From: Paenibacillus bovis
GTDB taxonomy: Bacteria > Bacillota > Bacilli > Bacillales > Bacillaceae_C
Reading direction: 5' to 3'
NCBI GenBank assembly: GCA_007679095.1
Contig: VEFU01000020.1
Span: 1-64,000 of the forward strand
Length of the DNA stretch: 64,000 nt
Position numbers and translations under genes: made by a program. The notes beneath the pieces were generated by a model. That model made no database searches and was not told where the DNA came from. It saw only the letters and a list, made by a program, of their open reading frames with translations. Position 1 is the first letter of the stretch. Each line of letters starts with the position of its first letter. Below, in pieces: positions 1 through 64,000 of this stretch.

Positions 1-57
1 TTCTTTGCGCAAAACAATAAAATTGAACATTTCGAGTATTTTTAATAATAAAATTAA

Positions 58-522
58 TTTAATGCAACGCTAGTGATACAAACACCTTATTTTATTCCAG
101 ATGCAAGTGTACTAGATGCATTAAAAATTGCGGCATTATCAGGAATTGATGTAAGGTTAATGATTCCGAACAAACCAGACCATCCTTTCGTCTATTGGGC
201 AACGTATTCCCATGTAGGTGAATTGTTAAAAACAGGTGGCAAGGTCTATATTTATGAAAACGGCTTTATTCATGCGAAAACAATGATTGCAGATGGGAAA
301 ATCGCTACAGTAGGTACTGCGAATATTGATTTAAGAAGTTTTCGACTGAACTTTGAAGTAAATGCATTCCTATATGACCAGGCATTAGTAGAAGAGCTTG
401 TAAACATATTTGGAAATGATATGGAAAAGTCACGAGAATTAACAATGGAAGAATATAAAAATCGTTCACTAGGAATTAGATTCAAAGAGTCTATTTCTCG
501 ATTATTATCCCCAATCTTATAA
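58..522 (+). pseudogene. cls: Cardiolipin synthase, C-terminal fragment (5'-truncated)
   Basis: This is the C-terminal third of a phospholipase D-superfamily cardiolipin synthase, which condenses phosphatidylglycerol into cardiolipin at the membrane. The fragment begins with the family stretch IQTPYFIPD and keeps the second HKD motif (HAKTMIADG, then GTANID). The reading frame is closed upstream by TAA at 55-57. None of the three forward frames in bases 1-57 resembles the missing N-terminal part (membrane segments and first HKD motif). A GTG at 73 could serve as a start but has no convincing ribosome site. A full-length enzyme is near 480-500 residues. I read this as a truncated gene or a rearrangement or assembly junction. 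It cannot be catalytic alone, because both HKD motifs are needed. Confidence 0.8.
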
Positions 523-557
523 TTTGAGGTTATGTTGAAGCAGAGGTGGTTGTAAGG

Positions 558-1157
558 ATGAAGAAAACCTTTGGAGTTCTTTTGCTAGGAGTACTTTGTG
601 GCATATTAATCTTTCATGTCATACAAGATACAAAAGAAAAGAAAGCGGATAACCAAGCTGCGGAAGAATTTTTAATTGATGCTGCATATGAAACAAGTAT
701 AGGATCGTTTGCAGAAGGTGTGTCTGAAGGAGATATTCCTCCAGATTTTGAATTAAAGACACTCGAAGGTGAAACAGTTAGATTATCAGATTTAAATGGC
801 AAGAAAGTAATCTTAAATTTTTGGGCAACATGGTGTCCACCTTGTAAAGCCGAAATGCCTCATATGCAAAACTTTTACGAGAAAAAGGCAGATAAGTATG
901 AAGTAGAAATTGTTGCTGTAAATTTAACTAGTAATGAGCGTGGAAGCAATATAGAGAAAAAAGTGAGCGATTTTATAAATGAATACAAATTATCATTTCC
1001 AATTCCACTTGATCAATCAGGAGACGTATGGGACAAGTATAAAGGAATTGCTATTCCTACTACTTATTTAATACAGTCTAATGGTCTTGTTCATAAACGG
1101 ATAATTGGCCCAATGGACGAGGAAATGATAGAACGGTTAGTGAAGGAAATGAAGTAA
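558..1157 (+). CDS. ResA-like membrane-anchored thiol-disulfide oxidoreductase
   Basis: Thioredoxin-fold protein of the AhpC/TSA-Redoxin (ResA/StoA) type, predicted to work outside the membrane on disulfides of exported proteins or apocytochrome c. It has an N-terminal signal anchor (about residues 5-22), the lead-in GDIPPDFELKTLEG, and the active site WCPPC with cysteines near 93 and 96. A cis-Pro loop follows (AIPTTYL). About 199 residues is normal for the family. I chose ATG 558 rather than GTG 546 because GAGGTGG at 543-549 sits 8 nt before it. It is not beside resBC or other cytochrome genes, so the substrate is open. A short hairpin with a T-run follows the stop. Confidence 0.85.
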   Translation: MKKTFGVLLLGVLCGILIFHVIQDTKEKKADNQAAEEFLIDAAYETSIGSFAEGVSEGDIPPDFELKTLEGETVRLSDLNGKKVILNFWATWCPPCKAEMPHMQNFYEKKADKYEVEIVAVNLTSNERGSNIEKKVSDFINEYKLSFPIPLDQSGDVWDKYKGIAIPTTYLIQSNGLVHKRIIGPMDEEMIERLVKEMK

Positions 1158-1184
1158 GAAATGCTATATTATTTCTTTTTTTAG
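1157..1184 (+). terminator. Short terminator after the ResA-like gene
   Basis: AGAAAT and ATTTCT form a 6-bp stem over an 8-nt loop, followed by seven T residues. The stem is weak, but it stands directly behind the stop codon. Confidence 0.5.
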
Positions 1185-1203
1185 AAATTATGCAAAAATA
1201 AAG

Positions 1204-1232
1204 TTGACAATGTAAATGTTTGTAGATATACT
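1204..1232 (+). promoter_or_regulatory. Promoter of the S-box/metY transcript
   Basis: TTGACA (1204-1209) and TATACT (1227-1232) are separated by exactly 17 bp, a near-consensus vegetative promoter. The predicted start lies about 30 nt before the riboswitch aptamer. Confidence 0.8.
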
Positions 1233-1272
1233 AGTTTTCAAGAGTTACATAAATCAATATATTAGGATTATT

Positions 1273-1435
1273 CTTATCAAGAGCGGCGGAGGGATAGGCC
1301 CTGCGATGCCCGGCAACCTTCAGGAGTTTATCTGAAAAGGTGCTAATTCCTACAGGTCGAAGCGGTCTGGAAGATAAGATGGGGATCTGTTAAATCAAGC
1401 CCTCTTCTTATCAAAGAAGAGGGCTTTCTGTTTTT
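1273..1435 (+). promoter_or_regulatory. SAM-I (S-box) riboswitch with terminator
   Basis: The aptamer runs from about 1273 to 1379. It is recognised by the P1 strands CTTATC and GATAAG, the GAGGGA and GGCCC blocks, the near-invariant GATGCCCGGCAACC, and GGTGCTAATTCC. The expression platform is a perfect 13-bp stem (1397-1409 with 1414-1426, loop ATCA) followed by a T-rich tail. By established S-box logic, SAM binding favours this terminator and low SAM lets transcription enter metY. Confidence 0.96.
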
Positions 1436-1490
1436 GTAATAATTAATCCAAGTTTTCTACTCAACTTAATCAAATTTAGGAGGCGTTACA

Positions 1491-2789
1491 ATGTCAGAAC
1501 AAAACTTCAGACCAGAAACATTATTACTTCATGGTGCACAACAACCGGATGAAACAGGTGCAAGAGCAGTTCCAGTATATCGCACTACATCCTATGTATT
1601 TAAAAATACAGACCATGCACAAGCATTATTTGGATTACAAGAAACAGGTAATATATATACTCGTATCATGAATCCAACAGTAGATGTTTTTGAACAACGT
1701 GTTGCTTTACTAGAAGGTGGAACAGCAGCTGTTGCTCTATCCTCAGGTATGGCAGCTATCGCATTTTCTATTTTGAACATAGCTGGTGCAGGTGATGAAA
1801 TTGTTGCTGCAACTGACCTTTATGGTGGAACATATAATTTATTTGCAGTAAGCTTACCGAAGTATGGCATCAAAGTTCATTTTGTAGATCCAAAAGATCC
1901 GGAAAACTTCCGCAAAGCAATTACTCCAAAAACAAAAGCTATCTTTGGTGAAGTAATTGGTAACCCAAGTTTACATGTATTAGATATCGAAGCTGTTGCC
2001 GATATTGCGCATGAGAATGGTATTCCATTGATTGTCGATAGTACGTTTGCAACACCATACTTATTAAATCCAATTGAATGGGGCGCAGATATCGTAGTCC
2101 ATTCTGCAACTAAATGGATTGGTGGACATGGAACTGCTATTGGTGGAGTAGTTGTAGATGCAGGTAAATTTGATTGGACGAACGGAAAATTCCCTGGTTT
2201 CACTGAACCAGACAACACATACCATGGTATTCGCTTTGGAGTGGATATTCCAAATGCAGCATTTGCTACAAAATTACGTGTTCAATTGCTACGTGACTTT
2301 GGGCCATGCTTAAGTCCGGACAATGCATTTATTTTCTTACAAGGTTTAGAAACATTACACCTACGTATTGCAAAGCACGTAGAAAATGCAAAAGCAGTAG
2401 CAGAACACTTACAGAAAAATGATGCAGTAGAATGGGTTTCATACCCTGGTCTAGAAGATCACCCATCGTACGAGTTAGCTAAAAAGTACTTCCCTAAAGG
2501 TGCTGGTGCGATCGTTAACTTCGGAATTAAAGGTGGACGTGAAGCTGGTAGAACAACAATTGATAATGTGAAATTGTTCTCTCACGTTGCAAACGTTGGA
2601 GATGCAAAATCATTAATCATCCACCCTGCTTCTACTACGCATCAACAATTAAATGCAGAGGAATTAAAACTTGTTGGTGTAACAGAAGAATTAATTCGTC
2701 TAGCAGTTGGTCTTGAAGCAATTGAAGATATTACTGGAGACCTTGATCAGGCAATTGCAAAAGCAGTAGAAGCAACTTCTGTAAAATAA
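1491..2789 (+). CDS. metY: O-acetylhomoserine (thiol)-lyase
   Basis: PLP-dependent Cys/Met metabolism enzyme that makes homocysteine from O-acetylhomoserine and sulfide. The 432-residue length and the insert FPGFTEPDNTYHGIRFG near residue 230 are typical of the MetY group, which is longer than the roughly 380-residue cystathionine gamma-synthases. The PLP lysine is K208 in SATKWIGGHGT, and the aspartate in IVDSTFATPY precedes it. ATG 1491 follows AGGAGG at about 8 nt. The S-box upstream places it under SAM control, which fits a methionine-synthesis role and argues against cysteine degradation. The gene appears monocistronic, with its own terminator behind it. Confidence 0.92.
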   Translation: MSEQNFRPETLLLHGAQQPDETGARAVPVYRTTSYVFKNTDHAQALFGLQETGNIYTRIMNPTVDVFEQRVALLEGGTAAVALSSGMAAIAFSILNIAGAGDEIVAATDLYGGTYNLFAVSLPKYGIKVHFVDPKDPENFRKAITPKTKAIFGEVIGNPSLHVLDIEAVADIAHENGIPLIVDSTFATPYLLNPIEWGADIVVHSATKWIGGHGTAIGGVVVDAGKFDWTNGKFPGFTEPDNTYHGIRFGVDIPNAAFATKLRVQLLRDFGPCLSPDNAFIFLQGLETLHLRIAKHVENAKAVAEHLQKNDAVEWVSYPGLEDHPSYELAKKYFPKGAGAIVNFGIKGGREAGRTTIDNVKLFSHVANVGDAKSLIIHPASTTHQQLNAEELKLVGVTEELIRLAVGLEAIEDITGDLDQAIAKAVEATSVK

Positions 2790-2799
2790 TAGAATGGTA

Positions 2800-2837
2800 G
2801 AGAACTAGAGCATATTTTATGTTCTAGTTCTTTTTTG
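2800..2837 (+). terminator. metY terminator
   Basis: AGAACTAGA pairs with TTCTAGTTCT around an A/T-rich loop, followed by TTTTTTGTTTTT. Confidence 0.85.
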
Positions 2838-2880
2838 TTTTTAATGAGGGGGATTCTTTCCAACATCGAAAAAAACTTCC

Positions 2881-3250
2881 CCAGCGTTGAAAAGGAAGCG
2901 GTGAGGATCGATAAGGGTCCGTCCAGTGTTCAAAAGACATGTCTGAGCGAACAAAAGGAGAGTCCCAGTGTCCAAAAGAACACCCATCATCGAATAAACC
3001 ATCCCCAGCGTCCAAAAGGAAGCGTCGAGCGTCGAAAAGGGACCCTCCATCGTTCAAAAGACATGTCTGAGCAAACAAAAGGAGGATTCCAGCATTCAAA
3101 AGAACATCATCATCGAATAACCCTTCCCCAGAGTTGAAAAGGAAGCGTTGAGCGTTGAAAAGGGTCCGTCCATCGTTCAAAAGACATGTCTGAGCAGACA
3201 AAAGGAGGGTCCCAGCATCCAAAAGAACAATCGAGAGCTACATCCACCAT
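2881..3250. repeat. Tandem array: three 123/124-bp units, each built of three ~41-bp monomers
   Basis: Units start at 2881, 3005 and 3128 (periods 124 and 123). Each unit divides again into monomers of 40-42 bp. Every monomer opens with a variant of CCAGYGTYSAAAAG, and the three monomer types recur in the same order: one continues with GGAAGCG, the second with ACATGTCTGAGC, the third with AACA-N-CATCATCGAATAA. This is a higher-order repeat. A degenerate monomer lies before 2881. The open stretches on both strands have no ribosome sites and change frame at the 124-bp unit, so I do not call a gene. The rest of this 600-bp gap, from about 3250 to 3425, shows nothing recognisable. Confidence 0.85.
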
Positions 3251-3439
3251 CCTATACCACGCCCCCCACCCTTCAAAAGCACATACTTCGTACAAGCAAA
3301 TATCAATAGTCAAAATGCAATGCTAAGTAGGATGATGCTTCCCTATTTCTATTCATAACTTGTCTACTTCCAGCATATGATGTGGAGAAAAAGCTTGTAC
3401 AGATTTCATACTTGGAATTGTCACTAGGGGGGATTAGAC

Positions 3440-4882
3440 ATGAATAGAAAATGGGTCATTATTATCGCCATTTGTTCTTTTTTATTAGGAGCTGGCGGTG
3501 TTTATGGTGGATTAACGTGGGTTGCTCCTTTATGGGCAGATGATGCAGATCAACTGGAGGTACAAGTTGGCGATGAGGATGGATTAAAAGGAAATTTGCA
3601 AAAGATTTCCCATGCATACGATATAATTCGTAATGCATATGTGGAAAAAGTAGAAGATGAAAAGTTAATTCAAGGTGCAATACAAGGCATGGTTGGTACA
3701 TTGCAAGATCCATATTCCGTATACATGGACGCAGCTACAACGGAACAATTTAATGATAGTATGGATACTTCCTTTGATGGGATTGGTGCTCAAATTTCCT
3801 TGAAGGATGGAAAACTCATTATTATTGCACCGATAAAAAACTCCCCTGCTGAAAAAGCTGGAATTAAAGCAAAGGATCAAATTACAAAAATAGACGGTAA
3901 AAGTGTGGATGGTCTAGATGCACATCAAGCATCATTATTAATTAGAGGGAAAAAAGGAACAACTGTACAACTAGAAATAGTGAGGGGCGATTTAGCAAAT
4001 CCATTAATATTTGAAATTACTAGAGATGAGATCCCACTTTTAACAGTTTACTCAGAAATGAAAAATAATGGAGACAAAAATATTGGTTATATAGAAATTA
4101 CCCAATTTGCCAAAGGAACAGCAAAAGAATTTTCAACTGAATTAAAAAAGCTAGAAAAACAAGGTATCGAAGGATTAATTATCGATGTACGTGGTAATCC
4201 GGGTGGGATGCTCTCAAGTGTAGAAGCTATTATGAGAGAACTCGTAACTGGAGAAAAACCATATGTTCAAATAGAAGAACGTTCAGGAAAAAGAGTTACG
4301 TATGCTTCTGACTTAAAGGAAAATAAAGATTATCCGATATCTGTCCTAATTGATGAAGGGAGTGCATCTGCTTCCGAAATCTTAGCTGGTGCTCTGAATG
4401 AGATTGAGGGATATGAGCTGATAGGGGAGAAAACATTCGGAAAAGGGACAGTACAACAAGCTCTTCCACTGGATGAACACAGTCAAATAAAGCTAACAAT
4501 GGCAAAATGGCTTACTCCAAATGGAAATTGGATTCATGGGAAAGGAATAGAGCCGACCATAGAAGTCCAGCAACCAGCATCTTTTCATGTTCATTCATTA
4601 CAAATCGAAGAAACATTAGTGAAAGACATGAACAATGAGAAAGTAAAGATAGCTCAAAATGTGTTAAAAGCTTTATCGTTTGCTCCAGGAAGAACCGATG
4701 GTTACTTCGATGAACAAACGGAACAAGCAGTACGAGCTTTTCAATCGATTCATAAGCTTCCGATTACAGGACAAATTGATGTAAAAACCGCTTTAAAAAT
4801 GGAAGAAGCAATAGAAAGCAAGATTCAAAATGAGAAAAATGATCTTCAATTACAAGTAGCATTGAAATCCTTTGCAAAGTAA
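3440..4882 (+). CDS. ctpB: Carboxy-terminal processing protease CtpB
   Basis: Secreted or membrane-anchored S41 serine protease. In B. subtilis CtpB acts in the intermembrane space of sporulating cells and cleaves SpoIVFA to activate sigma K. Domains in order: signal anchor (residues 5-27), helical N-terminal region, PDZ domain (about 110-195), S41 catalytic core (200-385) and a C-terminal peptidoglycan-binding domain (about 400-455, ending near the typical FQSIHKLPITG). The catalytic Ser lies in EGSASASE (306-313) and the general-base Lys is K335 in TFGKGTVQQ. At 480 residues it has full length. AGGGGGG precedes ATG 3440. The neighbour minJ keeps the B. subtilis arrangement, but ftsEX does not lie directly upstream here. 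Confidence 0.93.
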   Translation: MNRKWVIIIAICSFLLGAGGVYGGLTWVAPLWADDADQLEVQVGDEDGLKGNLQKISHAYDIIRNAYVEKVEDEKLIQGAIQGMVGTLQDPYSVYMDAATTEQFNDSMDTSFDGIGAQISLKDGKLIIIAPIKNSPAEKAGIKAKDQITKIDGKSVDGLDAHQASLLIRGKKGTTVQLEIVRGDLANPLIFEITRDEIPLLTVYSEMKNNGDKNIGYIEITQFAKGTAKEFSTELKKLEKQGIEGLIIDVRGNPGGMLSSVEAIMRELVTGEKPYVQIEERSGKRVTYASDLKENKDYPISVLIDEGSASASEILAGALNEIEGYELIGEKTFGKGTVQQALPLDEHSQIKLTMAKWLTPNGNWIHGKGIEPTIEVQQPASFHVHSLQIEETLVKDMNNEKVKIAQNVLKALSFAPGRTDGYFDEQTEQAVRAFQSIHKLPITGQIDVKTALKMEEAIESKIQNEKNDLQLQVALKSFAK

Positions 4883-4886
4883 AAAA

Positions 4887-4937
4887 ATAAGGTCGAGTAT
4901 TGGTTGGGATTCCACGATGCTTGACCTTATATTTTTT
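4887..4937 (+). terminator. ctpB terminator
   Basis: ATAAGGTCGAGTAT pairs with ATGCTTGACCTTAT with one mismatch, followed by ATTTTTTT. Confidence 0.85.
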
Positions 4938-5008
4938 TCCACTTTTGTCAGAACATCTGATAGAATAGGAGATAAGTTTACTTTATTTTAAAAAGGGTGT
5001 GGGCAATC

Positions 5009-6202
5009 GTGGAAGTATGGTTTCTGGAAATTATAAAAGCAATTGGAAGACTATTTTTGCATCCACTTTTATATTTTTCTATTTTATTAGTAATCGTTGC
5101 TGGTATGCTTCGTGTAAAAAGAGAACGAAAAGATTTTCATGTCCGTGTTCAAGATACATTACACGAACTAAAACACTTATTTCCATTAGGTATCATAACA
5201 GGTATCATTCTATCTATCGTTGCCGTAGGTGTTGGATTCACCATGCCTTTGCCTTTTATTATCATGATTGGGGCTATTACCATTTTATTTAGTCTAATCG
5301 GAAATGCACGCCTACTCTCCCCAGCACTTACGATTGGTGTTACATTATTAATTGTTAGTGCTTCCAAGCTATTTGAGTTTAACGTGCCTTTAATAGATGA
5401 TGTACCATCTTTACATCAATATTATTTTATTGGATTAGCGCTTTTCCTTGCGATATTAACTCTTACTGAAGGATTCTTTATGTTGAAAAACGGACAAGTT
5501 GATATTTCGCCTAAACTACGAAAGAGTAGACGCGGATTGACAGTAGGTGCTCATCAAGCGAAGCGCTTCTGGTTTTTACCAATCTTTTTCTTTATACCAA
5601 CAGGACCAATTAGTCCATCTCTTGACTGGTGGCCGGTTATCGAGTGGGGAACGCAAAGTTATTCCCTTATACTAGTTCCGTTTTTACTCGGATTCCAACA
5701 TCAAATTCAAAGTACACTTCCTCAGCGTGCAATCCATCGATTGAGCAAGCATGTTTTGCTACTAGGTGTTGTGCTAACGATTGTTGCTGCTTCCGGATTT
5801 TTCTTCCCTACAATCATCCCTCTAGTTGTTGCGGTTATTGCAATTATGGGACGACTGTGGATTGCGTATCAGCATCGTGTAGAAGAGAATGCGACACTAT
5901 ATTATTTTACGCCACAAAATAAAGGAATTATGGTATTAGATGTAATACCAGGATCTCCTGCACATAAAATGGGATTGAAAACTGGGGAAATAATTGAATC
6001 CTGTAATGGAAGAAAGGTTAACAATAAACAAGATCTTTATATGGCATTACTTGTTAACCGTGCCTATTGTAAACTAGAAGTTTTTGATGTAAATGGAGAG
6101 ATTCGCTTCTTACAAAGAGCTCTTTATGAGAGTGACCATCATGAATTAGGTATTCTTTTCATCGAAGAAAGAGCCAAACGTGAAACGGTAGATGCTGGTT
6201 AA
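5009..6202 (+). CDS. minJ: Topological specificity protein MinJ (PDZ membrane protein)
   Basis: Polytopic membrane protein with a C-terminal PDZ domain. By homology it bridges DivIVA to MinD and keeps the division inhibitor at poles and septa. About seven or eight hydrophobic segments fill residues 10-300, and the PDZ domain follows (IMVLDVIPGSPAHKMGLKTGE, quoted here only as its core GSPAHKMGLKTGE). The N-terminal pattern VEVWFLEIIKAIGRLFLHP resembles MinJ. I prefer GTG 5009 because AAAAAGGG at about 4990-4997 is 11 nt upstream, whereas GTG 4997 would overlap that site. The position after ctpB agrees with B. subtilis, where minJ (yvjD) lies near ctpB. Confidence 0.85.
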   Translation: MEVWFLEIIKAIGRLFLHPLLYFSILLVIVAGMLRVKRERKDFHVRVQDTLHELKHLFPLGIITGIILSIVAVGVGFTMPLPFIIMIGAITILFSLIGNARLLSPALTIGVTLLIVSASKLFEFNVPLIDDVPSLHQYYFIGLALFLAILTLTEGFFMLKNGQVDISPKLRKSRRGLTVGAHQAKRFWFLPIFFFIPTGPISPSLDWWPVIEWGTQSYSLILVPFLLGFQHQIQSTLPQRAIHRLSKHVLLLGVVLTIVAASGFFFPTIIPLVVAVIAIMGRLWIAYQHRVEENATLYYFTPQNKGIMVLDVIPGSPAHKMGLKTGEIIESCNGRKVNNKQDLYMALLVNRAYCKLEVFDVNGEIRFLQRALYESDHHELGILFIEERAKRETVDAG

Positions 6203-6241
6203 TACCAACTACATTTGTAGTCCAATTTGTGGAGGTGTAAT

Positions 6242-7693
6242 TTGGGTAAACTTAGTCCAATTAACCATCGACTAAAATCAGTTTTCCTAGTATTGTTTAT
6301 TGTTTGTTATGGTGTGATCTTCCTTTATGCTTGGCAACAGAAAAACGAAGCAGGTGTGCTGATGAATGATGTTGGCCAACTCGTTCCTATAAAAGTGAAA
6401 AAAGTTGTTCAAGGGAAAGAAATGGAACAAATTAGAGAACTTTTACAAGAAGCAAAGGAGAAAAATTTAAAGGTTTCAATTGCAGGTAAACAACATAGTC
6501 AAGGTGGCCACACATACTATAAAGATGCAATTGTGATTGATATGACAACATATAACAAAGTAATTCAGGTCCTTCCAGAAGAAAAGCTTGCTACCGTGCA
6601 AAGTGGTGCCACATGGTCGGATCTACAAGAGGCAATAAATCCTTTTCATTTATCCATAAAGACAATGCAAGCACCAAACATTTTCACAATCGGTGGTTCT
6701 ATGAGTGTGAATGTTCACGGGAGAGATATTCGCTACGGCCCGCTAATTGACAGTATTCGGTCTTTTCGCTTGATGAATGCAGATGGGGATATTTTAAATG
6801 TGAGTAGAACTGAAAATGAAGAGTTATTCCGGTTAGTCAATGGTGGATACGGTTTATTCGGTATTATACTCGATGTCGATATTGAGCTTACGGAAGATGT
6901 TGTGTATAAAGAAACTTTTACATGGTTGGACTACCATGATTATCCACAGTATTTTAAAGAACAAGTATTAGCTAATCCTGATATTGAAATGCATAATACG
7001 AGAATATCTGTGACGCCAAAACAGTTCTTTACAGAAATGTATGTGAAAAACTATATTAGGTCAGAAGAAGATATAGAAGATCATGATGAACTATTAGATG
7101 AAAAATATATCGGTCGAAACAAATTTGCTTTTGGTTTATCACGACATTTTGATTGGGGAAAGAACCTTGTTTGGTATGTTCAAAAGAAGGCATTTCAAGG
7201 AGATAAGGTGAATTTTGTTTCTAGAAACAATCAAATGCGTCCAGGCATTAAATTTTTAGAGTATGAAGGCTATAGTGATACCGATTTATTACAAGAATAT
7301 TTTGTCCCTGTGGATGACTTTCCAGACTTCATTGATAGATTACGAGAATTGTTAACTGAGAATGAACTAAATATTTTAAATGCAACTGTTCGTTATGTTC
7401 CCAAAAATGAGGAGTCATACCTTTCCTATGCGAAAGAAGATATGTTTGCCATCGTATTTTTAATCAATCAAGGGCTTACCAATAAAGATATAGAGAAAAC
7501 CGGAGAAGTAGTAAGATTAATAATCGACCTCGTTCTGGAATACAACGGGGCGTATTACTTACCATATTATCCCTACCCAACGAAGGAGCAAATGAGGGAA
7601 GCGTATCCACGAACAGATGAATTTTTCCAATTAAAAAGAAAATATGATCCAGAGGAACGTTTTATGAATCAGTTCTATGAGGAGTATGCCTAA
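6242..7693 (+). CDS. FAD-binding oxidoreductase with N-terminal membrane anchor
   Basis: An FAD_binding_4 (VAO/PCMH-fold) oxidase or dehydrogenase with one N-terminal transmembrane segment (about residues 12-30). The FAD-binding half includes VSIAGKQHSQGGHTYY, SGATWSDLQEAI and TIGGSMSVNVHGRD. The C-terminal end (KYDPEERFMNQFYE) matches the GlcD and sugar-lactone-oxidase style of tail. The histidine in SQGGH is where related enzymes attach FAD covalently, but I cannot tell if that occurs here. TTG 6242 is the best start: GGAGG at 6231-6235 lies 6 nt upstream, while TTG 6227 precedes that site. The stop overlaps the ATG of the next gene (TAATG), so the two are translationally coupled. Substrate unknown. 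Confidence 0.8.
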   Translation: MGKLSPINHRLKSVFLVLFIVCYGVIFLYAWQQKNEAGVLMNDVGQLVPIKVKKVVQGKEMEQIRELLQEAKEKNLKVSIAGKQHSQGGHTYYKDAIVIDMTTYNKVIQVLPEEKLATVQSGATWSDLQEAINPFHLSIKTMQAPNIFTIGGSMSVNVHGRDIRYGPLIDSIRSFRLMNADGDILNVSRTENEELFRLVNGGYGLFGIILDVDIELTEDVVYKETFTWLDYHDYPQYFKEQVLANPDIEMHNTRISVTPKQFFTEMYVKNYIRSEEDIEDHDELLDEKYIGRNKFAFGLSRHFDWGKNLVWYVQKKAFQGDKVNFVSRNNQMRPGIKFLEYEGYSDTDLLQEYFVPVDDFPDFIDRLRELLTENELNILNATVRYVPKNEESYLSYAKEDMFAIVFLINQGLTNKDIEKTGEVVRLIIDLVLEYNGAYYLPYYPYPTKEQMREAYPRTDEFFQLKRKYDPEERFMNQFYEEYA

Positions 7694-8238
7694 TGAGATG
7701 GATTGTCATATCCCAGAGTATCGCCATACTTGGTAGTAGTCTTGTATTTCCCTTTTACTTAATCTTTATAAAAGAAATTGGAGGTGGTTTCCTCCAATAT
7801 GGAATTTCATATGGCCTGTTTACAATGAGCTCTGCTATTGTACATCTTTTTATTGGAAAAATTTCAGATAAAATTGGACGGAAATCTTTTTTATTAGTAA
7901 ATAGTTGGGGAATGGCAATTCTACTATTAATCTTTCCAATTATTACGATGGTTTGGCAAGTGTATGTCATACAGATTTTCCTCGGAATCGTTGGTGCGAT
8001 GCAGAAGACGAGTGAAAAAGCGATGTTGGCTGATTTTACGGAAGGGAATAACCGTGGTGCTGTAATAGGTCGCTATCATTTTTGGACTTCCATATTTGCT
8101 GGGGCTGCTGTTATGTTGGGTGGATTTATTATTGATTTATTCACTCTCGATATCATCTTTTTCATTAGCTCGCTCATTTTATTTGTAAGTGGATTTTTTA
8201 TTTTGAAAATAGACGAAAGCAAGAAAATGCCTGTCTAA
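7693..8238 (+). CDS. Half-size MFS-like membrane protein (6 TM)
   Basis: A 181-residue protein with about six hydrophobic helices and the MFS motif A loop (GKISDKIGRKS) between helices 2 and 3. A complete MFS transporter has 12 helices and about 400 residues, so this is one six-helix bundle. No second half is found downstream in any frame, and a terminator follows directly. The start codon overlaps the stop of the FAD oxidoreductase gene. It may be a genuine small transporter working as a dimer, or a relic of a longer gene. The tight coupling to the oxidase gene suggests it is still expressed. Function unknown. Confidence 0.7.
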   Translation: MRWIVISQSIAILGSSLVFPFYLIFIKEIGGGFLQYGISYGLFTMSSAIVHLFIGKISDKIGRKSFLLVNSWGMAILLLIFPIITMVWQVYVIQIFLGIVGAMQKTSEKAMLADFTEGNNRGAVIGRYHFWTSIFAGAAVMLGGFIIDLFTLDIIFFISSLILFVSGFFILKIDESKKMPV

Positions 8239-8271
8239 ACATGTTATGTCATGTTGTTCAGGCGTTTTTTA
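8229..8271 (+). terminator. Terminator after the half-MFS gene
   Basis: GCCTG...AACATG pairs with CATGTT...CAGGC, followed by GTTTTTTATT. Confidence 0.8.
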
Positions 8272-8305
8272 TTTGATAGATGTTTTGTGAACTGCTTCAT
8301 GGTAG

Positions 8306-8316
8306 AATGCTATAAT
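8306..8316 (+). promoter_or_regulatory. Extended -10 promoter of the TetR gene
   Basis: A perfect TATAAT at 8311-8316 is preceded by TGC (extended -10). No good -35 is seen at 16-18 bp. The TetR start codon lies 39 nt further on. Confidence 0.55.
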
Positions 8317-8354
8317 AGAGTATTTCGATTATAGAACAGGTAAGGTGAGTAACA

Positions 8355-8927
8355 GTGGCAAGAGTCCGAAAGTTTACAACGGCAGAATTATTTCAAGCAA
8401 CAAAGCAAGGGCTGTTGCAATTTGGCTATGAGAGCTTTACATTCAGTTTGTTAGCAGAACAATTAGAAGTTTCTAGAGGAACTTTATATAAGTATTACGA
8501 AAATAAGGAAGAGCTTATTACCGATTACATGCTGTTTGAAATGAATCTTTTTTTGCAAGAATTAAGAGAGATCCATCATCAAAACAGTTTTGAAGAGCAG
8601 TTTGATTTTTTATTTGACTTGATATTTAAGAATGAAGAAATTCATCAGTTAATTGCTATGGGAAATCAAATAAATACAAACATAAGCAATAAAGCGAATG
8701 AAAACAAAAAAGAACTGGATAGATTACATCTCGAAATGTATCAGATTTTAAGTGGTTTTATTCAGAATGGAAAAAAAGAGGGTCAACTGAAATCGGAATT
8801 ACAAGATAGCTTGTTGTTAGGAATCATATTTCAAACAGTTGCCATCCCTAATCATAGTAGGGTTCCAAAGGATGAATGGGTACGCTCCATTAAAGATATT
8901 ATCCGCCATGGAATGTTCATTAATTAA
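8355..8927 (+). CDS. TetR/AcrR family transcriptional regulator
   Basis: A 190-residue one-component repressor. The N-terminal helix-turn-helix covers about residues 22-50 (FSLLAEQLEVSRGTLYKYYENKEEL), quoted here as its core LEVSRGTLYKYY. The C-terminal ligand domain is not assignable to a subfamily by eye. GTG 8355 follows GGTGAG. The gene sits directly upstream of an MMPL exporter in the same direction, and the 112-bp gap between them holds two copies of TGACACNNGTGTCA. The simplest reading is that this protein represses the exporter and is relieved by a substrate of the pump. Its own promoter lacks the motif, so autoregulation is not obvious. Confidence 0.88.
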   Translation: MARVRKFTTAELFQATKQGLLQFGYESFTFSLLAEQLEVSRGTLYKYYENKEELITDYMLFEMNLFLQELREIHHQNSFEEQFDFLFDLIFKNEEIHQLIAMGNQINTNISNKANENKKELDRLHLEMYQILSGFIQNGKKEGQLKSELQDSLLLGIIFQTVAIPNHSRVPKDEWVRSIKDIIRHGMFIN

Positions 8928-8931
8928 TAAT

Positions 8932-8945
8932 TGACACTCGTGTCA
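8932..8945. promoter_or_regulatory. TetR-type operator, copy 1
   Basis: TGACAC-TC-GTGTCA is a perfect 6-2-6 palindrome just after the TetR stop codon. It has the same half-sites as the copy at 8991-9004, with centres 59 bp apart. Confidence 0.75.
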
Positions 8946-8988
8946 CTATGGCGGATAATTTAAAAATGGAATGAATAATTATGTTTAA

Positions 8989-9006
8989 AGTGACACCAGT
9001 GTCACT
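8989..9006. promoter_or_regulatory. TetR-type operator, copy 2
   Basis: AGTGACAC-CA-GTGTCACT is an 8-2-8 palindrome 34 bp before the MMPL start codon, extending the half-site seen in copy 1. Confidence 0.78.
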
Positions 9007-9039
9007 TAATGAGAAAACAAATTAAGGAGATTTTCAAAT

Positions 9040-11151
9040 ATGAAGGGATTACTTCAAGCACTGACAGACCGTATTGCAACCAAAAAAGGAATGTGGATTA
9101 CATTAGCAATATGGTTTGCTATGACAATGATCTTAGCAATATTTGCACCAAGTGTGAAAGATTATCAAGTTACGAGTGTAGATACATTGCCAGACGATGT
9201 TCAATCGGTTATTGCTCAAAAGAAAGTGGATACTTATTTTAGTAATAATGATGGTCTACCGGCGATATTAGTTTTTCAGCATAAAGATGGATCAGAAATT
9301 CAACTAAGTGATTTAACAGCAATCACGGATAAGATTTCATCGGAAAAAATTGATGGGGTGGAACAAGTTATCCCACTATCTCAGTTACCACCACAAGCAG
9401 TCGAAGGCTTCTATTCTGAAGATAAAGCAACTGCAATTTTACCTTTAACGTATAAAGGTGATCTGGATACAGGTAAAATTAAAGATTCGAATGAACAAAT
9501 AATCTCTATTGTTAAAGATGTTACCGATTTAGAATTATATATTACTGGTCCTGCAGGTATCGCAACGGATACAGTAGATTTATTTTCGAAAGCTGATTTG
9601 GTCTTAATTTTTTCAACTATCGGTTTAATTTTGATCTTATTAGTAGTTATTTATCGTTCACCATTATTAGCGTTGATTCCGCTATTAGCTGCAGTATTTG
9701 TATATGAGGTCGTTATGCAAACCCTTGGATTAATGGGAAGTGCAGGTCTTGTAATGACAAGTCAAACAATATCAATTATGTCGATCTTATTATTTGCAGC
9801 CGTTATCGATTATTCATTATTTGTGTTTTCACGATTCCGAGAAGAGTTAAAGGAACATGAAGATAAATTTACTGCAATGAAGTTAGCGATGAGAGGAACA
9901 GGAATGCCAGTATTCTTCTCTGGGGGTACCGTTCTTGCAGCAATGCTAGTATTATTCTTTGCTCAGTTTGGAGACTATCGTAATTTTGCTGCGCCATTTG
10001 CAACAACCATGGCAATTATTATGCTAGCATCGGTTACACTCGTTCCAGCTTTATTTACATTATTAGGTCGTAAATCATTCTGGCCAAAAGTTCCTAAAGT
10101 TGGCGATGAAAAGGTTAAAAGTAATTCGATTTGGAGTAAGATTGGCCGCTTTGTTGTTAAGAAACCAGGACTATCAGTTGCGGCAATTAGTTTATTTTTA
10201 CTAGCATCAGCTAGTAACTTAATGAATCTAGAATATGAATTTGACACGATGAAGTCTTTCCCTGATGACATGCCTTCCCGTGTAGGTTATGAAATATTAG
10301 AAGATGAATTTGAAAAAGGTGATTTAGCTCCTACGACTGTTTTGTTTGAGGCAAAAGATGCAGTTACGGAACAAGATATTGCTGAATTACAAAGTAAATT
10401 AGCAGATCAACCATTAGTGAGCAATGTGCGTATTAATGGAATTTCAGAGGATTCAAAAGCAGTTAACTTTAATGTGACACTTCAGGAAAGTCCATATGCA
10501 CTTGAGTCAATTGATGCAATGGAAGAAATGATTGATAATCGGGATAAAATTGTAAGTGACGTTGAGGCAGAAGGAACACTGTATTTTGCAGGAGAAACCG
10601 CTAATCTAGTGGATGAACGTACTGTTAATAATCGTGATATATTGGTAATCGTTATTCTCGAGACTATATTGATATTTGGATTATTAATAGTGCTGACGAA
10701 ATCATTTAAAATGCCAATTTACATGATGGGTACAATCCTTGTTTCATTTTTGGCAGCTTTAGGATTAGGAACGTTTCTATCTAATTTATTCTTCGATATA
10801 GGAACAATCAGTGATCGGGTTCCTTTATACGCTTTTGTATTCTTAGTAGCTCTCGGAATTGATTATAATATTATGCTTATTTCAAGATTCCAAGAAGAAC
10901 GTAAACATCATCCTGTGAAGAAGGCAATAGAGATTGCCGTAGCAAATACAGGAGGGGTAATTTCTTCTGCTGGTATAATATTGGCCGCGACTTTTGCAGT
11001 TTTAATGACACAACCAGTTCAATTACTTTTCGTGTTTGGATTTATCGTTGCAGTCGGTATATTGTTAGACACCTTCTTAATAAGAGGAATTTTATTACCA
11101 GGGTTAATTGTCTTATTGGAGAAAGATAAAAAGGTAAGTGAGAGTAAATAA
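9040..11151 (+). CDS. MMPL/RND-family transporter
   Basis: A 703-residue inner-membrane exporter of the RND superfamily, MMPL branch (YdfJ-like). It shows the internal duplication of the family: one transmembrane helix, a large extracellular domain (residues about 35-180), five more helices, then the same plan repeated from about residue 370. The proton-relay aspartates are likely those in VIDYSLFVFSRFREE and GIDYNIMLISRFQEE. ATG 9040 is preceded by AAGGAG. It is very likely controlled by the adjacent TetR regulator through the paired palindromes. Family members export lipids, drugs or peptides, and the sequence does not tell which applies here. Confidence 0.9.
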   Translation: MKGLLQALTDRIATKKGMWITLAIWFAMTMILAIFAPSVKDYQVTSVDTLPDDVQSVIAQKKVDTYFSNNDGLPAILVFQHKDGSEIQLSDLTAITDKISSEKIDGVEQVIPLSQLPPQAVEGFYSEDKATAILPLTYKGDLDTGKIKDSNEQIISIVKDVTDLELYITGPAGIATDTVDLFSKADLVLIFSTIGLILILLVVIYRSPLLALIPLLAAVFVYEVVMQTLGLMGSAGLVMTSQTISIMSILLFAAVIDYSLFVFSRFREELKEHEDKFTAMKLAMRGTGMPVFFSGGTVLAAMLVLFFAQFGDYRNFAAPFATTMAIIMLASVTLVPALFTLLGRKSFWPKVPKVGDEKVKSNSIWSKIGRFVVKKPGLSVAAISLFLLASASNLMNLEYEFDTMKSFPDDMPSRVGYEILEDEFEKGDLAPTTVLFEAKDAVTEQDIAELQSKLADQPLVSNVRINGISEDSKAVNFNVTLQESPYALESIDAMEEMIDNRDKIVSDVEAEGTLYFAGETANLVDERTVNNRDILVIVILETILIFGLLIVLTKSFKMPIYMMGTILVSFLAALGLGTFLSNLFFDIGTISDRVPLYAFVFLVALGIDYNIMLISRFQEERKHHPVKKAIEIAVANTGGVISSAGIILAATFAVLMTQPVQLLFVFGFIVAVGILLDTFLIRGILLPGLIVLLEKDKKVSESK

Positions 11152-11167
11152 AGTTAACATTAAATGA

Positions 11168-11214
11168 AAAAGGGATGTCCAAGAGTCATGTTTGACTTAA
11201 GGACATCCTTTTTT
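11168..11214 (+). terminator. MMPL gene terminator
   Basis: GGATGTCC and GGACATCC form the lower stem and GAGTC with GACTT extends it, followed by TTTTTT. Confidence 0.88.
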
Positions 11215-11222
11215 CCATGAAT

Positions 11223-11352
11223 GCTGATTTCCGCTTCAGGAGCTCGCTTTCCGCGGGCGGTTCGGTGAGCCTCCTCGACGCTTAACGCGTCTGTGGGGTC
11301 TCACTCTGACCCTTTATCCCGCAGGAGTCTCGCTCCTTTCGCTACAATCAAC
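11223..11352. repeat. Dispersed palindromic element, copy 1 (~130 bp)
   Basis: The left end reads CTGATTTCCGCTTCAGGAGC and continues into CGCTTTCCGCGGGC. The right end reads CCCGCAGGAGTCTCGCTCC and finishes CGCTACAATCAAC. The two ends form an imperfect terminal inverted repeat of about 36 bp. The centre carries GAGCCTCCTCG and GTGGGGTCTCACTC. I recall this as a frequent intergenic repeat of Bacillaceae genomes with no settled function. It sits between two convergent genes and encodes nothing. Confidence 0.85.
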
Positions 11353-11426
11353 ATTAGTAATAAATAATATTTTTTTCATTCTATAACTTATAAATGAGAG
11401 ATAGTGGTAATCCCTATTTATAATTC

Positions 11427-11669
11427 TTAGCCGTTATTCGCAAAGAATTCTCTTGCTTTTTCTAAGTATTTCTCATCTTCTGGAAGCATATCTTCTTCAT
11501 GGAAGATTGCGTCTACTGGGCAAACTGCTACACAAGCTCCGCAGTCAATACATATATCTGGATCAATATAATATTGATCATCGCCTTCTAAGATACAATC
11601 TACTGGACAAACTTCCACACACTCTCCAAACTTTTCACCTTGACAAGGTGCAGTTATTACGTGAGACAT
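11427..11669 (-). CDS. 7Fe-type ferredoxin ([3Fe-4S][4Fe-4S])
   Basis: A small electron carrier of about 80 residues. The first cluster motif is C-x7-C-x3-CP (PCQGEKFGECVEVCP), and a further Cys follows in VDC. The second is CIDCGACVAVCP, the standard four-Cys motif. Together they indicate one [3Fe-4S] or [4Fe-4S] and one [4Fe-4S] cluster, with an acidic C-terminal tail. ATG 11669 is preferred over TTG 11675, because AAGGTGG lies about 9 nt upstream of the ATG. It is a lone gene convergent with the MMPL gene. No partner oxidoreductase is nearby, so the redox partner is unknown. Confidence 0.9.
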   Translation of the reverse strand: MSHVITAPCQGEKFGECVEVCPVDCILEGDDQYYIDPDICIDCGACVAVCPVDAIFHEEDMLPEDEKYLEKAREFFANNG

Positions 11670-11841
11670 TTCCAAAAACCACCTTTATTACGAAGTATAT
11701 GTTAAAGAGATAATCTAATTACTATGTACTTTAATATAACAAAATATGTTTGTTCATTCAATCATACGTTTTAATCTTTAGGAGATTGGTCACAATTTCT
11801 AATTTTTTTGTAAATTTGGGCTAATTTTTCGATGGAATGTA

Positions 11842-11870
11842 TTGACACTTTACCTTACGACGCATACACT
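11842..11870 (+). promoter_or_regulatory. Promoter of the metal-sensor/ATPase operon
   Basis: TTGACA (11842-11847), a 17-bp spacer and TACACT (11865-11870). The predicted start falls just before the ArsR-type operator. Confidence 0.8.
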
Positions 11871-11879
11871 GAAGTTAAT

Positions 11880-11899
11880 ACATGAATATATATTCATAT
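11880..11899. promoter_or_regulatory. ArsR/CzrA-type operator
   Basis: ATGAATAT-ATATTCAT (11882-11897) is a perfect palindrome resembling the TGAA...TTCA operators of SmtB/CzrA repressors. It lies about 12-27 bp downstream of the -10 box, so a bound repressor would block transcription. Confidence 0.72.
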
Positions 11900-11923
11900 A
11901 TAAATATAGGCGGTGTGGAATGT

Positions 11924-12250
11924 ATGGAAAAAAACGAAAAGATGAATCCTAACCATATAGAAGAACTTGACGAAGAAACATTATTTATCGTAGCACAAAC
12001 ATTTAAAGCGTTATCTGAACCAACAAGAATCCGTATATTACATTTGCTTTCAGAAAGAGAATGTTCTGTAAATGAAATTGCAGAAAGGTTGTCATTGCTA
12101 CAATCTACCGTTTCACATCAACTCCGTTTTTTGAAAAACTTGCGATTAGTCAAATATCGTAGAGAAGGTACAACACTATATTATTCACATGATGATACAC
12201 ATGTTATGACGATGTTAGAGCAAACAATTGACCATGCTAGACACCATTAA
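11924..12250 (+). CDS. czrA: ArsR/SmtB-family metal sensor, CzrA-like
   Basis: A 108-residue winged-helix repressor. The recognition region is [20 protein letters not shown], then the wing [11 protein letters not shown]. The C-terminal alpha-5 metal site is intact: D-x-H, ten residues, then H-x2-H in [19 protein letters not shown], the zinc/cobalt-sensing pattern of CzrA. The alpha-3 cysteine pair of cadmium sensors is absent; only one Cys is near (ECSV). ATG 11924 is chosen because the upstream ATG 11882 lies inside the operator palindrome and lacks a ribosome site. It precedes the ATPase gene by 42 bp, so metal binding should derepress both genes. Confidence 0.88.
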
Positions 12251-12292
12251 TGTATTAGATAAGTTGAGCTTATAGGGTTCGGAGGGAGAAGG

Positions 12293-14374
12293 ATGGCAGA
12301 ATATAAACTCCAAGGTTTGTCTTGTGCAAATTGTGCAAGAGAAATGGAGGAGGAAATTCAAAAGTTAGATCACGGGCAAGATGCGAAAGTTTTATACAAT
12401 TCTAGTAAATTGATTATATCGGATAAAATCGCTTTGGAAAAAGTGGAAAAGATATTATCAAGTGATGGTGCGTCCATTTTAAAAGAAAAAGATGATCATG
12501 AAGGACATGACCATTCGCATGAGCACAGTAATGGCAAACGACTGCTCCTTTTTATAGGATTTTCGGTTCTTTTATATGTAGCAGCAATGCTAACAGAAAA
12601 AAGTGTTGAAGGAATTGCCATTGCATTATATATAGCAGGTGCAGCTCTTAGTGGATATACAACTTTTATAAAAGGGCTTAAGAATTTATTTAAATTCAAA
12701 TTTAATATAGATACGTTAATGACGATTGCATTAATTGGTGCTTTTGGAATCGGCGAATGGAAAGAGGGTACACTTGTTGCAATTTTATTCGGAATTAACG
12801 AATATTTAGAAGGGCTTGGCATGGAAAAAGCCCGTAAATCAATGGAAACTCTATTAAAGGTGGCACCGAAGGAAGCGACCGTAATTGTAAATGGGGAAGA
12901 AAAGGTTATTCCAATCGCTAATTTACAAGTTAATGATATTGTTCTCGTGAAGTCTGGAGAGAAGATTCCTTCAGATGGTACGGTTATTGATGGTAAAAGT
13001 TCCGTAAATGAAGCGGCGATTACGGGTGAATCCATGCCAGTTGATAAGAGTATCGGTGAGCATGTGTATGGTGGAAGTATTAACAATGAAGGTGTACTAA
13101 AAGTTAGCATAACGAAAGCGTACGAAGATTCATCATTAGCTAAAATCTTGCATTTGGTAGAGGAAGCGCAAGAAACAAAAACCCCGACAGAACAATTTAT
13201 AAATCGTTTTGCAAAATATTACACACCACTTATTATGGTGATTGCTATCATTGTTATGATAGTGCCACCCCTATTTGGCGGTGACTGGGGCAGTTGGTTC
13301 TACCAAGGTCTTGCTGTATTAATTGTAGGTTGTCCGTGTGCGTTAATCATTTCTTCGCCAATCGCGATTATTTCAGGTATAGCGCGTAATGCACGCAATG
13401 GAATTTTAGTTAAAGGCGGAGTCTTTCTTGAACAACTTGGCAAAATTGATACGATTGCCTTTGATAAAACTGGTACTTTAACAAAGGGAGAACCACATGT
13501 AAGTAAAGTGTTAATGTATGAAAAGAACTTCTTGCAAATTGCTGGTTCCATCGAAAAATCATCTTCACACCCATTAGCAAAAGCGGTTATGAGGAAGGTG
13601 GAAGATGAATCGATTCCACTTTATGAACCATCAGCAATTGAAACAATAACTGGTGTAGGCATTAAAGCTACCATCAATGAAGAAGATTTTTGGCTTGGAA
13701 ATGAATCAAGCATACCTTTCCAAGCATTTTCAGATAATGTGAAAGCGGATCTCAATAGCTTGAAAAATGAAGGGTATACAGTAGTTGCTGTATCGAATAA
13801 AAGCAAAGTGTTAGGCCTATTAGGTATAGAAGATGAAATAAGAACGGAAAGTAAAGAGATTGTGAAACAGTTGTACAAAGCCGGAATTAAACATACTGTG
13901 ATGCTAACTGGCGATCATGAAAAGACTGCAGAAAAAGTAGCTAAATCAACTGGCTTAACAAATTACTTTGCTAATTTACTACCTGAGATGAAAGTAGAAA
14001 AGGTGAAAGAACTAACTCGTTCGAGTAAAGTTGCAATGGTTGGGGATGGCATTAATGATGCTCCTGCATTGGCTACAGCAGATCTTGGGATAGCGATGGG
14101 TAAAGGTACAGATAGCGCAATTGAAACGGCAGATATCGTCTTAATGCAAGATCATTTAGGAAAACTTCCATCTGCAATAAAAATATCAAAACGAGTAAAT
14201 GCGATTATCAAATTGAATATCTCTTTGGCGCTTGGCCTTAAGATAATCGCGCTTTTATTAACGATTCCGGGGCTGCTTACATTATGGATTGCCATTCTAT
14301 CTGACATGGGTGCAACCATTCTTGTAACATTAATTAGTTTGACAGTTTTACTGGAAAAACGTACATTAAAATAA
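12293..14374 (+). CDS. cadA: PIB-type Zn2+/Cd2+/Co2+-exporting ATPase
   Basis: Heavy-metal P-type ATPase of 693 residues that pumps divalent soft metals out of the cell. The order is: N-terminal HMA domain with GLSCANCA (about 8-15), a His-rich linker (HEGHDHSHEHS, near 67-77), eight transmembrane helices, GCPCALIISSP with the metal-binding CPC, DKTGTLT (phosphorylated Asp), and GDGINDAPAL. K in LKIIAL and D in SDMGATIL near the C-terminus fit the PIB-2 (Zn/Cd/Pb) group and argue against copper. GGAGGGAGAAGG precedes ATG 12293. It is cotranscribed with the CzrA-like sensor. The symbol cadA is a family label; zinc may be the main substrate. Confidence 0.9.
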   Translation: MAEYKLQGLSCANCAREMEEEIQKLDHGQDAKVLYNSSKLIISDKIALEKVEKILSSDGASILKEKDDHEGHDHSHEHSNGKRLLLFIGFSVLLYVAAMLTEKSVEGIAIALYIAGAALSGYTTFIKGLKNLFKFKFNIDTLMTIALIGAFGIGEWKEGTLVAILFGINEYLEGLGMEKARKSMETLLKVAPKEATVIVNGEEKVIPIANLQVNDIVLVKSGEKIPSDGTVIDGKSSVNEAAITGESMPVDKSIGEHVYGGSINNEGVLKVSITKAYEDSSLAKILHLVEEAQETKTPTEQFINRFAKYYTPLIMVIAIIVMIVPPLFGGDWGSWFYQGLAVLIVGCPCALIISSPIAIISGIARNARNGILVKGGVFLEQLGKIDTIAFDKTGTLTKGEPHVSKVLMYEKNFLQIAGSIEKSSSHPLAKAVMRKVEDESIPLYEPSAIETITGVGIKATINEEDFWLGNESSIPFQAFSDNVKADLNSLKNEGYTVVAVSNKSKVLGLLGIEDEIRTESKEIVKQLYKAGIKHTVMLTGDHEKTAEKVAKSTGLTNYFANLLPEMKVEKVKELTRSSKVAMVGDGINDAPALATADLGIAMGKGTDSAIETADIVLMQDHLGKLPSAIKISKRVNAIIKLNISLALGLKIIALLLTIPGLLTLWIAILSDMGATILVTLISLTVLLEKRTLK
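14339..14367 (+). promoter_or_regulatory. Candidate phoPR promoter inside the 3' end of the ATPase gene
   Basis: TTGACA (14339-14344), a 17-bp spacer and TACATT (14362-14367) lie in the last codons of the ATPase gene. The gap to phoP is only 68 bp and mostly occupied by a hairpin, so this is the best visible phoPR promoter. A coding coincidence is possible. Confidence 0.5.
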
Positions 14375-14392
14375 ATGATCCTAATAAAAATG

Positions 14393-14423
14393 GGTCAGAC
14401 CTCTTTCCGGGGTCTGACCTTTT
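14393..14423 (+). terminator. Hairpin between the ATPase gene and phoP
   Basis: GGTCAGACC and GGTCTGACC form a perfect 9-bp stem followed by TTTTAAAA. It ends 19 nt before phoP, so it could end the ATPase transcript and also reduce phoPR expression from the upstream promoter. Confidence 0.75.
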
Positions 14424-14442
14424 AAAATAAGGGGGAATTCTT

Positions 14443-15150
14443 ATGGAGACTATTTTAGTTGTAGATGACGAACCTTCCATCGTTACACTTTTACGCTTCA
14501 ACCTAGAAAAAGCAGGGTATACCGTTATTACAGCAGAGGATGGGACGACCGGTTTAGATATGGCAATTAAGAAGAAGCCGGACCTAATTGTGTTGGATTT
14601 AATGTTACCTGGTATGGATGGCATGGACGTCTGCAAAACACTTAGACAAGAAAGAATTAGAATTCCGATACTTATGCTAACTGCAAAAGATGATGAATTT
14701 GATAAAGTGTTAGGTCTGGAATTAGGTGCAGATGACTATTTAACAAAGCCATTTAGCCCAAGAGAAGTTGTCGCACGTGTCAAAGCAATTTTAAGACGAA
14801 CAACAAGAATCGATGAACCAGAAATTGAAAAAGATAAAGCGGATACCATACAGATTGGTGAGCTTACGATTTTACCAGAAAAATATGAAGCTAGAATGGC
14901 TGGTACTAAGTTAGATTTGACACCGAAGGAATTTGAACTACTTCTTTATTTAGCGAATCATCAAGGAAAGGTATTAAATCGAAATCAACTGCTAGATTCA
15001 GTGTGGAATTATGATTTTGCTGGTGATTCAAGAATTGTAGATGTTCATATTAGTCATCTCCGTGAAAAAATAGAAGCTGATACGAAGCAACCACTTTATA
15101 TTAAAACAATTCGTGGATTTGGATATAAATTGGAGAAACCTGATGCATAA
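14443..15150 (+). CDS. phoP: Response regulator PhoP
   Basis: An OmpR/PhoB-family response regulator of 235 residues for phosphate starvation. The receiver domain carries VVDDE (acidic pocket), the phospho-acceptor D52 in VLDLMLPGMDG, and LTKPF. The C-terminal winged helix (about 135-232) includes LDLTPKEFELLLYLA and VDVHISHLREKIE. AAGGGGG precedes ATG 14443. It overlaps phoR by 8 bp, indicating coupling. The pst operon with a Pho box lies 2 kb downstream, which supports the PhoP assignment over other OmpR-type regulators. In B. subtilis phoPR follows mdh; here it follows a metal ATPase. Confidence 0.94.
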   Translation: METILVVDDEPSIVTLLRFNLEKAGYTVITAEDGTTGLDMAIKKKPDLIVLDLMLPGMDGMDVCKTLRQERIRIPILMLTAKDDEFDKVLGLELGADDYLTKPFSPREVVARVKAILRRTTRIDEPEIEKDKADTIQIGELTILPEKYEARMAGTKLDLTPKEFELLLYLANHQGKVLNRNQLLDSVWNYDFAGDSRIVDVHISHLREKIEADTKQPLYIKTIRGFGYKLEKPDA

Positions 15151-16915
15151 GCTTTGGCTACGAATTACCTTCTCCTTTTTAATATTAATGTCGTTATTGC
15201 TATTTATCTCTGGTTTTTTCCTAGCTGATATGATGAAAGATACATATTATAAAGTGAAGGAAAACCAGTTGACTCAAGTTGCCGAGTTAGCGATTAATGC
15301 GATAGATATCGATCAGCAACAGATGAGCAATCTACAGAACGAAGTAGAGCTCTTAACACAAGATGTTAATGTCCGTATATCGATTATTAATAAAGATGGA
15401 GTAGTACTAGCAGATTCTGAAGAAGACCCAGTTGAAATGACAAATCATCGAGATAGACCAGAAGTAAAACAAATAATAGATGATGGACAAGTTAGTGGCC
15501 TTTCGACTCGTTATAGTGAAACACTCGGCTATAGTATGATGTATGTTACGATTCCTATAATGAATGAAGTTGAATTAGTTGGGGTCATGAGGACATCCTT
15601 AACATTAGATACGATAAAACCTGCAGTTAGGAAAATGTGGGGAAGTGTTGCACTTATTCTCTTTGCTGCATTGCTTTTAACAGGGCTCATAGGTATGCGT
15701 CTTGCAAAAGATATTACAGAACCAATTGAGGATATGATACAAGTATCGGAGCAGCTGAAGGACAATGATTATTCAGCACGAGTAAAAACAGCTGCAAAAG
15801 GTGAGCTAAGGCAATTAGCTAATGCTATTAATGTACTAGCCTCTAGTTTACAAAACCAAATGATTGAAATTAAAGAAAATGAGCAGCGTCTTAGTGGAGT
15901 ATTAGCTAATATGATGAGTGGCGTAATCCTTGTTAATGTGGAAGGGAGAATTGTACTCGCCAATAAAGCAATTGGTTCTATGCTTGGTAGAAACTCGGAA
16001 TCATTAATAGGACAAATGCATGTAGAAGCTGGGCGAAACGCTTCTCTAAGTAATCTGATTGAACAATCACTAAAAACAAAAAAAGAAATAAGAGATGAAA
16101 TTCATTTCTATTATCCAAAAGAAAGAATTTTGGATGTGCATCTAGCACCTTTTGTTGGGGAAAATGGAGATATGAGAGGGATTATCGTCGTTCTCCATGA
16201 TGTGACCGATGTCAGACGACTGGAGAAAATGAGAAGTGACTTTGTTGCCAATGTGTCACATGAATTAAAAACACCAATCACTTCTGTAAAAGGCTTTGCA
16301 GAAACTTTATTAGATGGAGCAATGGAAGATACAGAACTTTGTCGTAGTTTTATTGAAATTATATACAAAGAAAGTGATCGATTGCATCGTCTGATTAAAG
16401 ATATTTTATATTTATCTGGTATTGAGCATCATCGTGTTCCTTTAATTTCAGAACAGGTAAACATGGTAAATGCAATTAATGCTGCAGTAGATATGGTTAA
16501 GAATGCTGCTGCTAAAAAGAATATCCAGTTACATCTCCCGCCACAAGAGAATATCGTGATTGAAGGGGAGAAAGATCGTATTCATCAGATTATATTAAAC
16601 CTCTTATCAAACGCTATTGCCTATACACCAGAGGGAGGAAAAGTAACAGTAACCTTATCTGCTACTGAATCCAAAATAAAATTTGGGATTGCCGATACAG
16701 GTATTGGAATTGCTCAGGCCGAGATTTCACGTATATTTGAACGTTTTTATCGTGTAGATAAAGCTCGCTCTCGTAATTCAGGAGGTACTGGATTAGGCCT
16801 TGCCATAGTAAAACACCTTGTCGATTCCCATAATGGGACGATTGAAGTCGATAGTATGGAAGGTGAAGGTACTACATTCACTGTTACATTGCCGATAAAG
16901 CAAGAATATATATAA
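15143..16915 (+). CDS. phoR: Sensor histidine kinase PhoR
   Basis: Membrane kinase partner of PhoP, 590 residues. Order: TM1 (about 5-30), an extracellular sensor domain of about 130 residues, TM2 (about 166-188), HAMP, a PAS domain (about 250-360), HisKA with the phosphorylated H373 in VSHELKTPIT, and HATPase_c with N, G1 and G2 boxes (NLLSNAIAYTPEGG, ADTGIGI, GTGLGLAIVKHL). The start is ATG 15143 within the last codons of phoP. Upstream in-frame codons belong to phoP. In B. subtilis PhoR is thought to read wall teichoic acid intermediates through its PAS domain. A strong terminator follows. Confidence 0.93.
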   Translation: MHKLWLRITFSFLILMSLLLFISGFFLADMMKDTYYKVKENQLTQVAELAINAIDIDQQQMSNLQNEVELLTQDVNVRISIINKDGVVLADSEEDPVEMTNHRDRPEVKQIIDDGQVSGLSTRYSETLGYSMMYVTIPIMNEVELVGVMRTSLTLDTIKPAVRKMWGSVALILFAALLLTGLIGMRLAKDITEPIEDMIQVSEQLKDNDYSARVKTAAKGELRQLANAINVLASSLQNQMIEIKENEQRLSGVLANMMSGVILVNVEGRIVLANKAIGSMLGRNSESLIGQMHVEAGRNASLSNLIEQSLKTKKEIRDEIHFYYPKERILDVHLAPFVGENGDMRGIIVVLHDVTDVRRLEKMRSDFVANVSHELKTPITSVKGFAETLLDGAMEDTELCRSFIEIIYKESDRLHRLIKDILYLSGIEHHRVPLISEQVNMVNAINAAVDMVKNAAAKKNIQLHLPPQENIVIEGEKDRIHQIILNLLSNAIAYTPEGGKVTVTLSATESKIKFGIADTGIGIAQAEISRIFERFYRVDKARSRNSGGTGLGLAIVKHLVDSHNGTIEVDSMEGEGTTFTVTLPIKQEYI

Positions 16916-16924
16916 ACACACAAT

Positions 16925-16967
16925 AAAGATATGAAAGTCGCTATTTGACTTTCATATCTTTTTTTTA
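16925..16967 (+). terminator. phoPR terminator
   Basis: AAAGATATGAAAGTC pairs perfectly with GACTTTCATATCTTT (15 bp, 7-nt loop), followed by a run of T residues. Confidence 0.93.
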
Positions 16968-17083
16968 TTTATCATGTAGGATACTAATACTTGCTCCAAC
17001 TAGTGCAAAAGCTCTAATTACTGCCAAAGTGTTTCCTTTTCTAACTGAAAAATCACCATACAAAAAATAGCATTCTATTAATC

Positions 17084-17133
17084 TTCATTTTATTTATACA
17101 TAACCTTTACAATTCCTTAACGTTTCATTTATT
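17084..17133 (+). promoter_or_regulatory. Pho box upstream of pstS
   Basis: TTCATT, TATACA, TTTACA, TTAACG and TTTATT start at 17084, 17095, 17106, 17117 and 17128, an exact 11-bp period. The B. subtilis PhoP site is a set of TT(A/T/C)ACA-like hexamers about 11 bp apart, so this is a strong match. A -10 candidate is TATAAA near 17141, or TAATAT at 17154. Confidence 0.82.
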
Positions 17134-17205
17134 AGATGTTTATAAACCTCTAGTAATATAGTCATTGTAAGAAATAAAAAAAACCTAAACAGGGGGAAAT
17201 CTTAA

Positions 17206-18189
17206 ATGAAGTTGAAATCAGCACTTGCTACACTAACACTCTCATCTGCATTATTACTTGCAGCATGTGGAAATGGTGATGATACTACAAACGGAAACGG
17301 AAGCGGTAATTCATCCGATTCAGGTAACAAAACAGAACAATTATCAGGAACAGTAGGCATTGACGGATCTTCAACAGTTTTCCCGATTATGGAAGCTGTA
17401 TCTGAAGAATATGGTAAACAAGCACCTAAAGTTAAAGCTCCTGTAGGCGTATCAGGAACTGGTGGAGGTTTTAATAAATTTATCGAAGGTGAAACAGATA
17501 TTAGTAACGCATCTCGTCCAATTAAAGATGAAGAAAAAGAAAAATTAGAAGATGCTGGAATTGAATATACAGAATTTGAAATTGCATATGACGGTTTATC
17601 AGTAGTTATTAATAAAGATAATGACTTTGTAGATCACTTAACAATTGATGAATTGAAAAAAATGTGGTTAGAAGATGGTGGAGTGAAAACTTGGGCAGAT
17701 GTTCGTGAAGGTTGGCCAGAAGAAGAAATCTCATTCTATAGCCCTGGAACAGACTCTGGAACATATGATTACTGGAACGAAGTAATTTTGGAAGATGAAC
17801 AAATGAGAAGAGACGCACAACTTTCTGAAGATGACAACGTTCTTGTTCAAGGTGTAATGGGAGATAAAGGTGGAATTGCATTCTTCGGATATTCTTACTA
17901 CCTAGAGAACAAAGATAATTTGAATATTGTTCCTATCGTTAATAGCAATGGTGAAGCAGTTACTCCAAACAATGAAACAATTATGAATGGAGTTTACGAA
18001 CCACTTTCTCGTCCGCTATACATCTATGTTCGTAATGATTCTTTAGCTGACAAGCCACAGGTTTATGATTATGTGAAATTTGCTTTAGAAAACGCAGGCA
18101 CATTGGCAGAAGAAGTTGGTTATATTAGTTTACAACAAGCAGAATATGATGAAGCCCTTAAAGCGTTAGATGAAGCAGCGAAAAAATAA
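17206..18189 (+). CDS. pstS: Phosphate ABC transporter substrate-binding lipoprotein PstS
   Basis: Extracellular phosphate-binding protein tethered by lipidation. The signal peptide ends in the lipobox LLLAAC with Cys at 21, followed by a Gly/Ser/Asn-rich linker to about residue 45. The PBP-like domain begins LSGTVGIDGSSTVFP, with phosphate-contacting stretches GSSTVFP, SGTGGGFNKF, NASRPIKDEE and SPGTDSGTYDYW. The 327-residue length fits. AGGGGG precedes ATG 17206. It heads the pst operon and lies behind a clear Pho box, so PhoP should induce it strongly. A hairpin after the gene probably keeps the permease genes at a lower level. Confidence 0.95.
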   Translation: MKLKSALATLTLSSALLLAACGNGDDTTNGNGSGNSSDSGNKTEQLSGTVGIDGSSTVFPIMEAVSEEYGKQAPKVKAPVGVSGTGGGFNKFIEGETDISNASRPIKDEEKEKLEDAGIEYTEFEIAYDGLSVVINKDNDFVDHLTIDELKKMWLEDGGVKTWADVREGWPEEEISFYSPGTDSGTYDYWNEVILEDEQMRRDAQLSEDDNVLVQGVMGDKGGIAFFGYSYYLENKDNLNIVPIVNSNGEAVTPNNETIMNGVYEPLSRPLYIYVRNDSLADKPQVYDYVKFALENAGTLAEEVGYISLQQAEYDEALKALDEAAKK

Positions 18190-18206
18190 TAAATAATGGT
18201 GACAGG

Positions 18207-18252
18207 CCCCTCTATTCAATATCATAAATGAAAAATTGAATGAAGAGGGGTC
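18207..18252 (+). terminator. Attenuating hairpin between pstS and pstC
   Basis: CCCCTCTATTCAAT pairs with ATTGAAT and then AGAGGGG with a small bulge. No clean T-run follows, only AAAAACCTTTTT. It may act as a leaky terminator or as an mRNA end that protects the pstS transcript. Confidence 0.6.
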
Positions 18253-18362
18253 AAAAACCTTTTTACCGTAATGAAAATAGGATTCGTTATTTTGAGATAG
18301 CCAATGTCAAGATATCTTGTCAGGTCTAACTCCATCTGTATTGCGCATTTGTTTTATCTAGT

Positions 18363-18541
18363 TTTAGGCGCCTTGCGCTTTTCTATTGTCTAGCTACAGC
18401 GACTAGCGACTAGCAAATTTACTCTTTCTTCCTACGATAAGTCAACATCGATTCACCTACCGGCTCATCGTGTTTCCTTTATCTCGTCAGAAAGCTTTAA
18501 ATTTGTACGTCGCTGATCAAGTCGCTTCCGCTTTTCTATAT
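18363..18541. repeat. Dispersed intergenic element, 'CTAGCTxCAGCG' family
   Basis: It begins GGCGCCTTGCGCTTTTCTAT, runs through TCTAGCTACAGCGACTAGCG and CGGCTCATCGTGTTTCC, and ends GATCAAGTCGCTTCCGCTTTTCT. I recall this as a common non-coding repeat in Virgibacillus and Oceanobacillus relatives. It fills most of the 377-bp pstS-pstC gap, and the pstC ribosome site starts right after it. A fragment of the same end occurs at 35666-35686. Confidence 0.65.
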
Positions 18542-18566
18542 ATGATTCTATGTGAGGAGTTTTCCT

Positions 18567-19514
18567 ATGGATTTGAAGCAAGAAAAACTATCCGTTGCAA
18601 AAGTGATAGCTGAAAACAAAGTGAAAAATAAATATAAGCAAGGACTAGTGGAAAAATCAGTTCCGATTTTCCTCTTTATAATGGCAATAATTTCTATCCT
18701 AACAACAATTGGTATTGTTGTTACATTACTATTGGAAACATTCACGTTCTTTAAACGTGTTGATCTTATACATTTCATTACAAGTAAAGAATGGTTCCCG
18801 TTCTTTGAGGCAGATCCACAGTATGGAATTGTAGCTCTCATCTCAGGGACATTACTCGTTGCAGTAATTGCAATGATTGTCGCTATTCCGATTGGTTTAG
18901 CAACTGCGATTTATTTAAGTGAGTATGCAAGTGAGCGAGTAAGAAGAATTGTAAAACCAATAATGGAAGTACTCGCGGGTATTCCAACAATTGTTTATGG
19001 ATTCTTTGCTTTAACATTTGTCACACCATTATTACAAAAAGTAATTCCAGACCTGAACTTCTTTAATGCGTTGAGTCCCGGGATAGTGGTAGGGATTATG
19101 ATTATTCCATCGATTGCTTCTTTATCTGAAGATGCTATGTCAGCTGTTCCACGTTCAATGCGAGAAGGTGCATTAGCACTAGGGTCTACTAAATTAGAAG
19201 TGTCATTAAAGGTTGTCTTACCAGCAGCATTATCAGGAATCATTGCATCATTTGTTTTAGCAATATCAAGGGCAATTGGAGAAACGATGATTGTAACGAT
19301 TGCGGGTGGTTCAAGACCAGCATTAACGTTTGATCCGACAGAAACAATCCAGACGATGACTTCGTATATTGTCCAAGTAAGCTTAGGAGACGCAGGATTT
19401 GGCTCCACAATTTACTACAGCATTTACGCAGTAGGAATGACATTGTTCCTCTTTACATTGATCATGAACCTTATTGCACAATGGATCTCCAAGCGTTTTA
19501 GGGAGGAATATTAA
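18567..19514 (+). CDS. pstC: Phosphate ABC transporter permease PstC
   Basis: One of two inner-membrane permeases of the high-affinity phosphate importer, 315 residues with six or so helices. The cytoplasmic EAA loop that touches PstB reads SMREGALALGSTKLEV. The conserved EVLAGIPTIVYGF precedes it. I set the start at ATG 18567 because GAGGAG at 18554-18559 lies 7 nt upstream; the GTG at 18552 precedes that site. Its stop overlaps the pstA start (TAATG). It forms the channel with PstA. Confidence 0.94.
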   Translation: MDLKQEKLSVAKVIAENKVKNKYKQGLVEKSVPIFLFIMAIISILTTIGIVVTLLLETFTFFKRVDLIHFITSKEWFPFFEADPQYGIVALISGTLLVAVIAMIVAIPIGLATAIYLSEYASERVRRIVKPIMEVLAGIPTIVYGFFALTFVTPLLQKVIPDLNFFNALSPGIVVGIMIIPSIASLSEDAMSAVPRSMREGALALGSTKLEVSLKVVLPAALSGIIASFVLAISRAIGETMIVTIAGGSRPALTFDPTETIQTMTSYIVQVSLGDAGFGSTIYYSIYAVGMTLFLFTLIMNLIAQWISKRFREEY

Positions 19515-20392
19515 TGGGTTTAATTAATAAAGAAAAAGTAAAAAAAAGAATAGGCATGCGCTTATTTAAGAGCACGCTTTCCAGAGGATTATTTTTCCTA
19601 GCAACATCTTTTGGTTTAATAGTTCTTGCAATTTTAATTTATCGAGTAATAAACCAAGGTGCTGGGCATCTTTCACTTGATTTTTTCACTAATTTTGCCT
19701 CAAGAAAACCTGAAGAGGCTGGAATTAAAGCAGCAATATACGGAACTATTTGGTTAATGGCAATAACGGGACCGGTATCTCTTATTCTAGGTGTTGGTTG
19801 TGCTATTTATTTAGAGTTATATGCTAGAAAAAATAGATTTACACGCTTTATCCAAATGAATATATCTAATCTAGCAGGTGTTCCATCTATCGTTTTCGGA
19901 TTACTAGGTTTAACTGTATTTGTTAGATTACTAAGTTTAGATCGTAGTGTACTTGCTGGGGGATTAACAATGAGTTTATTAATACTTCCAGTGATTGTAG
20001 TTGCAGCACAAGAAGCAATCCGTGCTGTACCAAAAGAGTTACAAGAGGCTTCATATGGAATGGGTGCTACAAAGTGGCAAACAATTCGACGAGTTATTTT
20101 ACCTGCAGCAATTCCAGGAATATTAACAGGTGCAATTTTGGCATTATCCCGTGCAGTAGGTGAAACAGCGCCATTAATTATGATTGGTGCAATGACATAT
20201 ATTGCATTCGTTCCGGAAAATATTTGGTCAGCATTCACAGCTATGCCGATTCAAATTTATAACTGGACTAGCAGACCACAAGTTGCATTCCATGATGTGG
20301 CAGCAGCGGGAATTATCGTGCTGTTAGTAATGTTAATCCTGATGAATTCCATTGCAATCATTATCCGAAATAAATTTTCTAAACGTTATTAA
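19514..20392 (+). CDS. pstA: Phosphate ABC transporter permease PstA
   Basis: Second permease of the Pst importer, 292 residues with about six helices. The EAA loop reads ELQEASYGMGATKWQT and the upstream block is NLAGVPSIVFGLLGL, paralleling PstC. The ATG shares its A with the pstC TAA, so translation is coupled, with GGGAGGA as ribosome site inside pstC. The product pairs with PstC and is energised by PstB. The gene sits third in pstSCAB-phoU, the usual order in Firmicutes. Confidence 0.94.
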   Translation: MGLINKEKVKKRIGMRLFKSTLSRGLFFLATSFGLIVLAILIYRVINQGAGHLSLDFFTNFASRKPEEAGIKAAIYGTIWLMAITGPVSLILGVGCAIYLELYARKNRFTRFIQMNISNLAGVPSIVFGLLGLTVFVRLLSLDRSVLAGGLTMSLLILPVIVVAAQEAIRAVPKELQEASYGMGATKWQTIRRVILPAAIPGILTGAILALSRAVGETAPLIMIGAMTYIAFVPENIWSAFTAMPIQIYNWTSRPQVAFHDVAAAGIIVLLVMLILMNSIAIIIRNKFSKRY

Positions 20393-20407
20393 TAAGGAGG
20401 AACTCTT

Positions 20408-21205
20408 TTGGCAATAGTAGTAGAGGAAAAAAATAATAAAAAATCACAACAAAATACTGTATTCGCAGCTCGTAATTTTAATCTGTGGTACGGTGCAGAT
20501 CAAGCATTAAAAAATATTAATTTTGATATGCTTGAAAATAATATAACAGCGATTATTGGACCATCTGGTTGTGGTAAGTCTACTTTTATAAAATCACTTA
20601 ATCGAATGGTAGAGCTTGTTCCGATTGTAAAAATGTCTGGGGAACTGCTATATCGTGGAAAAAATATTCTTGATTCGAAATATGGTGTGGAAGAATTGAG
20701 AACGAAAGTGGGAATGGTATTCCAAAAACCTAATCCTTTCCCAAAATCTATTTATGAGAATGTTGCATATGGTCCGCGTATTCATGGCATTCGTGATAAA
20801 AAGCTTCTAGATGAAATAGTAGAAACAAGTTTAAAAGGAGCAGCAATCTGGGAAGAAGTTAAGGATCGTCTTAATGAAAATGCCTATGGTCTCTCTGGTG
20901 GACAGCAACAACGACTTTGTATTGCGAGATGTTTAGCAATTGAACCTGATGTTATACTTATGGATGAACCGACATCAGCACTTGATCCAATCTCTACATT
21001 AAAAGTAGAAGAGCTTGTTCAGGAATTAAAGGAAAATTATAGTATTGTTATCGTTACACATAATATGCAACAAGCAGCTCGCATCTCAGATAAAACAGCA
21101 TTTTTCTTAAGTGGGGAGCTTATAGAATATGATGAAACTTCCGTGATGTTCTCCAACCCAACAGATAAGCGTACAGAGGATTATATTACTGGTCGGTTTG
21201 GTTAA
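20408..21205 (+). CDS. pstB: Phosphate ABC transporter ATPase PstB
   Basis: Cytoplasmic ATPase that drives phosphate uptake, 265 residues. Walker A is GPSGCGKS (residues 51-58), the ABC signature is LSGGQQQR, Walker B is [13 protein letters not shown], and the switch His is in [25 protein letters not shown] after the Q-loop is characteristic of PstB. The start is TTG 20408, with AAGGAGG at 20394-20400. Only one pstB is present here, whereas B. subtilis has pstBA and pstBB. It is followed by phoU with a 32-bp gap. Confidence 0.95.
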
Positions 21206-21237
21206 GATAGTTTTTAATAGTGGAGGAGGAAGTTCAG

Positions 21238-21897
21238 ATGATTGTAAGAAGTCAATTTGATGAACAGCTAAGAGAGTTGCACGAACATTTACTTAAGATG
21301 GGGTCGTTAGTTGAAGAAGCTGTGCATCATGCAGTTAAATCGCTTGTCATTAAAGATGGGCAACTTGCGAATGACGTAGTAGAGGGCGACAAGTTAATAA
21401 ATAGCGCAGAAATGGAAATTGAGAAAAAATGCTTTACATTGATTGCACTACAACAACCTGTTGGTAGTGATTTACGAAGAATAACAACTACTTTAAAAGT
21501 TTCTACTGATTTAGAAAGAATGGCAGACCATGCGGTAAGTATTGCGGAAACAACGATAAAACTGCAAAACGAAACTTACGCTAAACCATTAATTGATATC
21601 CCGAAAATGGGGGAACTTGTGAAAGAGATGGTGCATGAAGCTCTTACTGCTTATATTGATCTAGATCATGTGCAAGCATCTAAAATTGCAAAGCAAGATG
21701 ATGTAATAGACTCCTACTACAATAAGATTTTTGCAGAATTAATTAATCTGATGGATAAAGATAAATCATTAATAAACCAAGCAACTCACCTTCTACTAGT
21801 AGCGCAGTTTTTAGAAAGAATCGGTGATTATGTAACAAATATTTGTGAATCCATCATTTATTTGAAATCCGGAAAAATTGTCGAATTAAATAATTAA
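21238..21897 (+). CDS. phoU: Phosphate uptake regulator PhoU
   Basis: All-helical protein with two PhoU repeats (about residues 15-105 and 115-210), 219 residues. It binds metal and, in other bacteria, links the Pst transporter to the PhoR kinase and limits uptake. Metal-site-like stretches are DLERMADHAVSIAE and FLERIGDYVTNICE. I use ATG 21238 because GGAGGAGGA directly upstream (21222-21230) is the ribosome site; the in-frame GTG at 21220 overlaps it. B. subtilis has no phoU in its pst operon, so this arrangement differs from that model. A terminator follows. Confidence 0.92.
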   Translation: MIVRSQFDEQLRELHEHLLKMGSLVEEAVHHAVKSLVIKDGQLANDVVEGDKLINSAEMEIEKKCFTLIALQQPVGSDLRRITTTLKVSTDLERMADHAVSIAETTIKLQNETYAKPLIDIPKMGELVKEMVHEALTAYIDLDHVQASKIAKQDDVIDSYYNKIFAELINLMDKDKSLINQATHLLLVAQFLERIGDYVTNICESIIYLKSGKIVELNN

Positions 21898-21942
21898 GTT
21901 ACAGCTATAATTTCCGGACAACAGAGGTACAGTGAATGAAAG

Positions 21943-21984
21943 CCAAACTATTCTTGAGTTATTTCAGGATAGTTTGGTTTTTTT
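21943..21984 (+). terminator. pst operon terminator
   Basis: CCAAACTAT and ATAGTTTGG form a 9-bp stem followed by seven T residues. Confidence 0.88.
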
Positions 21985-21989
21985 CTATT

Positions 21990-22178
21990 AGCTCTGTTAA
22001 ACTCTGTTGTTGATTTTCGCTCCTGTACACTCGCTTTCCGCGGGCACGGCCTCAGCTAACTTGGCAAAGAAAACCGCTTTGCCAAGTGGATCTTCGGCTC
22101 GTGCTGTTCCCGCAGGAGTCTCGTGTACATCCGCTACAATCAACTAAGTTGTTAACAACAATGAACTTTAACAGAGCT
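21990..22178. repeat. Dispersed palindromic element, copy 2, with outer inverted repeats
   Basis: The core (22009-22144) has the same ends as the element at 11223: GTTGATTTTCGCTCC and CGCTTTCCGCGGGC on the left, CCCGCAGGAGTCTCG and CGCTACAATCAAC on the right. It is flanked by a perfect 12-bp inverted repeat, AGCTCTGTTAAA at 21990-22001 and TTTAACAGAGCT at 22167-22178. The centre carries its own hairpin (ACTTGGCAAAG with CTTTGCCAAGT). The remaining intergenic DNA up to csbA (22179-22408) shows only a weak hairpin at 22271-22300 and no gene. Confidence 0.85.
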
Positions 22179-22420
22179 TTCTATGAAAAAAGATATTATC
22201 ATAACTTCACCTTGACCTAAATTACAAGGGAGACTCACTTCAATATGATGATTTAATAGTCATTGAATGTAAGTAACGAATGGTAGCACCTTAATTACTT
22301 TATTTTTTTGACTTCTAGCTTATTAAAATAGACGTGTCCCCAATACTTTTGATTGTATTACTTGCATTTTTCGTGATTATCGGAAAAACTGAATTTATCT
22401 ACTAAATTGAGGTGGCGTAT

Positions 22421-22651
22421 ATGATAGATAAATTAATTTCCGCAATTTTTCTGCCAGCAATAATAATGGTCTTCTTTACAAGAGTAACATATAACAGAGT
22501 AGTAGCTTTTATTCTAACAGTGGCATTGATTATCGTGTCTGCCCATCGAGGGTATATTGATACATGGTGGTTAATTGTGATAGAAGCAGGTTCACTTACA
22601 ATCGGACTTTACATAGCGAACGAAATGAAAAAGAAAAAACAAAAGAAATAA
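22421..22651 (+). CDS. csbA: CsbA family membrane protein
   Basis: A small integral membrane protein of 76 residues with two or three hydrophobic helices and a Lys-rich tail (EMKKKKQKK). In B. subtilis csbA is a sigma-B-controlled gene of unknown role that lies directly upstream of uvrBA. That position is conserved here and supports the name. ATG 22421 follows GAGGTGG with a 5-nt gap. I could not find a convincing sigma-B promoter upstream. Confidence 0.82.
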   Translation: MIDKLISAIFLPAIIMVFFTRVTYNRVVAFILTVALIIVSAHRGYIDTWWLIVIEAGSLTIGLYIANEMKKKKQKK

Positions 22652-22667
22652 ATTGGGAGAGATGAAA

Positions 22668-22910
22668 ATGTTTACGACAAATGTACCACAGGAAAGAAGA
22701 AGAGAAATGATACAAGAAATACAAAACTACTTTTTAGAAGAAAGAGACGAAGTAATAGGAGAAATCGCTGCTGAAGCTTTTTGGGAGTTTATCAGAGATC
22801 GCTTTGGACCAGTTTTTTATAATTTGGCAATTAAAGATGCTCGCGACATAGTAGAACAAAAAATGCAGACGTTAGAGGAAGATTTATATGCATTAGAGAA
22901 ACAACAATAA
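22668..22910 (+). CDS. DUF2164 family protein
   Basis: An 80-residue soluble, helical protein rich in Glu and Arg. The order of features (a short RREMIQEIQNYFLEER helix, then GEIAAEAFWEF, then GPVFYNLAIKDARD and a C-terminal helix) matches the DUF2164 family, whose function is unknown. ATG 22668 is chosen because GGGAGA at 22655-22660 sits 7 nt upstream. It lies 16 bp after csbA, probably in the same transcript, and directly precedes the SOS-type control region of uvrB. Confidence 0.78.
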   Translation: MFTTNVPQERRREMIQEIQNYFLEERDEVIGEIAAEAFWEFIRDRFGPVFYNLAIKDARDIVEQKMQTLEEDLYALEKQQ

Positions 22911-22920
22911 AAACAAAAAG

Positions 22921-22934
22921 CGAAAATATGTTCG
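22921..22934. promoter_or_regulatory. LexA (DinR) box upstream of uvrBA
   Basis: CGAAAATATGTTCG matches the Gram-positive SOS box CGAAC-N4-GTTCG except for one base of the left half-site. It sits immediately before a -35 candidate (TTGTGG 22938-22943, 17-bp spacer, TATGTT 22961-22966). The flanks AAAAAG and TTTTTT also let it fold into a terminator-like hairpin for the csbA transcript. Confidence 0.78.
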
Positions 22935-23042
22935 TTTTTTGTGGTATTAGCATTCCATATTATGTTAATATATAGGCAGTGACTACAGATTTTGTCCAAA
23001 TAAAAAAATGAACGGTATGAACTTCATAAGGAGGCGGCTATT

Positions 23043-25022
23043 ATGAATAATAGATTTGAACTTGTTTCTAAATATAAGCCGGCTGGCGATCAACCGAAGG
23101 CTATTGAAAGTCTAGTCGCCGGCATTCGTTCTGGTAAGAAATATCAAACATTACTCGGTGCAACTGGTACAGGGAAAACGTTCACTGTATCGAATGTAAT
23201 AAATGAAGTAAACAAGCCAACACTTGTTATAGCACATAATAAAACACTAGCTGGACAATTATATAGTGAGTTTAAAGAATTTTTTCCAAACAACGCAGTT
23301 GAATACTTTGTTAGTTATTATGATTATTATCAACCAGAAGCATATGTCCCACAAACGGATACTTTTATTGAGAAGGATGCAAGTATAAATGATGAAATTG
23401 ATAAACTACGTCACTCTGCTACATCTGCACTTTTTGAACGGAAAGATGTAATTATCATTGCCAGTGTATCTTGTATTTACGGCCTCGGTTCGCCAGAAGA
23501 ATATAAAGAACATGTGCTTTCCATCCGAACAGGTATGGAAATAGAGCGGAATCAGCTGCTCCGTCGCTTAGTGGATATACAATATGCTCGCAATGATATA
23601 GACTTCCAACGTGGTACTTTTCGTGTTCGTGGTGATGTAGTGGAAATTTTCCCAGTATCTCGTGATGAACACTGTATGCGGGTTGAATTTTTCGGTGATG
23701 AAATAGATCGGATTCGTGAGGTAGATGCGCTCACAGGAGAAATTATTGGTGAACGTGAACATGTTGCAGTTTTCCCAGCATCTCACTTCGTAACTGGTGA
23801 AGAGAAAATGAAAGTTGCGATTGAGAATATTGAAAAAGAGTTAGAGGAACGACTTCAAGAATTACGAGATAACGATAAATTATTGGAAGCACAAAGGCTA
23901 GAACAAAGAACACGCTATGATTTAGAAATGATGCGGGAGATGGGCTTTTGTTCAGGAATTGAAAACTATTCTAGACATTTAACGTTGCGCCCTCCCGGTG
24001 CGACTCCATATACATTAATAGATTATTTTCCGGATGATTTTCAAATTATTATTGATGAATCACATGTTACTTTACCACAAATACGCGGTATGTTTAACGG
24101 TGACCAAGCAAGGAAACAAGTACTAGTAGACCATGGATTCCGTTTACCATCAGCACTTGATAACCGCCCGCTACGATTTGAAGAGTTTGAAAAGCATATT
24201 AATCAGGCTATATTTGTTTCAGCAACTCCGGGCCCATATGAATTAGAACATACACCGGAAATGGTGGAGCAAATTATTAGGCCAACTGGTTTATTAGATC
24301 CAACCATTGAAGTGCGCCCAATAGAGGGGCAAATTGATGACTTATTAGGTGAAATTAATGAAAGAATTGCTCGAAACGAACGTGTTCTCATCACTACGTT
24401 AACAAAAAGAATGTCTGAGGATTTAACCGATTATTTAAAAGAAGTAGGTATAAAAGTTCAATATTTACATTCTGAAGTGAAAACGTTAGAGAGAATTGAA
24501 ATTATTAGGGAACTTCGAGTAGGAACATATGATGTTTTAGTAGGAATTAACTTATTAAGGGAAGGTCTCGATATTCCGGAAGTTTCTCTTATCGCAATAT
24601 TAGATGCAGATAAGGAAGGTTTCTTACGTTCTGAACGTTCATTGATACAGACAATTGGACGTGCTGCAAGGAATTCTAATGGTCATGTTATTATGTACGC
24701 GGACAAAATGACAGATTCCATGGAAAAAGCGATTAGTGAGACGAAACGTCGTCGTACCATACAAGAAGAATACAATAAAAAGCATGGCATCACTCCGACT
24801 ACAATTCAGAAGGATATTCGTGATGTCATTAGAGCAACAGTTGCTGCAGAAGAAAAGGAAGAATACATTGCAAAATCCAAAGTGAAAAAGTATACGAAGA
24901 AAGAAAAAGAAAAACTGCTTGAGCAAATGGAAACGGAAATGAAAGAAGCTGCAAAAGCACTTGATTTTGAACGAGCAGCAATGCTTCGAGACGCCATTTT
25001 GGAATTGAAAGCGGAAGGATGA
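23043..25022 (+). CDS. uvrB: Excinuclease ABC subunit B
   Basis: Damage-verifying helicase-like subunit of nucleotide excision repair, 659 residues. Walker A is GATGTGKT (39-46). The beta-hairpin that clamps DNA is in the [12 protein letters not shown] region. DESH (motif II), SATPGPYE and the helicase motifs QTIGRAARN follow. The C-terminal UVR motif that contacts UvrC is at about 620-655 ([20 protein letters not shown], as a block). AAGGAGG precedes ATG 23043. It is followed by uvrA after 6 bp, and an SOS box lies about 110 bp upstream of it. Confidence 0.97.
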
Positions 25023-25028
25023 ACGTAG

Positions 25029-27917
25029 ATGGCACATGATCATATTATTATTCAAGGTGCAAGAGCCCATAACTTAAAAAATGTGGATGTGACGATTCCA
25101 AGAGATAAATTAGTTGTGTTAACTGGGCTGTCAGGTTCTGGGAAATCTTCCCTTGCATTTGACACTATTTATGCAGAGGGACAACGACGCTATGTGGAAT
25201 CATTATCAGCATATGCTCGTCAATTTCTAGGACAAATGGATAAACCAGATGTCGATGTTATTGAAGGTTTATCACCAGCGATTTCAATAGACCAAAAAAC
25301 AACAAGTCGGAATCCTCGTTCTACGGTAGGAACAGTAACTGAAATATACGATTATTTACGTCTGCTCTATGCACGCGTAGGGAGACCGATTTGTCCAAAA
25401 CATGGGATTGAAATAACATCACAAACAATTGAACAAATGGTAGATAGAATCATGGAATATCCTGAGCGTACAAAACTTCAAGTATTAGCACCAATTGTTT
25501 CCGGAAAAAAAGGGCAGCATGTAAAAGTGTTTGAGGATATTAAGAAGCAAGGATATGTTCGTGTGCGTGTAGACGGAGAGGTATTCGATGTTAGTGAAGA
25601 GATAACACTAGAGAAAAACAAAAAACACTCGATCGAAGTAATTATTGACCGGATTGTAGTAAAACAAGGTGTGGAATCACGATTAGCTGATTCATTAGAA
25701 GCAGCACTGAAACTCGGAGATGGTAAGGTTATTATTGATATTATTGGTGAGGAAGAGTTGCTCTTTAGTGAAAATCATGCTTGTCCTGAATGTGGTTTTT
25801 CCATTGATAAATTAGAGCCAAGAATGTTTTCTTTTAATAGTCCTTTTGGTGCTTGTCCTGCTTGTGATGGAATTGGCTCTAAGTTAGAAGTGGATCCTGA
25901 ATTAGTTATTCCAGATTGGAATCTCTCCCTAAATGAGGATGCAATACTACCGTGGAAACCAATTAGTTCACAATATTATCCACAATTATTAGAAGCGGTT
26001 TGCACACATTACAACATAGACATGGATGTCCCTGTAAAGGATTTACCAAAGGAAGATATGGATAAAATCCTTTATGGCTCTAAAGGCGAGAAAATTAAGT
26101 TTCGTTATGAGAGTGATTTCGGCCAAGTTCGTGAAAATGACATTATTTTTGAAGGTGTTCTTCAAAATATAGAACGACGTTATCAAGAAACAAGCTCTGA
26201 TTATATCCGTGAACAAATGGAAAAGTTTATGGCACAGCAACCTTGTCCAAGTTGTAAAGGGTATCGCTTAAAAGAAGAAGCATTAGCTGTAAAAATAGCA
26301 GGGCAACATATTAGTGAGATTACTGAGCTATCTGTAAAGGACGCTAATAACTTTTTCCTTACAGTTGAACTTACAGAGAAAGAAAAGCAAATTGCGAATC
26401 TCGTTTTACGTGAAATTAGAGAAAGACTTGGTTTTCTTGTCAATGTGGGACTTGATTATTTAGCATTGAGTCGGGCAGCAGGTACCCTTTCTGGTGGGGA
26501 AGCACAACGGATTCGATTAGCAACACAAATAGGATCACGCCTAACAGGAGTATTGTATATTTTGGACGAACCATCTATCGGACTCCATCAGCGTGATAAT
26601 GACCGCTTAATAAGCACTTTGCAAAGTATGCGTGATGCTGGTAATACACTGATAGTCGTAGAACATGACGAGGATACAATGCTGGCTGCTGACTATTTAA
26701 TCGACATTGGCCCTGGTGCAGGAATACATGGTGGTAAAATTGTTGCAGTTGGAACACCAGAGGAAGTAGCAAATAATTCTGCATCACTAACTGGACAATA
26801 TTTGATGGGCAAAAAGTTTATTCCGTTACCGACAGAGAGACGTAAGGCAGACGGAAGATATATTGAAATAAAAGGTGCTAGCGAAAATAATTTAAAAAAT
26901 GTAAATGTCAAAATACCTCTTGGTATGTTCATAGCCGTGACTGGTGTATCAGGTTCTGGGAAGAGTACGTTAATTAATGAGATATTACAAAAAGCACTCG
27001 CCCACCACTTAAATCGTGCCAAAGCAAAACCAGGAAAGCATAAAGAGATTAAAGGGATTGACCATTTAGAAAAAGTGATTGATATCGATCAATCTCCTAT
27101 TGGGAGAACTCCAAGATCTAATCCAGCTACTTATATCGGAGTATTTGATGATATTCGCGATGTATATTCCAATACAAATGAAGCGAAAGTTCGTGGTTAT
27201 AAAAAAGGCCGATTCAGTTTTAATGTGAAAGGTGGCCGCTGTGAAGCATGTCGTGGAGATGGGATAATAAAAATTGAAATGCATTTTCTTCCTGATGTGT
27301 ATGTTCCTTGTGAAGTGTGTCATGGTAAGAGGTATAATAGGGAAACATTGGAAGTAAAGTATAAAGGGAAGAATATCTCAGAAGTATTAGAAATGACAAT
27401 TGAGGATGGACTAGAATTTTTCGAGAACATTCCAAAAATAAAACGAAAACTTCAAACGATTGTGGATGTAGGTCTTGGTTATATGAAACTTGGCCAACCA
27501 GCGACAACGTTGTCTGGTGGGGAAGCACAACGAGTGAAGCTTGCATCAGAATTACACCGTCGCACGAATGGGCGTTCATTGTATATTCTAGATGAGCCTA
27601 CTACTGGTCTTCATATTGATGATATTGCTCGTTTATTAACTGTTTTACAACGACTAGTGGAGAATGGCGATACAGTACTTGTGATTGAACATAATTTAGA
27701 TGTAATTAAAACAGCCGATCATATAATTGACCTTGGCCCAGAAGGTGGGGACAAGGGGGGAACGATATTAGCGACTGGTACTCCTGAAAAAATAGCTGAT
27801 ACAGAGGGCTCTTATACTGGTAAATACTTAAAACCAATACTAGAGCGAGATCGCGACCGCATGAAGAAATGGATTAATGAGCAAGAAAACGTCGAACAAC
27901 TTGTGACAAAATCATAA
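25029..27917 (+). CDS. uvrA: Excinuclease ABC subunit A
   Basis: Damage-recognition ATPase of excision repair, 962 residues. It has two ABC-type ATPase modules: GLSGSGKS (33-40) with the first signature [12 protein letters not shown], and GVSGSGKS (near 640) with the second [12 protein letters not shown]. Two zinc motifs are visible (CPEC...CPAC and CEAC...CEVC). ATG 25029 lies 6 bp after the uvrB stop, and its ribosome site (GGA in AAGGATGA) is weak, so it may depend on coupling to uvrB. UvrA2 loads UvrB at lesions. Confidence 0.97.
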
Positions 27918-27963
27918 AGACGAAACTAATTGGTACTTTCATTCGTATAGCTTTTTATAGGTA

Positions 27964-28010
27964 AGGAACGGAGAGAAGGTCACTAACTAATTGTACTTCA
28001 TCTCCGTCCT
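27964..28010 (+). other. Hairpin in the uvrA-yvlB gap
   Basis: GGAACGGAGA and TCTCCGTCC form a long imperfect stem over a 26-nt loop. No T-run follows, so it may be an RNA-processing or stabilising structure more than a terminator. Confidence 0.4.
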
Positions 28011-28032
28011 GGAATAAAAAGGAGGAGTCGAT

Positions 28033-29190
28033 ATGAGTCAAGAACGGAAACGAATACTCGAAATGGTACAGGAAGGAAAACTTTCTGCCCAGGAGGCTAT
28101 AATTCTACTCGATGCACTAGATGGTAAATCAGATGTAAAAGCATCAACTCAAGATTCCGCAACAACATCAACACCAGTTGAGGAAACTACTCAAGAAGAA
28201 GCGTCTACTGGTAAACAAGAAGAAACGAATAAAAATAGTGAAAAAAAGGATAGTGATTCCTTTTACTCACAGCTAGAAAGTGCTGGAGAGCGCATCTTTG
28301 ACTTTGTGAATAATGCCTTTAAAAAGATAAAAGATATAGATTTGCAATTCAATCAATCTTTAGATGTACCACATACGTTCCAACAAGATGGCAGTGAGAT
28401 TGAGCGCATTGATATTGATGTTGCAAATGGCCCTGTTAGAATTGTAGGGTGGGATCAACAAGATGTACGAGTAGAATGTGATGCGAAGGTGTATCGTTCA
28501 GATGATCGAGAAAGTGCTCGAAACTATTTCCTAGAGAATACTGTATTTTCCGTGGATAATGGTCTCCTTATTTTTGGAACACAATCGAAATGGATGAAAG
28601 TAGAAACGGTTGTATATGTACCAAAGAAACAATATAAAAAGCTAAGTATCCGTATTTTTCATGGTGGAATTTCAGCAGAGGGAATGGATGCTGACTATGT
28701 TACACTTAAAACAACGAATGGAAAAGTTGACATTACCCGTATCAATGGAGAAAAAATTGATATAGAAACCGTTAACGGCCAAGTAAACGTGAAGCAATCA
28801 CAAGCGAATAAATTAGAAATAGAAACAGTGAATGGAACGATTGATTTACCTACAGGTGTATATCAAGATATAGATGTGAAAACATTCAATGGTAATATCA
28901 ATACTATTCTACCTTCATCAGGAACTAGAAAGATTGAAGCTAAAGTTGTTACTGGAAACATCTATTTAGATATTCCGAGAAGCGTATCGATTAATGGTGA
29001 AGTTAGTTCGAATCTAGGCAGCTATAAATTAGATTTACATGATATTAACGTCATGCATGAAAAGAGAGAAGTAATTCAAAAACAAGTATCGTTTAGAAGA
29101 ACAGGCTTAGGGGAAGAAGTTATTTATGTTATAGCAGATACGAAGACAGGTACGGTCCAAGTACGAGATATTGATGTACAAGGTGAGTAA
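28033..29190 (+). CDS. yvlB: YvlB/LiaG-like DUF4097 protein
   Basis: A 385-residue protein. The first 30 residues (ERKRILEMVQEGKLSAQEAI, then LLDALDG) form the SHOCT-like helical hairpin common in this group. A Ser/Thr/Glu-rich linker follows (40-85). The rest is a DUF4097 beta-helix-like domain with repeating TNGKVDI, TVNGQVNV, TVNGTIDL and TFNGNINT units. B. subtilis has yvlABCD after uvrA. Here yvlB and yvlD remain, whereas the PspC-like yvlC is absent. Roles in envelope-stress response are suspected for the family but not proven. GGAGGAG precedes ATG 28033. Confidence 0.82.
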   Translation: MSQERKRILEMVQEGKLSAQEAIILLDALDGKSDVKASTQDSATTSTPVEETTQEEASTGKQEETNKNSEKKDSDSFYSQLESAGERIFDFVNNAFKKIKDIDLQFNQSLDVPHTFQQDGSEIERIDIDVANGPVRIVGWDQQDVRVECDAKVYRSDDRESARNYFLENTVFSVDNGLLIFGTQSKWMKVETVVYVPKKQYKKLSIRIFHGGISAEGMDADYVTLKTTNGKVDITRINGEKIDIETVNGQVNVKQSQANKLEIETVNGTIDLPTGVYQDIDVKTFNGNINTILPSSGTRKIEAKVVTGNIYLDIPRSVSINGEVSSNLGSYKLDLHDINVMHEKREVIQKQVSFRRTGLGEEVIYVIADTKTGTVQVRDIDVQGE

Positions 29191-29547
29191 ATGAAATGGT
29201 TTATTAGGATTCTACTGAATGCCCTCTTATTTTTAGCCTTTGGTGGCTATTTTGAGGGCTTTGTAATATCAAGTTTTATGGCTGCTATTGTTGCAAGCAT
29301 TATATTATCCTTACTAAATATGCTAGTTAGACCTATTCTCATTATACTAACATTACCTGTTACTTTAATTTCATTAGGCTTTTTCTTATTTGTTATTAAT
29401 GCATGTACTTTATTAATGACAGATGCGTTAATGGGTGAAAAGTTAGAAATAGAAGGCTTCGGATTAGCCTTGCTTATCGCTATCATCATGTCAATTGTTA
29501 ACTTAATCATTCAAAAAACAGTAATAGAACCAAAGCGTGATAAATGA
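29191..29547 (+). CDS. yvlD: Phage holin family 4-like membrane protein YvlD
   Basis: A 118-residue membrane protein with four hydrophobic helices. The block LLNMLVRPILIILTLPVT is the signature of the YvlD/mycobacterial-holin-like family. The ATG follows the yvlB TAA with no gap, and the ribosome site GGTGAG is inside yvlB. Despite the family name, there is no lysis gene nearby and no sign of phage origin. It most likely serves the membrane-stress function of the yvl operon. A terminator follows. Confidence 0.85.
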   Translation: MKWFIRILLNALLFLAFGGYFEGFVISSFMAAIVASIILSLLNMLVRPILIILTLPVTLISLGFFLFVINACTLLMTDALMGEKLEIEGFGLALLIAIIMSIVNLIIQKTVIEPKRDK

Positions 29548-29576
29548 TACTCAGACAAAGAATATAGATGAAATAA

Positions 29577-29626
29577 AAAGCAAAACTATTTCTTGAATTC
29601 AATTCAAGATAGTTTGCTTTTTTTTG
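29577..29626 (+). terminator. yvlBD terminator
   Basis: AAAGCAAAACTAT pairs with ATAGTTTGCTTT, with an inner TTGAATT/AATTCAA stem, followed by TTTTTT. Confidence 0.88.
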
Positions 29627-29808
29627 TAGGAAGAATTTGGGCAAAAATAGCTTCCACTTTAAAAGAAAAATATCCTTTTCTAGATAATATTAGAATTTTA
29701 TGAATGGAATGGTGGAGTTTCTTACTGTTGTAATGCTAAAATAGAACAAGTGAAAAGTCGATCAGTCTAAATCTTACGAAGTGAACATAAAAATTAGGAG
29801 TGATTGCG

Positions 29809-30741
29809 TTGGCAAAGGTGAGAACAGATGACATCATCAAAGAATTGAAACTCGAGTTAATATCTGGAGAAGAAGGTGTTTATAAACCAATTACGACAAC
29901 AGATATATCAAGACCGGCCCTAGAGTTAGCAGGATTTTTTAACTACTATCCTGCGGAGAGAGTCCAATTGCTAGGTAGAACGGAGATAGATTTTTGTGGA
30001 CGTTTAACGGATACAGAAAGAATGGAACGAATGGAAAAACTATGTGATCCAGCAACACCAGGTATCATTATCTCTAGAGGTTTAGATATTCCAGAAGAGC
30101 TTTTGATTGCTGCAGAGAAGCATAGTGTTCCACTTATGAGAACAAATATGAAAACTACTCGTTTTTCTAGTAAATTAACCAACTATTTAGAGAGTAGACT
30201 AGCTCCATCTACTGCTGTTCACGGAGTACTCGTTGATATATATGGGGTTGGTGTACTTATTACTGGCCAAAGTGGTGTTGGTAAAAGTGAAACTGCTCTT
30301 GCTTTAGTTGAACGTGGTCACCAGTTGGTTGCCGATGATTGTGTAGAAATTCGTGAAGAAGATGAAGAAGTATTAATTGGAACAGCACCAGAATTATTGG
30401 AGCAATTGTTAGAGATTCGTGGTTTAGGTATTATTAACGTCATGACATTATTTGGAGCGGGTGCTGTTAGACCAAGTAAGAAAATATCACTATCCATTCA
30501 TTTAGAGCTATGGGATGATCATAAACATTATGATCGCGTCGGCTTAGACGAAGAAAAAATAAAAATAATTAACACCGAAATTACGAAATTAACGATTCCG
30601 GTACGACCTGGGCGAAACTTAGCAGTAATTATTGAAGTAGCAGCAATGAATTATCGATTGAAAAGATTAGGTGTAAATGCAGCTCAACAATTTACGGAGC
30701 GATTAACACAAGTGATAAGCGGTGAAAATAATCTAGATTAG
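29809..30741 (+). CDS. hprK: HPr kinase/phosphorylase
   Basis: Bifunctional enzyme that phosphorylates Ser46 of HPr and Crh when glycolytic intermediates are high and removes the phosphate when inorganic phosphate is high. It is 310 residues, the same as B. subtilis HprK. The catalytic domain has GQSGVGKS (153-160), His139 in AVHGVLVD, and the signature [14 protein letters not shown] 29809 is the likely start (AGGAG at 29796-29800, 8 nt gap). It leads hprK-lgt-ppaX-yvoF as in B. subtilis. Its target Crh is encoded about 8 kb downstream. Confidence 0.95.
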
Positions 30742-30764
30742 TTATTTATATGGGAGGGGAATTT

Positions 30765-31568
30765 ATGAATATAGAACCGATAAATCCGGTTGCCTTTAAT
30801 TTAGGACCAATACCAGTCCATTGGTATGGGATAATAATTGGAGTTGGAATTGGATTAGCCCTTTTTTTAGCAATTAGAGAGAGTGATAAACACGGTTTAC
30901 ATAAAGATACATTTACCGACTTGTTAATATGGGCAATTCCTATTTCGATTATTTCGGCAAGAATTTATTACGTTATATTTAAATGGGATTACTATTCTCA
31001 AAACCCAGGTGATATTATTAAAATCTGGGAAGGTGGAATTGCAATCCATGGTGCGTTAATTGGTGCAGTTATTACAGCGATTGTGTTTACTAGAAAGAAA
31101 GGCATATCCTTTTGGAAATTAGCAGATATTGCGGCGCCAAGTATTATTCTTGGACAAGCTATAGGTCGTTGGGGAAACTTTATCAATCAAGAAGCACATG
31201 GTGGTGAGGTATCTAGAGCATTTTTAGAAAGCTTACACTTACCACAATTTATTATCGACCAGATGTATATTCAGGGAGTGTATTATCACCCTACTTTTTT
31301 ATATGAATCCATTTGGAATATCATCGGCTTTGTTATTTTAATATTGTTACGTAAAGTAAATCTTCGCAGGGGAGAAATATTCTTAAGTTATGTGATTTGG
31401 TATTCCATTGGACGAGCTTTTATAGAAAGCATGCGTACAGATAGCTTAATGTTAGGTGATTTGAAATTTGCTGTAGTATTCTCTGTATCACTTGTCATTA
31501 TTGCGATAATCATATGGGTATATAGAAGAATGTCCGGTTTAGCTAATAAACGCTACTACGAAAAGTAA
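30765..31568 (+). CDS. lgt: Prolipoprotein diacylglyceryl transferase
   Basis: Membrane enzyme that moves a diacylglyceryl group from phosphatidylglycerol to the lipobox cysteine of prelipoproteins, the first step of lipoprotein maturation. It is 267 residues with seven helices. The family signature [13 protein letters not shown] is present near residue 130, along with the N-terminal [12 protein letters not shown] 30765 follows GGGAGGGG; the upstream ATG at 30750 precedes that site. It lies 23 bp after hprK. PstS in this window is one predicted client. Confidence 0.95.
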
Positions 31569-31612
31569 AAATATAAGCATCCCAGATTGGACAGCAGAAA
31601 GGAAGTTTCTTA

Positions 31613-32263
31613 ATGAAGAAAATTACCACATTATTATTTGATCTCGACGGAACCTTGATTGATACAAATGAACTAATTGTTTCTTCGTATCTACATACAC
31701 TGGAACAATATTATCCGGGTCAATATACTAGAAATGATGTGTTGCCATTTATGGGACCAACATTACATGATGTTTTCATGGGGATAAATCCTGAAAAAGC
31801 AGAGGAAATGATTTCGGTATACCGAAAGTATAATCTGGAAAAACATGATTTATTAGTAAAAGAATTCAATGGTGTCTTTGAAACGATAAGGACACTACAC
31901 GAGAATGGCTATAAATTAGCAATCGTATCAACAAAAGTTGGAAGTACCGTGATGAAAGGGCTCAAACTTACTAATTTGGATCAGTTTTTCGATGTCGTCA
32001 TTTCTTTGGATGAAGTAGAGAATCCAAAGCCACATCCAGAGCCATTGATTAAAGCCCTATCTCAACTAGAATCAGAACCTGGTGAAGCAATCATGATAGG
32101 CGATAACCACCATGATATTGATGGTGGAAAAAACGCTGGTACATATACTTGTGGTGTTGCGTGGTCATTAAAAGGAAGAGAGTATTTAGAACAATTTGAC
32201 CCAGATTATATTATTGAAAATATGTCTGAACTTCTTGATATTGTAGAGGTAACTCCTCAATGA
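31613..32263 (+). CDS. ppaX: Pyrophosphatase PpaX
   Basis: HAD-superfamily phosphatase of 216 residues. In B. subtilis PpaX hydrolyses the pyrophosphate formed when HprK/P dephosphorylates Ser46-P HPr, pulling that reaction forward. HAD motif I is LLFDLDGTLIDT (nucleophile Asp and acid Asp), motif II is IVSTK, motif III is the Lys in NPKPHPEP, and motif IV is IGDNHHDIDGG. AGGAAG precedes ATG 31613. The next gene starts in a 4-bp ATGA overlap. The hprK-lgt-ppaX order supports this name over a generic Gph-like phosphatase. Confidence 0.92.
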   Translation: MKKITTLLFDLDGTLIDTNELIVSSYLHTLEQYYPGQYTRNDVLPFMGPTLHDVFMGINPEKAEEMISVYRKYNLEKHDLLVKEFNGVFETIRTLHENGYKLAIVSTKVGSTVMKGLKLTNLDQFFDVVISLDEVENPKPHPEPLIKALSQLESEPGEAIMIGDNHHDIDGGKNAGTYTCGVAWSLKGREYLEQFDPDYIIENMSELLDIVEVTPQ

Positions 32264-32802
32264 GAAGAACGGAACGATTTCCAGTAACAGGTGCAAATTC
32301 TCTTTGGCACGTGTATAAAACAGTGCCGTTCTGGAAGGTAGTCCGTAATTTCCTCGTTATTCAAATTGCTAGATACACACCTTTCTTACGTGTGAAAAAT
32401 TGGTTGTATCGAGTTTTCTTAAAAATGAAGGTTGGAGATCAAACATCATTTGCATTAATGGTGATGCTCGATGTTATGTTCCCTGAGAAAATTTCAGTTG
32501 GCACAAATACAGTGATAGGCTATAATACTACTATTTTAGCTCATGAGTATTTAATTAAAGAATACCGTCTAGGTAATGTAGAGATAGGTAGTGGTGTGAT
32601 GATAGGAGCTAATTCTACCATTTTGCCCGGAGTTAACATTGGCGACAATGCCATTGTTTCTGCTGGGACCCTTGTTCATAAAGATGTTCCTGAAGGAGCC
32701 TTTGTTGGGGGAAACCCAATGAAGATTATTTATACAAAGGAAGAATTAGCTGCTCGTTGGAAAGATGATTTTATATATGGAAGTAATGAAGATGACACCT
32801 GA
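32260..32802 (+). CDS. yvoF: Hexapeptide-repeat acyltransferase YvoF
   Basis: A 180-residue acetyltransferase-like protein. Residues about 80-155 form a left-handed beta-helix, with hexapeptide turns visible in VGTNTVIGYN, IGSGVMIGANSTILPG and IGDNAIVSAG. The closing block GGNPMKIIYTKEE is typical of maltose/galactoside-acetyltransferase-like enzymes. The acceptor is unknown. ATGA overlaps the ppaX stop. Its own stop codon lies inside a terminator stem. In B. subtilis yvoF is followed by hisZ and the his operon, which are absent here. Confidence 0.85.
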   Translation: MRRTERFPVTGANSLWHVYKTVPFWKVVRNFLVIQIARYTPFLRVKNWLYRVFLKMKVGDQTSFALMVMLDVMFPEKISVGTNTVIGYNTTILAHEYLIKEYRLGNVEIGSGVMIGANSTILPGVNIGDNAIVSAGTLVHKDVPEGAFVGGNPMKIIYTKEELAARWKDDFIYGSNEDDT

Positions 32803-32824
32803 TGCGTCCATGCATCAGGTTTTT
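32797..32824 (+). terminator. hprK-lgt-ppaX-yvoF terminator
   Basis: ACCTGATGC and GCATCAGGT form a perfect 9-bp stem followed by TTTT. The yvoF TGA (32800-32802) is within the stem. Confidence 0.85.
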
Positions 32825-32953
32825 AATATGACAAAGAAAAGGGCTTGGAATTAATTTTTCCAGCATTTATAGTCGTTAACGTGGTTTAAAACAGCACATA
32901 TAATATGTTATACTACAAAAAGCGACATAGGAATATAACAACGGAGGATCTGC

Positions 32954-34465
32954 ATGTTTAAAGACTCGAAAGCACACGCTGAGAAAGCAAAAATTCTCCC
33001 GTTTATACCAACAGGTGAATATTATTTTAATAAAGGCTTAAAAGCATATGACCGCTATGATATAAACAAAGCGAAGAAATATTTAAAAAGGGCTTGGGAA
33101 CTAGAGCCTTATGAGCCAATGATTGCTTGTCAACTCGCTATTGTATATACAGAAGCAGAAGAGTATGAGGAATCTAATAGGTTGTTATTTACAGTCCTTG
33201 AAGAATTAGATGCAAGAATGACCGAGTGTCATTATTTCATTGCTAACAACTTCGCTCATTTAGGTATGTTTACAGAAAGCTATAAGCATGCTCAGCTTTA
33301 CTTAGAGAATGATACAGTTGGAGAATTTGCTGAAGATGCGGAAGAACTGATGAGTCTAATCGGATTTGATGATGAAAACATCGAGGTTCTTGAGAAGCAA
33401 GATGAAATTATTAACAGACTAGATGAAGCGAGACTTCTTTTAGAGACAGGTGAATTTAACAAAGCAGTTGAAATGTTGGAGCAGGCAGTTATTGATTATC
33501 CTGAATTTTGGCCAGCCCATAATAATTTAGCTTTAGCGTACTTTTATGAAGGGGATACGGGAAAAGCTACAGGGGTTTTAGAAAAAGTATTTGAGAATAA
33601 CCCTGGCAATTTACATGCACTTTGTAATTTAGCGGTTTTTCTTTTCTATGAACATGAAACGGAAAAACTAAAAGAATTGCTTACAGCTCTTGAAAAAGTG
33701 CAACCAATATTACTAGAACATAGATATAAATTAGGTGCAACCTTTGCATTAACTGGTAAGTATGAACAAGCGTACTATTGGTTACGTCAAATTCAAAAAC
33801 AGGGCTTCCACGGGGATCCTGGTTTTTATTATTGGCTTGCTAAGTCAGCCTATTTTACAGGAAATGAAAAAGTTGCTCAGCAGGCGTGGAAAGATCTTGC
33901 CAATTTGAATCCTGATTATGAAAAAATGGAGCCATGGAACGAGATTACGAAACAGGATCCGCGGACAAGTGATGGGGATTCCTCGATTATGAAAATGCTA
34001 AGAAGTGATCGTTTAGAAGAACGGTTGTACGGCATATTTATGATTGCAATTTCGAATCGCAAACAAGAATTAATCACACATGCTGATTTTAAACAAATAG
34101 ATGAATTTTCATTAACAGAAAAAATATATTTAGCGATTGTGCTTCAAACTGGAAATAAAGATAAAGTAGATCCTGAAGGCGATATAAATCGTTGTCATGA
34201 AGTGGCCCTAATCTTGTATGAAAAATATAAGGATAAAGGATATTTATCTCGCAATTTACTACTATCTTGGTTTTCCATCTTTATTAGTTGTATGAAAGCT
34301 GAAGAGACTTTACGTAATACGCTAGGAATTGCTGCAGCGGTAGAGTATATTTGGCTAAAACACAGAAATAATAAGAAAACACAAAAGACAATTGCAGAAG
34401 AATATGCTATTTCGCCATCTACATTGAGGAAATACATCCAATTACTAGAAGTTCACTTGGTATGA
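32954..34465 (+). CDS. yvcD: TPR-repeat protein YvcD
   Basis: A 503-residue cytoplasmic protein made mostly of tetratricopeptide helices. The first TPR is GEYYFNKGLKAYDRYDINKA and onward; a second cluster is at about 155-330. The last 45 residues look like a helix-turn-helix (TIAEEYAISPSTLRKYIQLL), so it may bind DNA or a partner. Its position just before trxB matches B. subtilis yvcD. No function is established for the family as far as I know. GGAGG precedes ATG 32954. Confidence 0.82.
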   Translation: MFKDSKAHAEKAKILPFIPTGEYYFNKGLKAYDRYDINKAKKYLKRAWELEPYEPMIACQLAIVYTEAEEYEESNRLLFTVLEELDARMTECHYFIANNFAHLGMFTESYKHAQLYLENDTVGEFAEDAEELMSLIGFDDENIEVLEKQDEIINRLDEARLLLETGEFNKAVEMLEQAVIDYPEFWPAHNNLALAYFYEGDTGKATGVLEKVFENNPGNLHALCNLAVFLFYEHETEKLKELLTALEKVQPILLEHRYKLGATFALTGKYEQAYYWLRQIQKQGFHGDPGFYYWLAKSAYFTGNEKVAQQAWKDLANLNPDYEKMEPWNEITKQDPRTSDGDSSIMKMLRSDRLEERLYGIFMIAISNRKQELITHADFKQIDEFSLTEKIYLAIVLQTGNKDKVDPEGDINRCHEVALILYEKYKDKGYLSRNLLLSWFSIFISCMKAEETLRNTLGIAAAVEYIWLKHRNNKKTQKTIAEEYAISPSTLRKYIQLLEVHLV

Positions 34466-34512
34466 GCAAAAACATGGACTTATGGAGCAGTTGTCTTATA
34501 GGATAATGATAA

Positions 34513-35505
<993 letters not shown>

Positions 35506-35623
35506 CGTAATACTTACAAAAAAGTAATCAGGTCTTAATAGTATTGTAACAGTAGTGAAATGATTTTAGGGTACATTATATATATGAGATATTGACCCCC
35601 TTTTTATACAATATCCCTTCTAA

Positions 35624-35652
35624 AGCACGGGCTATGCTCGTGCTCTTTTTTT
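35624..35652 (+). terminator. trxB-rapZ intergenic terminator
   Basis: AGCACG and CGTGCT form the stem over GGCTATGCT, followed by CTTTTTTT. It is 120 bp behind trxB. A short fragment of the 18363 repeat family (GAGGCGCCTTCCGCTTTT, 35668-35685) follows directly. Confidence 0.75.
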
Positions 35653-35772
35653 GTCTTCCTACGGGTTAGAGGCGCCTTCCGCTTTTATTGGTAAAGAACT
35701 GTTATTTGCTTCATATAAATTGTATAATAGACATAAGTAAAACATTCGACTTACTGAATTGGAGTGGGAGAA

Positions 35773-36666
35773 ATGAACGCAGTGACAGCAGATGAAATAC
35801 AATTAGTAATAATTACGGGAATGTCTGGAGCTGGAAAAACTGTGGCAATTCATAGTTTTGAGGACCTTGGCTTCTTTTGTGTGGATAATTTGCCACCAGC
35901 GCTCATGCCGAAATTCCTAGAATTAATGAAAGAATCCGGTAATAAAATGAATAAAGTAGCGCTTGTAATGGATCTAAGAGGTCGAGAATTCTTCGATACA
36001 TTATTACTTGTGCTAGATGAATTATCTGAGTCTACATGGGTTACTCCACAAATTCTATTCCTTGATGCGGATGATGCCGCATTGGTTCGAAGATATAAAG
36101 AAACTAGACGTTCACATCCACTTGCACCTGCGAACCTACCACTCGAGGGAATAAAGCAAGAAAGAAATTTGTTAAGTGACTTAAAAGGTCGTGCACAAAC
36201 AATATATAACACATCTAATATGAAACCGAAGGAATTACGCGAAAAAATCATATCCGAATTCGCTGTAAATAAACAAACTGTTTTTACAGTGAATGTAATG
36301 TCCTTTGGCTTTAAACATGGAATACCAATTGATGCTGACCTTGTATTTGATGTTCGCTTTTTACCTAATCCACATTATATAGAGCATTTAAAACCGAAAA
36401 CTGGTTTAGAAGAAGACGTTTCAAGCTATGTTTTAAAATGGAATGACACGCAAAAATTCCTTGCAAAAACAACAGATTTACTATCTTTTATGCTTCCTCA
36501 TTATAAGCGGGAAGGAAAAAGTCAGCTTGTAATTGCTATTGGCTGTACTGGTGGTCAACATCGATCCGTAGCACTTGCAGAGTATTTCGCAAAGTTCTTT
36601 GAGAATGACTACCATACACAAGTTACGCATCGAGATATTCAGAATAGAAAGGACTTGGCTAAATGA
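35773..36666 (+). CDS. rapZ: RNase adapter/nucleotide-binding protein RapZ (YvcJ)
   Basis: A P-loop protein of 297 residues. Walker A is GMSGAGKT (16-23), and [11 protein letters not shown] and the C-terminal [16 protein letters not shown] are family signatures. In E. coli RapZ directs a small RNA to RNase E; in Bacillus YvcJ hydrolyses GTP and its role is less clear. ATG 35773 is preferred to GTG 35764 because GGAGTG lies 6 nt upstream of the ATG. The stop overlaps yvcK by 4 bp. It leads the rapZ-yvcK-whiA-crh operon. Confidence 0.93.
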
Positions 36667-37625
36667 AGCAATTAAATAAGCCCAAGATAGTGGTTATAGG
36701 TGGTGGCACAGGTCTTCCTGTACTTCTACGCGGGTTAAAAAAACTATACGTTGATTTATCCGCTATTGTAACAGTAGCAGATGATGGTGGAAGCTCAGGA
36801 AGACTAAGAAATGAAATGGAAATTCCACCCCCAGGTGACATTAGAAATGTACTAGCTGCGCTTTCTGATGTCGAACCACTAGTAGAAGAAATGTTCCAAC
36901 ATCGCTTTAAAACAGCAAATGAATTAGCGGGACATTCTTTAGGCAATTTAATAATTGCTGCACTTACTTCTATTACAGGTGACTTTGTTCATGCTGTACA
37001 AGAAATGAGCAGAGTACTAAATGTACATGGAAAGGTTCTACCTGCTGCAAATCAAAGTGTTGTGCTCCATGCAGAAATGGAAGATGGTACAATTGTGCAA
37101 GGGGAATCGAAAATTCCAGAAGCGGGAAAGAAAATTAAGCGTGTTTTTTTAACACCAGATGATATCACACCTTTACCGGAATCAATTCGCGCCATCCGAG
37201 AAGCAGATTTAATTGTCATCGGACCAGGAAGCTTATATACAAGTATTCTGCCTAATCTACTCGTCCCTGGAATTGGGGAGGAAGTGTGTAAATCGAAAGC
37301 AAAAAAAGTATATATTTGCAATTTAATGACTCAACCAGGTGAAACACTTGGATACACGGCAAGTAATCATGTGGAAGCATTGAATGACCATATGAATCGC
37401 CGTTTCATCGATATAGCACTCGTAAACAATGAAACAGTACCTGAAGATATAGAAAATCGTTATAAAGAAGAAATGGCACAGCCAGTTCGCTATGATATAG
37501 AACGTTTACTTGATTTAGGATTAGAAGTAATTCCAGATCAAATTATTAGCTATGATGGTGGCCTAATTAGACATGACACAGATAAAGTAGCTAATATACT
37601 ATATTCACTTTTACCTAAGCAATAA
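36663..37625 (+). CDS. yvcK: YvcK/GluP-type UDP-sugar-binding regulator
   Basis: A 320-residue protein of the CofD/YvcK fold. It begins [17 protein letters not shown] and carries [35 protein letters not shown] and [16 protein letters not shown], all conserved in this group. In B. subtilis YvcK binds UDP-GlcNAc, is needed for growth on gluconeogenic carbon sources and influences cell shape. The ATGA overlap couples it to rapZ. The N-terminal glycine-rich loop is intact, so it should bind nucleotide sugar. Confidence 0.93.
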
Positions 37626-37670
37626 GACTTAGAGAATGAACCTTTGTAAAAAGGATAGGGGGTGAAAGGG

Positions 37671-38627
37671 ATGTCGTTTGCTTCAGAGACTAAGAAGGAA
37701 CTTACAACTCTAGAAACAAAAGATTGTTGTGCAAAAGCTGAACTTTCAGCTCTAATTAGAATGAATGGATCGCTGTCATTTTCCAATCGATTGTTAATCG
37801 TAAATATTCAAACGGAAAATGCAGCGATTGCACGACGTATTTATATATTGATAAAAAAACTATTTGCAGTAAATGTAGAATTACTTGTAAGAAAGAAAAT
37901 GCGTCTCAAGAAAAATAATGTGTATATTGTAAGGTTAAAAGAGAACGCAGAAAATATATTAAGGGAATTGAAAATTTTAGGCGAGGGCTTCACTTTCATT
38001 CATAATATTGAAGAAAGCTTAATAAAGAAAAAATGCTGTAAACGCTCCTATTTACGTGGAGCCTTTTTAGCAGGTGGTTCTGTTAATAATCCGGAAACAT
38101 CCTCCTATCATCTCGAGATTTTCTCTTTATATAAAGAGCATAATGATTCATTATGTGAACATATGAACGACTTTGGTTTAAACAGTAAAACATTAGAAAG
38201 AAAGAATGGCTACATCACATATTTGAAAGAAGCTGAGAAAATAACGGAATTTCTCAATATAATAGGAGCGCATAATGCACTACTTCGCTTTGAAGACGTA
38301 AGAATAGTTAGGGATATGAGAAATTCTGTCAATCGCCTTGTTAATTGTGAAACTGCCAACTTAAATAAAACAATAGGTGCAGCACTTCGCCAAGTAGAAA
38401 ACATTCGCTATATTGAAAAGGTTGCTGGCTTAGAAGTATTACCAGAAAAACTACGTGAAATTGCTATTCTCCGTGTTGAACATCAAGATGTGACTTTAAA
38501 GGAACTTGGCGAGATGGTTTCAAGTGGACCTATAAGTAAATCTGGTATTAACCATCGTCTACGCAAAATTGATGAAATTGCAGACAAGATTCGCAGAGGC
38601 GAGGGAGAAAAAAATATAATTTCATAA
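37671..38627 (+). CDS. whiA: DNA-binding protein WhiA
   Basis: A 318-residue protein with an N-terminal LAGLIDADG-like homing-endonuclease fold that has lost nuclease residues (around [14 protein letters not shown]) and a C-terminal helix-turn-helix ([25 protein letters not shown], as a block). In Streptomyces it controls sporulation; in B. subtilis it affects cell division and chromosome segregation. ATG 37671 gives the canonical N-terminus [11 protein letters not shown] with GGGGGTGA 6 nt upstream. The in-frame GTG at 37662 is less likely. Confidence 0.94.
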
Positions 38628-38640
38628 GGGAGTGGGAGTT

Positions 38641-38898
38641 TTGGTTGAAAAAAGTATTGAGGTTAAATTAAAAGCAGGATTGCAAGCAAGAGCAGCATCT
38701 ATTTTCGTACAGGAGGCAAGTCGTTATTCTTCTGAAATCTTCTTAGAAAGAGATGGAAGAAAGGTAAATGCTAAAAGTATCATGGGCTTAATGAGTCTAG
38801 CAATTGGACCAGAGACTGTAATAAATCTTTCTGCTGATGGGGAAGATGAAGAAGAAGCAATTGCTGCATTATCCAAATTAATAGAAAATGAGAATTAA
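38641..38898 (+). CDS. crh: HPr-like protein Crh
   Basis: Catabolite-repression paralogue of HPr, 85 residues. Position 15 is Gln where HPr has the PTS His, so it cannot carry sugar phosphate. Ser46 in NAKSIMGLMSL is intact, so HprK can phosphorylate it and P-Ser-Crh can act as a CcpA cofactor. These two residues separate it from HPr. The start is TTG 38641 with GGGAGTGGG upstream. It closes the rapZ operon, as in B. subtilis, and is followed by a terminator. Confidence 0.95.
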   Translation: MVEKSIEVKLKAGLQARAASIFVQEASRYSSEIFLERDGRKVNAKSIMGLMSLAIGPETVINLSADGEDEEEAIAALSKLIENEN

Positions 38899-38906
38899 AA
38901 AACTTA

Positions 38907-38943
38907 AGAGTGTTAAATGAATATCATTTAGCACTCTTTTTTC
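38907..38943 (+). terminator. crh terminator
   Basis: AGAGTGTTAAATGA pairs with TCATTTAGCACTCT (one mismatch), followed by TTTTTT. Confidence 0.9.
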
Positions 38944-38972
38944 GGTTTTTAGACAAAAAGGGGTACATCTTC

Positions 38973-40697
38973 ATGCTTAGAAAATTCTTCTCTTATTATA
39001 AACCGCATAAACGATTATTTATTATTGATTTCACTAGTGCGGTTGTAGTCGCAATACTAGAGTTAGCTTTTCCAGTAGCTGTTCAATGGTTTATTGATCA
39101 GTTATTACCTAGTGGGGATTGGAATCAAATTTTAACAGTAGGTGCTTTATTATTACTCGTTTATATTTTAAGTACAGTTCTACAATTTATCGTTAGTTAT
39201 TTAGGTCATAAACTCGGAATTAATATTGAAACTGATATGAGGGAACAATTATTCACACATGTCCAAAGGCAATCATTCCGTTTCTTTGATAATACAAAAA
39301 CGGGACATGTAATGAGTCGCGTTACAAATGATTTATTCGATATCGGAGAGTTAGCTCATCATGGTCCAGAGGATTTTTTCATTGCTATCATGACATTCTT
39401 CGGTGCGTTCGCTATCATGTTTCAGATTAATCCAGAACTTGCTGTTATTGCAGTAATTATGGTGCCATTCTTATGTTGGTTAGTTGCCTATTGTAATATA
39501 AAAATGAACCAAGCTTGGAAGAACATGTATAGTAAAATAGCAGACGTTAATGCAAGAGTAGAGGATAGTGTATCAGGTGCACGAGTAGTGCAATCTTTTA
39601 CTAATGAAGAATTTGAAATTAATCGTTTTAAAGTAGATAATGGTAGCTTTCGTCTAGCGAAGCTGAAGGCTTATAAAGTAATGGCAGGAACACATTCGAG
39701 TATATACATGATGACTAGACTTGTAACACTTGTCATTTTAGTAGTAGGTGCATGGTTTAGTTTTAATCGCAATTTGTCATATGGAGAATTTGTTAGTTTT
39801 ATATTATTTGTAAATGTATTAATTAAGCCTGTGGATAAAATTAGTGCTCTACTGGAGCTTTATCCGAAAGGAATGGCTGGGTTTAAGAGATTTCTTGATT
39901 TAATCAATCAAGAGCCCGAAATTAAAAACCGCCCTGATGCAGTAGAAGTAGAAAGCTTACATGGTAATATTATATTTGATGATGTGCACTTCAAGTATGA
40001 TGAACATAAGGAAGTCCTTCAGGGGATTGACTTAGCCATTCGTCCTGGAGAAACAGTTGCTTTCGTTGGACCTTCAGGAGCTGGTAAAACAACCATTTGT
40101 TCTTTAATCCCACGTTTCTATGATGTGGACAAAGGGGCAATTATGATTGACGGTATTGACATTCGTGATATGACGACACATTCACTACGTTCACAAATAG
40201 GAATTGTTCAGCAGGATGTATTTTTATTTACCGGAACAATACGTGAAAATATTGCATATGGGAAACTAGATGCTACGGATAGTGAAATTTACGTGGCTGC
40301 TAGAAAAGCTCACTTACAAGACTTTATTGCGTCACTCCCAGATGGATATGAAACGCAAATAGGAGAACGTGGTTTAAAACTCTCAGGTGGTCAAAAACAA
40401 AGATTAGCCATCGCAAGGATGTTTTTAAAGAACCCACCAATCTTAATCTTGGATGAGGCAACTTCGGCTCTCGATACGGAAACAGAGAAAATCATACAAC
40501 AAGCACTAAATGAGCTTGCAGAAAATCGGACAACATTAATTATTGCACACCGATTAGCAACCATTCGTGATGCCGATCGTGTTATTGTCGTAACAGAAGA
40601 TGGAATTGCGGAAGATGGCACATATGAGGAACTAGTTGAAAAAGGCGGTATTTTTGCAAATCTGCATCATATCCAATTCCAACAAATCGGACACTAG
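38973..40697 (+). CDS. ywjA: ABC exporter, YwjA-like
   Basis: Homodimer-type ABC half-exporter of 574 residues. Six helices fill residues 1-310 and the ATPase domain follows. Walker A is GPSGAGKTT, the signature is LSGGQKQRLAIA, Walker B is ILILDEATSALD, and the H-loop is IAHRLATI. The N-terminal MLRKFFSYYKPHKRLF resembles B. subtilis YwjA. ATG 38973 is the start (AAAAAGGGG about 10 nt upstream); in-frame codons further up run through the crh terminator. The cargo is unknown; lipid or drug export is typical. It converges with clpP across a shared terminator. Confidence 0.85.
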   Translation: MLRKFFSYYKPHKRLFIIDFTSAVVVAILELAFPVAVQWFIDQLLPSGDWNQILTVGALLLLVYILSTVLQFIVSYLGHKLGINIETDMREQLFTHVQRQSFRFFDNTKTGHVMSRVTNDLFDIGELAHHGPEDFFIAIMTFFGAFAIMFQINPELAVIAVIMVPFLCWLVAYCNIKMNQAWKNMYSKIADVNARVEDSVSGARVVQSFTNEEFEINRFKVDNGSFRLAKLKAYKVMAGTHSSIYMMTRLVTLVILVVGAWFSFNRNLSYGEFVSFILFVNVLIKPVDKISALLELYPKGMAGFKRFLDLINQEPEIKNRPDAVEVESLHGNIIFDDVHFKYDEHKEVLQGIDLAIRPGETVAFVGPSGAGKTTICSLIPRFYDVDKGAIMIDGIDIRDMTTHSLRSQIGIVQQDVFLFTGTIRENIAYGKLDATDSEIYVAARKAHLQDFIASLPDGYETQIGERGLKLSGGQKQRLAIARMFLKNPPILILDEATSALDTETEKIIQQALNELAENRTTLIIAHRLATIRDADRVIVVTEDGIAEDGTYEELVEKGGIFANLHHIQFQQIGH

Positions 40698-40721
40698 AAA
40701 AGATGGAGTTTGTCTAAATAA

Positions 40722-40760
40722 AAACAGGTGGAGAATATACATCATATTCTCCACCTGTTT
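40722..40760. terminator. Bidirectional terminator between ywjA-like gene and clpP
   Basis: AAACAGGTGGAGAATA and TATTCTCCACCTGTTT form a perfect 16-bp stem over a 7-nt loop, with A- and T-rich flanks on both sides. Confidence 0.93.
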
Positions 40761-40773
40761 CTTAGATTATATA

Positions 40774-41367
40774 TTATTTTTTAATATCGTTACGGTGTAA
40801 AATGTGGTCAATTAAACCGTATTCGAGTGCTTTTTCAGCAGTCATAAAGTTATCACGATCTGTATCGCGCTCGATTACTTCTAATGGTTGACCAGTACGT
40901 TCTGCAAGGATTTTATTTAATTTCTCGCGTAAGAAAAGAATGCGTTTTGCAGCAATTTCAATTTCTGTTGCTTGACCTTGAGCTCCTCCTAGTGGTTGGT
41001 GAATCATTACTTCACTGTTAGGAAGTGCAAAACGTTTACCTTCTGTACCAGCAGCTAGTAGGAATGCTCCCATTGATGCAGCCATCCCGATACAAATTGT
41101 TTGTACATTAGGTTTAATAAATTGCATTGTATCATATATTGCCATTCCAGCAGTGATACTTCCACCAGGGCTATTAATATAAATGGAAATATCTTTTTCA
41201 GGGTTTTCTGCTTCTAGGAAAAGTAGTTGGGCAACGATGGAGTTTGCAACATTATCATCGATTGCACTACCAAGCATAATAATACGATCTTTTAATAAAC
41301 GAGAATAAATGTCATATGCACGTTCTCCGCGGTTTGTTTGTTCAATAACTGTAGGAATTAAATTCAT
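40774..41367 (-). CDS. clpP: ATP-dependent Clp protease proteolytic subunit
   Basis: Barrel-forming serine protease of 197 residues, the same length as B. subtilis ClpP. The catalytic triad is S98 (AASMGAFLL), H123 (MIHQPLGG) and D172 (DRDNFM). It works with ClpX, ClpC or ClpE in protein quality control. A good ribosome site (AAGGAGGAG on the minus strand) precedes the ATG. The upstream promoter carries a CtsR operator, so it belongs to the heat-shock class III regulon. Confidence 0.97.
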
Positions 41368-41435
41368 TCTTTCTCCTCCTTTTATTAGGTATTGACCTAT
41401 TATGGATGAAATGTTAATAAAACTTATGTAAATAC

Positions 41436-41465
41436 ATCATACAATAATGGTCAGTAAAGGTCAAA
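41436..41465 (-). promoter_or_regulatory. clpP promoter with CtsR operator
   Basis: On the minus strand TTGACC (41459-41464), a 17-bp spacer and TATGAT (41436-41441) form the promoter. On the + strand GGTCAGT-AAA-GGTCAAA (41449-41465) matches the CtsR heptad repeat RGTCAAA-NAN-RGTCAAA, with two mismatches in one half, and covers the -35. Confidence 0.85.
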
Positions 41466-41524
41466 TGAGTAGCATTTATATAAAACATAATATCCAAATT
41501 CGCGAATTTTAAACTTTTATCTAC

Positions 41525-41553
41525 TTGCAAAGGATATTTTTTTAGCATATAAT
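41525..41553 (+). promoter_or_regulatory. Promoter of tRNA-Arg
   Basis: TTGCAA (41525-41530), 17-bp spacer, TATAAT (41548-41553). The tRNA begins 26 nt after the -10 box. Confidence 0.82.
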
Positions 41554-41578
41554 CATTTATCGTACGGTTCCAAATCTT

Positions 41579-41650
41579 GCCCTCGTAGTGTAACGGATAA
41601 CACGCAAGATTCCGGTTCTTGTAATGGGGGTTCGATTCCCTCCGAGGGCG
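41579..41650 (+). tRNA. tRNA-Arg (anticodon CCG)
   Basis: Acceptor strands GCCCTCG (41579-41585) and CGAGGGC (41643-41649) pair fully, with discriminator G at 41650. The anticodon stem CAAGA/TCTTG holds the loop TTCCGGT with anticodon CCG at 41612-41614, reading CGG codons. The T-arm has the canonical TTCGATT loop. CCA is not encoded. The gene is single, not in a cluster. Confidence 0.95.
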
Positions 41651-41676
41651 TATATAAATCTAATTATTAAATAATG

Positions 41677-41733
41677 GAAGGACATTTGTAAAGGTTGATT
41701 TTATCAACACTTTATGAGTGTCCTTCTTTTTTT
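41677..41733 (+). terminator. tRNA-Arg terminator
   Basis: GAAGGACA (41677-41684) and TGTCCTTC (41719-41726) enclose a smaller GTTGAT/ATCAAC hairpin, followed by TTTTTTT. Confidence 0.85.
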
Positions 41734-41974
41734 ACCCTTAGTAATACATGTTATTCAAAAGTATGTTTTCTTAATCCTCATTGTTTTAAATGATTATAAA
41801 ATTCCTTGAAATCAAAAGGAAAGTATTTTTGCTTAAAAGACAAAAAGAAATTAATTGATGCAATCTGTAAGACAATACGCTTTGCATAATTTATAATCAA
41901 TATGGAGCGGATTTTTTTATTGATTTATATACTCTAGATGTGTATTTTTCTTCAATAAAGTAATTCATTTTTAT

Positions 41975-42063
41975 CGCTTTCCGCGGGCGTAGAAAAGTGT
42001 TAGGCGCCTACTAATCGGCGACAAGCACATGTTCTGATTCGAGCCCCTACAGCGGAAATCAAC
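41975..42063. repeat. Dispersed palindromic element, degenerate copy 3
   Basis: CGCTTTCCGCGGGC (41975-41988) and the end GCGGAAATCAAC (42052-42063) are the ends of the family seen at 11223 and 22009. The left terminal repeat is missing and the middle (TTAGGCGCCTACTAATCGGC) is unrelated to the other copies. The rest of the stretch from 41734 to 42105 is A/T-rich and shows no gene. Confidence 0.6.
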
Positions 42064-42114
42064 TGTCAAGATTAGAACTAATCAATATACAAATATATTC
42101 AGGAGTGTTTTAAG

Positions 42115-42360
42115 ATGGAAATAACTTTCTATACTCGAGATCAATGTCCACTTTGTCAGGATGCGAAATTAGTTTTACTTGAATTGAAAAAAGAATATCC
42201 TGCATTAACCATTGATGAAAGAAACATTGAAGAAAAGGATGAATGGACAGAAAAATATGGTTTAATGATCCCAGTGGTCGAAATGAATGGAGAGCTTATT
42301 CAATATGGCATCATTGACCCATTTACAATAGAAGAAAGATTTAAAAAAGGAATAAATTGA
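42115..42360 (+). CDS. Glutaredoxin-like (DUF836 type) protein
   Basis: An 81-residue thioredoxin-fold protein. The redox motif is CPLC (residues 11-14), and IPVVEMNGELIQYG carries the cis-Pro loop. Short size and lack of a glutathione-binding signature fit the DUF836 glutaredoxin-like family, which probably reduces small disulfides or handles bacillithiol adducts. AGGAGTG precedes ATG 42115. Its stop codon overlaps the -35 of the cggR promoter, so it is probably a separate transcript. Target unknown. Confidence 0.82.
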   Translation: MEITFYTRDQCPLCQDAKLVLLELKKEYPALTIDERNIEEKDEWTEKYGLMIPVVEMNGELIQYGIIDPFTIEERFKKGIN

Positions 42361-42385
42361 TAATTATCGACATTAGTGCTAAAAT
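42357..42385 (+). promoter_or_regulatory. cggR operon promoter
   Basis: TTGATA (42357-42362), 17-bp spacer, TAAAAT (42380-42385). The expected start, near 42392, is about 25 bp before the CggR operator. Confidence 0.8.
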
Positions 42386-42416
42386 AAATGTCAGTTGGTA
42401 AATTTTTTTATGACTA

Positions 42417-42452
42417 TGGGACATAATATGGCTTACTGGGACACATAGCGAC
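42417..42452 (+). promoter_or_regulatory. CggR operator
   Basis: TGGGAC-N6-TGGC-N4-TGGGAC-N6-CGAC reproduces the B. subtilis operator layout CGGGAC-N6-TGTC-N4-CGGGAC-N6-TGTC, with exact spacings and few substitutions. It lies downstream of the promoter, as expected for a roadblock repressor. Confidence 0.85.
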
Positions 42453-42476
42453 CAACAGTTTTAAAGGAGCAATAAA

Positions 42477-43508
42477 ATGCACAAATTAATAAAGATGCAA
42501 TCTTACCTTGTGCCTGATATGCTAAAGCAGATGCAGAAGCGTTATCAAATCCTTCGCTCCATAAATATGACAGAGCCTGTCGGGCGCCGAACCTTAGCAG
42601 AAATGCTAGGGATGACAGAACGAGTTCTAAGAAGCGAAGCAGAATTTTTAAAAACGCAGAAGTTAATCGATGCTAAAACCATCGGAATGATCGTAACAGC
42701 AAAAGGTAAAAAACTACTAATTGAACTCGAAGAAATGATGCGGGAAATTTCCGGTATCAATTTAATCGAGGAACAATTAACTGAGATTCTCGGTATCCAA
42801 AAGGTAATTATTGTACCTGGAGACAGTGACGAGACCAATTTCGTGAAAGAGGAAATTGGAAAAGCGTGTGCCGACATGCTCGCTAGTTGTCTAGGGAAAG
42901 AAAATATAATTGCCGTTACTGGTGGTACAACAATGGCATGTACAGCACAAATGCTAACGAGGAAAATGGGTGAAGGTAGGAAAATGCTGTTCGTTCCTGC
43001 TCGTGGTGGTATCGGTGAAGATGTGAAAAACCAAGCAAATGTTATCTGTGCAACAATGGCCGAAAAAACAGGCGGAACACATCGAGTTCTATATGTACCT
43101 GATCAAGTTGGTCGAGAAGCATATGAATCCCTATTGAAAGAACCAACTATCACAGAAGTATTAGATATTATTAATTCTTCTTCGATAGTTCTTCATGGAA
43201 TTGGGGATGCTATTACAATGGCACAACGAAGAAGAACAGAAGAATCTGTCATGAAAATAATAGTAGAAGAAAATGCAGTTGGTGAAGCATTTGGATACTA
43301 TTTTAACGAAAATGGGGAAATAGTACATAAGGTACCTACTATTGGCATGCAGATAGAAGACTTAGAAAGTAAACGCTATGTGATTGCTGCTGCTGGTGGA
43401 AAATCAAAAGCAAAAGCTATTAAGTCCTATTTAAAAAGTGCCCCAACTAAAACAATCCTAATTACAGACGAAGGCGCAGCTAAAGAGTTTTTAAAAGGCG
43501 CATCCTAG
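42477..43508 (+). CDS. cggR: Central glycolytic genes regulator
   Basis: SorC/DeoR-type repressor of 343 residues. The N-terminal winged helix (about residues 30-65) includes GRRTLAEMLGMTERVLRSE. The C-terminal sugar-phosphate domain has NIIAVTGGTTMA and LHGIGDAITMA and binds fructose-1,6-bisphosphate in B. subtilis, which weakens DNA binding. AAAGGAGC precedes ATG 42477. It heads the operon cggR-gapA-pgk-tpiA-gpmI-eno and should repress it through the operator 25 bp upstream of its start codon. Confidence 0.95.
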   Translation: MHKLIKMQSYLVPDMLKQMQKRYQILRSINMTEPVGRRTLAEMLGMTERVLRSEAEFLKTQKLIDAKTIGMIVTAKGKKLLIELEEMMREISGINLIEEQLTEILGIQKVIIVPGDSDETNFVKEEIGKACADMLASCLGKENIIAVTGGTTMACTAQMLTRKMGEGRKMLFVPARGGIGEDVKNQANVICATMAEKTGGTHRVLYVPDQVGREAYESLLKEPTITEVLDIINSSSIVLHGIGDAITMAQRRRTEESVMKIIVEENAVGEAFGYYFNENGEIVHKVPTIGMQIEDLESKRYVIAAAGGKSKAKAIKSYLKSAPTKTILITDEGAAKEFLKGAS

Positions 43509-43541
43509 ATGTATCCTTTTAAATATAGATTTTAATTTTAA

Positions 43542-44576
<1,035 letters not shown>

Positions 44577-44650
44577 GATAATCTGAACCGAGCATTTTTT
44601 GATCGGTAATCGGATAAATTTTGCAGTGATAACTATAATAACAGTGTGAC

Positions 44651-44680
44651 GGGGAGCGGGGAACAATCCCCCTCCTTTTA
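44651..44680 (+). terminator. Hairpin between gapA and pgk
   Basis: GGAGCGGGG and CCCCCTCC pair over GAACAAT, followed by TTTTATTTG. It probably ends part of the cggR-gapA transcripts and leaves reduced read-through into pgk. Confidence 0.65.
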
Positions 44681-44746
44681 TTTGTGTAAATAAACAGAAA
44701 TAATAAGTTTCATTGTTTCTGTATGACCAAAGAGGAGGCAGGCACC

Positions 44747-45931
44747 ATGAACAAAAAGTCAATCAAAGATATTGAACTAAAAGGGAAACGTGTATTTTGC
44801 CGCGTTGATTTCAACGTTCCAATGGAAGATGGTAATGTAACAGATGACACAAGAATCCGTGCAGCATTGCCAACTATTCAATACTTATCTGAACAAGGTG
44901 CTATTGTTATTTTAGCAAGTCATCTTGGACGCCCTAAAGGTGAAGTGAAAGAAGAGTTAAGATTAACACCTGTAGCAAATCGTTTAGCTGAGTTAATCGG
45001 TAAGGATGTAAAGAAGGCTGACGAAGCTCATGGTGAAAGTGTAAAAGCACAAATTGCTGAATTAAATGAAGGGGACATTCTTTTACTTGAAAATGTTCGT
45101 TTCTATCCTGGAGAAGAAAAGAATGATCCTGAATTAGCAAAAGCTTTTGCTGAACTTGCAGATGTATATGTAAATGATGCATTTGGTGCAGCTCACCGTG
45201 CACATGCTTCAACAGAAGGTATCGCTAAGTACTTACCATCAGCAGCTGGATTCTTAATGGATAAAGAGCTTGAAGTTCTTGGTAAAGCACTATCTAATCC
45301 AGAAAGACCTTTCACAGCTATTATTGGTGGAGCAAAAGTTAAAGATAAAATCGGTGTTATCGAACATTTACTTGATAAAGTGGACAACCTCATTATCGGT
45401 GGTGGTCTTGCTTATACATTTATCAAATCACAAGGTCATGAAATTGGTAAATCTCTATTAGAAGAAGACAAAATGGAGCTTGCACAATCATTCCTCGCTA
45501 AAGCAAAAGAAAAAGGTGTAAACTTCTATATGCCACAAGATGTAATTGTAGCAGACGACTTCTCTAATGACGCCAATACAAAAGTAGTATCTATTGAAGA
45601 AATTCCTGCGGATTGGGAAGCGCTTGATATTGGACCGAAAACACGTGAAGCATATCGCGATGTTATCCAAAGCTCAAAACTAGTTATTTGGAATGGACCT
45701 ATGGGAGTATTTGAAATAGATGCGTTTGCGAATGGAACGAAAGCAGTAGCAACAGCCCTTGCTGAAGCAACGGATACATATTCGATTATCGGGGGCGGAG
45801 ATTCAGCAGCAGCAGTAGAAAAGTTTGGTCTTGCAGAAAAGATGAGTCATATTTCTACAGGTGGCGGTGCTTCTCTAGAGTTTATGGAAGGTAAAACATT
45901 ACCTGGCGTTGCGGCACTTGATGATAAATAA
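44747..45931 (+). CDS. pgk: Phosphoglycerate kinase
   Basis: Transfers phosphate from 1,3-bisphosphoglycerate to ADP; 394 residues. The signature [11 protein letters not shown] is at the N-terminus, with HLGRPKGE, the hinge region, and the C-terminal nucleotide-binding [10 protein letters not shown] and [14 protein letters not shown] use ATG 44747 with AGAGGAGG 10 nt upstream. Fourth-position order in the glycolytic operon is as in B. subtilis. Strong codon bias indicates high expression. Confidence 0.97.
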
Positions 45932-45978
45932 GTTTTAAAATAAGGACGCTTTATGCGTTCTCTGTTATGGAAGGATGA

Positions 45979-48277
<2,299 letters not shown>

Positions 48278-48289
48278 ATTTTTAAATAA

Positions 48290-49597
<1,308 letters not shown>

Positions 49598-49603
49598 TTT
49601 TTT

Positions 49604-49633
49604 AGGGGTGGTTCCAATGAACTACCCCTTTTA
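49604..49633 (+). terminator. Glycolytic operon terminator
   Basis: AGGGGTGGTT pairs with AACTACCCCT (one G-U pair), followed by TTTT. Confidence 0.85.
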
Positions 49634-49708
49634 AAATGTGCTTGTACTGATAGCGTGTTTATGGTACATTTAAAGTATCTTTTTATGTTCGTCTTGGGGG
49701 GCACTTCA

Positions 49709-49942
49709 ATGGAAGCATTATTATTAACACTACTTATTATTGATTCTATTGCACTTATTGCTGTCGTTTTATTACAATCAGGAAAAAGTTCTGGTCTTTC
49801 TGGAGCGATTTCTGGTGGTGCTGAGCAGTTGTTCGGAAAGCAAAAAGCACGAGGAATGGACTTGATCCTTCACCGTATCACTGTAGTGCTATCCGTACTT
49901 TTCTTCCTATTAACAATAGGAGTTACAATGGTATCTGCATAA
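49709..49942 (+). CDS. secG: Preprotein translocase subunit SecG
   Basis: Accessory subunit of the SecYEG protein-export channel, 77 residues with two transmembrane helices (about 1-20 and 50-75). The loop [19 protein letters not shown] is the family hallmark. ATG 49709 is preceded by GGGGGG with an 8-nt gap, and in-frame codons upstream lack a site. It leads the secG-est-rnr-smpB-ssrA block conserved in Bacillales. Confidence 0.95.
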
Positions 49943-49953
49943 AGCAAACGGAC

Positions 49954-49988
49954 AAACCTGGTCTTTAGTAGGCCAGGTTTTTTATTTT
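49954..49988 (+). terminator. secG terminator
   Basis: AAACCTGG and CCAGGTTT form the stem, followed by TTTATTTTT. Confidence 0.85.
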
Positions 49989-50123
49989 TCAATAAAAGAG
50001 GGTTTCAATATAAAATAATACAATAGCCATAATAAACGTATTTCTGGATTGTTTTTGTATAGTTTGATAAAAATAAGATAGACAAATAATAATTAGTACA
50101 ACAGATTGGAAGGTTTTATACAT

Positions 50124-50870
50124 ATGAGAATGAAACTACCACAGCCATTTACCTTTGAGGCTGGCAAACGTGCGGTTTTACTATTACACGGTTTTACTGG
50201 AAATAGTGCAGACGTAAGGATGCTAGGAAGGTTTTTAGAGAAAAAGGGATATACAAGCCATGCACCACATTATAAAGGCCATGGTGTTCCACCAGAACAG
50301 CTTGTCCATACTGGTCCGGAGGATTGGTGGCAAGATGTGATGGATGGATACAATTTACTGAAAGATAAAGGATATGAAGAGATTGCTGTTGCTGGATTAT
50401 CATTAGGCGGGGTATTTTCTTTAAAACTAGGTTACACTGTACCTGTAAAGGGAATAATTCCAATGTGTGCACCTATGTATATAAAAAGTGAAGAAGTGAT
50501 GTTTGAAGGAGTTCTAGAATATGCTCGCGACTTCAAGAAATTCGAGGGTAAAAAGGAAGACCAAATAGAAGCAGAAATGCAGGAATTTCGGAAAACACCA
50601 ATGAATACTTTAAAAGCACTACAACAATTAATGGCTGATGTACGAGATAATGTCGACATGACATATGCCCCACTTTTTGTTGTACAAGCGAGACACGATA
50701 AAATGATTAACACAGACAGTGCAAATATTATTTTTGAGCAGGCAGAATCTACTCAGAAAAAATTAAAATGGTATGAAAACTCTGGACATGTTATTACGCT
50801 TGGTCCAGAAAAGGAAGAGTTACATGAAGACATCTATCAATTTTTAGAAAGTCTTGATTGGTCGGTATAG
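50124..50870 (+). CDS. est: Carboxylesterase Est (YvaK)
   Basis: Alpha/beta-hydrolase of 248 residues, close to B. subtilis YvaK and the well-studied Geobacillus Est30. The nucleophile is S93 in GLSLGG, the oxyanion region is LLHGFTGN, the Asp lies in QARHDKMI, and the His in NSGHVITLG. It hydrolyses short-chain esters in vitro; the natural substrate is unknown. ATG 50124 follows GGAAGG by about 10 nt. The gene lies 18 bp before rnr, probably cotranscribed. Confidence 0.94.
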
Positions 50871-50888
50871 TCGAATGGAGGGACGAAG

Positions 50889-53294
50889 ATGAGCGTAAAG
50901 CTAAAAGAATTTGAGGAAAAAGTTTTGTCCTATATGAAGGAAGAAGCATATAAGCCTCTAACCGTACAAGAACTAGAAGAAGCATTTGAAATTACAGATG
51001 CCGTGGATTTTAAAGATCTTGTAAAAACACTTGTCCAAATGGAAGAGAAAGGTCTCGTCGTTAGAACTCGCAGCAATCGCTATGGTCTTCCGGAGAAGAT
51101 GAATCTGATTCGAGGGACATTATCTGGCCATGCGAAAGGTTTTGCATTTCTAATTCCAGAGGAAAAAGGTTTAGATGACATCTTCATCCCTCCTCATGAG
51201 AAAAATGGTGCGATGCATGGTGATAGTGTATTAGTTCGTGTTGCAATTGGAAGTTCGGGTACACGTCGTGAAGGAGCGGTTGTGCGAATTCTGCAACGTG
51301 GTTCTCAAAAAATTGTAGGAACATATTCTGCGAGTAAAAGCTTTGGGTTCGTTATTCCGGATGATAAAAAGATTGCAGATGATATTTTTATTCCAAAGAG
51401 TGCTGATATGGGGGCGGTTGACGGTCATAAAGTTGTCGTCAACATTACAACTTTTCCAGAAGATCGTAAAAACGCTGAAGGAGAAATTGTTCAAATTCTT
51501 GGGCACAAAAATGACCCAGGTGTGGATATTTTATCGATTATCCACCAGCATGATTTACCATTAGCATTTCCAGATGAAGTGATAGATGAAGCAAATCAAA
51601 TTCCGGAGACGGTAGATGAAGCAGATATTCCAAAGCGACGTGATTTACGGGGCGAAACCATTGTAACCATTGATGGTGCAGATGCAAAAGACCTTGATGA
51701 TGCGGTAACGTTGAAGAAGTTAGAGAATGGAAATTATAAACTTGGTGTACATATCGCAGATGTAAGTCACTATGTGAAGGAAGGATCAGCTATTGATCAG
51801 GAAGCTTATGAGCGTGGTACAAGTGTATATTTAGTTGACCGCGTGATTCCGATGATTCCTCATCGCTTATCAAATGGGATTTGTTCATTAAATCCACAAG
51901 TAGATCGTTTTACACTTTCCTGTGAAATGGAAATAAACGATCAAGGGGAAGTTGTCAGCCATGAAATTTTTCAAAGTGTGATAAAAACAACCGAGCGGAT
52001 GACCTACTCTGATGTTAATAAAATATTAATTGAAAAAGACGAAGAGTTGCGTAATAAGTACGAATCTCTTGTACCAATGTTTGAGTTAATGGAAGAACTG
52101 CAAGGTGTTTTGCAAAATAAGCGGATGAAACGTGGCGCAATTGATTTTGATTTTAAAGAAGCTAAAGTACTAGTGGATGACGACGGGAAACCAACAGATG
52201 TGGTCATTCGTGAACGTTCCATTGGAGAACGGATAATCGAAGAATTTATGCTAATCGCAAACGAAACAGTTGCCGAGCATTTTCATTGGTTAGATGTGCC
52301 GTTCATTTACCGTATCCACGAGGATCCGAAAGAAGATAAATTGCAACGCTTCTTTGAGTTTATTACAAATTTTGGATTGATCGTTCGCGGTACTGCAAAT
52401 GCTGTTCACCCACGTGCTTTACAGGAAATTATTGAAGCTGTGCAAGGAAAGCCAGAAGAGATGGTTATCACTACTGTCATGCTCCGTTCCATGCAACAAG
52501 CAAAATATGACCCTGAAAGTCTCGGTCACTTTGGATTGTCGACGAATTTTTACACACATTTTACATCACCAATCCGCCGTTACCCAGATTTAATTGTGCA
52601 TCGCCTAATACGCACATATTTAATCGAAGGCAAGCTGGACGATGCAACACGTGAAAAGTGGAATGCATTACTTCCTGATATTGCGGATCATACATCTAAG
52701 CGTGAACGCCGTGCTGTTGATGCTGAACGTGATACAGATGAAATGAAAAAAGCTGAGTTTATGGAAGATAAAATTGGCGAAGAATTTGATGGGATTATTA
52801 GCTCTGTTACGAACTTTGGTATGTTCGTTGAGCTCCCAAATACAATTGAAGGTCTTGTCCATGTCAGCTATATGACAGATGATTATTATCGTTACGACGA
52901 ACGTCACTTCGCCATGATTGGGGAGAGAACAGGCAACGTCTTCCGAATCGGGGACGAAATTACCGTCCGTGTAATTAAAGTTAACAAAGACGAACATGAC
53001 ATCGATTTTGAGATAGTCGGAATGAAAAATAATCGCAAGCGCAGTGAAGATGAATCTTCTAAGCCACGAATCGTAAAGTTAAAGAGCGCAGGTAATGATG
53101 GTGGCACCGGCAAAGGACGACGGAGAGATGATCGTTCCACGAAAAAAGGTGGGGCACGCGACAACAATACCGAAGTGAATAATTCATTCGACGACGGAGA
53201 ATGGAGCACAAGACCACCACGCAAGAAAAAGAAAAAATCATACGACAACAAGTCTTCAGCAGCAAGGAAAAAACGTGGTGGACGAAAGGGTTAG
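50889..53294 (+). CDS. rnr: Ribonuclease R
   Basis: 3'-5' exoribonuclease of the RNB family, 801 residues, degrading structured RNA. Order: N-terminal winged helix (about 1-65), two cold-shock OB domains (70-220), the RNB catalytic domain from about 255 with Mg-binding aspartates in [13 protein letters not shown], an S1 domain (about 635-715) and a highly basic Lys/Arg/Gly-rich tail. RNase R works with SmpB and tmRNA to remove stalled mRNAs, in line with the neighbours. GGAGGGACG precedes ATG 50889. No strong terminator follows; a 51-bp repeat array begins 65 bp later. Confidence 0.96.
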
Positions 53295-53358
53295 TCGAAT
53301 TCTTTAAGAATAGTGACCTTTTAATGAGAAATTAAGTTTTGCGGTAGTTATTCGTCAT

Positions 53359-54021
53359 GAATAAAGCCCTTGAGTGGGGAAAAAGGTTAAAGCAGGTACT
53401 ATTCACCTGGAATAAAGCCCTTGAGCAGAGAAAATCCTGAAAGAGGTACCTATTCGCTGTGAATAAAGCCCTTGAGTGGAGAAAGTCCTGAAAGAGGTAC
53501 CTATTCGCTGTGAATAGTGCCCTTGACTGGGAAAAATCCTGAAAGAGGTACCTATTCGCCTGGAATAAAGCCATTGAATGGGGAAAGTCCTGAAAGAGGT
53601 ACTTATTCGCAGTGAATAGTGCCCTTGAGCGGGGAAAATCCTGAAAGAGGTACCTATTCGCATTGAATAAAGCCCTTGACTGGGAAAAATCCTGAAAGAG
53701 GTACCTATTCGCCTGGAATAAAGCCCTTGACTGGGAAAAATCCTGAAAGAGGTACTTATTCGCAGTGAATAGTGCCCTTGAGCGGGGAAAATCCTGAAAG
53801 AGGTACCTATTCGCATTGAATAAAGCCCTTGAATGGGAAAAATCCTGAAAGAGGTAACTAATCGCAGTGAATAAAGCCCTTGAGCGGAGAAAGTCCTGAA
53901 AGAGGTACCTATTCGCATTGAATAAAGCCCTTGAATGGGAAAAATCCTAAAAGAGGTAACTATTCAATGAGAATAACGACCATAACTCGAGAAAATTCTT
54001 ATAGAGGTACTTATTCGTCGC
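53359..54021. repeat. Tandem array: 13 units of exactly 51 bp
   Basis: Units start at 53359, 53410, 53461 and every 51 bp to 53971, without a single indel; a partial unit precedes. The consensus opens GAATAAAGCCCTTGAGYGGG, continues RAAARTCCTGAAAGAGGTACC and ends TATTCGCNNT. Unit 13 is the most diverged. Each unit holds the palindrome AGGTACCT, and each junction forms TATTCGCNNTGAATA. Because 51 is a multiple of 3, minus-strand frames stay open as a 17-residue repeat, but several frames do so and none has a ribosome site, so I call no gene. The flanks 53295-53340 and 54022-54150 show no gene. Confidence 0.95.
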
Positions 54022-54162
54022 CAGTATGATTAAAGTTCCTAGGAATTTTGCTTCTATAGAGAATTAGAATCCAAATTATTATAGTAAAGGTTAGCTGGCT
54101 TGTGCTACTAACCTTTTTCTCTGTATAATAATATACACACTGTATTTTAGGGGGGAGATCAA

Positions 54163-54630
54163 ATGCCTAAAGGGGAAGGAAAGTTAATTGCGCAAAATAA
54201 AAAAGCTTCTCATGACTTTTTTATTGAGGATACGTATGAAGCAGGAATTGTTCTTCAAGGAACTGAAATTAAATCTATTCGTGCTGGTAGAATTAACTTG
54301 AAAGATTCATTCGCCCGTATTCATCAAGGTGAGCTTTACTTGCACAATGCGCATATAAGTCCGTATGAACAAGGAAATCGTTACAACCATGATCCATTAA
54401 GAACACGTAAGCTATTATTACACCGCAAAGAAATTAATAAGTTAATTGGTGAATCTAAAGAACAAGGATATTCCATTGTTCCATTAAAAATGTATTTTAA
54501 AAATGGTTATGCGAAAGTGTTAATTGGACTTGGTAAAGGGAAGAAGAAATACGATAAGCGTGAAGACTTAAAACAAAAAGAAGCGAAACGTGATATTGAG
54601 AGAGCTTTCCGCGAACGCCAAAAATTGTAA
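54163..54630 (+). CDS. smpB: SsrA-binding protein SmpB
   Basis: Partner of tmRNA in trans-translation, 155 residues. It is an OB-fold with [18 protein letters not shown] and [21 protein letters not shown], and a basic C-terminal tail ([20 protein letters not shown], as a block) that enters the mRNA channel of stalled ribosomes. GGGGGGAG precedes ATG 54163. It sits directly before the tmRNA gene it serves and behind RNase R, which supports one functional module. Confidence 0.96.
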
Positions 54631-54642
54631 GCTCTCATACCC

Positions 54643-54670
54643 TTGATAAATAAGTCATAGATGTTATAAT
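54643..54670 (+). promoter_or_regulatory. ssrA promoter
   Basis: TTGATA (54643-54648), 16-bp spacer, TATAAT (54665-54670). Transcription should begin near 54677, giving a leader of about 80 nt that RNase P would remove. Confidence 0.82.
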
Positions 54671-54759
54671 AATAACTGTAACACCGAGTGTACAACTATT
54701 CCGAGTACCCGGAATACGATGAGTATATGCGATTAAATTCGCAACTTATCTTTTATCAT

Positions 54760-55402
54760 GGGGACGCTACGGATTCGACAGGGATAGTTCGAGCTCAGGT
54801 TGCGAGTCGAGGGGATCGTCCTCGTAAAAACGTCAAAGCCAATAATAACTGGCAAAGAAAACAACAACTTCGCTTTCGCTGCTTAATAACAGTTGATTGC
54901 GGTTCCTCCCTCCATCGCCCATGTGGTAGGGTAAGGGACTCACTCTAAGTGGGCTACGCCGGAAGTCCTCCGCCTGGGGACCATGGAAGAGAACAATCAG
55001 GCTAGCGCTCCGGATGCCCGTCGATAGGCGGAAAGAGACGCGAAATAATAATATATCGACTACACTCGTAGATGCTTGAGTGACGATATTTCTGGACGTG
55101 GGTTCGATTAGTAAGTAGTCGCCTTGTGTGGTAACACATAAGTGAAAACTCGGCTTTATCGGTGAAACCTACGTTGCACATAGATGCAATAAGGCGATGC
55201 CGAGCGGTATGTGGAGTAATCCAACAGCCGTGTATCGACTTATAGGCTGCCAATTAATTGGTAGTACTAGGATGTGAAAAACTACCTTATCAGGTAAATA
55301 TACTTTTCACATAATACGCCGAGGGACCTATTCAGAATAGGTTCAAGACATAGTCAGTGCCATGACGAAAGCATGGAATAGCACGTCCCACCGTCTCCAC
55401 CA
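54760..55402 (+). ncRNA. ssrA: tmRNA (ssrA) interrupted by a group I intron
   Basis: The 5' end GGGGACGCTACGGATTCGAC and the 3' end CGTCTCCACCA are canonical, with the acceptor stem GGGGACG/CGTCTCC and an encoded CCA. The tag frame is 54851-54886 and encodes GKENNNFAFAA, so stalled peptides would end in A-GKENNNFAFAA. The gene spans 643 bp, far over the ~360 nt of Bacillus tmRNAs. The T-arm is split: GTGGG plus TTCGAT at 55098-55108 and T plus CCCAC at 55386-55391. Removing 55109-55385 restores GTGGG-TTCGATT-CCCAC and a 366-nt RNA. Exons are 54760-55108 and 55386-55402. Confidence 0.95.
55109..55385 (+). other. Group I intron (IA-like) in the T-loop of ssrA
   Basis: A 277-nt insertion with no ORF. 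P1: exon CGAT (55105-55108) pairs with guide GTCG (55118-55121), with the diagnostic U-G pair at the splice site; the intron ends in G (55385). P2: CTTGTGTG-GTAA-CACATAAG. P3: CTCGGC (55149-55154) with GCCGAG (55318-55323). Q-like segment AATCC-AACAGCC (55219-55230). P7: GACTTAT (55237-55243, one bulge) with ATAGTC (55350-55355). Between P7 and P3' lie two hairpins, 55248-55265 and ATGTGAAAA/TTTTCACAT (55272-55312), like P7.1/P7.2 of subgroup IA. P8: ACCTAT/ATAGGT. P9: CCATG/CATGG. It is probably self-splicing, since all core helices are present. Confidence 0.88.
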
Positions 55403-55430
55403 AATACATATTTGGTGGTTTTTTATTTTT
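55397..55430 (+). terminator. ssrA terminator
   Basis: CCACCAAATA and TATTTGGTGG form the stem, followed by TTTTTTATTTTTTT. The left strand overlaps the tmRNA CCA end. Confidence 0.9.
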
Positions 55431-55723
55431 TTGTGACTTGAATCATAATTTTGCCGTTTTGGCAGCGTTATGCTTCAAAAAACTAACGGCAATTATATAC
55501 TTCAAAAAGTAATATTATGGCACAAAATTACTTTTACTAAAGGAGCGATATTGGTATTTGATTGAATTGTTAAATAAAAGTCAAGTACCAATCGAAGATG
55601 ACTACTTTATAAATTGAATATTAACAGTATCCAAGAACTGATTGTTCACGAACATCATTGTTGGGCAACATATGAGGGATTAAGCAGGCATGAATAAATT
55701 AATAATATTAATCGTCATGTAGA
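55431..55723. other. Intergenic stretch after ssrA
   Basis: About 290 A/T-rich bases with no supported gene. A short open frame (55614-55697) lacks a ribosome site. No integrase, no repeated tmRNA 3' end and no IS is visible. Confidence 0.6.
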
Positions 55724-55764
55724 AATATCCGATTATTTCTTTGTAAATAATCGGATATTTTTTG
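55724..55764. terminator. Hairpin at the 3' end of the transketolase gene
   Basis: AATATCCGATTATTT (55724-55738) and AAATAATCGGATATT (55744-55758) form a perfect 15-bp stem. The T-run is strong in the + direction and weak in the minus direction, so it may act bidirectionally. Confidence 0.8.
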
Positions 55765-55765
55765 T

Positions 55766-57784
55766 TTACTTCAATAGCGACTTTATTCTTGAAATTATAT
55801 TATCAACAGTAAATCCATACTCTTTGATAATTATAGATGAGGGTGCGGATGCACCAAAACGATTAATTCCCATTATCACCCCATGACGTCCAACGTATTG
55901 ATGCCAACCTTGTTGTGACCCCATTTCAATGGCTAGAGTAGTCTTTTCTAGTCTAGGAAGAATTACCGAATCCTTGTATGATTGCGTTTGTTGTTCGAAC
56001 AGTTCCCAGCTAGGCATACTAATCACACGTACAGGGATATCCTGTTCTTCAAGTTTTCTTTGTGCTTCCATGGCTAATTGTACCTCCGACCCAGTAGCAA
56101 TAATCTGTGCTCTAGGTGAGTTTTTCATTGCTTCAGATAAAATATATGCTCCACGATGAAAACCATAGGTACCAAATTTCAATGTTTCTTCCAATATAGG
56201 TAGCGATTGTCTTGATAAAATTAAAGCGGTTGGTCCTGAATTATTCTGAACTGCACACTTCCATGCGAGACTTGTTTCATTAGCATCTGCTGGTCTTAGC
56301 ACAGTGATGCCAGGAATACTGCGCAGTGAAGCTAATTGTTCTATTGGTTCGTGTGTTGGTCCATCTTCTCCTACTGCGATACTATCATGCGTAAATACGT
56401 AAATTATAGGTAGTTTCATTATGGCAGCTGAACGGATAGCTGGTCGAAGATAATCTGAAAATACAAAAAATGTCCCCACGAATGCTTTTAAGCCCTTATG
56501 CAACATCATGCCATTAGCTGCTGCTCCCATTGCAAATTCTCTTACACCAAAGGAAATGTTACGTTGTTTATAGTCATTACGTGTAAGTCTGCCTGAAGCC
56601 TTTATGGAAGTTTTTGTTGAAGTTTCCAGATCAGCTGACCCACCGATTAAAAACGGAATACTATTTGCTATTTTATTTAATGCGTTTTCTGATGCATCGC
56701 GTGTTGACAATGCATTTTCACTTGGTTTATAAAAAGGTAGTTCAACATCCCAATCTTCTGAAGTTGTTCCTTTCATAGCTGCAAGAAATTGCTCAGCTAA
56801 ATTAGGATGATCTTTTTGATATGCAGCAAACAAAAAGTTCCACGCACTTTCTTTAGCTTCTCCTTGCATTTTTAATTCCAAAAAATGTTCCTCTACATCC
56901 TTTGGAACGTAGAATGCTGGATTACTTGGCCACCCATAAAATTCTTTCGTTAGTAATGTTTCACTTTTACCAAGTGGAGTGCCATGGGAACCATGTGCCC
57001 CACCTTTACCACTTTTGTTTGGACTGCCATAACCAATGGTGGTCTTAATCTCAATCAAAGAAGGGCGTGGATCAGCCTGAGCCGTTGCGATAGCCCTATT
57101 AATTTCATCTAAATCATTTCCATCATTCACCAATTGGACATGCCAATTATAGCCTTCAAATCGTTTTTGTACATTTTCGGAGAAGGAATAGCTAAGATCT
57201 CCATCCAAGGAAATATCATTTGAATCATACAGTAAAATTAGCTTCCCAAGTTTTAGATGTCCAGCAAGTGAGGCAGCTTCACTAGTGATTCCTTCCATCA
57301 TATCCCCATCACCGCAAATTACGTAGGTATGGTGGTCTATAATATTGAATTCTTCACGATTATAAGTTGCAGCAAGATGAGCTTCCGCAAGTGCCATTCC
57401 AACAGCCATTCCTATTCCCTGTCCAAGGGGACCTGTAGTAGCATCCACACCCGGTGTATGCCCATATTCAGGATGACCTGGTGTCAAGCTTCCCCATTGT
57501 CGGAATTTTTTCAATTCCTTTAATGGCAGATATCCAAACAGATGCAATAAACTGTATAGTAACATTGATCCGTGGCCTGCTGATAAAACAAAACGATCAC
57601 GATTAACCCAATCAGGGTTGTTGGGATTATGGTTCATAAAATTGGACCAAAGCTCATAAGCCATAGGTGCTGCCCCCATTGGCATACCTGGGTGTCCTGA
57701 ATTAGCCTTGTCGATTGCATCAATAGAAAGTGTGCGAATAGTATTTACCGCTTTTTCTTTAAGTTGGTGATTCAATGTATTCAT
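55766..57784 (-). CDS. tkt: Transketolase
   Basis: Thiamine-diphosphate enzyme that moves two-carbon units between sugar phosphates in the pentose phosphate pathway; 672 residues, full length. The N-terminal [20 protein letters not shown], ThDP-binding [14 protein letters not shown]...YDSN, and [21 protein letters not shown] (block) are all intact. AGGGAGGAAT precedes the ATG on the minus strand. It is isolated from other pentose phosphate genes and divergent from a LysR regulator, so it is probably an additional, regulated transketolase beside a housekeeping copy elsewhere (inference). It could also serve a specialised sugar pathway. Confidence 0.93.
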
Positions 57785-57897
57785 CTAATTCCTCCCTAAA
57801 AAAGATATATCAACATAAACATTAACCTTATTGTAATACAGGTAAAGATATTGATAAAATTGATATTATTAATACTAGGTATAGATGGAGGTAATAT

Positions 57898-58713
57898 ATG
57901 ATTGCTAATTTAGAGTTATATCATGTTTTTTATTGGACGGCTAGGGAGCTGAATTTTTCTAGGGCTGCGGAACGCTTATATATTACACAACCAAGTGTTA
58001 GTCACTCTATTAAGCAACTCGAAAATGAGCTGAATGTTACGCTTTTTCACCGTGTGGCTAAAGGAGTGAAGTTAACAGATGAGGGTATATTACTGTATTC
58101 ACAAGTGAAGAGTGCATTTTATTTTCTTGAATCAGGAGAAAGGCAAATTGCAGAACTGAATAATCTTACGCACGGTGAGTTAAGGTTTGGTAGCAGCGAT
58201 TCATTATGTAAACATTACTTATTGCCTCACCTAGGGGTTTTTTGCAATGATTATCCTAAAATTCTTCTGGATGTTATGCATGGAACAACTCCAGAAATAA
58301 TACGTAATGTAAAAAATGGAAGAATAGATTTTGGTATTATTCGTTTGCCCTATCAAGATGACTCATTAACAATTCTTGAGACAATTACTGTTCAAGACTG
58401 CTTTGTAGTGGGACCTAGATATTTTGAATTGGCGCAAAAGGAAATACCTCTAAATAAGCTAAAGGATTATCCTATCATCTTATTTTCAAAGAGAAGTAGT
58501 TCAAGAGAATTTATTCAAGAATTCGCGAAAGCAGGCCTTGGTATTTCATTTGTAACTAAACAATTCGTACAATCAGAATTAGATAATGGGTTGCTTAAAG
58601 AAGTTAAATTAACGGAAACAATACCAACTCGTAAGATAGGAGTAATATTCCAGAAGAATAGATTTCTTACACCTGCAACTAAAGTGTTTTTACATGAGTA
58701 TTTAGGTGTTTAA
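57898..58713 (+). CDS. LysR-family regulator, possibly with internal deletion
   Basis: N-terminal winged helix (residues about 4-62: NFSRAAERLYITQPSVSHSI) and a type 2 periplasmic-binding-fold effector domain. The length is 271 against the usual 290-300. Comparison with the family layout from memory shows the gap: in typical members about 25-30 residues separate the ...SSSREFI helix from ...EFAKAGLGISFVT, but here they are fused at residues 202-216 (SSSREFIQEFAKAGLG). An in-frame deletion between similar words (ATTCAAGAATT-like) would explain it. GGAGG precedes ATG 57898. It is divergent from tkt and probably controls it, if functional. The 113-bp gap holds TTGATA-A-AATTGATAT-type dyads but no sure site. 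Confidence 0.85.
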   Translation: MIANLELYHVFYWTARELNFSRAAERLYITQPSVSHSIKQLENELNVTLFHRVAKGVKLTDEGILLYSQVKSAFYFLESGERQIAELNNLTHGELRFGSSDSLCKHYLLPHLGVFCNDYPKILLDVMHGTTPEIIRNVKNGRIDFGIIRLPYQDDSLTILETITVQDCFVVGPRYFELAQKEIPLNKLKDYPIILFSKRSSSREFIQEFAKAGLGISFVTKQFVQSELDNGLLKEVKLTETIPTRKIGVIFQKNRFLTPATKVFLHEYLGV

Positions 58714-58782
58714 ACTTGTAAGGTAAATGGATTGAAAGTACATTATAACTAGATTACAGGTGGCATTTTCCCTGCCCATGAA

Positions 58783-58813
58783 CAGAAAGGAGCAAAATCC
58801 TTGCTCCTTTCTG
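58783..58813 (+). terminator. Hairpin after the LysR gene
   Basis: CAGAAAGGAGCAA and TTGCTCCTTTCTG form a perfect 13-bp stem over AATCC. No T-run follows, so termination is uncertain. Confidence 0.65.
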
Positions 58814-58916
58814 CTATCTACTCAATTACCTTGCAGATAAAGTTTTTTTTCATCACTTAGCGAATCTATATAGTAAGAGATTATCTTTTGCAGCTTAATA
58901 ATTTATTGATGAGGAG

Positions 58917-60971
58917 ATGGTGAAAATAGTACAAAATAGTAAAGAACATTCGAAATTTATTGGTGAATCAAATTCAAATCAATTATTAAATCATTATATA
59001 AAACTCCATTATTTTCAAATTCAGGAAATTGTCGTTGCACCAAATGATCAAGAAATCATCATCGTTGTAGGAAATTCAGATATGCCCCACAGCCAATATG
59101 CATATGGAGATAGGAATAGATCGATTTGGAATTATAACCTTAAAAGTAACCAGTTTATTAAATTAACATCACCTAATGAAGATGCACATGCCCCATGTTG
59201 GTCTCCAGATAGTAAATACATCGCTTATTGTTCTAGAGCATCTGGAAAAAAAGAATTATGGATAATGAAGAATGATGGTTCAAGTCAAAAACAACTTACT
59301 AATACCAATTTTCCTGGACAAGACCCTTTTAATGGTTCTCATATAGAATGGTCCCCTGACGGTAACAACATTATTTATTCTGTTATCCCAAATGGTAGTG
59401 TATATGGATTATTTCAATCATTCCTTGAAGAACAAGAGGAAGATCAACGAATTCAGGTAGATAGTGGCAAGAATAGAAGAATGGAAATTCACCAAAAAGC
59501 CCGCTCTATATTTGAATCAGAACTATATGTATACAATCTAAAATCAAGAACTAATAATAAGATTGCTTCACATAATAAGCATACATTTACAATCGTTGAT
59601 TGGTACGATAATAATAAACACCTTATGATAAGTAACGGTTCAGAGTTAAAGATATTAAATATCGAAACTAGCGAATTAACACCAGTTTTTTCTGGTCAAC
59701 TTGGGTTAGTAAAAATATTGGGTACTAGGATTTTATTAGCTCGACAAAAAGAAAAACATATTGAAATCGGGACTATTGATAATGATACCTTTAACAAGGT
59801 TTCAGAAGCAGTGGTTGTAGGTAATGATCCAGTTATACTTCAAGCCTGGTCAAATGATGGGACTAAATTATATTTTACTTCCCAAGATGGTGTATCAAAT
59901 ATCCTTTATTCTGTTGATGTAAATTCCGGTGAAGTTCAAGCCTTAACTGATAAGGAAAAAGTAGTTTGGGATTATCGGACCTGGAGTGCAAGAATACAAA
60001 GCTTCCATAATAGTAAAGCTATTATTTTTCCGTACAGTGGGCCCCGAGAACCTAATGAACTTTGGAAAATGGATAGTAATGGAGAACAAAGGAAATTAAG
60101 TCATTTTTGCGAAGATTTTATCCCTACAAATTTACCAGAAGTTCGTCATATTAAATATAATAGCAGCAAATGGAAAATTGAATCCTTACTTGTATTACCT
60201 AAAAACTATGATTCAACTAAAACATATCCAACACTTGTTTATTTACATGGTGGACCAGAGTCATTTGTGACTTCAAATATATCAGAATTAATATCAGGAA
60301 GGGCTCAAAGTGCTGCTTACTACCTTGCTGAACACGGTTATGCAGTTTTGTTACCTAACTTCCGTGGCAGTGGCGGTTACGGAAAAGAATTTGAAAATGA
60401 ATTATCAGGCTATAAGATCACACAACATCCTTTTGAAGATGTGATGGCCGGAGTTGATTACCTCATCAAAGAAGGGATAGCAGATGAAAGAAGTCTCGGT
60501 ATTTATGGAAGTAGCTTTGGAGCATGGCTAACAGCGTGGACAATTTCACAAACCAATCGATTTAGTGGCGCTATTGGAGCTAGTGGTATATACGATATTC
60601 TGGATATAGATCGTAAAAATGGCACAGCTATATACTCAATTAGAGAAAATCGTAAGAAAAATACTAATCCAGATGATATGTGGGTAAATCCAGGAGTTTA
60701 TAAGAAATTCTCACCTGTCGAACAAGTCCATCATATCAATACTCCCATGTTGCTTATTGAAACAGGAGCCGAAAGAAGGAATGGCGAAAGTTGTGCAAAG
60801 TCCTTATTTAATGGAATCCTTGCACAGAATGTTAAAACAAACTTAATTTATTATCCAGAGGCTTTTCATAATGGCGGGTGGAATGATGAATATAAAAGGG
60901 ATTATATGATGCGTTTAGTAGCATGGTTTGATCATTGTATTAAAGGAGCGGACTTACCAGACTGGTTTTAA
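58917..60971 (+). CDS. Prolyl oligopeptidase-family (S9) serine peptidase
   Basis: A 684-residue protein. An N-terminal WD40/PD40-like beta-propeller (about 25-400) has blades such as DAHAPCWSPDSKYIAYCSR and IEWSPDGNNIIYS; a C-terminal alpha/beta-hydrolase peptidase domain follows. The nucleophile is S533 in GIYGSSFGAW, the oxyanion block is YLHGGPESF, and the His is H651 in EAFHNGG. The catalytic Asp expected after the HG-x-x motif is not seen: the segment reads ETGAERRN (E615-N622), with Arg at the Asp position. There is no signal peptide, so it is likely cytosolic. GAGGAG abuts ATG 58917; GTG 58920 is an alternative start. Substrate unknown. Confidence 0.85.
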   Translation: MVKIVQNSKEHSKFIGESNSNQLLNHYIKLHYFQIQEIVVAPNDQEIIIVVGNSDMPHSQYAYGDRNRSIWNYNLKSNQFIKLTSPNEDAHAPCWSPDSKYIAYCSRASGKKELWIMKNDGSSQKQLTNTNFPGQDPFNGSHIEWSPDGNNIIYSVIPNGSVYGLFQSFLEEQEEDQRIQVDSGKNRRMEIHQKARSIFESELYVYNLKSRTNNKIASHNKHTFTIVDWYDNNKHLMISNGSELKILNIETSELTPVFSGQLGLVKILGTRILLARQKEKHIEIGTIDNDTFNKVSEAVVVGNDPVILQAWSNDGTKLYFTSQDGVSNILYSVDVNSGEVQALTDKEKVVWDYRTWSARIQSFHNSKAIIFPYSGPREPNELWKMDSNGEQRKLSHFCEDFIPTNLPEVRHIKYNSSKWKIESLLVLPKNYDSTKTYPTLVYLHGGPESFVTSNISELISGRAQSAAYYLAEHGYAVLLPNFRGSGGYGKEFENELSGYKITQHPFEDVMAGVDYLIKEGIADERSLGIYGSSFGAWLTAWTISQTNRFSGAIGASGIYDILDIDRKNGTAIYSIRENRKKNTNPDDMWVNPGVYKKFSPVEQVHHINTPMLLIETGAERRNGESCAKSLFNGILAQNVKTNLIYYPEAFHNGGWNDEYKRDYMMRLVAWFDHCIKGADLPDWF

Positions 60972-61211
60972 TTGTGGCAGTTAAAGGAGAACTAGTAATA
61001 AATATCCCCATCAGTAGAATTATTCGATAGATATATATAAATTAGATTGAACTACGATATCTATTTTTTTTAAATAGATATCGTGGTTCAATCCGCATTT
61101 CTTTAGTGAGATCACATCTCGAATGACCATCCAGTGGAAGTAACATGATTTAGGTAATAGGGATTTACTTTTATAGGCATATATAGCGGTTAGTAAAGTA
61201 TATAGGAAGTA

Positions 61212-62147
61212 TCAATTATCTAAGGAAATAAAGGTTATTCCTATAAGTATAAGAATGGCTCCTATCCAAACAGATGGCGTTATTTTTTCCCTACCCTTTA
61301 AAAAGTAAACAGACAGTAAAATGGTAATTAAAGGTTCCACTGCAGCTATAACGCTAACGTAGCTCACTTGCATCAGTGAAGCAGCTAAGAAGAAAAACAC
61401 TGGCCCAAAGCTTAGGAATATACTTGCAAGAATAAAGTTAATATTTATGATACGATAATTTTCTAACACAATTGTTTTTAAATTTCCTTTGAAGCCCTGA
61501 TAAGAAACAATAGCAATTAAGGCAATAAGTGACCCAATTAATGCTCCATAGATTGGGTCGTTATTGATCAACAAACCCTGTTTTCTTACACCCTGGCCAA
61601 GGCCAAAAATAAATGCAGCAAGAATCCCCATTAAGTAGCCAATCCATACGGACTTATCTTTTTTGTTATTATGAATAGCGTTACGTGATTGTCTAAAGGT
61701 AAGTACACCTTGCATGATAATAACTATAAATAAGATGACCATTCCAACCACAGACAAAATACTAAACTCTTCTTTTAAAATTAACAAAGCATACAATACC
61801 GTAAAAAATGGTGTACTGTTTTTTAGTGCCGATGATCGTGAGGGATGAATCAATTGAATAGAAGATAGCATAGCATATCTTCCAATAATCGTACTAAAGA
61901 TTCCGCCTAAAACAAACCAGCCCGTTGCTTCCCATGAAAAGTGAAAGTTAAATCCGTTCACCAGAAGTGCTGCTATTAAAACCAAACTATGTATTATAAC
62001 ATTGATAAATATCGTAATAACATAACCAATACTTTTTCCCTGAGATTGATCCATTCCTTTTTTAATGAAAATATTAAAGAATGCAGTTGTAATGCCAGTT
62101 AAAAGAGCAAACAAAATACCTAGATTAGATTCCACAATACCCCACAT
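61212..62147 (-). CDS. EamA/DMT-family transporter
   Basis: A membrane permease with about ten helices in two EamA halves (first from about residue 8, second from about 165: GYLMGILAAFIFGLGQGV). The final helices end ITPSVWIGAILILIGITFI, typical of the drug/metabolite transporter superfamily. I chose ATG 62147 (MWGIVESNLG) over the distant TTG 62189, which has no ribosome site; GAGG directly before the ATG is a poor site too, so the start is uncertain. It is a lone gene; a metabolite exporter role is likely, but the substrate is unknown. Confidence 0.82.
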   Translation of the reverse strand: MWGIVESNLGILFALLTGITTAFFNIFIKKGMDQSQGKSIGYVITIFINVIIHSLVLIAALLVNGFNFHFSWEATGWFVLGGIFSTIIGRYAMLSSIQLIHPSRSSALKNSTPFFTVLYALLILKEEFSILSVVGMVILFIVIIMQGVLTFRQSRNAIHNNKKDKSVWIGYLMGILAAFIFGLGQGVRKQGLLINNDPIYGALIGSLIALIAIVSYQGFKGNLKTIVLENYRIININFILASIFLSFGPVFFFLAASLMQVSYVSVIAAVEPLITILLSVYFLKGREKITPSVWIGAILILIGITFISLDN

Positions 62148-62306
62148 CCTCAAATCTCTATTTATATAGCTGTGCAATGATAATAACAATTTCTTATTTT
62201 TATTCGTTATAGAATGTGGTTAATCCTTCTAAAAACAAGTCATATATCAAAATAGAAATCTTATTAATATGTTATTCATGAATTTTGGGGTAGAGAGGAA
62301 TGTTAA

Positions 62307-62429
62307 CGGTCTTCATCTTTAACAAAAAGTGCTTTAATACAAGAAGGACTAAAGCGCCTTTTTGTTGAAGCTATTAACCAAGGACAAGTAGCTTTGTTTG
62401 GAAATGGAACCGGAAACACTAAAGATTAA
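62307..62429 (+). pseudogene. Possible ribbon-helix-helix protein remnant
   Basis: After TAA at 62304-62306, an open stretch encodes SLTKSALIQEGLKRLF and ends with a stop at 62427. The pattern S-x2-SALI-x-EGLKRLF resembles the helix pair of CopG/Arc-type DNA-binding proteins. It has no start codon or ribosome site. The same bases also fold as a hairpin (CAAAAAGTGCTTTA, 62323-62336, with TAAAGCGCCTTTTTG, 62350-62364), which could be a terminator. I favour a decayed gene fragment, with low certainty. The rest of the gap 62148-62306 holds nothing clear. Confidence 0.3.
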
Positions 62430-62453
62430 ATGAAAATTTATAAGGAGGATATT

Positions 62454-62784
62454 ATGACTGAAGATTTTTATTGTGATGAAGTATTAAGTGGTAAGACCCA
62501 GGTAAATAAAGTATTGGAGACAGAAAATGTATTAGCATATTATCATACAAGACCTTTCTACCCAGTGCATATTGTAGTAATCCCAAAGAAACATATCTCT
62601 TCTTTAATTACATTAGAAGAAAGTGATAACGAGATATTAGTAGAATTACTGGACGTGATTAAAAGAGTTGCAGCTTTTAGTTACTAAAGAACATGGTGCT
62701 TGTAAAGTAATTACCAACTTAGGTGATTATCAGGATTCCAAACATCTTCATTGGCATATAGTCTTCGGAAAACCTTTGAGATAA
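62454..62784 (+). pseudogene. HIT-family hydrolase gene with a frameshift
   Basis: A histidine-triad (Hint/HinT-like) nucleotide hydrolase gene. The first frame encodes the N-terminal part (TRPFYPVHIVVIPKKHISSL) and stops at 62687. The +1 frame continues LVTKEHGACKVITNLGDYQ and contains the triad HLHWHI (62743-62760), ending at 62784. The frames join at a run of four T (62675-62678), where three would give the expected AALVTKEHG. One extra T therefore explains the break. AAGGAGG precedes ATG 62454. Either the gene is inactivated, it slips during expression, or this is a sequencing error. Confidence 0.82.
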
Positions 62785-62875
62785 TTATGTAAATAGTACT
62801 GAAATAAAATAGGAACTCTGATCAATGAATTACACAGTGTTCTAGAAATTATTTTTTGGTATAAAGGAGAATTTT

Positions 62876-63646
62876 ATGCAAAAAGAACAAAGCCATCAGA
62901 ATAAGATAGCTTGGGAGTATAAGGCTTATGGACATTGGGTTACTAATTATGGAACACCAGAAAACATGGGGAAACTTATAAGAAATGATACAGATAGGTG
63001 GCTTAACTATTATAAAGAAGACCTTGGAAATGTTTCAGGAAAAAAGATTGCAAATTTATTAGGTTCAGGTGGTATTAGGGGCGTTGCTCTTGCCGTTCTT
63101 GGTGCGGATGTAACTATAGTAGATATTTCTGAAGAAAATGCCAGGTATGCTAAAGAATTATCTATGGCTGCAAATGTAAATATGAATTACATTGTTTCCG
63201 ATCTATTTGATATTCCAATTGTGGAAATGGAAAGCCAGTTTGATATTGTATTTATGGAGTTTGGCATACTGCACTATTTCTCAGACTTAGAAAAATTAGC
63301 TAATATTATTTTTAAATTATTAAAACCAAATGGGAAATTAATATTAAGAGATTTCCATCCATTTAGTAAAGTGGTAGATATCAATGAAAAAGAGGGAACC
63401 TTGAGACTCAAAGAGAGTTATTTTGACAAATCCTTACGTTTAAATCCGGTTGCCTACGAAGGTTTCTTCCCAGAAAAAGAACAAGAGTCATTCCCAAAAA
63501 CATATTTGCGAAAATGGACTTTTTCTGAAGTTATTACATCTTTAGGTCAACAAGGATTTATTATTAAAAAGTTGTATGAAGAACCGGATAAAATTATTCA
63601 ATTTATACCTGCGAATTATATGATAGTTGCGATTAAGACCATTTAA
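62876..63646 (+). CDS. Class I SAM-dependent methyltransferase
   Basis: A 256-residue Rossmann-fold methyltransferase. Motif I is NLLGSGGIRGVALAVLGADV (about 60-79) with the acidic VDIS after it; motif IV is FDIVFMEFGILHYF, and motif V is LLKPNGKLILRDFHP. The substrate domain after residue 165 is not recognisable. AAGGAG precedes ATG 62876. It follows the broken HIT gene and could target a small molecule, in the manner of UbiE/ubiquinone-like enzymes. Function unknown. Confidence 0.85.
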   Translation: MQKEQSHQNKIAWEYKAYGHWVTNYGTPENMGKLIRNDTDRWLNYYKEDLGNVSGKKIANLLGSGGIRGVALAVLGADVTIVDISEENARYAKELSMAANVNMNYIVSDLFDIPIVEMESQFDIVFMEFGILHYFSDLEKLANIIFKLLKPNGKLILRDFHPFSKVVDINEKEGTLRLKESYFDKSLRLNPVAYEGFFPEKEQESFPKTYLRKWTFSEVITSLGQQGFIIKKLYEEPDKIIQFIPANYMIVAIKTI

Positions 63647-63738
63647 TCATAATTTCACTATTAAACAATGTTGTTATTCTTGGGATGCAATATAAAGAAT
63701 AAATATACAACTGATTACTAAAAAAGGAGATAGGAGTA

Positions 63739-64000
63739 TTGACTAATAATGAGATGAATTTCGTAACGATTTATCCAGTATTTAATCAAGCATTCTATAC
63801 ATCAGAACACCCTGAAGGGGAATTAAATTATCTAGGTGATGCATTAGGAAGGGATTTTGTTGCTGTTAAATTTATTGATGGGTTTTGCAGGACTTACCTT
63901 GGAGATGGAAAAAGAAATGAGGATTGGTTTAGTTATAAGTTAGATATACTAGCACCATGTGATGCGATTGTTGAAAGGGTTAATATAAATTCCATTGAGA
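63739..64000 (+). CDS. Partial gene, possible M23-like/lipoyl-like protein (runs off the window)
   Basis: An open frame from TTG 63739 (TAGGAG and AAGGAG upstream) to the window end, 87 codons so far. It includes NEMNFVTIYPVFNQAFYTSE, then HPEGELNYLGDALGRDF, and ends LDILAPCDAIVERVN. The last part resembles the entry of M23 peptidase or biotin/lipoyl-type domains (LAPxDGxV), but the diagnostic HxH is beyond the window. I cannot assign it firmly. An ATG at 63754 is an alternative start, but it lies far from the ribosome site. Confidence 0.5.
   Translation, partial: MTNNEMNFVTIYPVFNQAFYTSEHPEGELNYLGDALGRDFVAVKFIDGFCRTYLGDGKRNEDWFSYKLDILAPCDAIVERVNINSIE

Follow-up and report, generated by a model that had tools for sequence, protein, structure and literature searches.

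A putative group I intron without an open reading frame splits the T-loop of the tmRNA gene of Paenibacillus bovis and is patchily distributed among its relatives

The window analyzed here, a stretch of 64,000 nucleotides from Paenibacillus bovis, carries the tmRNA gene ssrA on its forward strand at 54760-55402, a length of 643 nt (Table 1). Read directly from the sequence, the gene begins with GGGGACG and ends with CCA, and its T-arm is divided: GTGGG (55098-55102) and six loop nucleotides, TTCGAT (55103-55108), are separated from the seventh, T55386, and from CCCAC (55387-55391) by 277 nt (55109-55385) whose last base is G. The insert follows the sixth of the seven T-loop nucleotides, and its removal leaves an intact T-arm and a tmRNA of 366 nt; the gene length, insert, restored arm and product size given in an initial annotation of this DNA are all confirmed by this reading. 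The tag frame, read by eye, is GKENNNFAFAA, a tag that ARAGORN also reports in six of 10 intronless loci. The longest stop-to-stop frame inside the insert has 48 codons. The 3' exon is present as a single copy within the window, and the genome has one match above the cut-off of the Rfam tmRNA model, RF00023.

Table 1. Features of the ssrA locus and of the intron within it, in window coordinates
Feature	Position	Strand	Basis and remarks
smpB (protein partner of tmRNA), directly upstream of ssrA	54163..54630	+	Pfam SmpB, 219.8 bits
Promoter-like site TTGATA-16-TATAAT	54643..54670	+	agrees with the consensus at 11 of 12 positions; pattern scan only
5' exon of ssrA	54760..55108	+	tRNA-like 5' part, tag frame, pseudoknot region, 5' half of T-arm to U-1; sequence, RF00023 match
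P1	55105..55121	+	exon CGAU + intron UA (55105-55110) with UAGUCG (55116-55121); U55108 opposite G55118, U-G in 37/37
Putative group I intron, 277 nt, no ORF, terminal G	55109..55385	+	RF00028 match; covariation in 37 introns; ends kept in 37/37
P2 hairpin	55123..55142	+	100% paired; 6/8 pairs change on both sides
P3	5' strand 55149..55154, 3' strand 55318-55323	+	100% paired; double-sided change in 4/6 pairs
P4	55159-55163 with 55199-55203	+	99.5% paired; double-sided change in 2/5 pairs; P5 and P5a within 55159..55203
P6 and P6a	55205..55230	+	99-100% paired; one double-sided pair each
P7	5' strand 55237..55240, 3' strand 55352-55355	+	expected guanosine-binding site; complementary, invariant in 37/37
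P7.1 and P7.2/P7.2a hairpins (IA-type extension)	55247..55311	+	13/17 counted pairs double-sided; 86.8-99.5% paired per helix
P8 hairpin	55326..55342	+	93.2% paired; 4/6 pairs double-sided
P9 hairpin, CGAAAG tip	55360..55376	+	98.6% paired; one double-sided pair
3' exon of ssrA	55386..55402	+	loop nucleotide 7, CCCAC, acceptor strand, encoded CCA; sequence
Terminator-like hairpin overlapping the CCA end, T-rich tail	55397..55428	+	pattern scan only

The surroundings of the gene have some peculiarities of their own. Between the RNase R gene and smpB lies a tandem repeat of 51 bp in 12 copies (53349-53965); a pattern derived from its unit, allowing up to two mismatches, has 10 matches in the genome, all within this array, and a repetitive minus-strand ORF (53403-53918) overlaps it. 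Unlike in the window, smpB was not found by tblastn in the roughly 1.5-kb flank of the tmRNA gene in 12 of the 15 congeners fetched (L013, L015-L018, L050, L052-L057). Near the tmRNA gene of three intronless congeners there is an RNA resembling BsrG, a type I toxin-antitoxin RNA (L050:3356-3540, L053:673-921 and L054:2241-2497).

Relatives that lack the insert show what the uninterrupted gene looks like. ARAGORN finds a continuous tmRNA gene in all 10 intronless loci submitted to it, six of exactly 366 nt and the others of 363-369 nt, and the T-arm is intact in 110 of the 111 genes fetched from intronless relatives, the remaining one (G048, L149) being truncated by the end of its contig. The same program reports no tmRNA in the window, nor in any of nine intron-bearing loci.

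The Infernal searches with Rfam models suggested in the initial annotation gave a mixed answer. RF00023 matches 54768-55110 with 160 bits and stops at the insert, and its scores are 207-222 bits in nine intronless congeners and 159-171 bits in nine intron carriers. The group I model, RF00028, matches 55099-55376 over its full length (1-253) with E-values of 3e-8 in 371 bases and 8.8e-8 genome-wide, at a score of 37.6 bits that is below the gathering score of 50; that threshold is a search convention and no defining property of group I introns. RF00028 was not reported at the insert in a 3.5-kb scan with E-values up to 1, presumably because of search filters. At an E-value of 0.01 it reports only six of the 23 intron-bearing loci scanned, with 29.9-44.2 bits, and no tmRNA intron scanned reached 50; the general model is therefore insensitive to the tmRNA class of introns, and it is the homologues that decide. 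For genome annotation this matters in practice, since ARAGORN loses the gene in carriers and the introns scanned stay below the Rfam group I cut-off, and the reported absence of ssrA from such genomes is therefore not credible. The same genome contains a second group I intron, which interrupts a flagellin gene near its 3' end (G000:C522:58101-58462; L009:1501-1862) and scores 95.2 bits with RF00028 as against 37.6 for the tmRNA intron, as well as a third, weak match (18.7 bits, E 0.039). Among solved structures, the enolase encoded by this genome is most similar to PDB entry 4a3r, a Bacillus subtilis structure.

The initial annotation had also proposed looking for the same insertion in related genomes, and this proved productive. 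A whole-gene search matched all 149 sampled genomes of the order (the T-arm of G142 lies outside the count), and in 37 of them, the window's included, the match runs through the insert. Carriers make up seven of the 16 sampled genomes of the window's genus and belong to 24 genera, 16 of which also contain intronless species in the sample. Of 398 genomes sampled across the class, 11 contain an exact 19-base sequence from the P7 side: five are among the 37, one more (G503) belongs to the same order, and G186, G209, G223, G161 and G226 belong to other orders. In all six of the genomes outside the 37 (loci L237, L242-L246) the Rfam tmRNA match spans 338-350 bases, near the window's 343; the 5' splice site could also be read in four of these, and RF00028 is reported next to the tmRNA match in L245 and L246.

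Not every apparent occurrence held up. A phylum-wide pattern found eight of 398 genomes, three with known tmRNA introns of the order and five judged by their letters to be chance matches. Two seemingly split tmRNA genes (G093 and G127) lie on contigs that end within the gene and share about 77 bases, and were taken as assembly breaks. A scan of named genomes for T-loop introns with other exon stems gave 18 pattern matches, one of which (L207) is an ordinary tmRNA and was dropped; the other 17 (L191-L206, L208) are from Pseudomonadota, mostly labelled Gammaproteobacteria, and include Parahaliea mediterranea and P. maris.

To describe the fold, we aligned the 37 introns of the order, that is, the window's and 36 homologues, and hand-drew a 78-pair canonical structure for the window sequence. 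All 78 are standard pairs in the window, and across the 37 introns the structure is formed in 97.2% of cells. Double-sided changes occur at 37 of the 78 pairs and in 235 cells, against a shuffled mean of 61 with none of 500 shuffles as high, and slid structures, used as a control, are only 33-42% paired. The strand also folds far better than its shuffles (z -4.85). The introns are 263-290 nt long, and every one of them follows U-1, ends in G and keeps a G opposite U-1. The core helices P3, P4, P6 and P8 stand in the right order, with 93-100% of cells paired per helix and double-sided changes in each, while the strands of P7 are invariant and hence outside the reach of covariation; when P3 is taken by itself, the count of further pair types, one of five measures, does not exceed that in shuffles. 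Without a given structure, RNAalifold recovers P1, P2, P3, P4, P6, P7.1, P7.2 and P8 and draws the region of the 3' strand of P7 and P9 differently; the program cannot represent the P3/P7 pseudoknot. Thermodynamic folding gives P4 a probability of only about 0.1, and P7 is outside what such folding can represent.

On its sequence and covarying structure, the insert is best described as a group I intron, and the hairpins P7.1 and P7.2 between P7 and P3 place it with the IA type, the subgroup that such hairpins mark. Extra elements of this kind serve to classify introns (PMC3984707). The claim that an ORF-less group I intron of IA type splits the tmRNA T-loop has accordingly stood up, with ends exact to the base and intronless relatives in agreement. 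One further helix drawn by RNAalifold, of seven pairs between exon GGACGUG and CACG-UCC at the 3' splice site (columns 1-7 with 324-330), has one pair that is G-C in 28 introns and G-U in nine, the others being invariant, and a probability of 0.14 in the window. It was rejected because the 17 pseudomonadotal introns, which have other exon stems, show no covariation there: the third-last intron base, read by eye, is C in all 17, opposite an exon C in 15 and an exon G in two.

How the intron came to be distributed as it is can be approached by comparing it with its hosts. Carriers do not cluster on an RNase R tree built from 30 family genomes, the other four of the 34 (G023, G026, G029 and G031) being intronless and left out: the 10 carriers need 10 changes, the maximum possible, compared with a shuffled mean of 8.6-8.7, and 500 of 500 shuffles are as low. 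Well-supported branches alone force at least seven changes, and G019 and G024, whose RNase R is nearly identical, differ in intron state. Intron similarity nevertheless respects genus boundaries: wherever a genus has at least two carriers, the closest intron comes from that genus (20 of 20 cases; permutation mean 1.6, largest value 8 in 5000). Inheritance with repeated exact loss accounts for this combination better than movement from genus to genus does. Intron distances agree with RNase R distances within the window's genus (r 0.66; 31 of 5040 permutations as high) and, moderately, over all 37 introns (r 0.36, 3 of 2000; with tree distances r 0.30, 14 of 2000). Exons of the tmRNA gene follow RNase R with r 0.58, and intron tree distances show no agreement with exon distances (r 0.08, 539 of 2000). 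In a careful intron tree, four of seven tested host groups are clades, whereas three fail to form one, namely the genus, the family and a second family; these three groupings were not rejected (p 0.24-0.41), and neither was a deliberately wrong one (p 0.15), so that the test has too little power here. Some groups in the intron tree unite families that are separated in the RNase R tree, and some transfer between families is therefore likely.

The vacant sites bear on the same question. Loop nucleotide 6 is U in all 37 carriers and in 28 of 110 intronless genes, and in 26 intronless genes the U-1 site stands in an otherwise identical T-arm. Intronless genes with this U are found in 18 of 30 genomes of carrier genera as against 10 of 80 elsewhere; counted by genus, the figures are 9 of 16 and 9 of 53 (p 0.003), a comparison that allows for kinship only at the genus level. 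We read these patterns as vertical descent with frequent exact loss, which leaves the U as a scar, plus some older transfer, and loss is probably, though far from certainly, the main cause of the patchy distribution.

The most serious alternative is repeated gain, in which intron DNA, or RNA by way of reverse splicing, would re-enter vacant U-1 sites, mostly from near relatives. We regard this as possible but unlikely. It would account readily for the maximal number of changes on the RNase R tree, it has vacant sites with fitting T-arms at its disposal, and intron groups that span families are what it would produce. However, an intron of 263-290 nt leaves no room for a homing endonuclease gene, no intron was found in the phages and plasmids searched or, by the exact 19-base pattern, in viral contigs, and the restriction of nearest introns to the same genus speaks against it. 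The excess of U in carrier genera is what a scar of loss would leave behind, although gain with a preference for U sites predicts the same.

We are highly confident of the overall reading, in which the insert acts as a group I ribozyme and would splice itself out of the precursor of tmRNA. It lacks an endonuclease gene, and within genera it appears to descend with its hosts and to be lost precisely and often. By analogy with established group I chemistry, two splicing steps would take place at 55108/55386. The T-loop exon bases CGAU would pair with the internal guide of the intron to form P1; a guanosine or GTP docked in P7 would attack the chain behind U-1 of P1; and the 5' exon thus released would in turn attack behind the terminal G, joining loop nucleotides 6 and 7. 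The product would be a tmRNA of 366 nt whose T-arm is whole. The T-stem halves GUGGG and CCCAC are predicted to pair already in the precursor, with probabilities of 0.83-0.85 for four of the five pairs and 0.43 for the fifth, and may keep both splice sites together. Because no other gene in the genome exceeds the tmRNA cut-off, trans-translation should depend on splicing.

This dependence invites speculation about regulation. Splicing consumes free guanosine or GTP, and the intron might therefore tie the amount of mature tmRNA to the pool of guanosine nucleotides. Ribosome rescue would then track nutritional state, and lineages would keep or lose the intron according to whether this coupling benefits them. 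We consider this idea a long shot; if true, it would explain both the long survival of the intron without an endonuclease and its frequent loss. Less probable again is a regulated switch, as conceived in the initial annotation, in which a second GCCGAG at 55199-55204 competes for the P3 5' strand and, in certain conditions, keeps the intron from splicing. A six-base complement is indeed present in the window, but it consists of the 3' strand of P4 (55199-55203) plus one base, and that strand is already engaged in P4. The alternative pairing is formed in 85.6% of cells over the 37 introns with no double-sided change, it is mismatched in 18, 12 and 2 of the 37 at three of its six pairs, and its modelled probability in the window is 0, compared with 0.98-0.99 for P3. 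The proposed switch is not supported by these data.

We also find it scarcely credible that nucleases cut out the insert as an intervening sequence and that the tmRNA persists as two base-paired pieces, the arrangement known from permuted tmRNA genes. Two-piece tmRNAs do exist (PMC11915505), and T-stem pairing could hold both halves, but what covaries is a group I ribozyme fold whose splice sites are fixed, and the T-loop would be left with an internal nick. An origin of the insert as what is left of an integrated element that used ssrA as its attachment site can be dismissed: ssrA is often an integration site (PMC11915505), but there is no second copy of the ssrA 3' end in the window, a search of 54700-57000 found no direct repeats of at least 15 at the insert ends, and a compact insert of similar form is present in 37 genomes.

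Our analysis adds a further genome to those in which this known kind of intron is found. The rapid turnover of the intron within one genus, together with the existence of intronless sister species, provides natural pairs for examining the costs and benefits, to the host, of a ribozyme in an important RNA gene that lacks a homing endonuclease gene (HEG), and for learning how such introns are lost precisely. A genus-level study of presence, absence and descent bearing on tmRNA intron loss was not among the literature matches listed, which is weak evidence given that subscription journals lie mostly outside the coverage.

Comparison with described systems places the intron in familiar company. 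One is the tmRNA intron of Clostridium botulinum, a precedent named in the initial annotation and borne out by PMC2729099. That intron has 287 nt and is described there as previously shown to self-splice; the construct had a 5' exon of 338 nt and a 3' exon of 24 nt and was crystallized with the P1 substrate 5'-CGAdT-3'. The two are alike in being group I introns in tmRNA with the same four exon bases (CGAU/CGAdT), and differ in host. Group I introns are also known from flagellin genes of thermophilic Bacillus (PMC3984707), which represent the same type of intron in Bacillus-type bacteria in a different gene. The pseudomonadotal T-loop introns, taken by eye for group I, share the loop site, U-1 and the terminal G with the window intron and, within limits fixed by the search pattern, span 282-299 bases counted from GGACG through CCACCA; they differ in the exon stem, which is GCGGG or GGGGG where the window has GTGGG, and in the sequence of the intron itself, and RF00028 was not reported in the three of 17 that were scanned.

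The broadest frame is a 2025 survey by Nawrocki, Petrov and Williams (PMC11915505), which lists 883 unique intron-form tmRNA genes, all interrupted in the TpsiC-loop. Most of these introns are at loop position 7, which by the numbering in the legend should be the site between loop nucleotides 6 and 7, as here. They are found in 21 phyla, predominantly Bacillota; 36 of the 883 contain an HEG, and the founding set averages 293 nt. The survey's own covariance model, tmRNA_intron, is absent from Rfam. With this many genes on record, and with carriers so frequent among the sampled genomes of the order, the occurrence in a Bacillaceae background is not unusual. TpsiC-loop insertion, the -1 U with its internal G, the terminal G and the usual absence of an HEG are common to the survey's set and the window intron, and there is no difference in kind between them. 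By that account T-loop tmRNA introns are as a kind already known, and what the present analysis adds is the local evolution of one of them within a genus.
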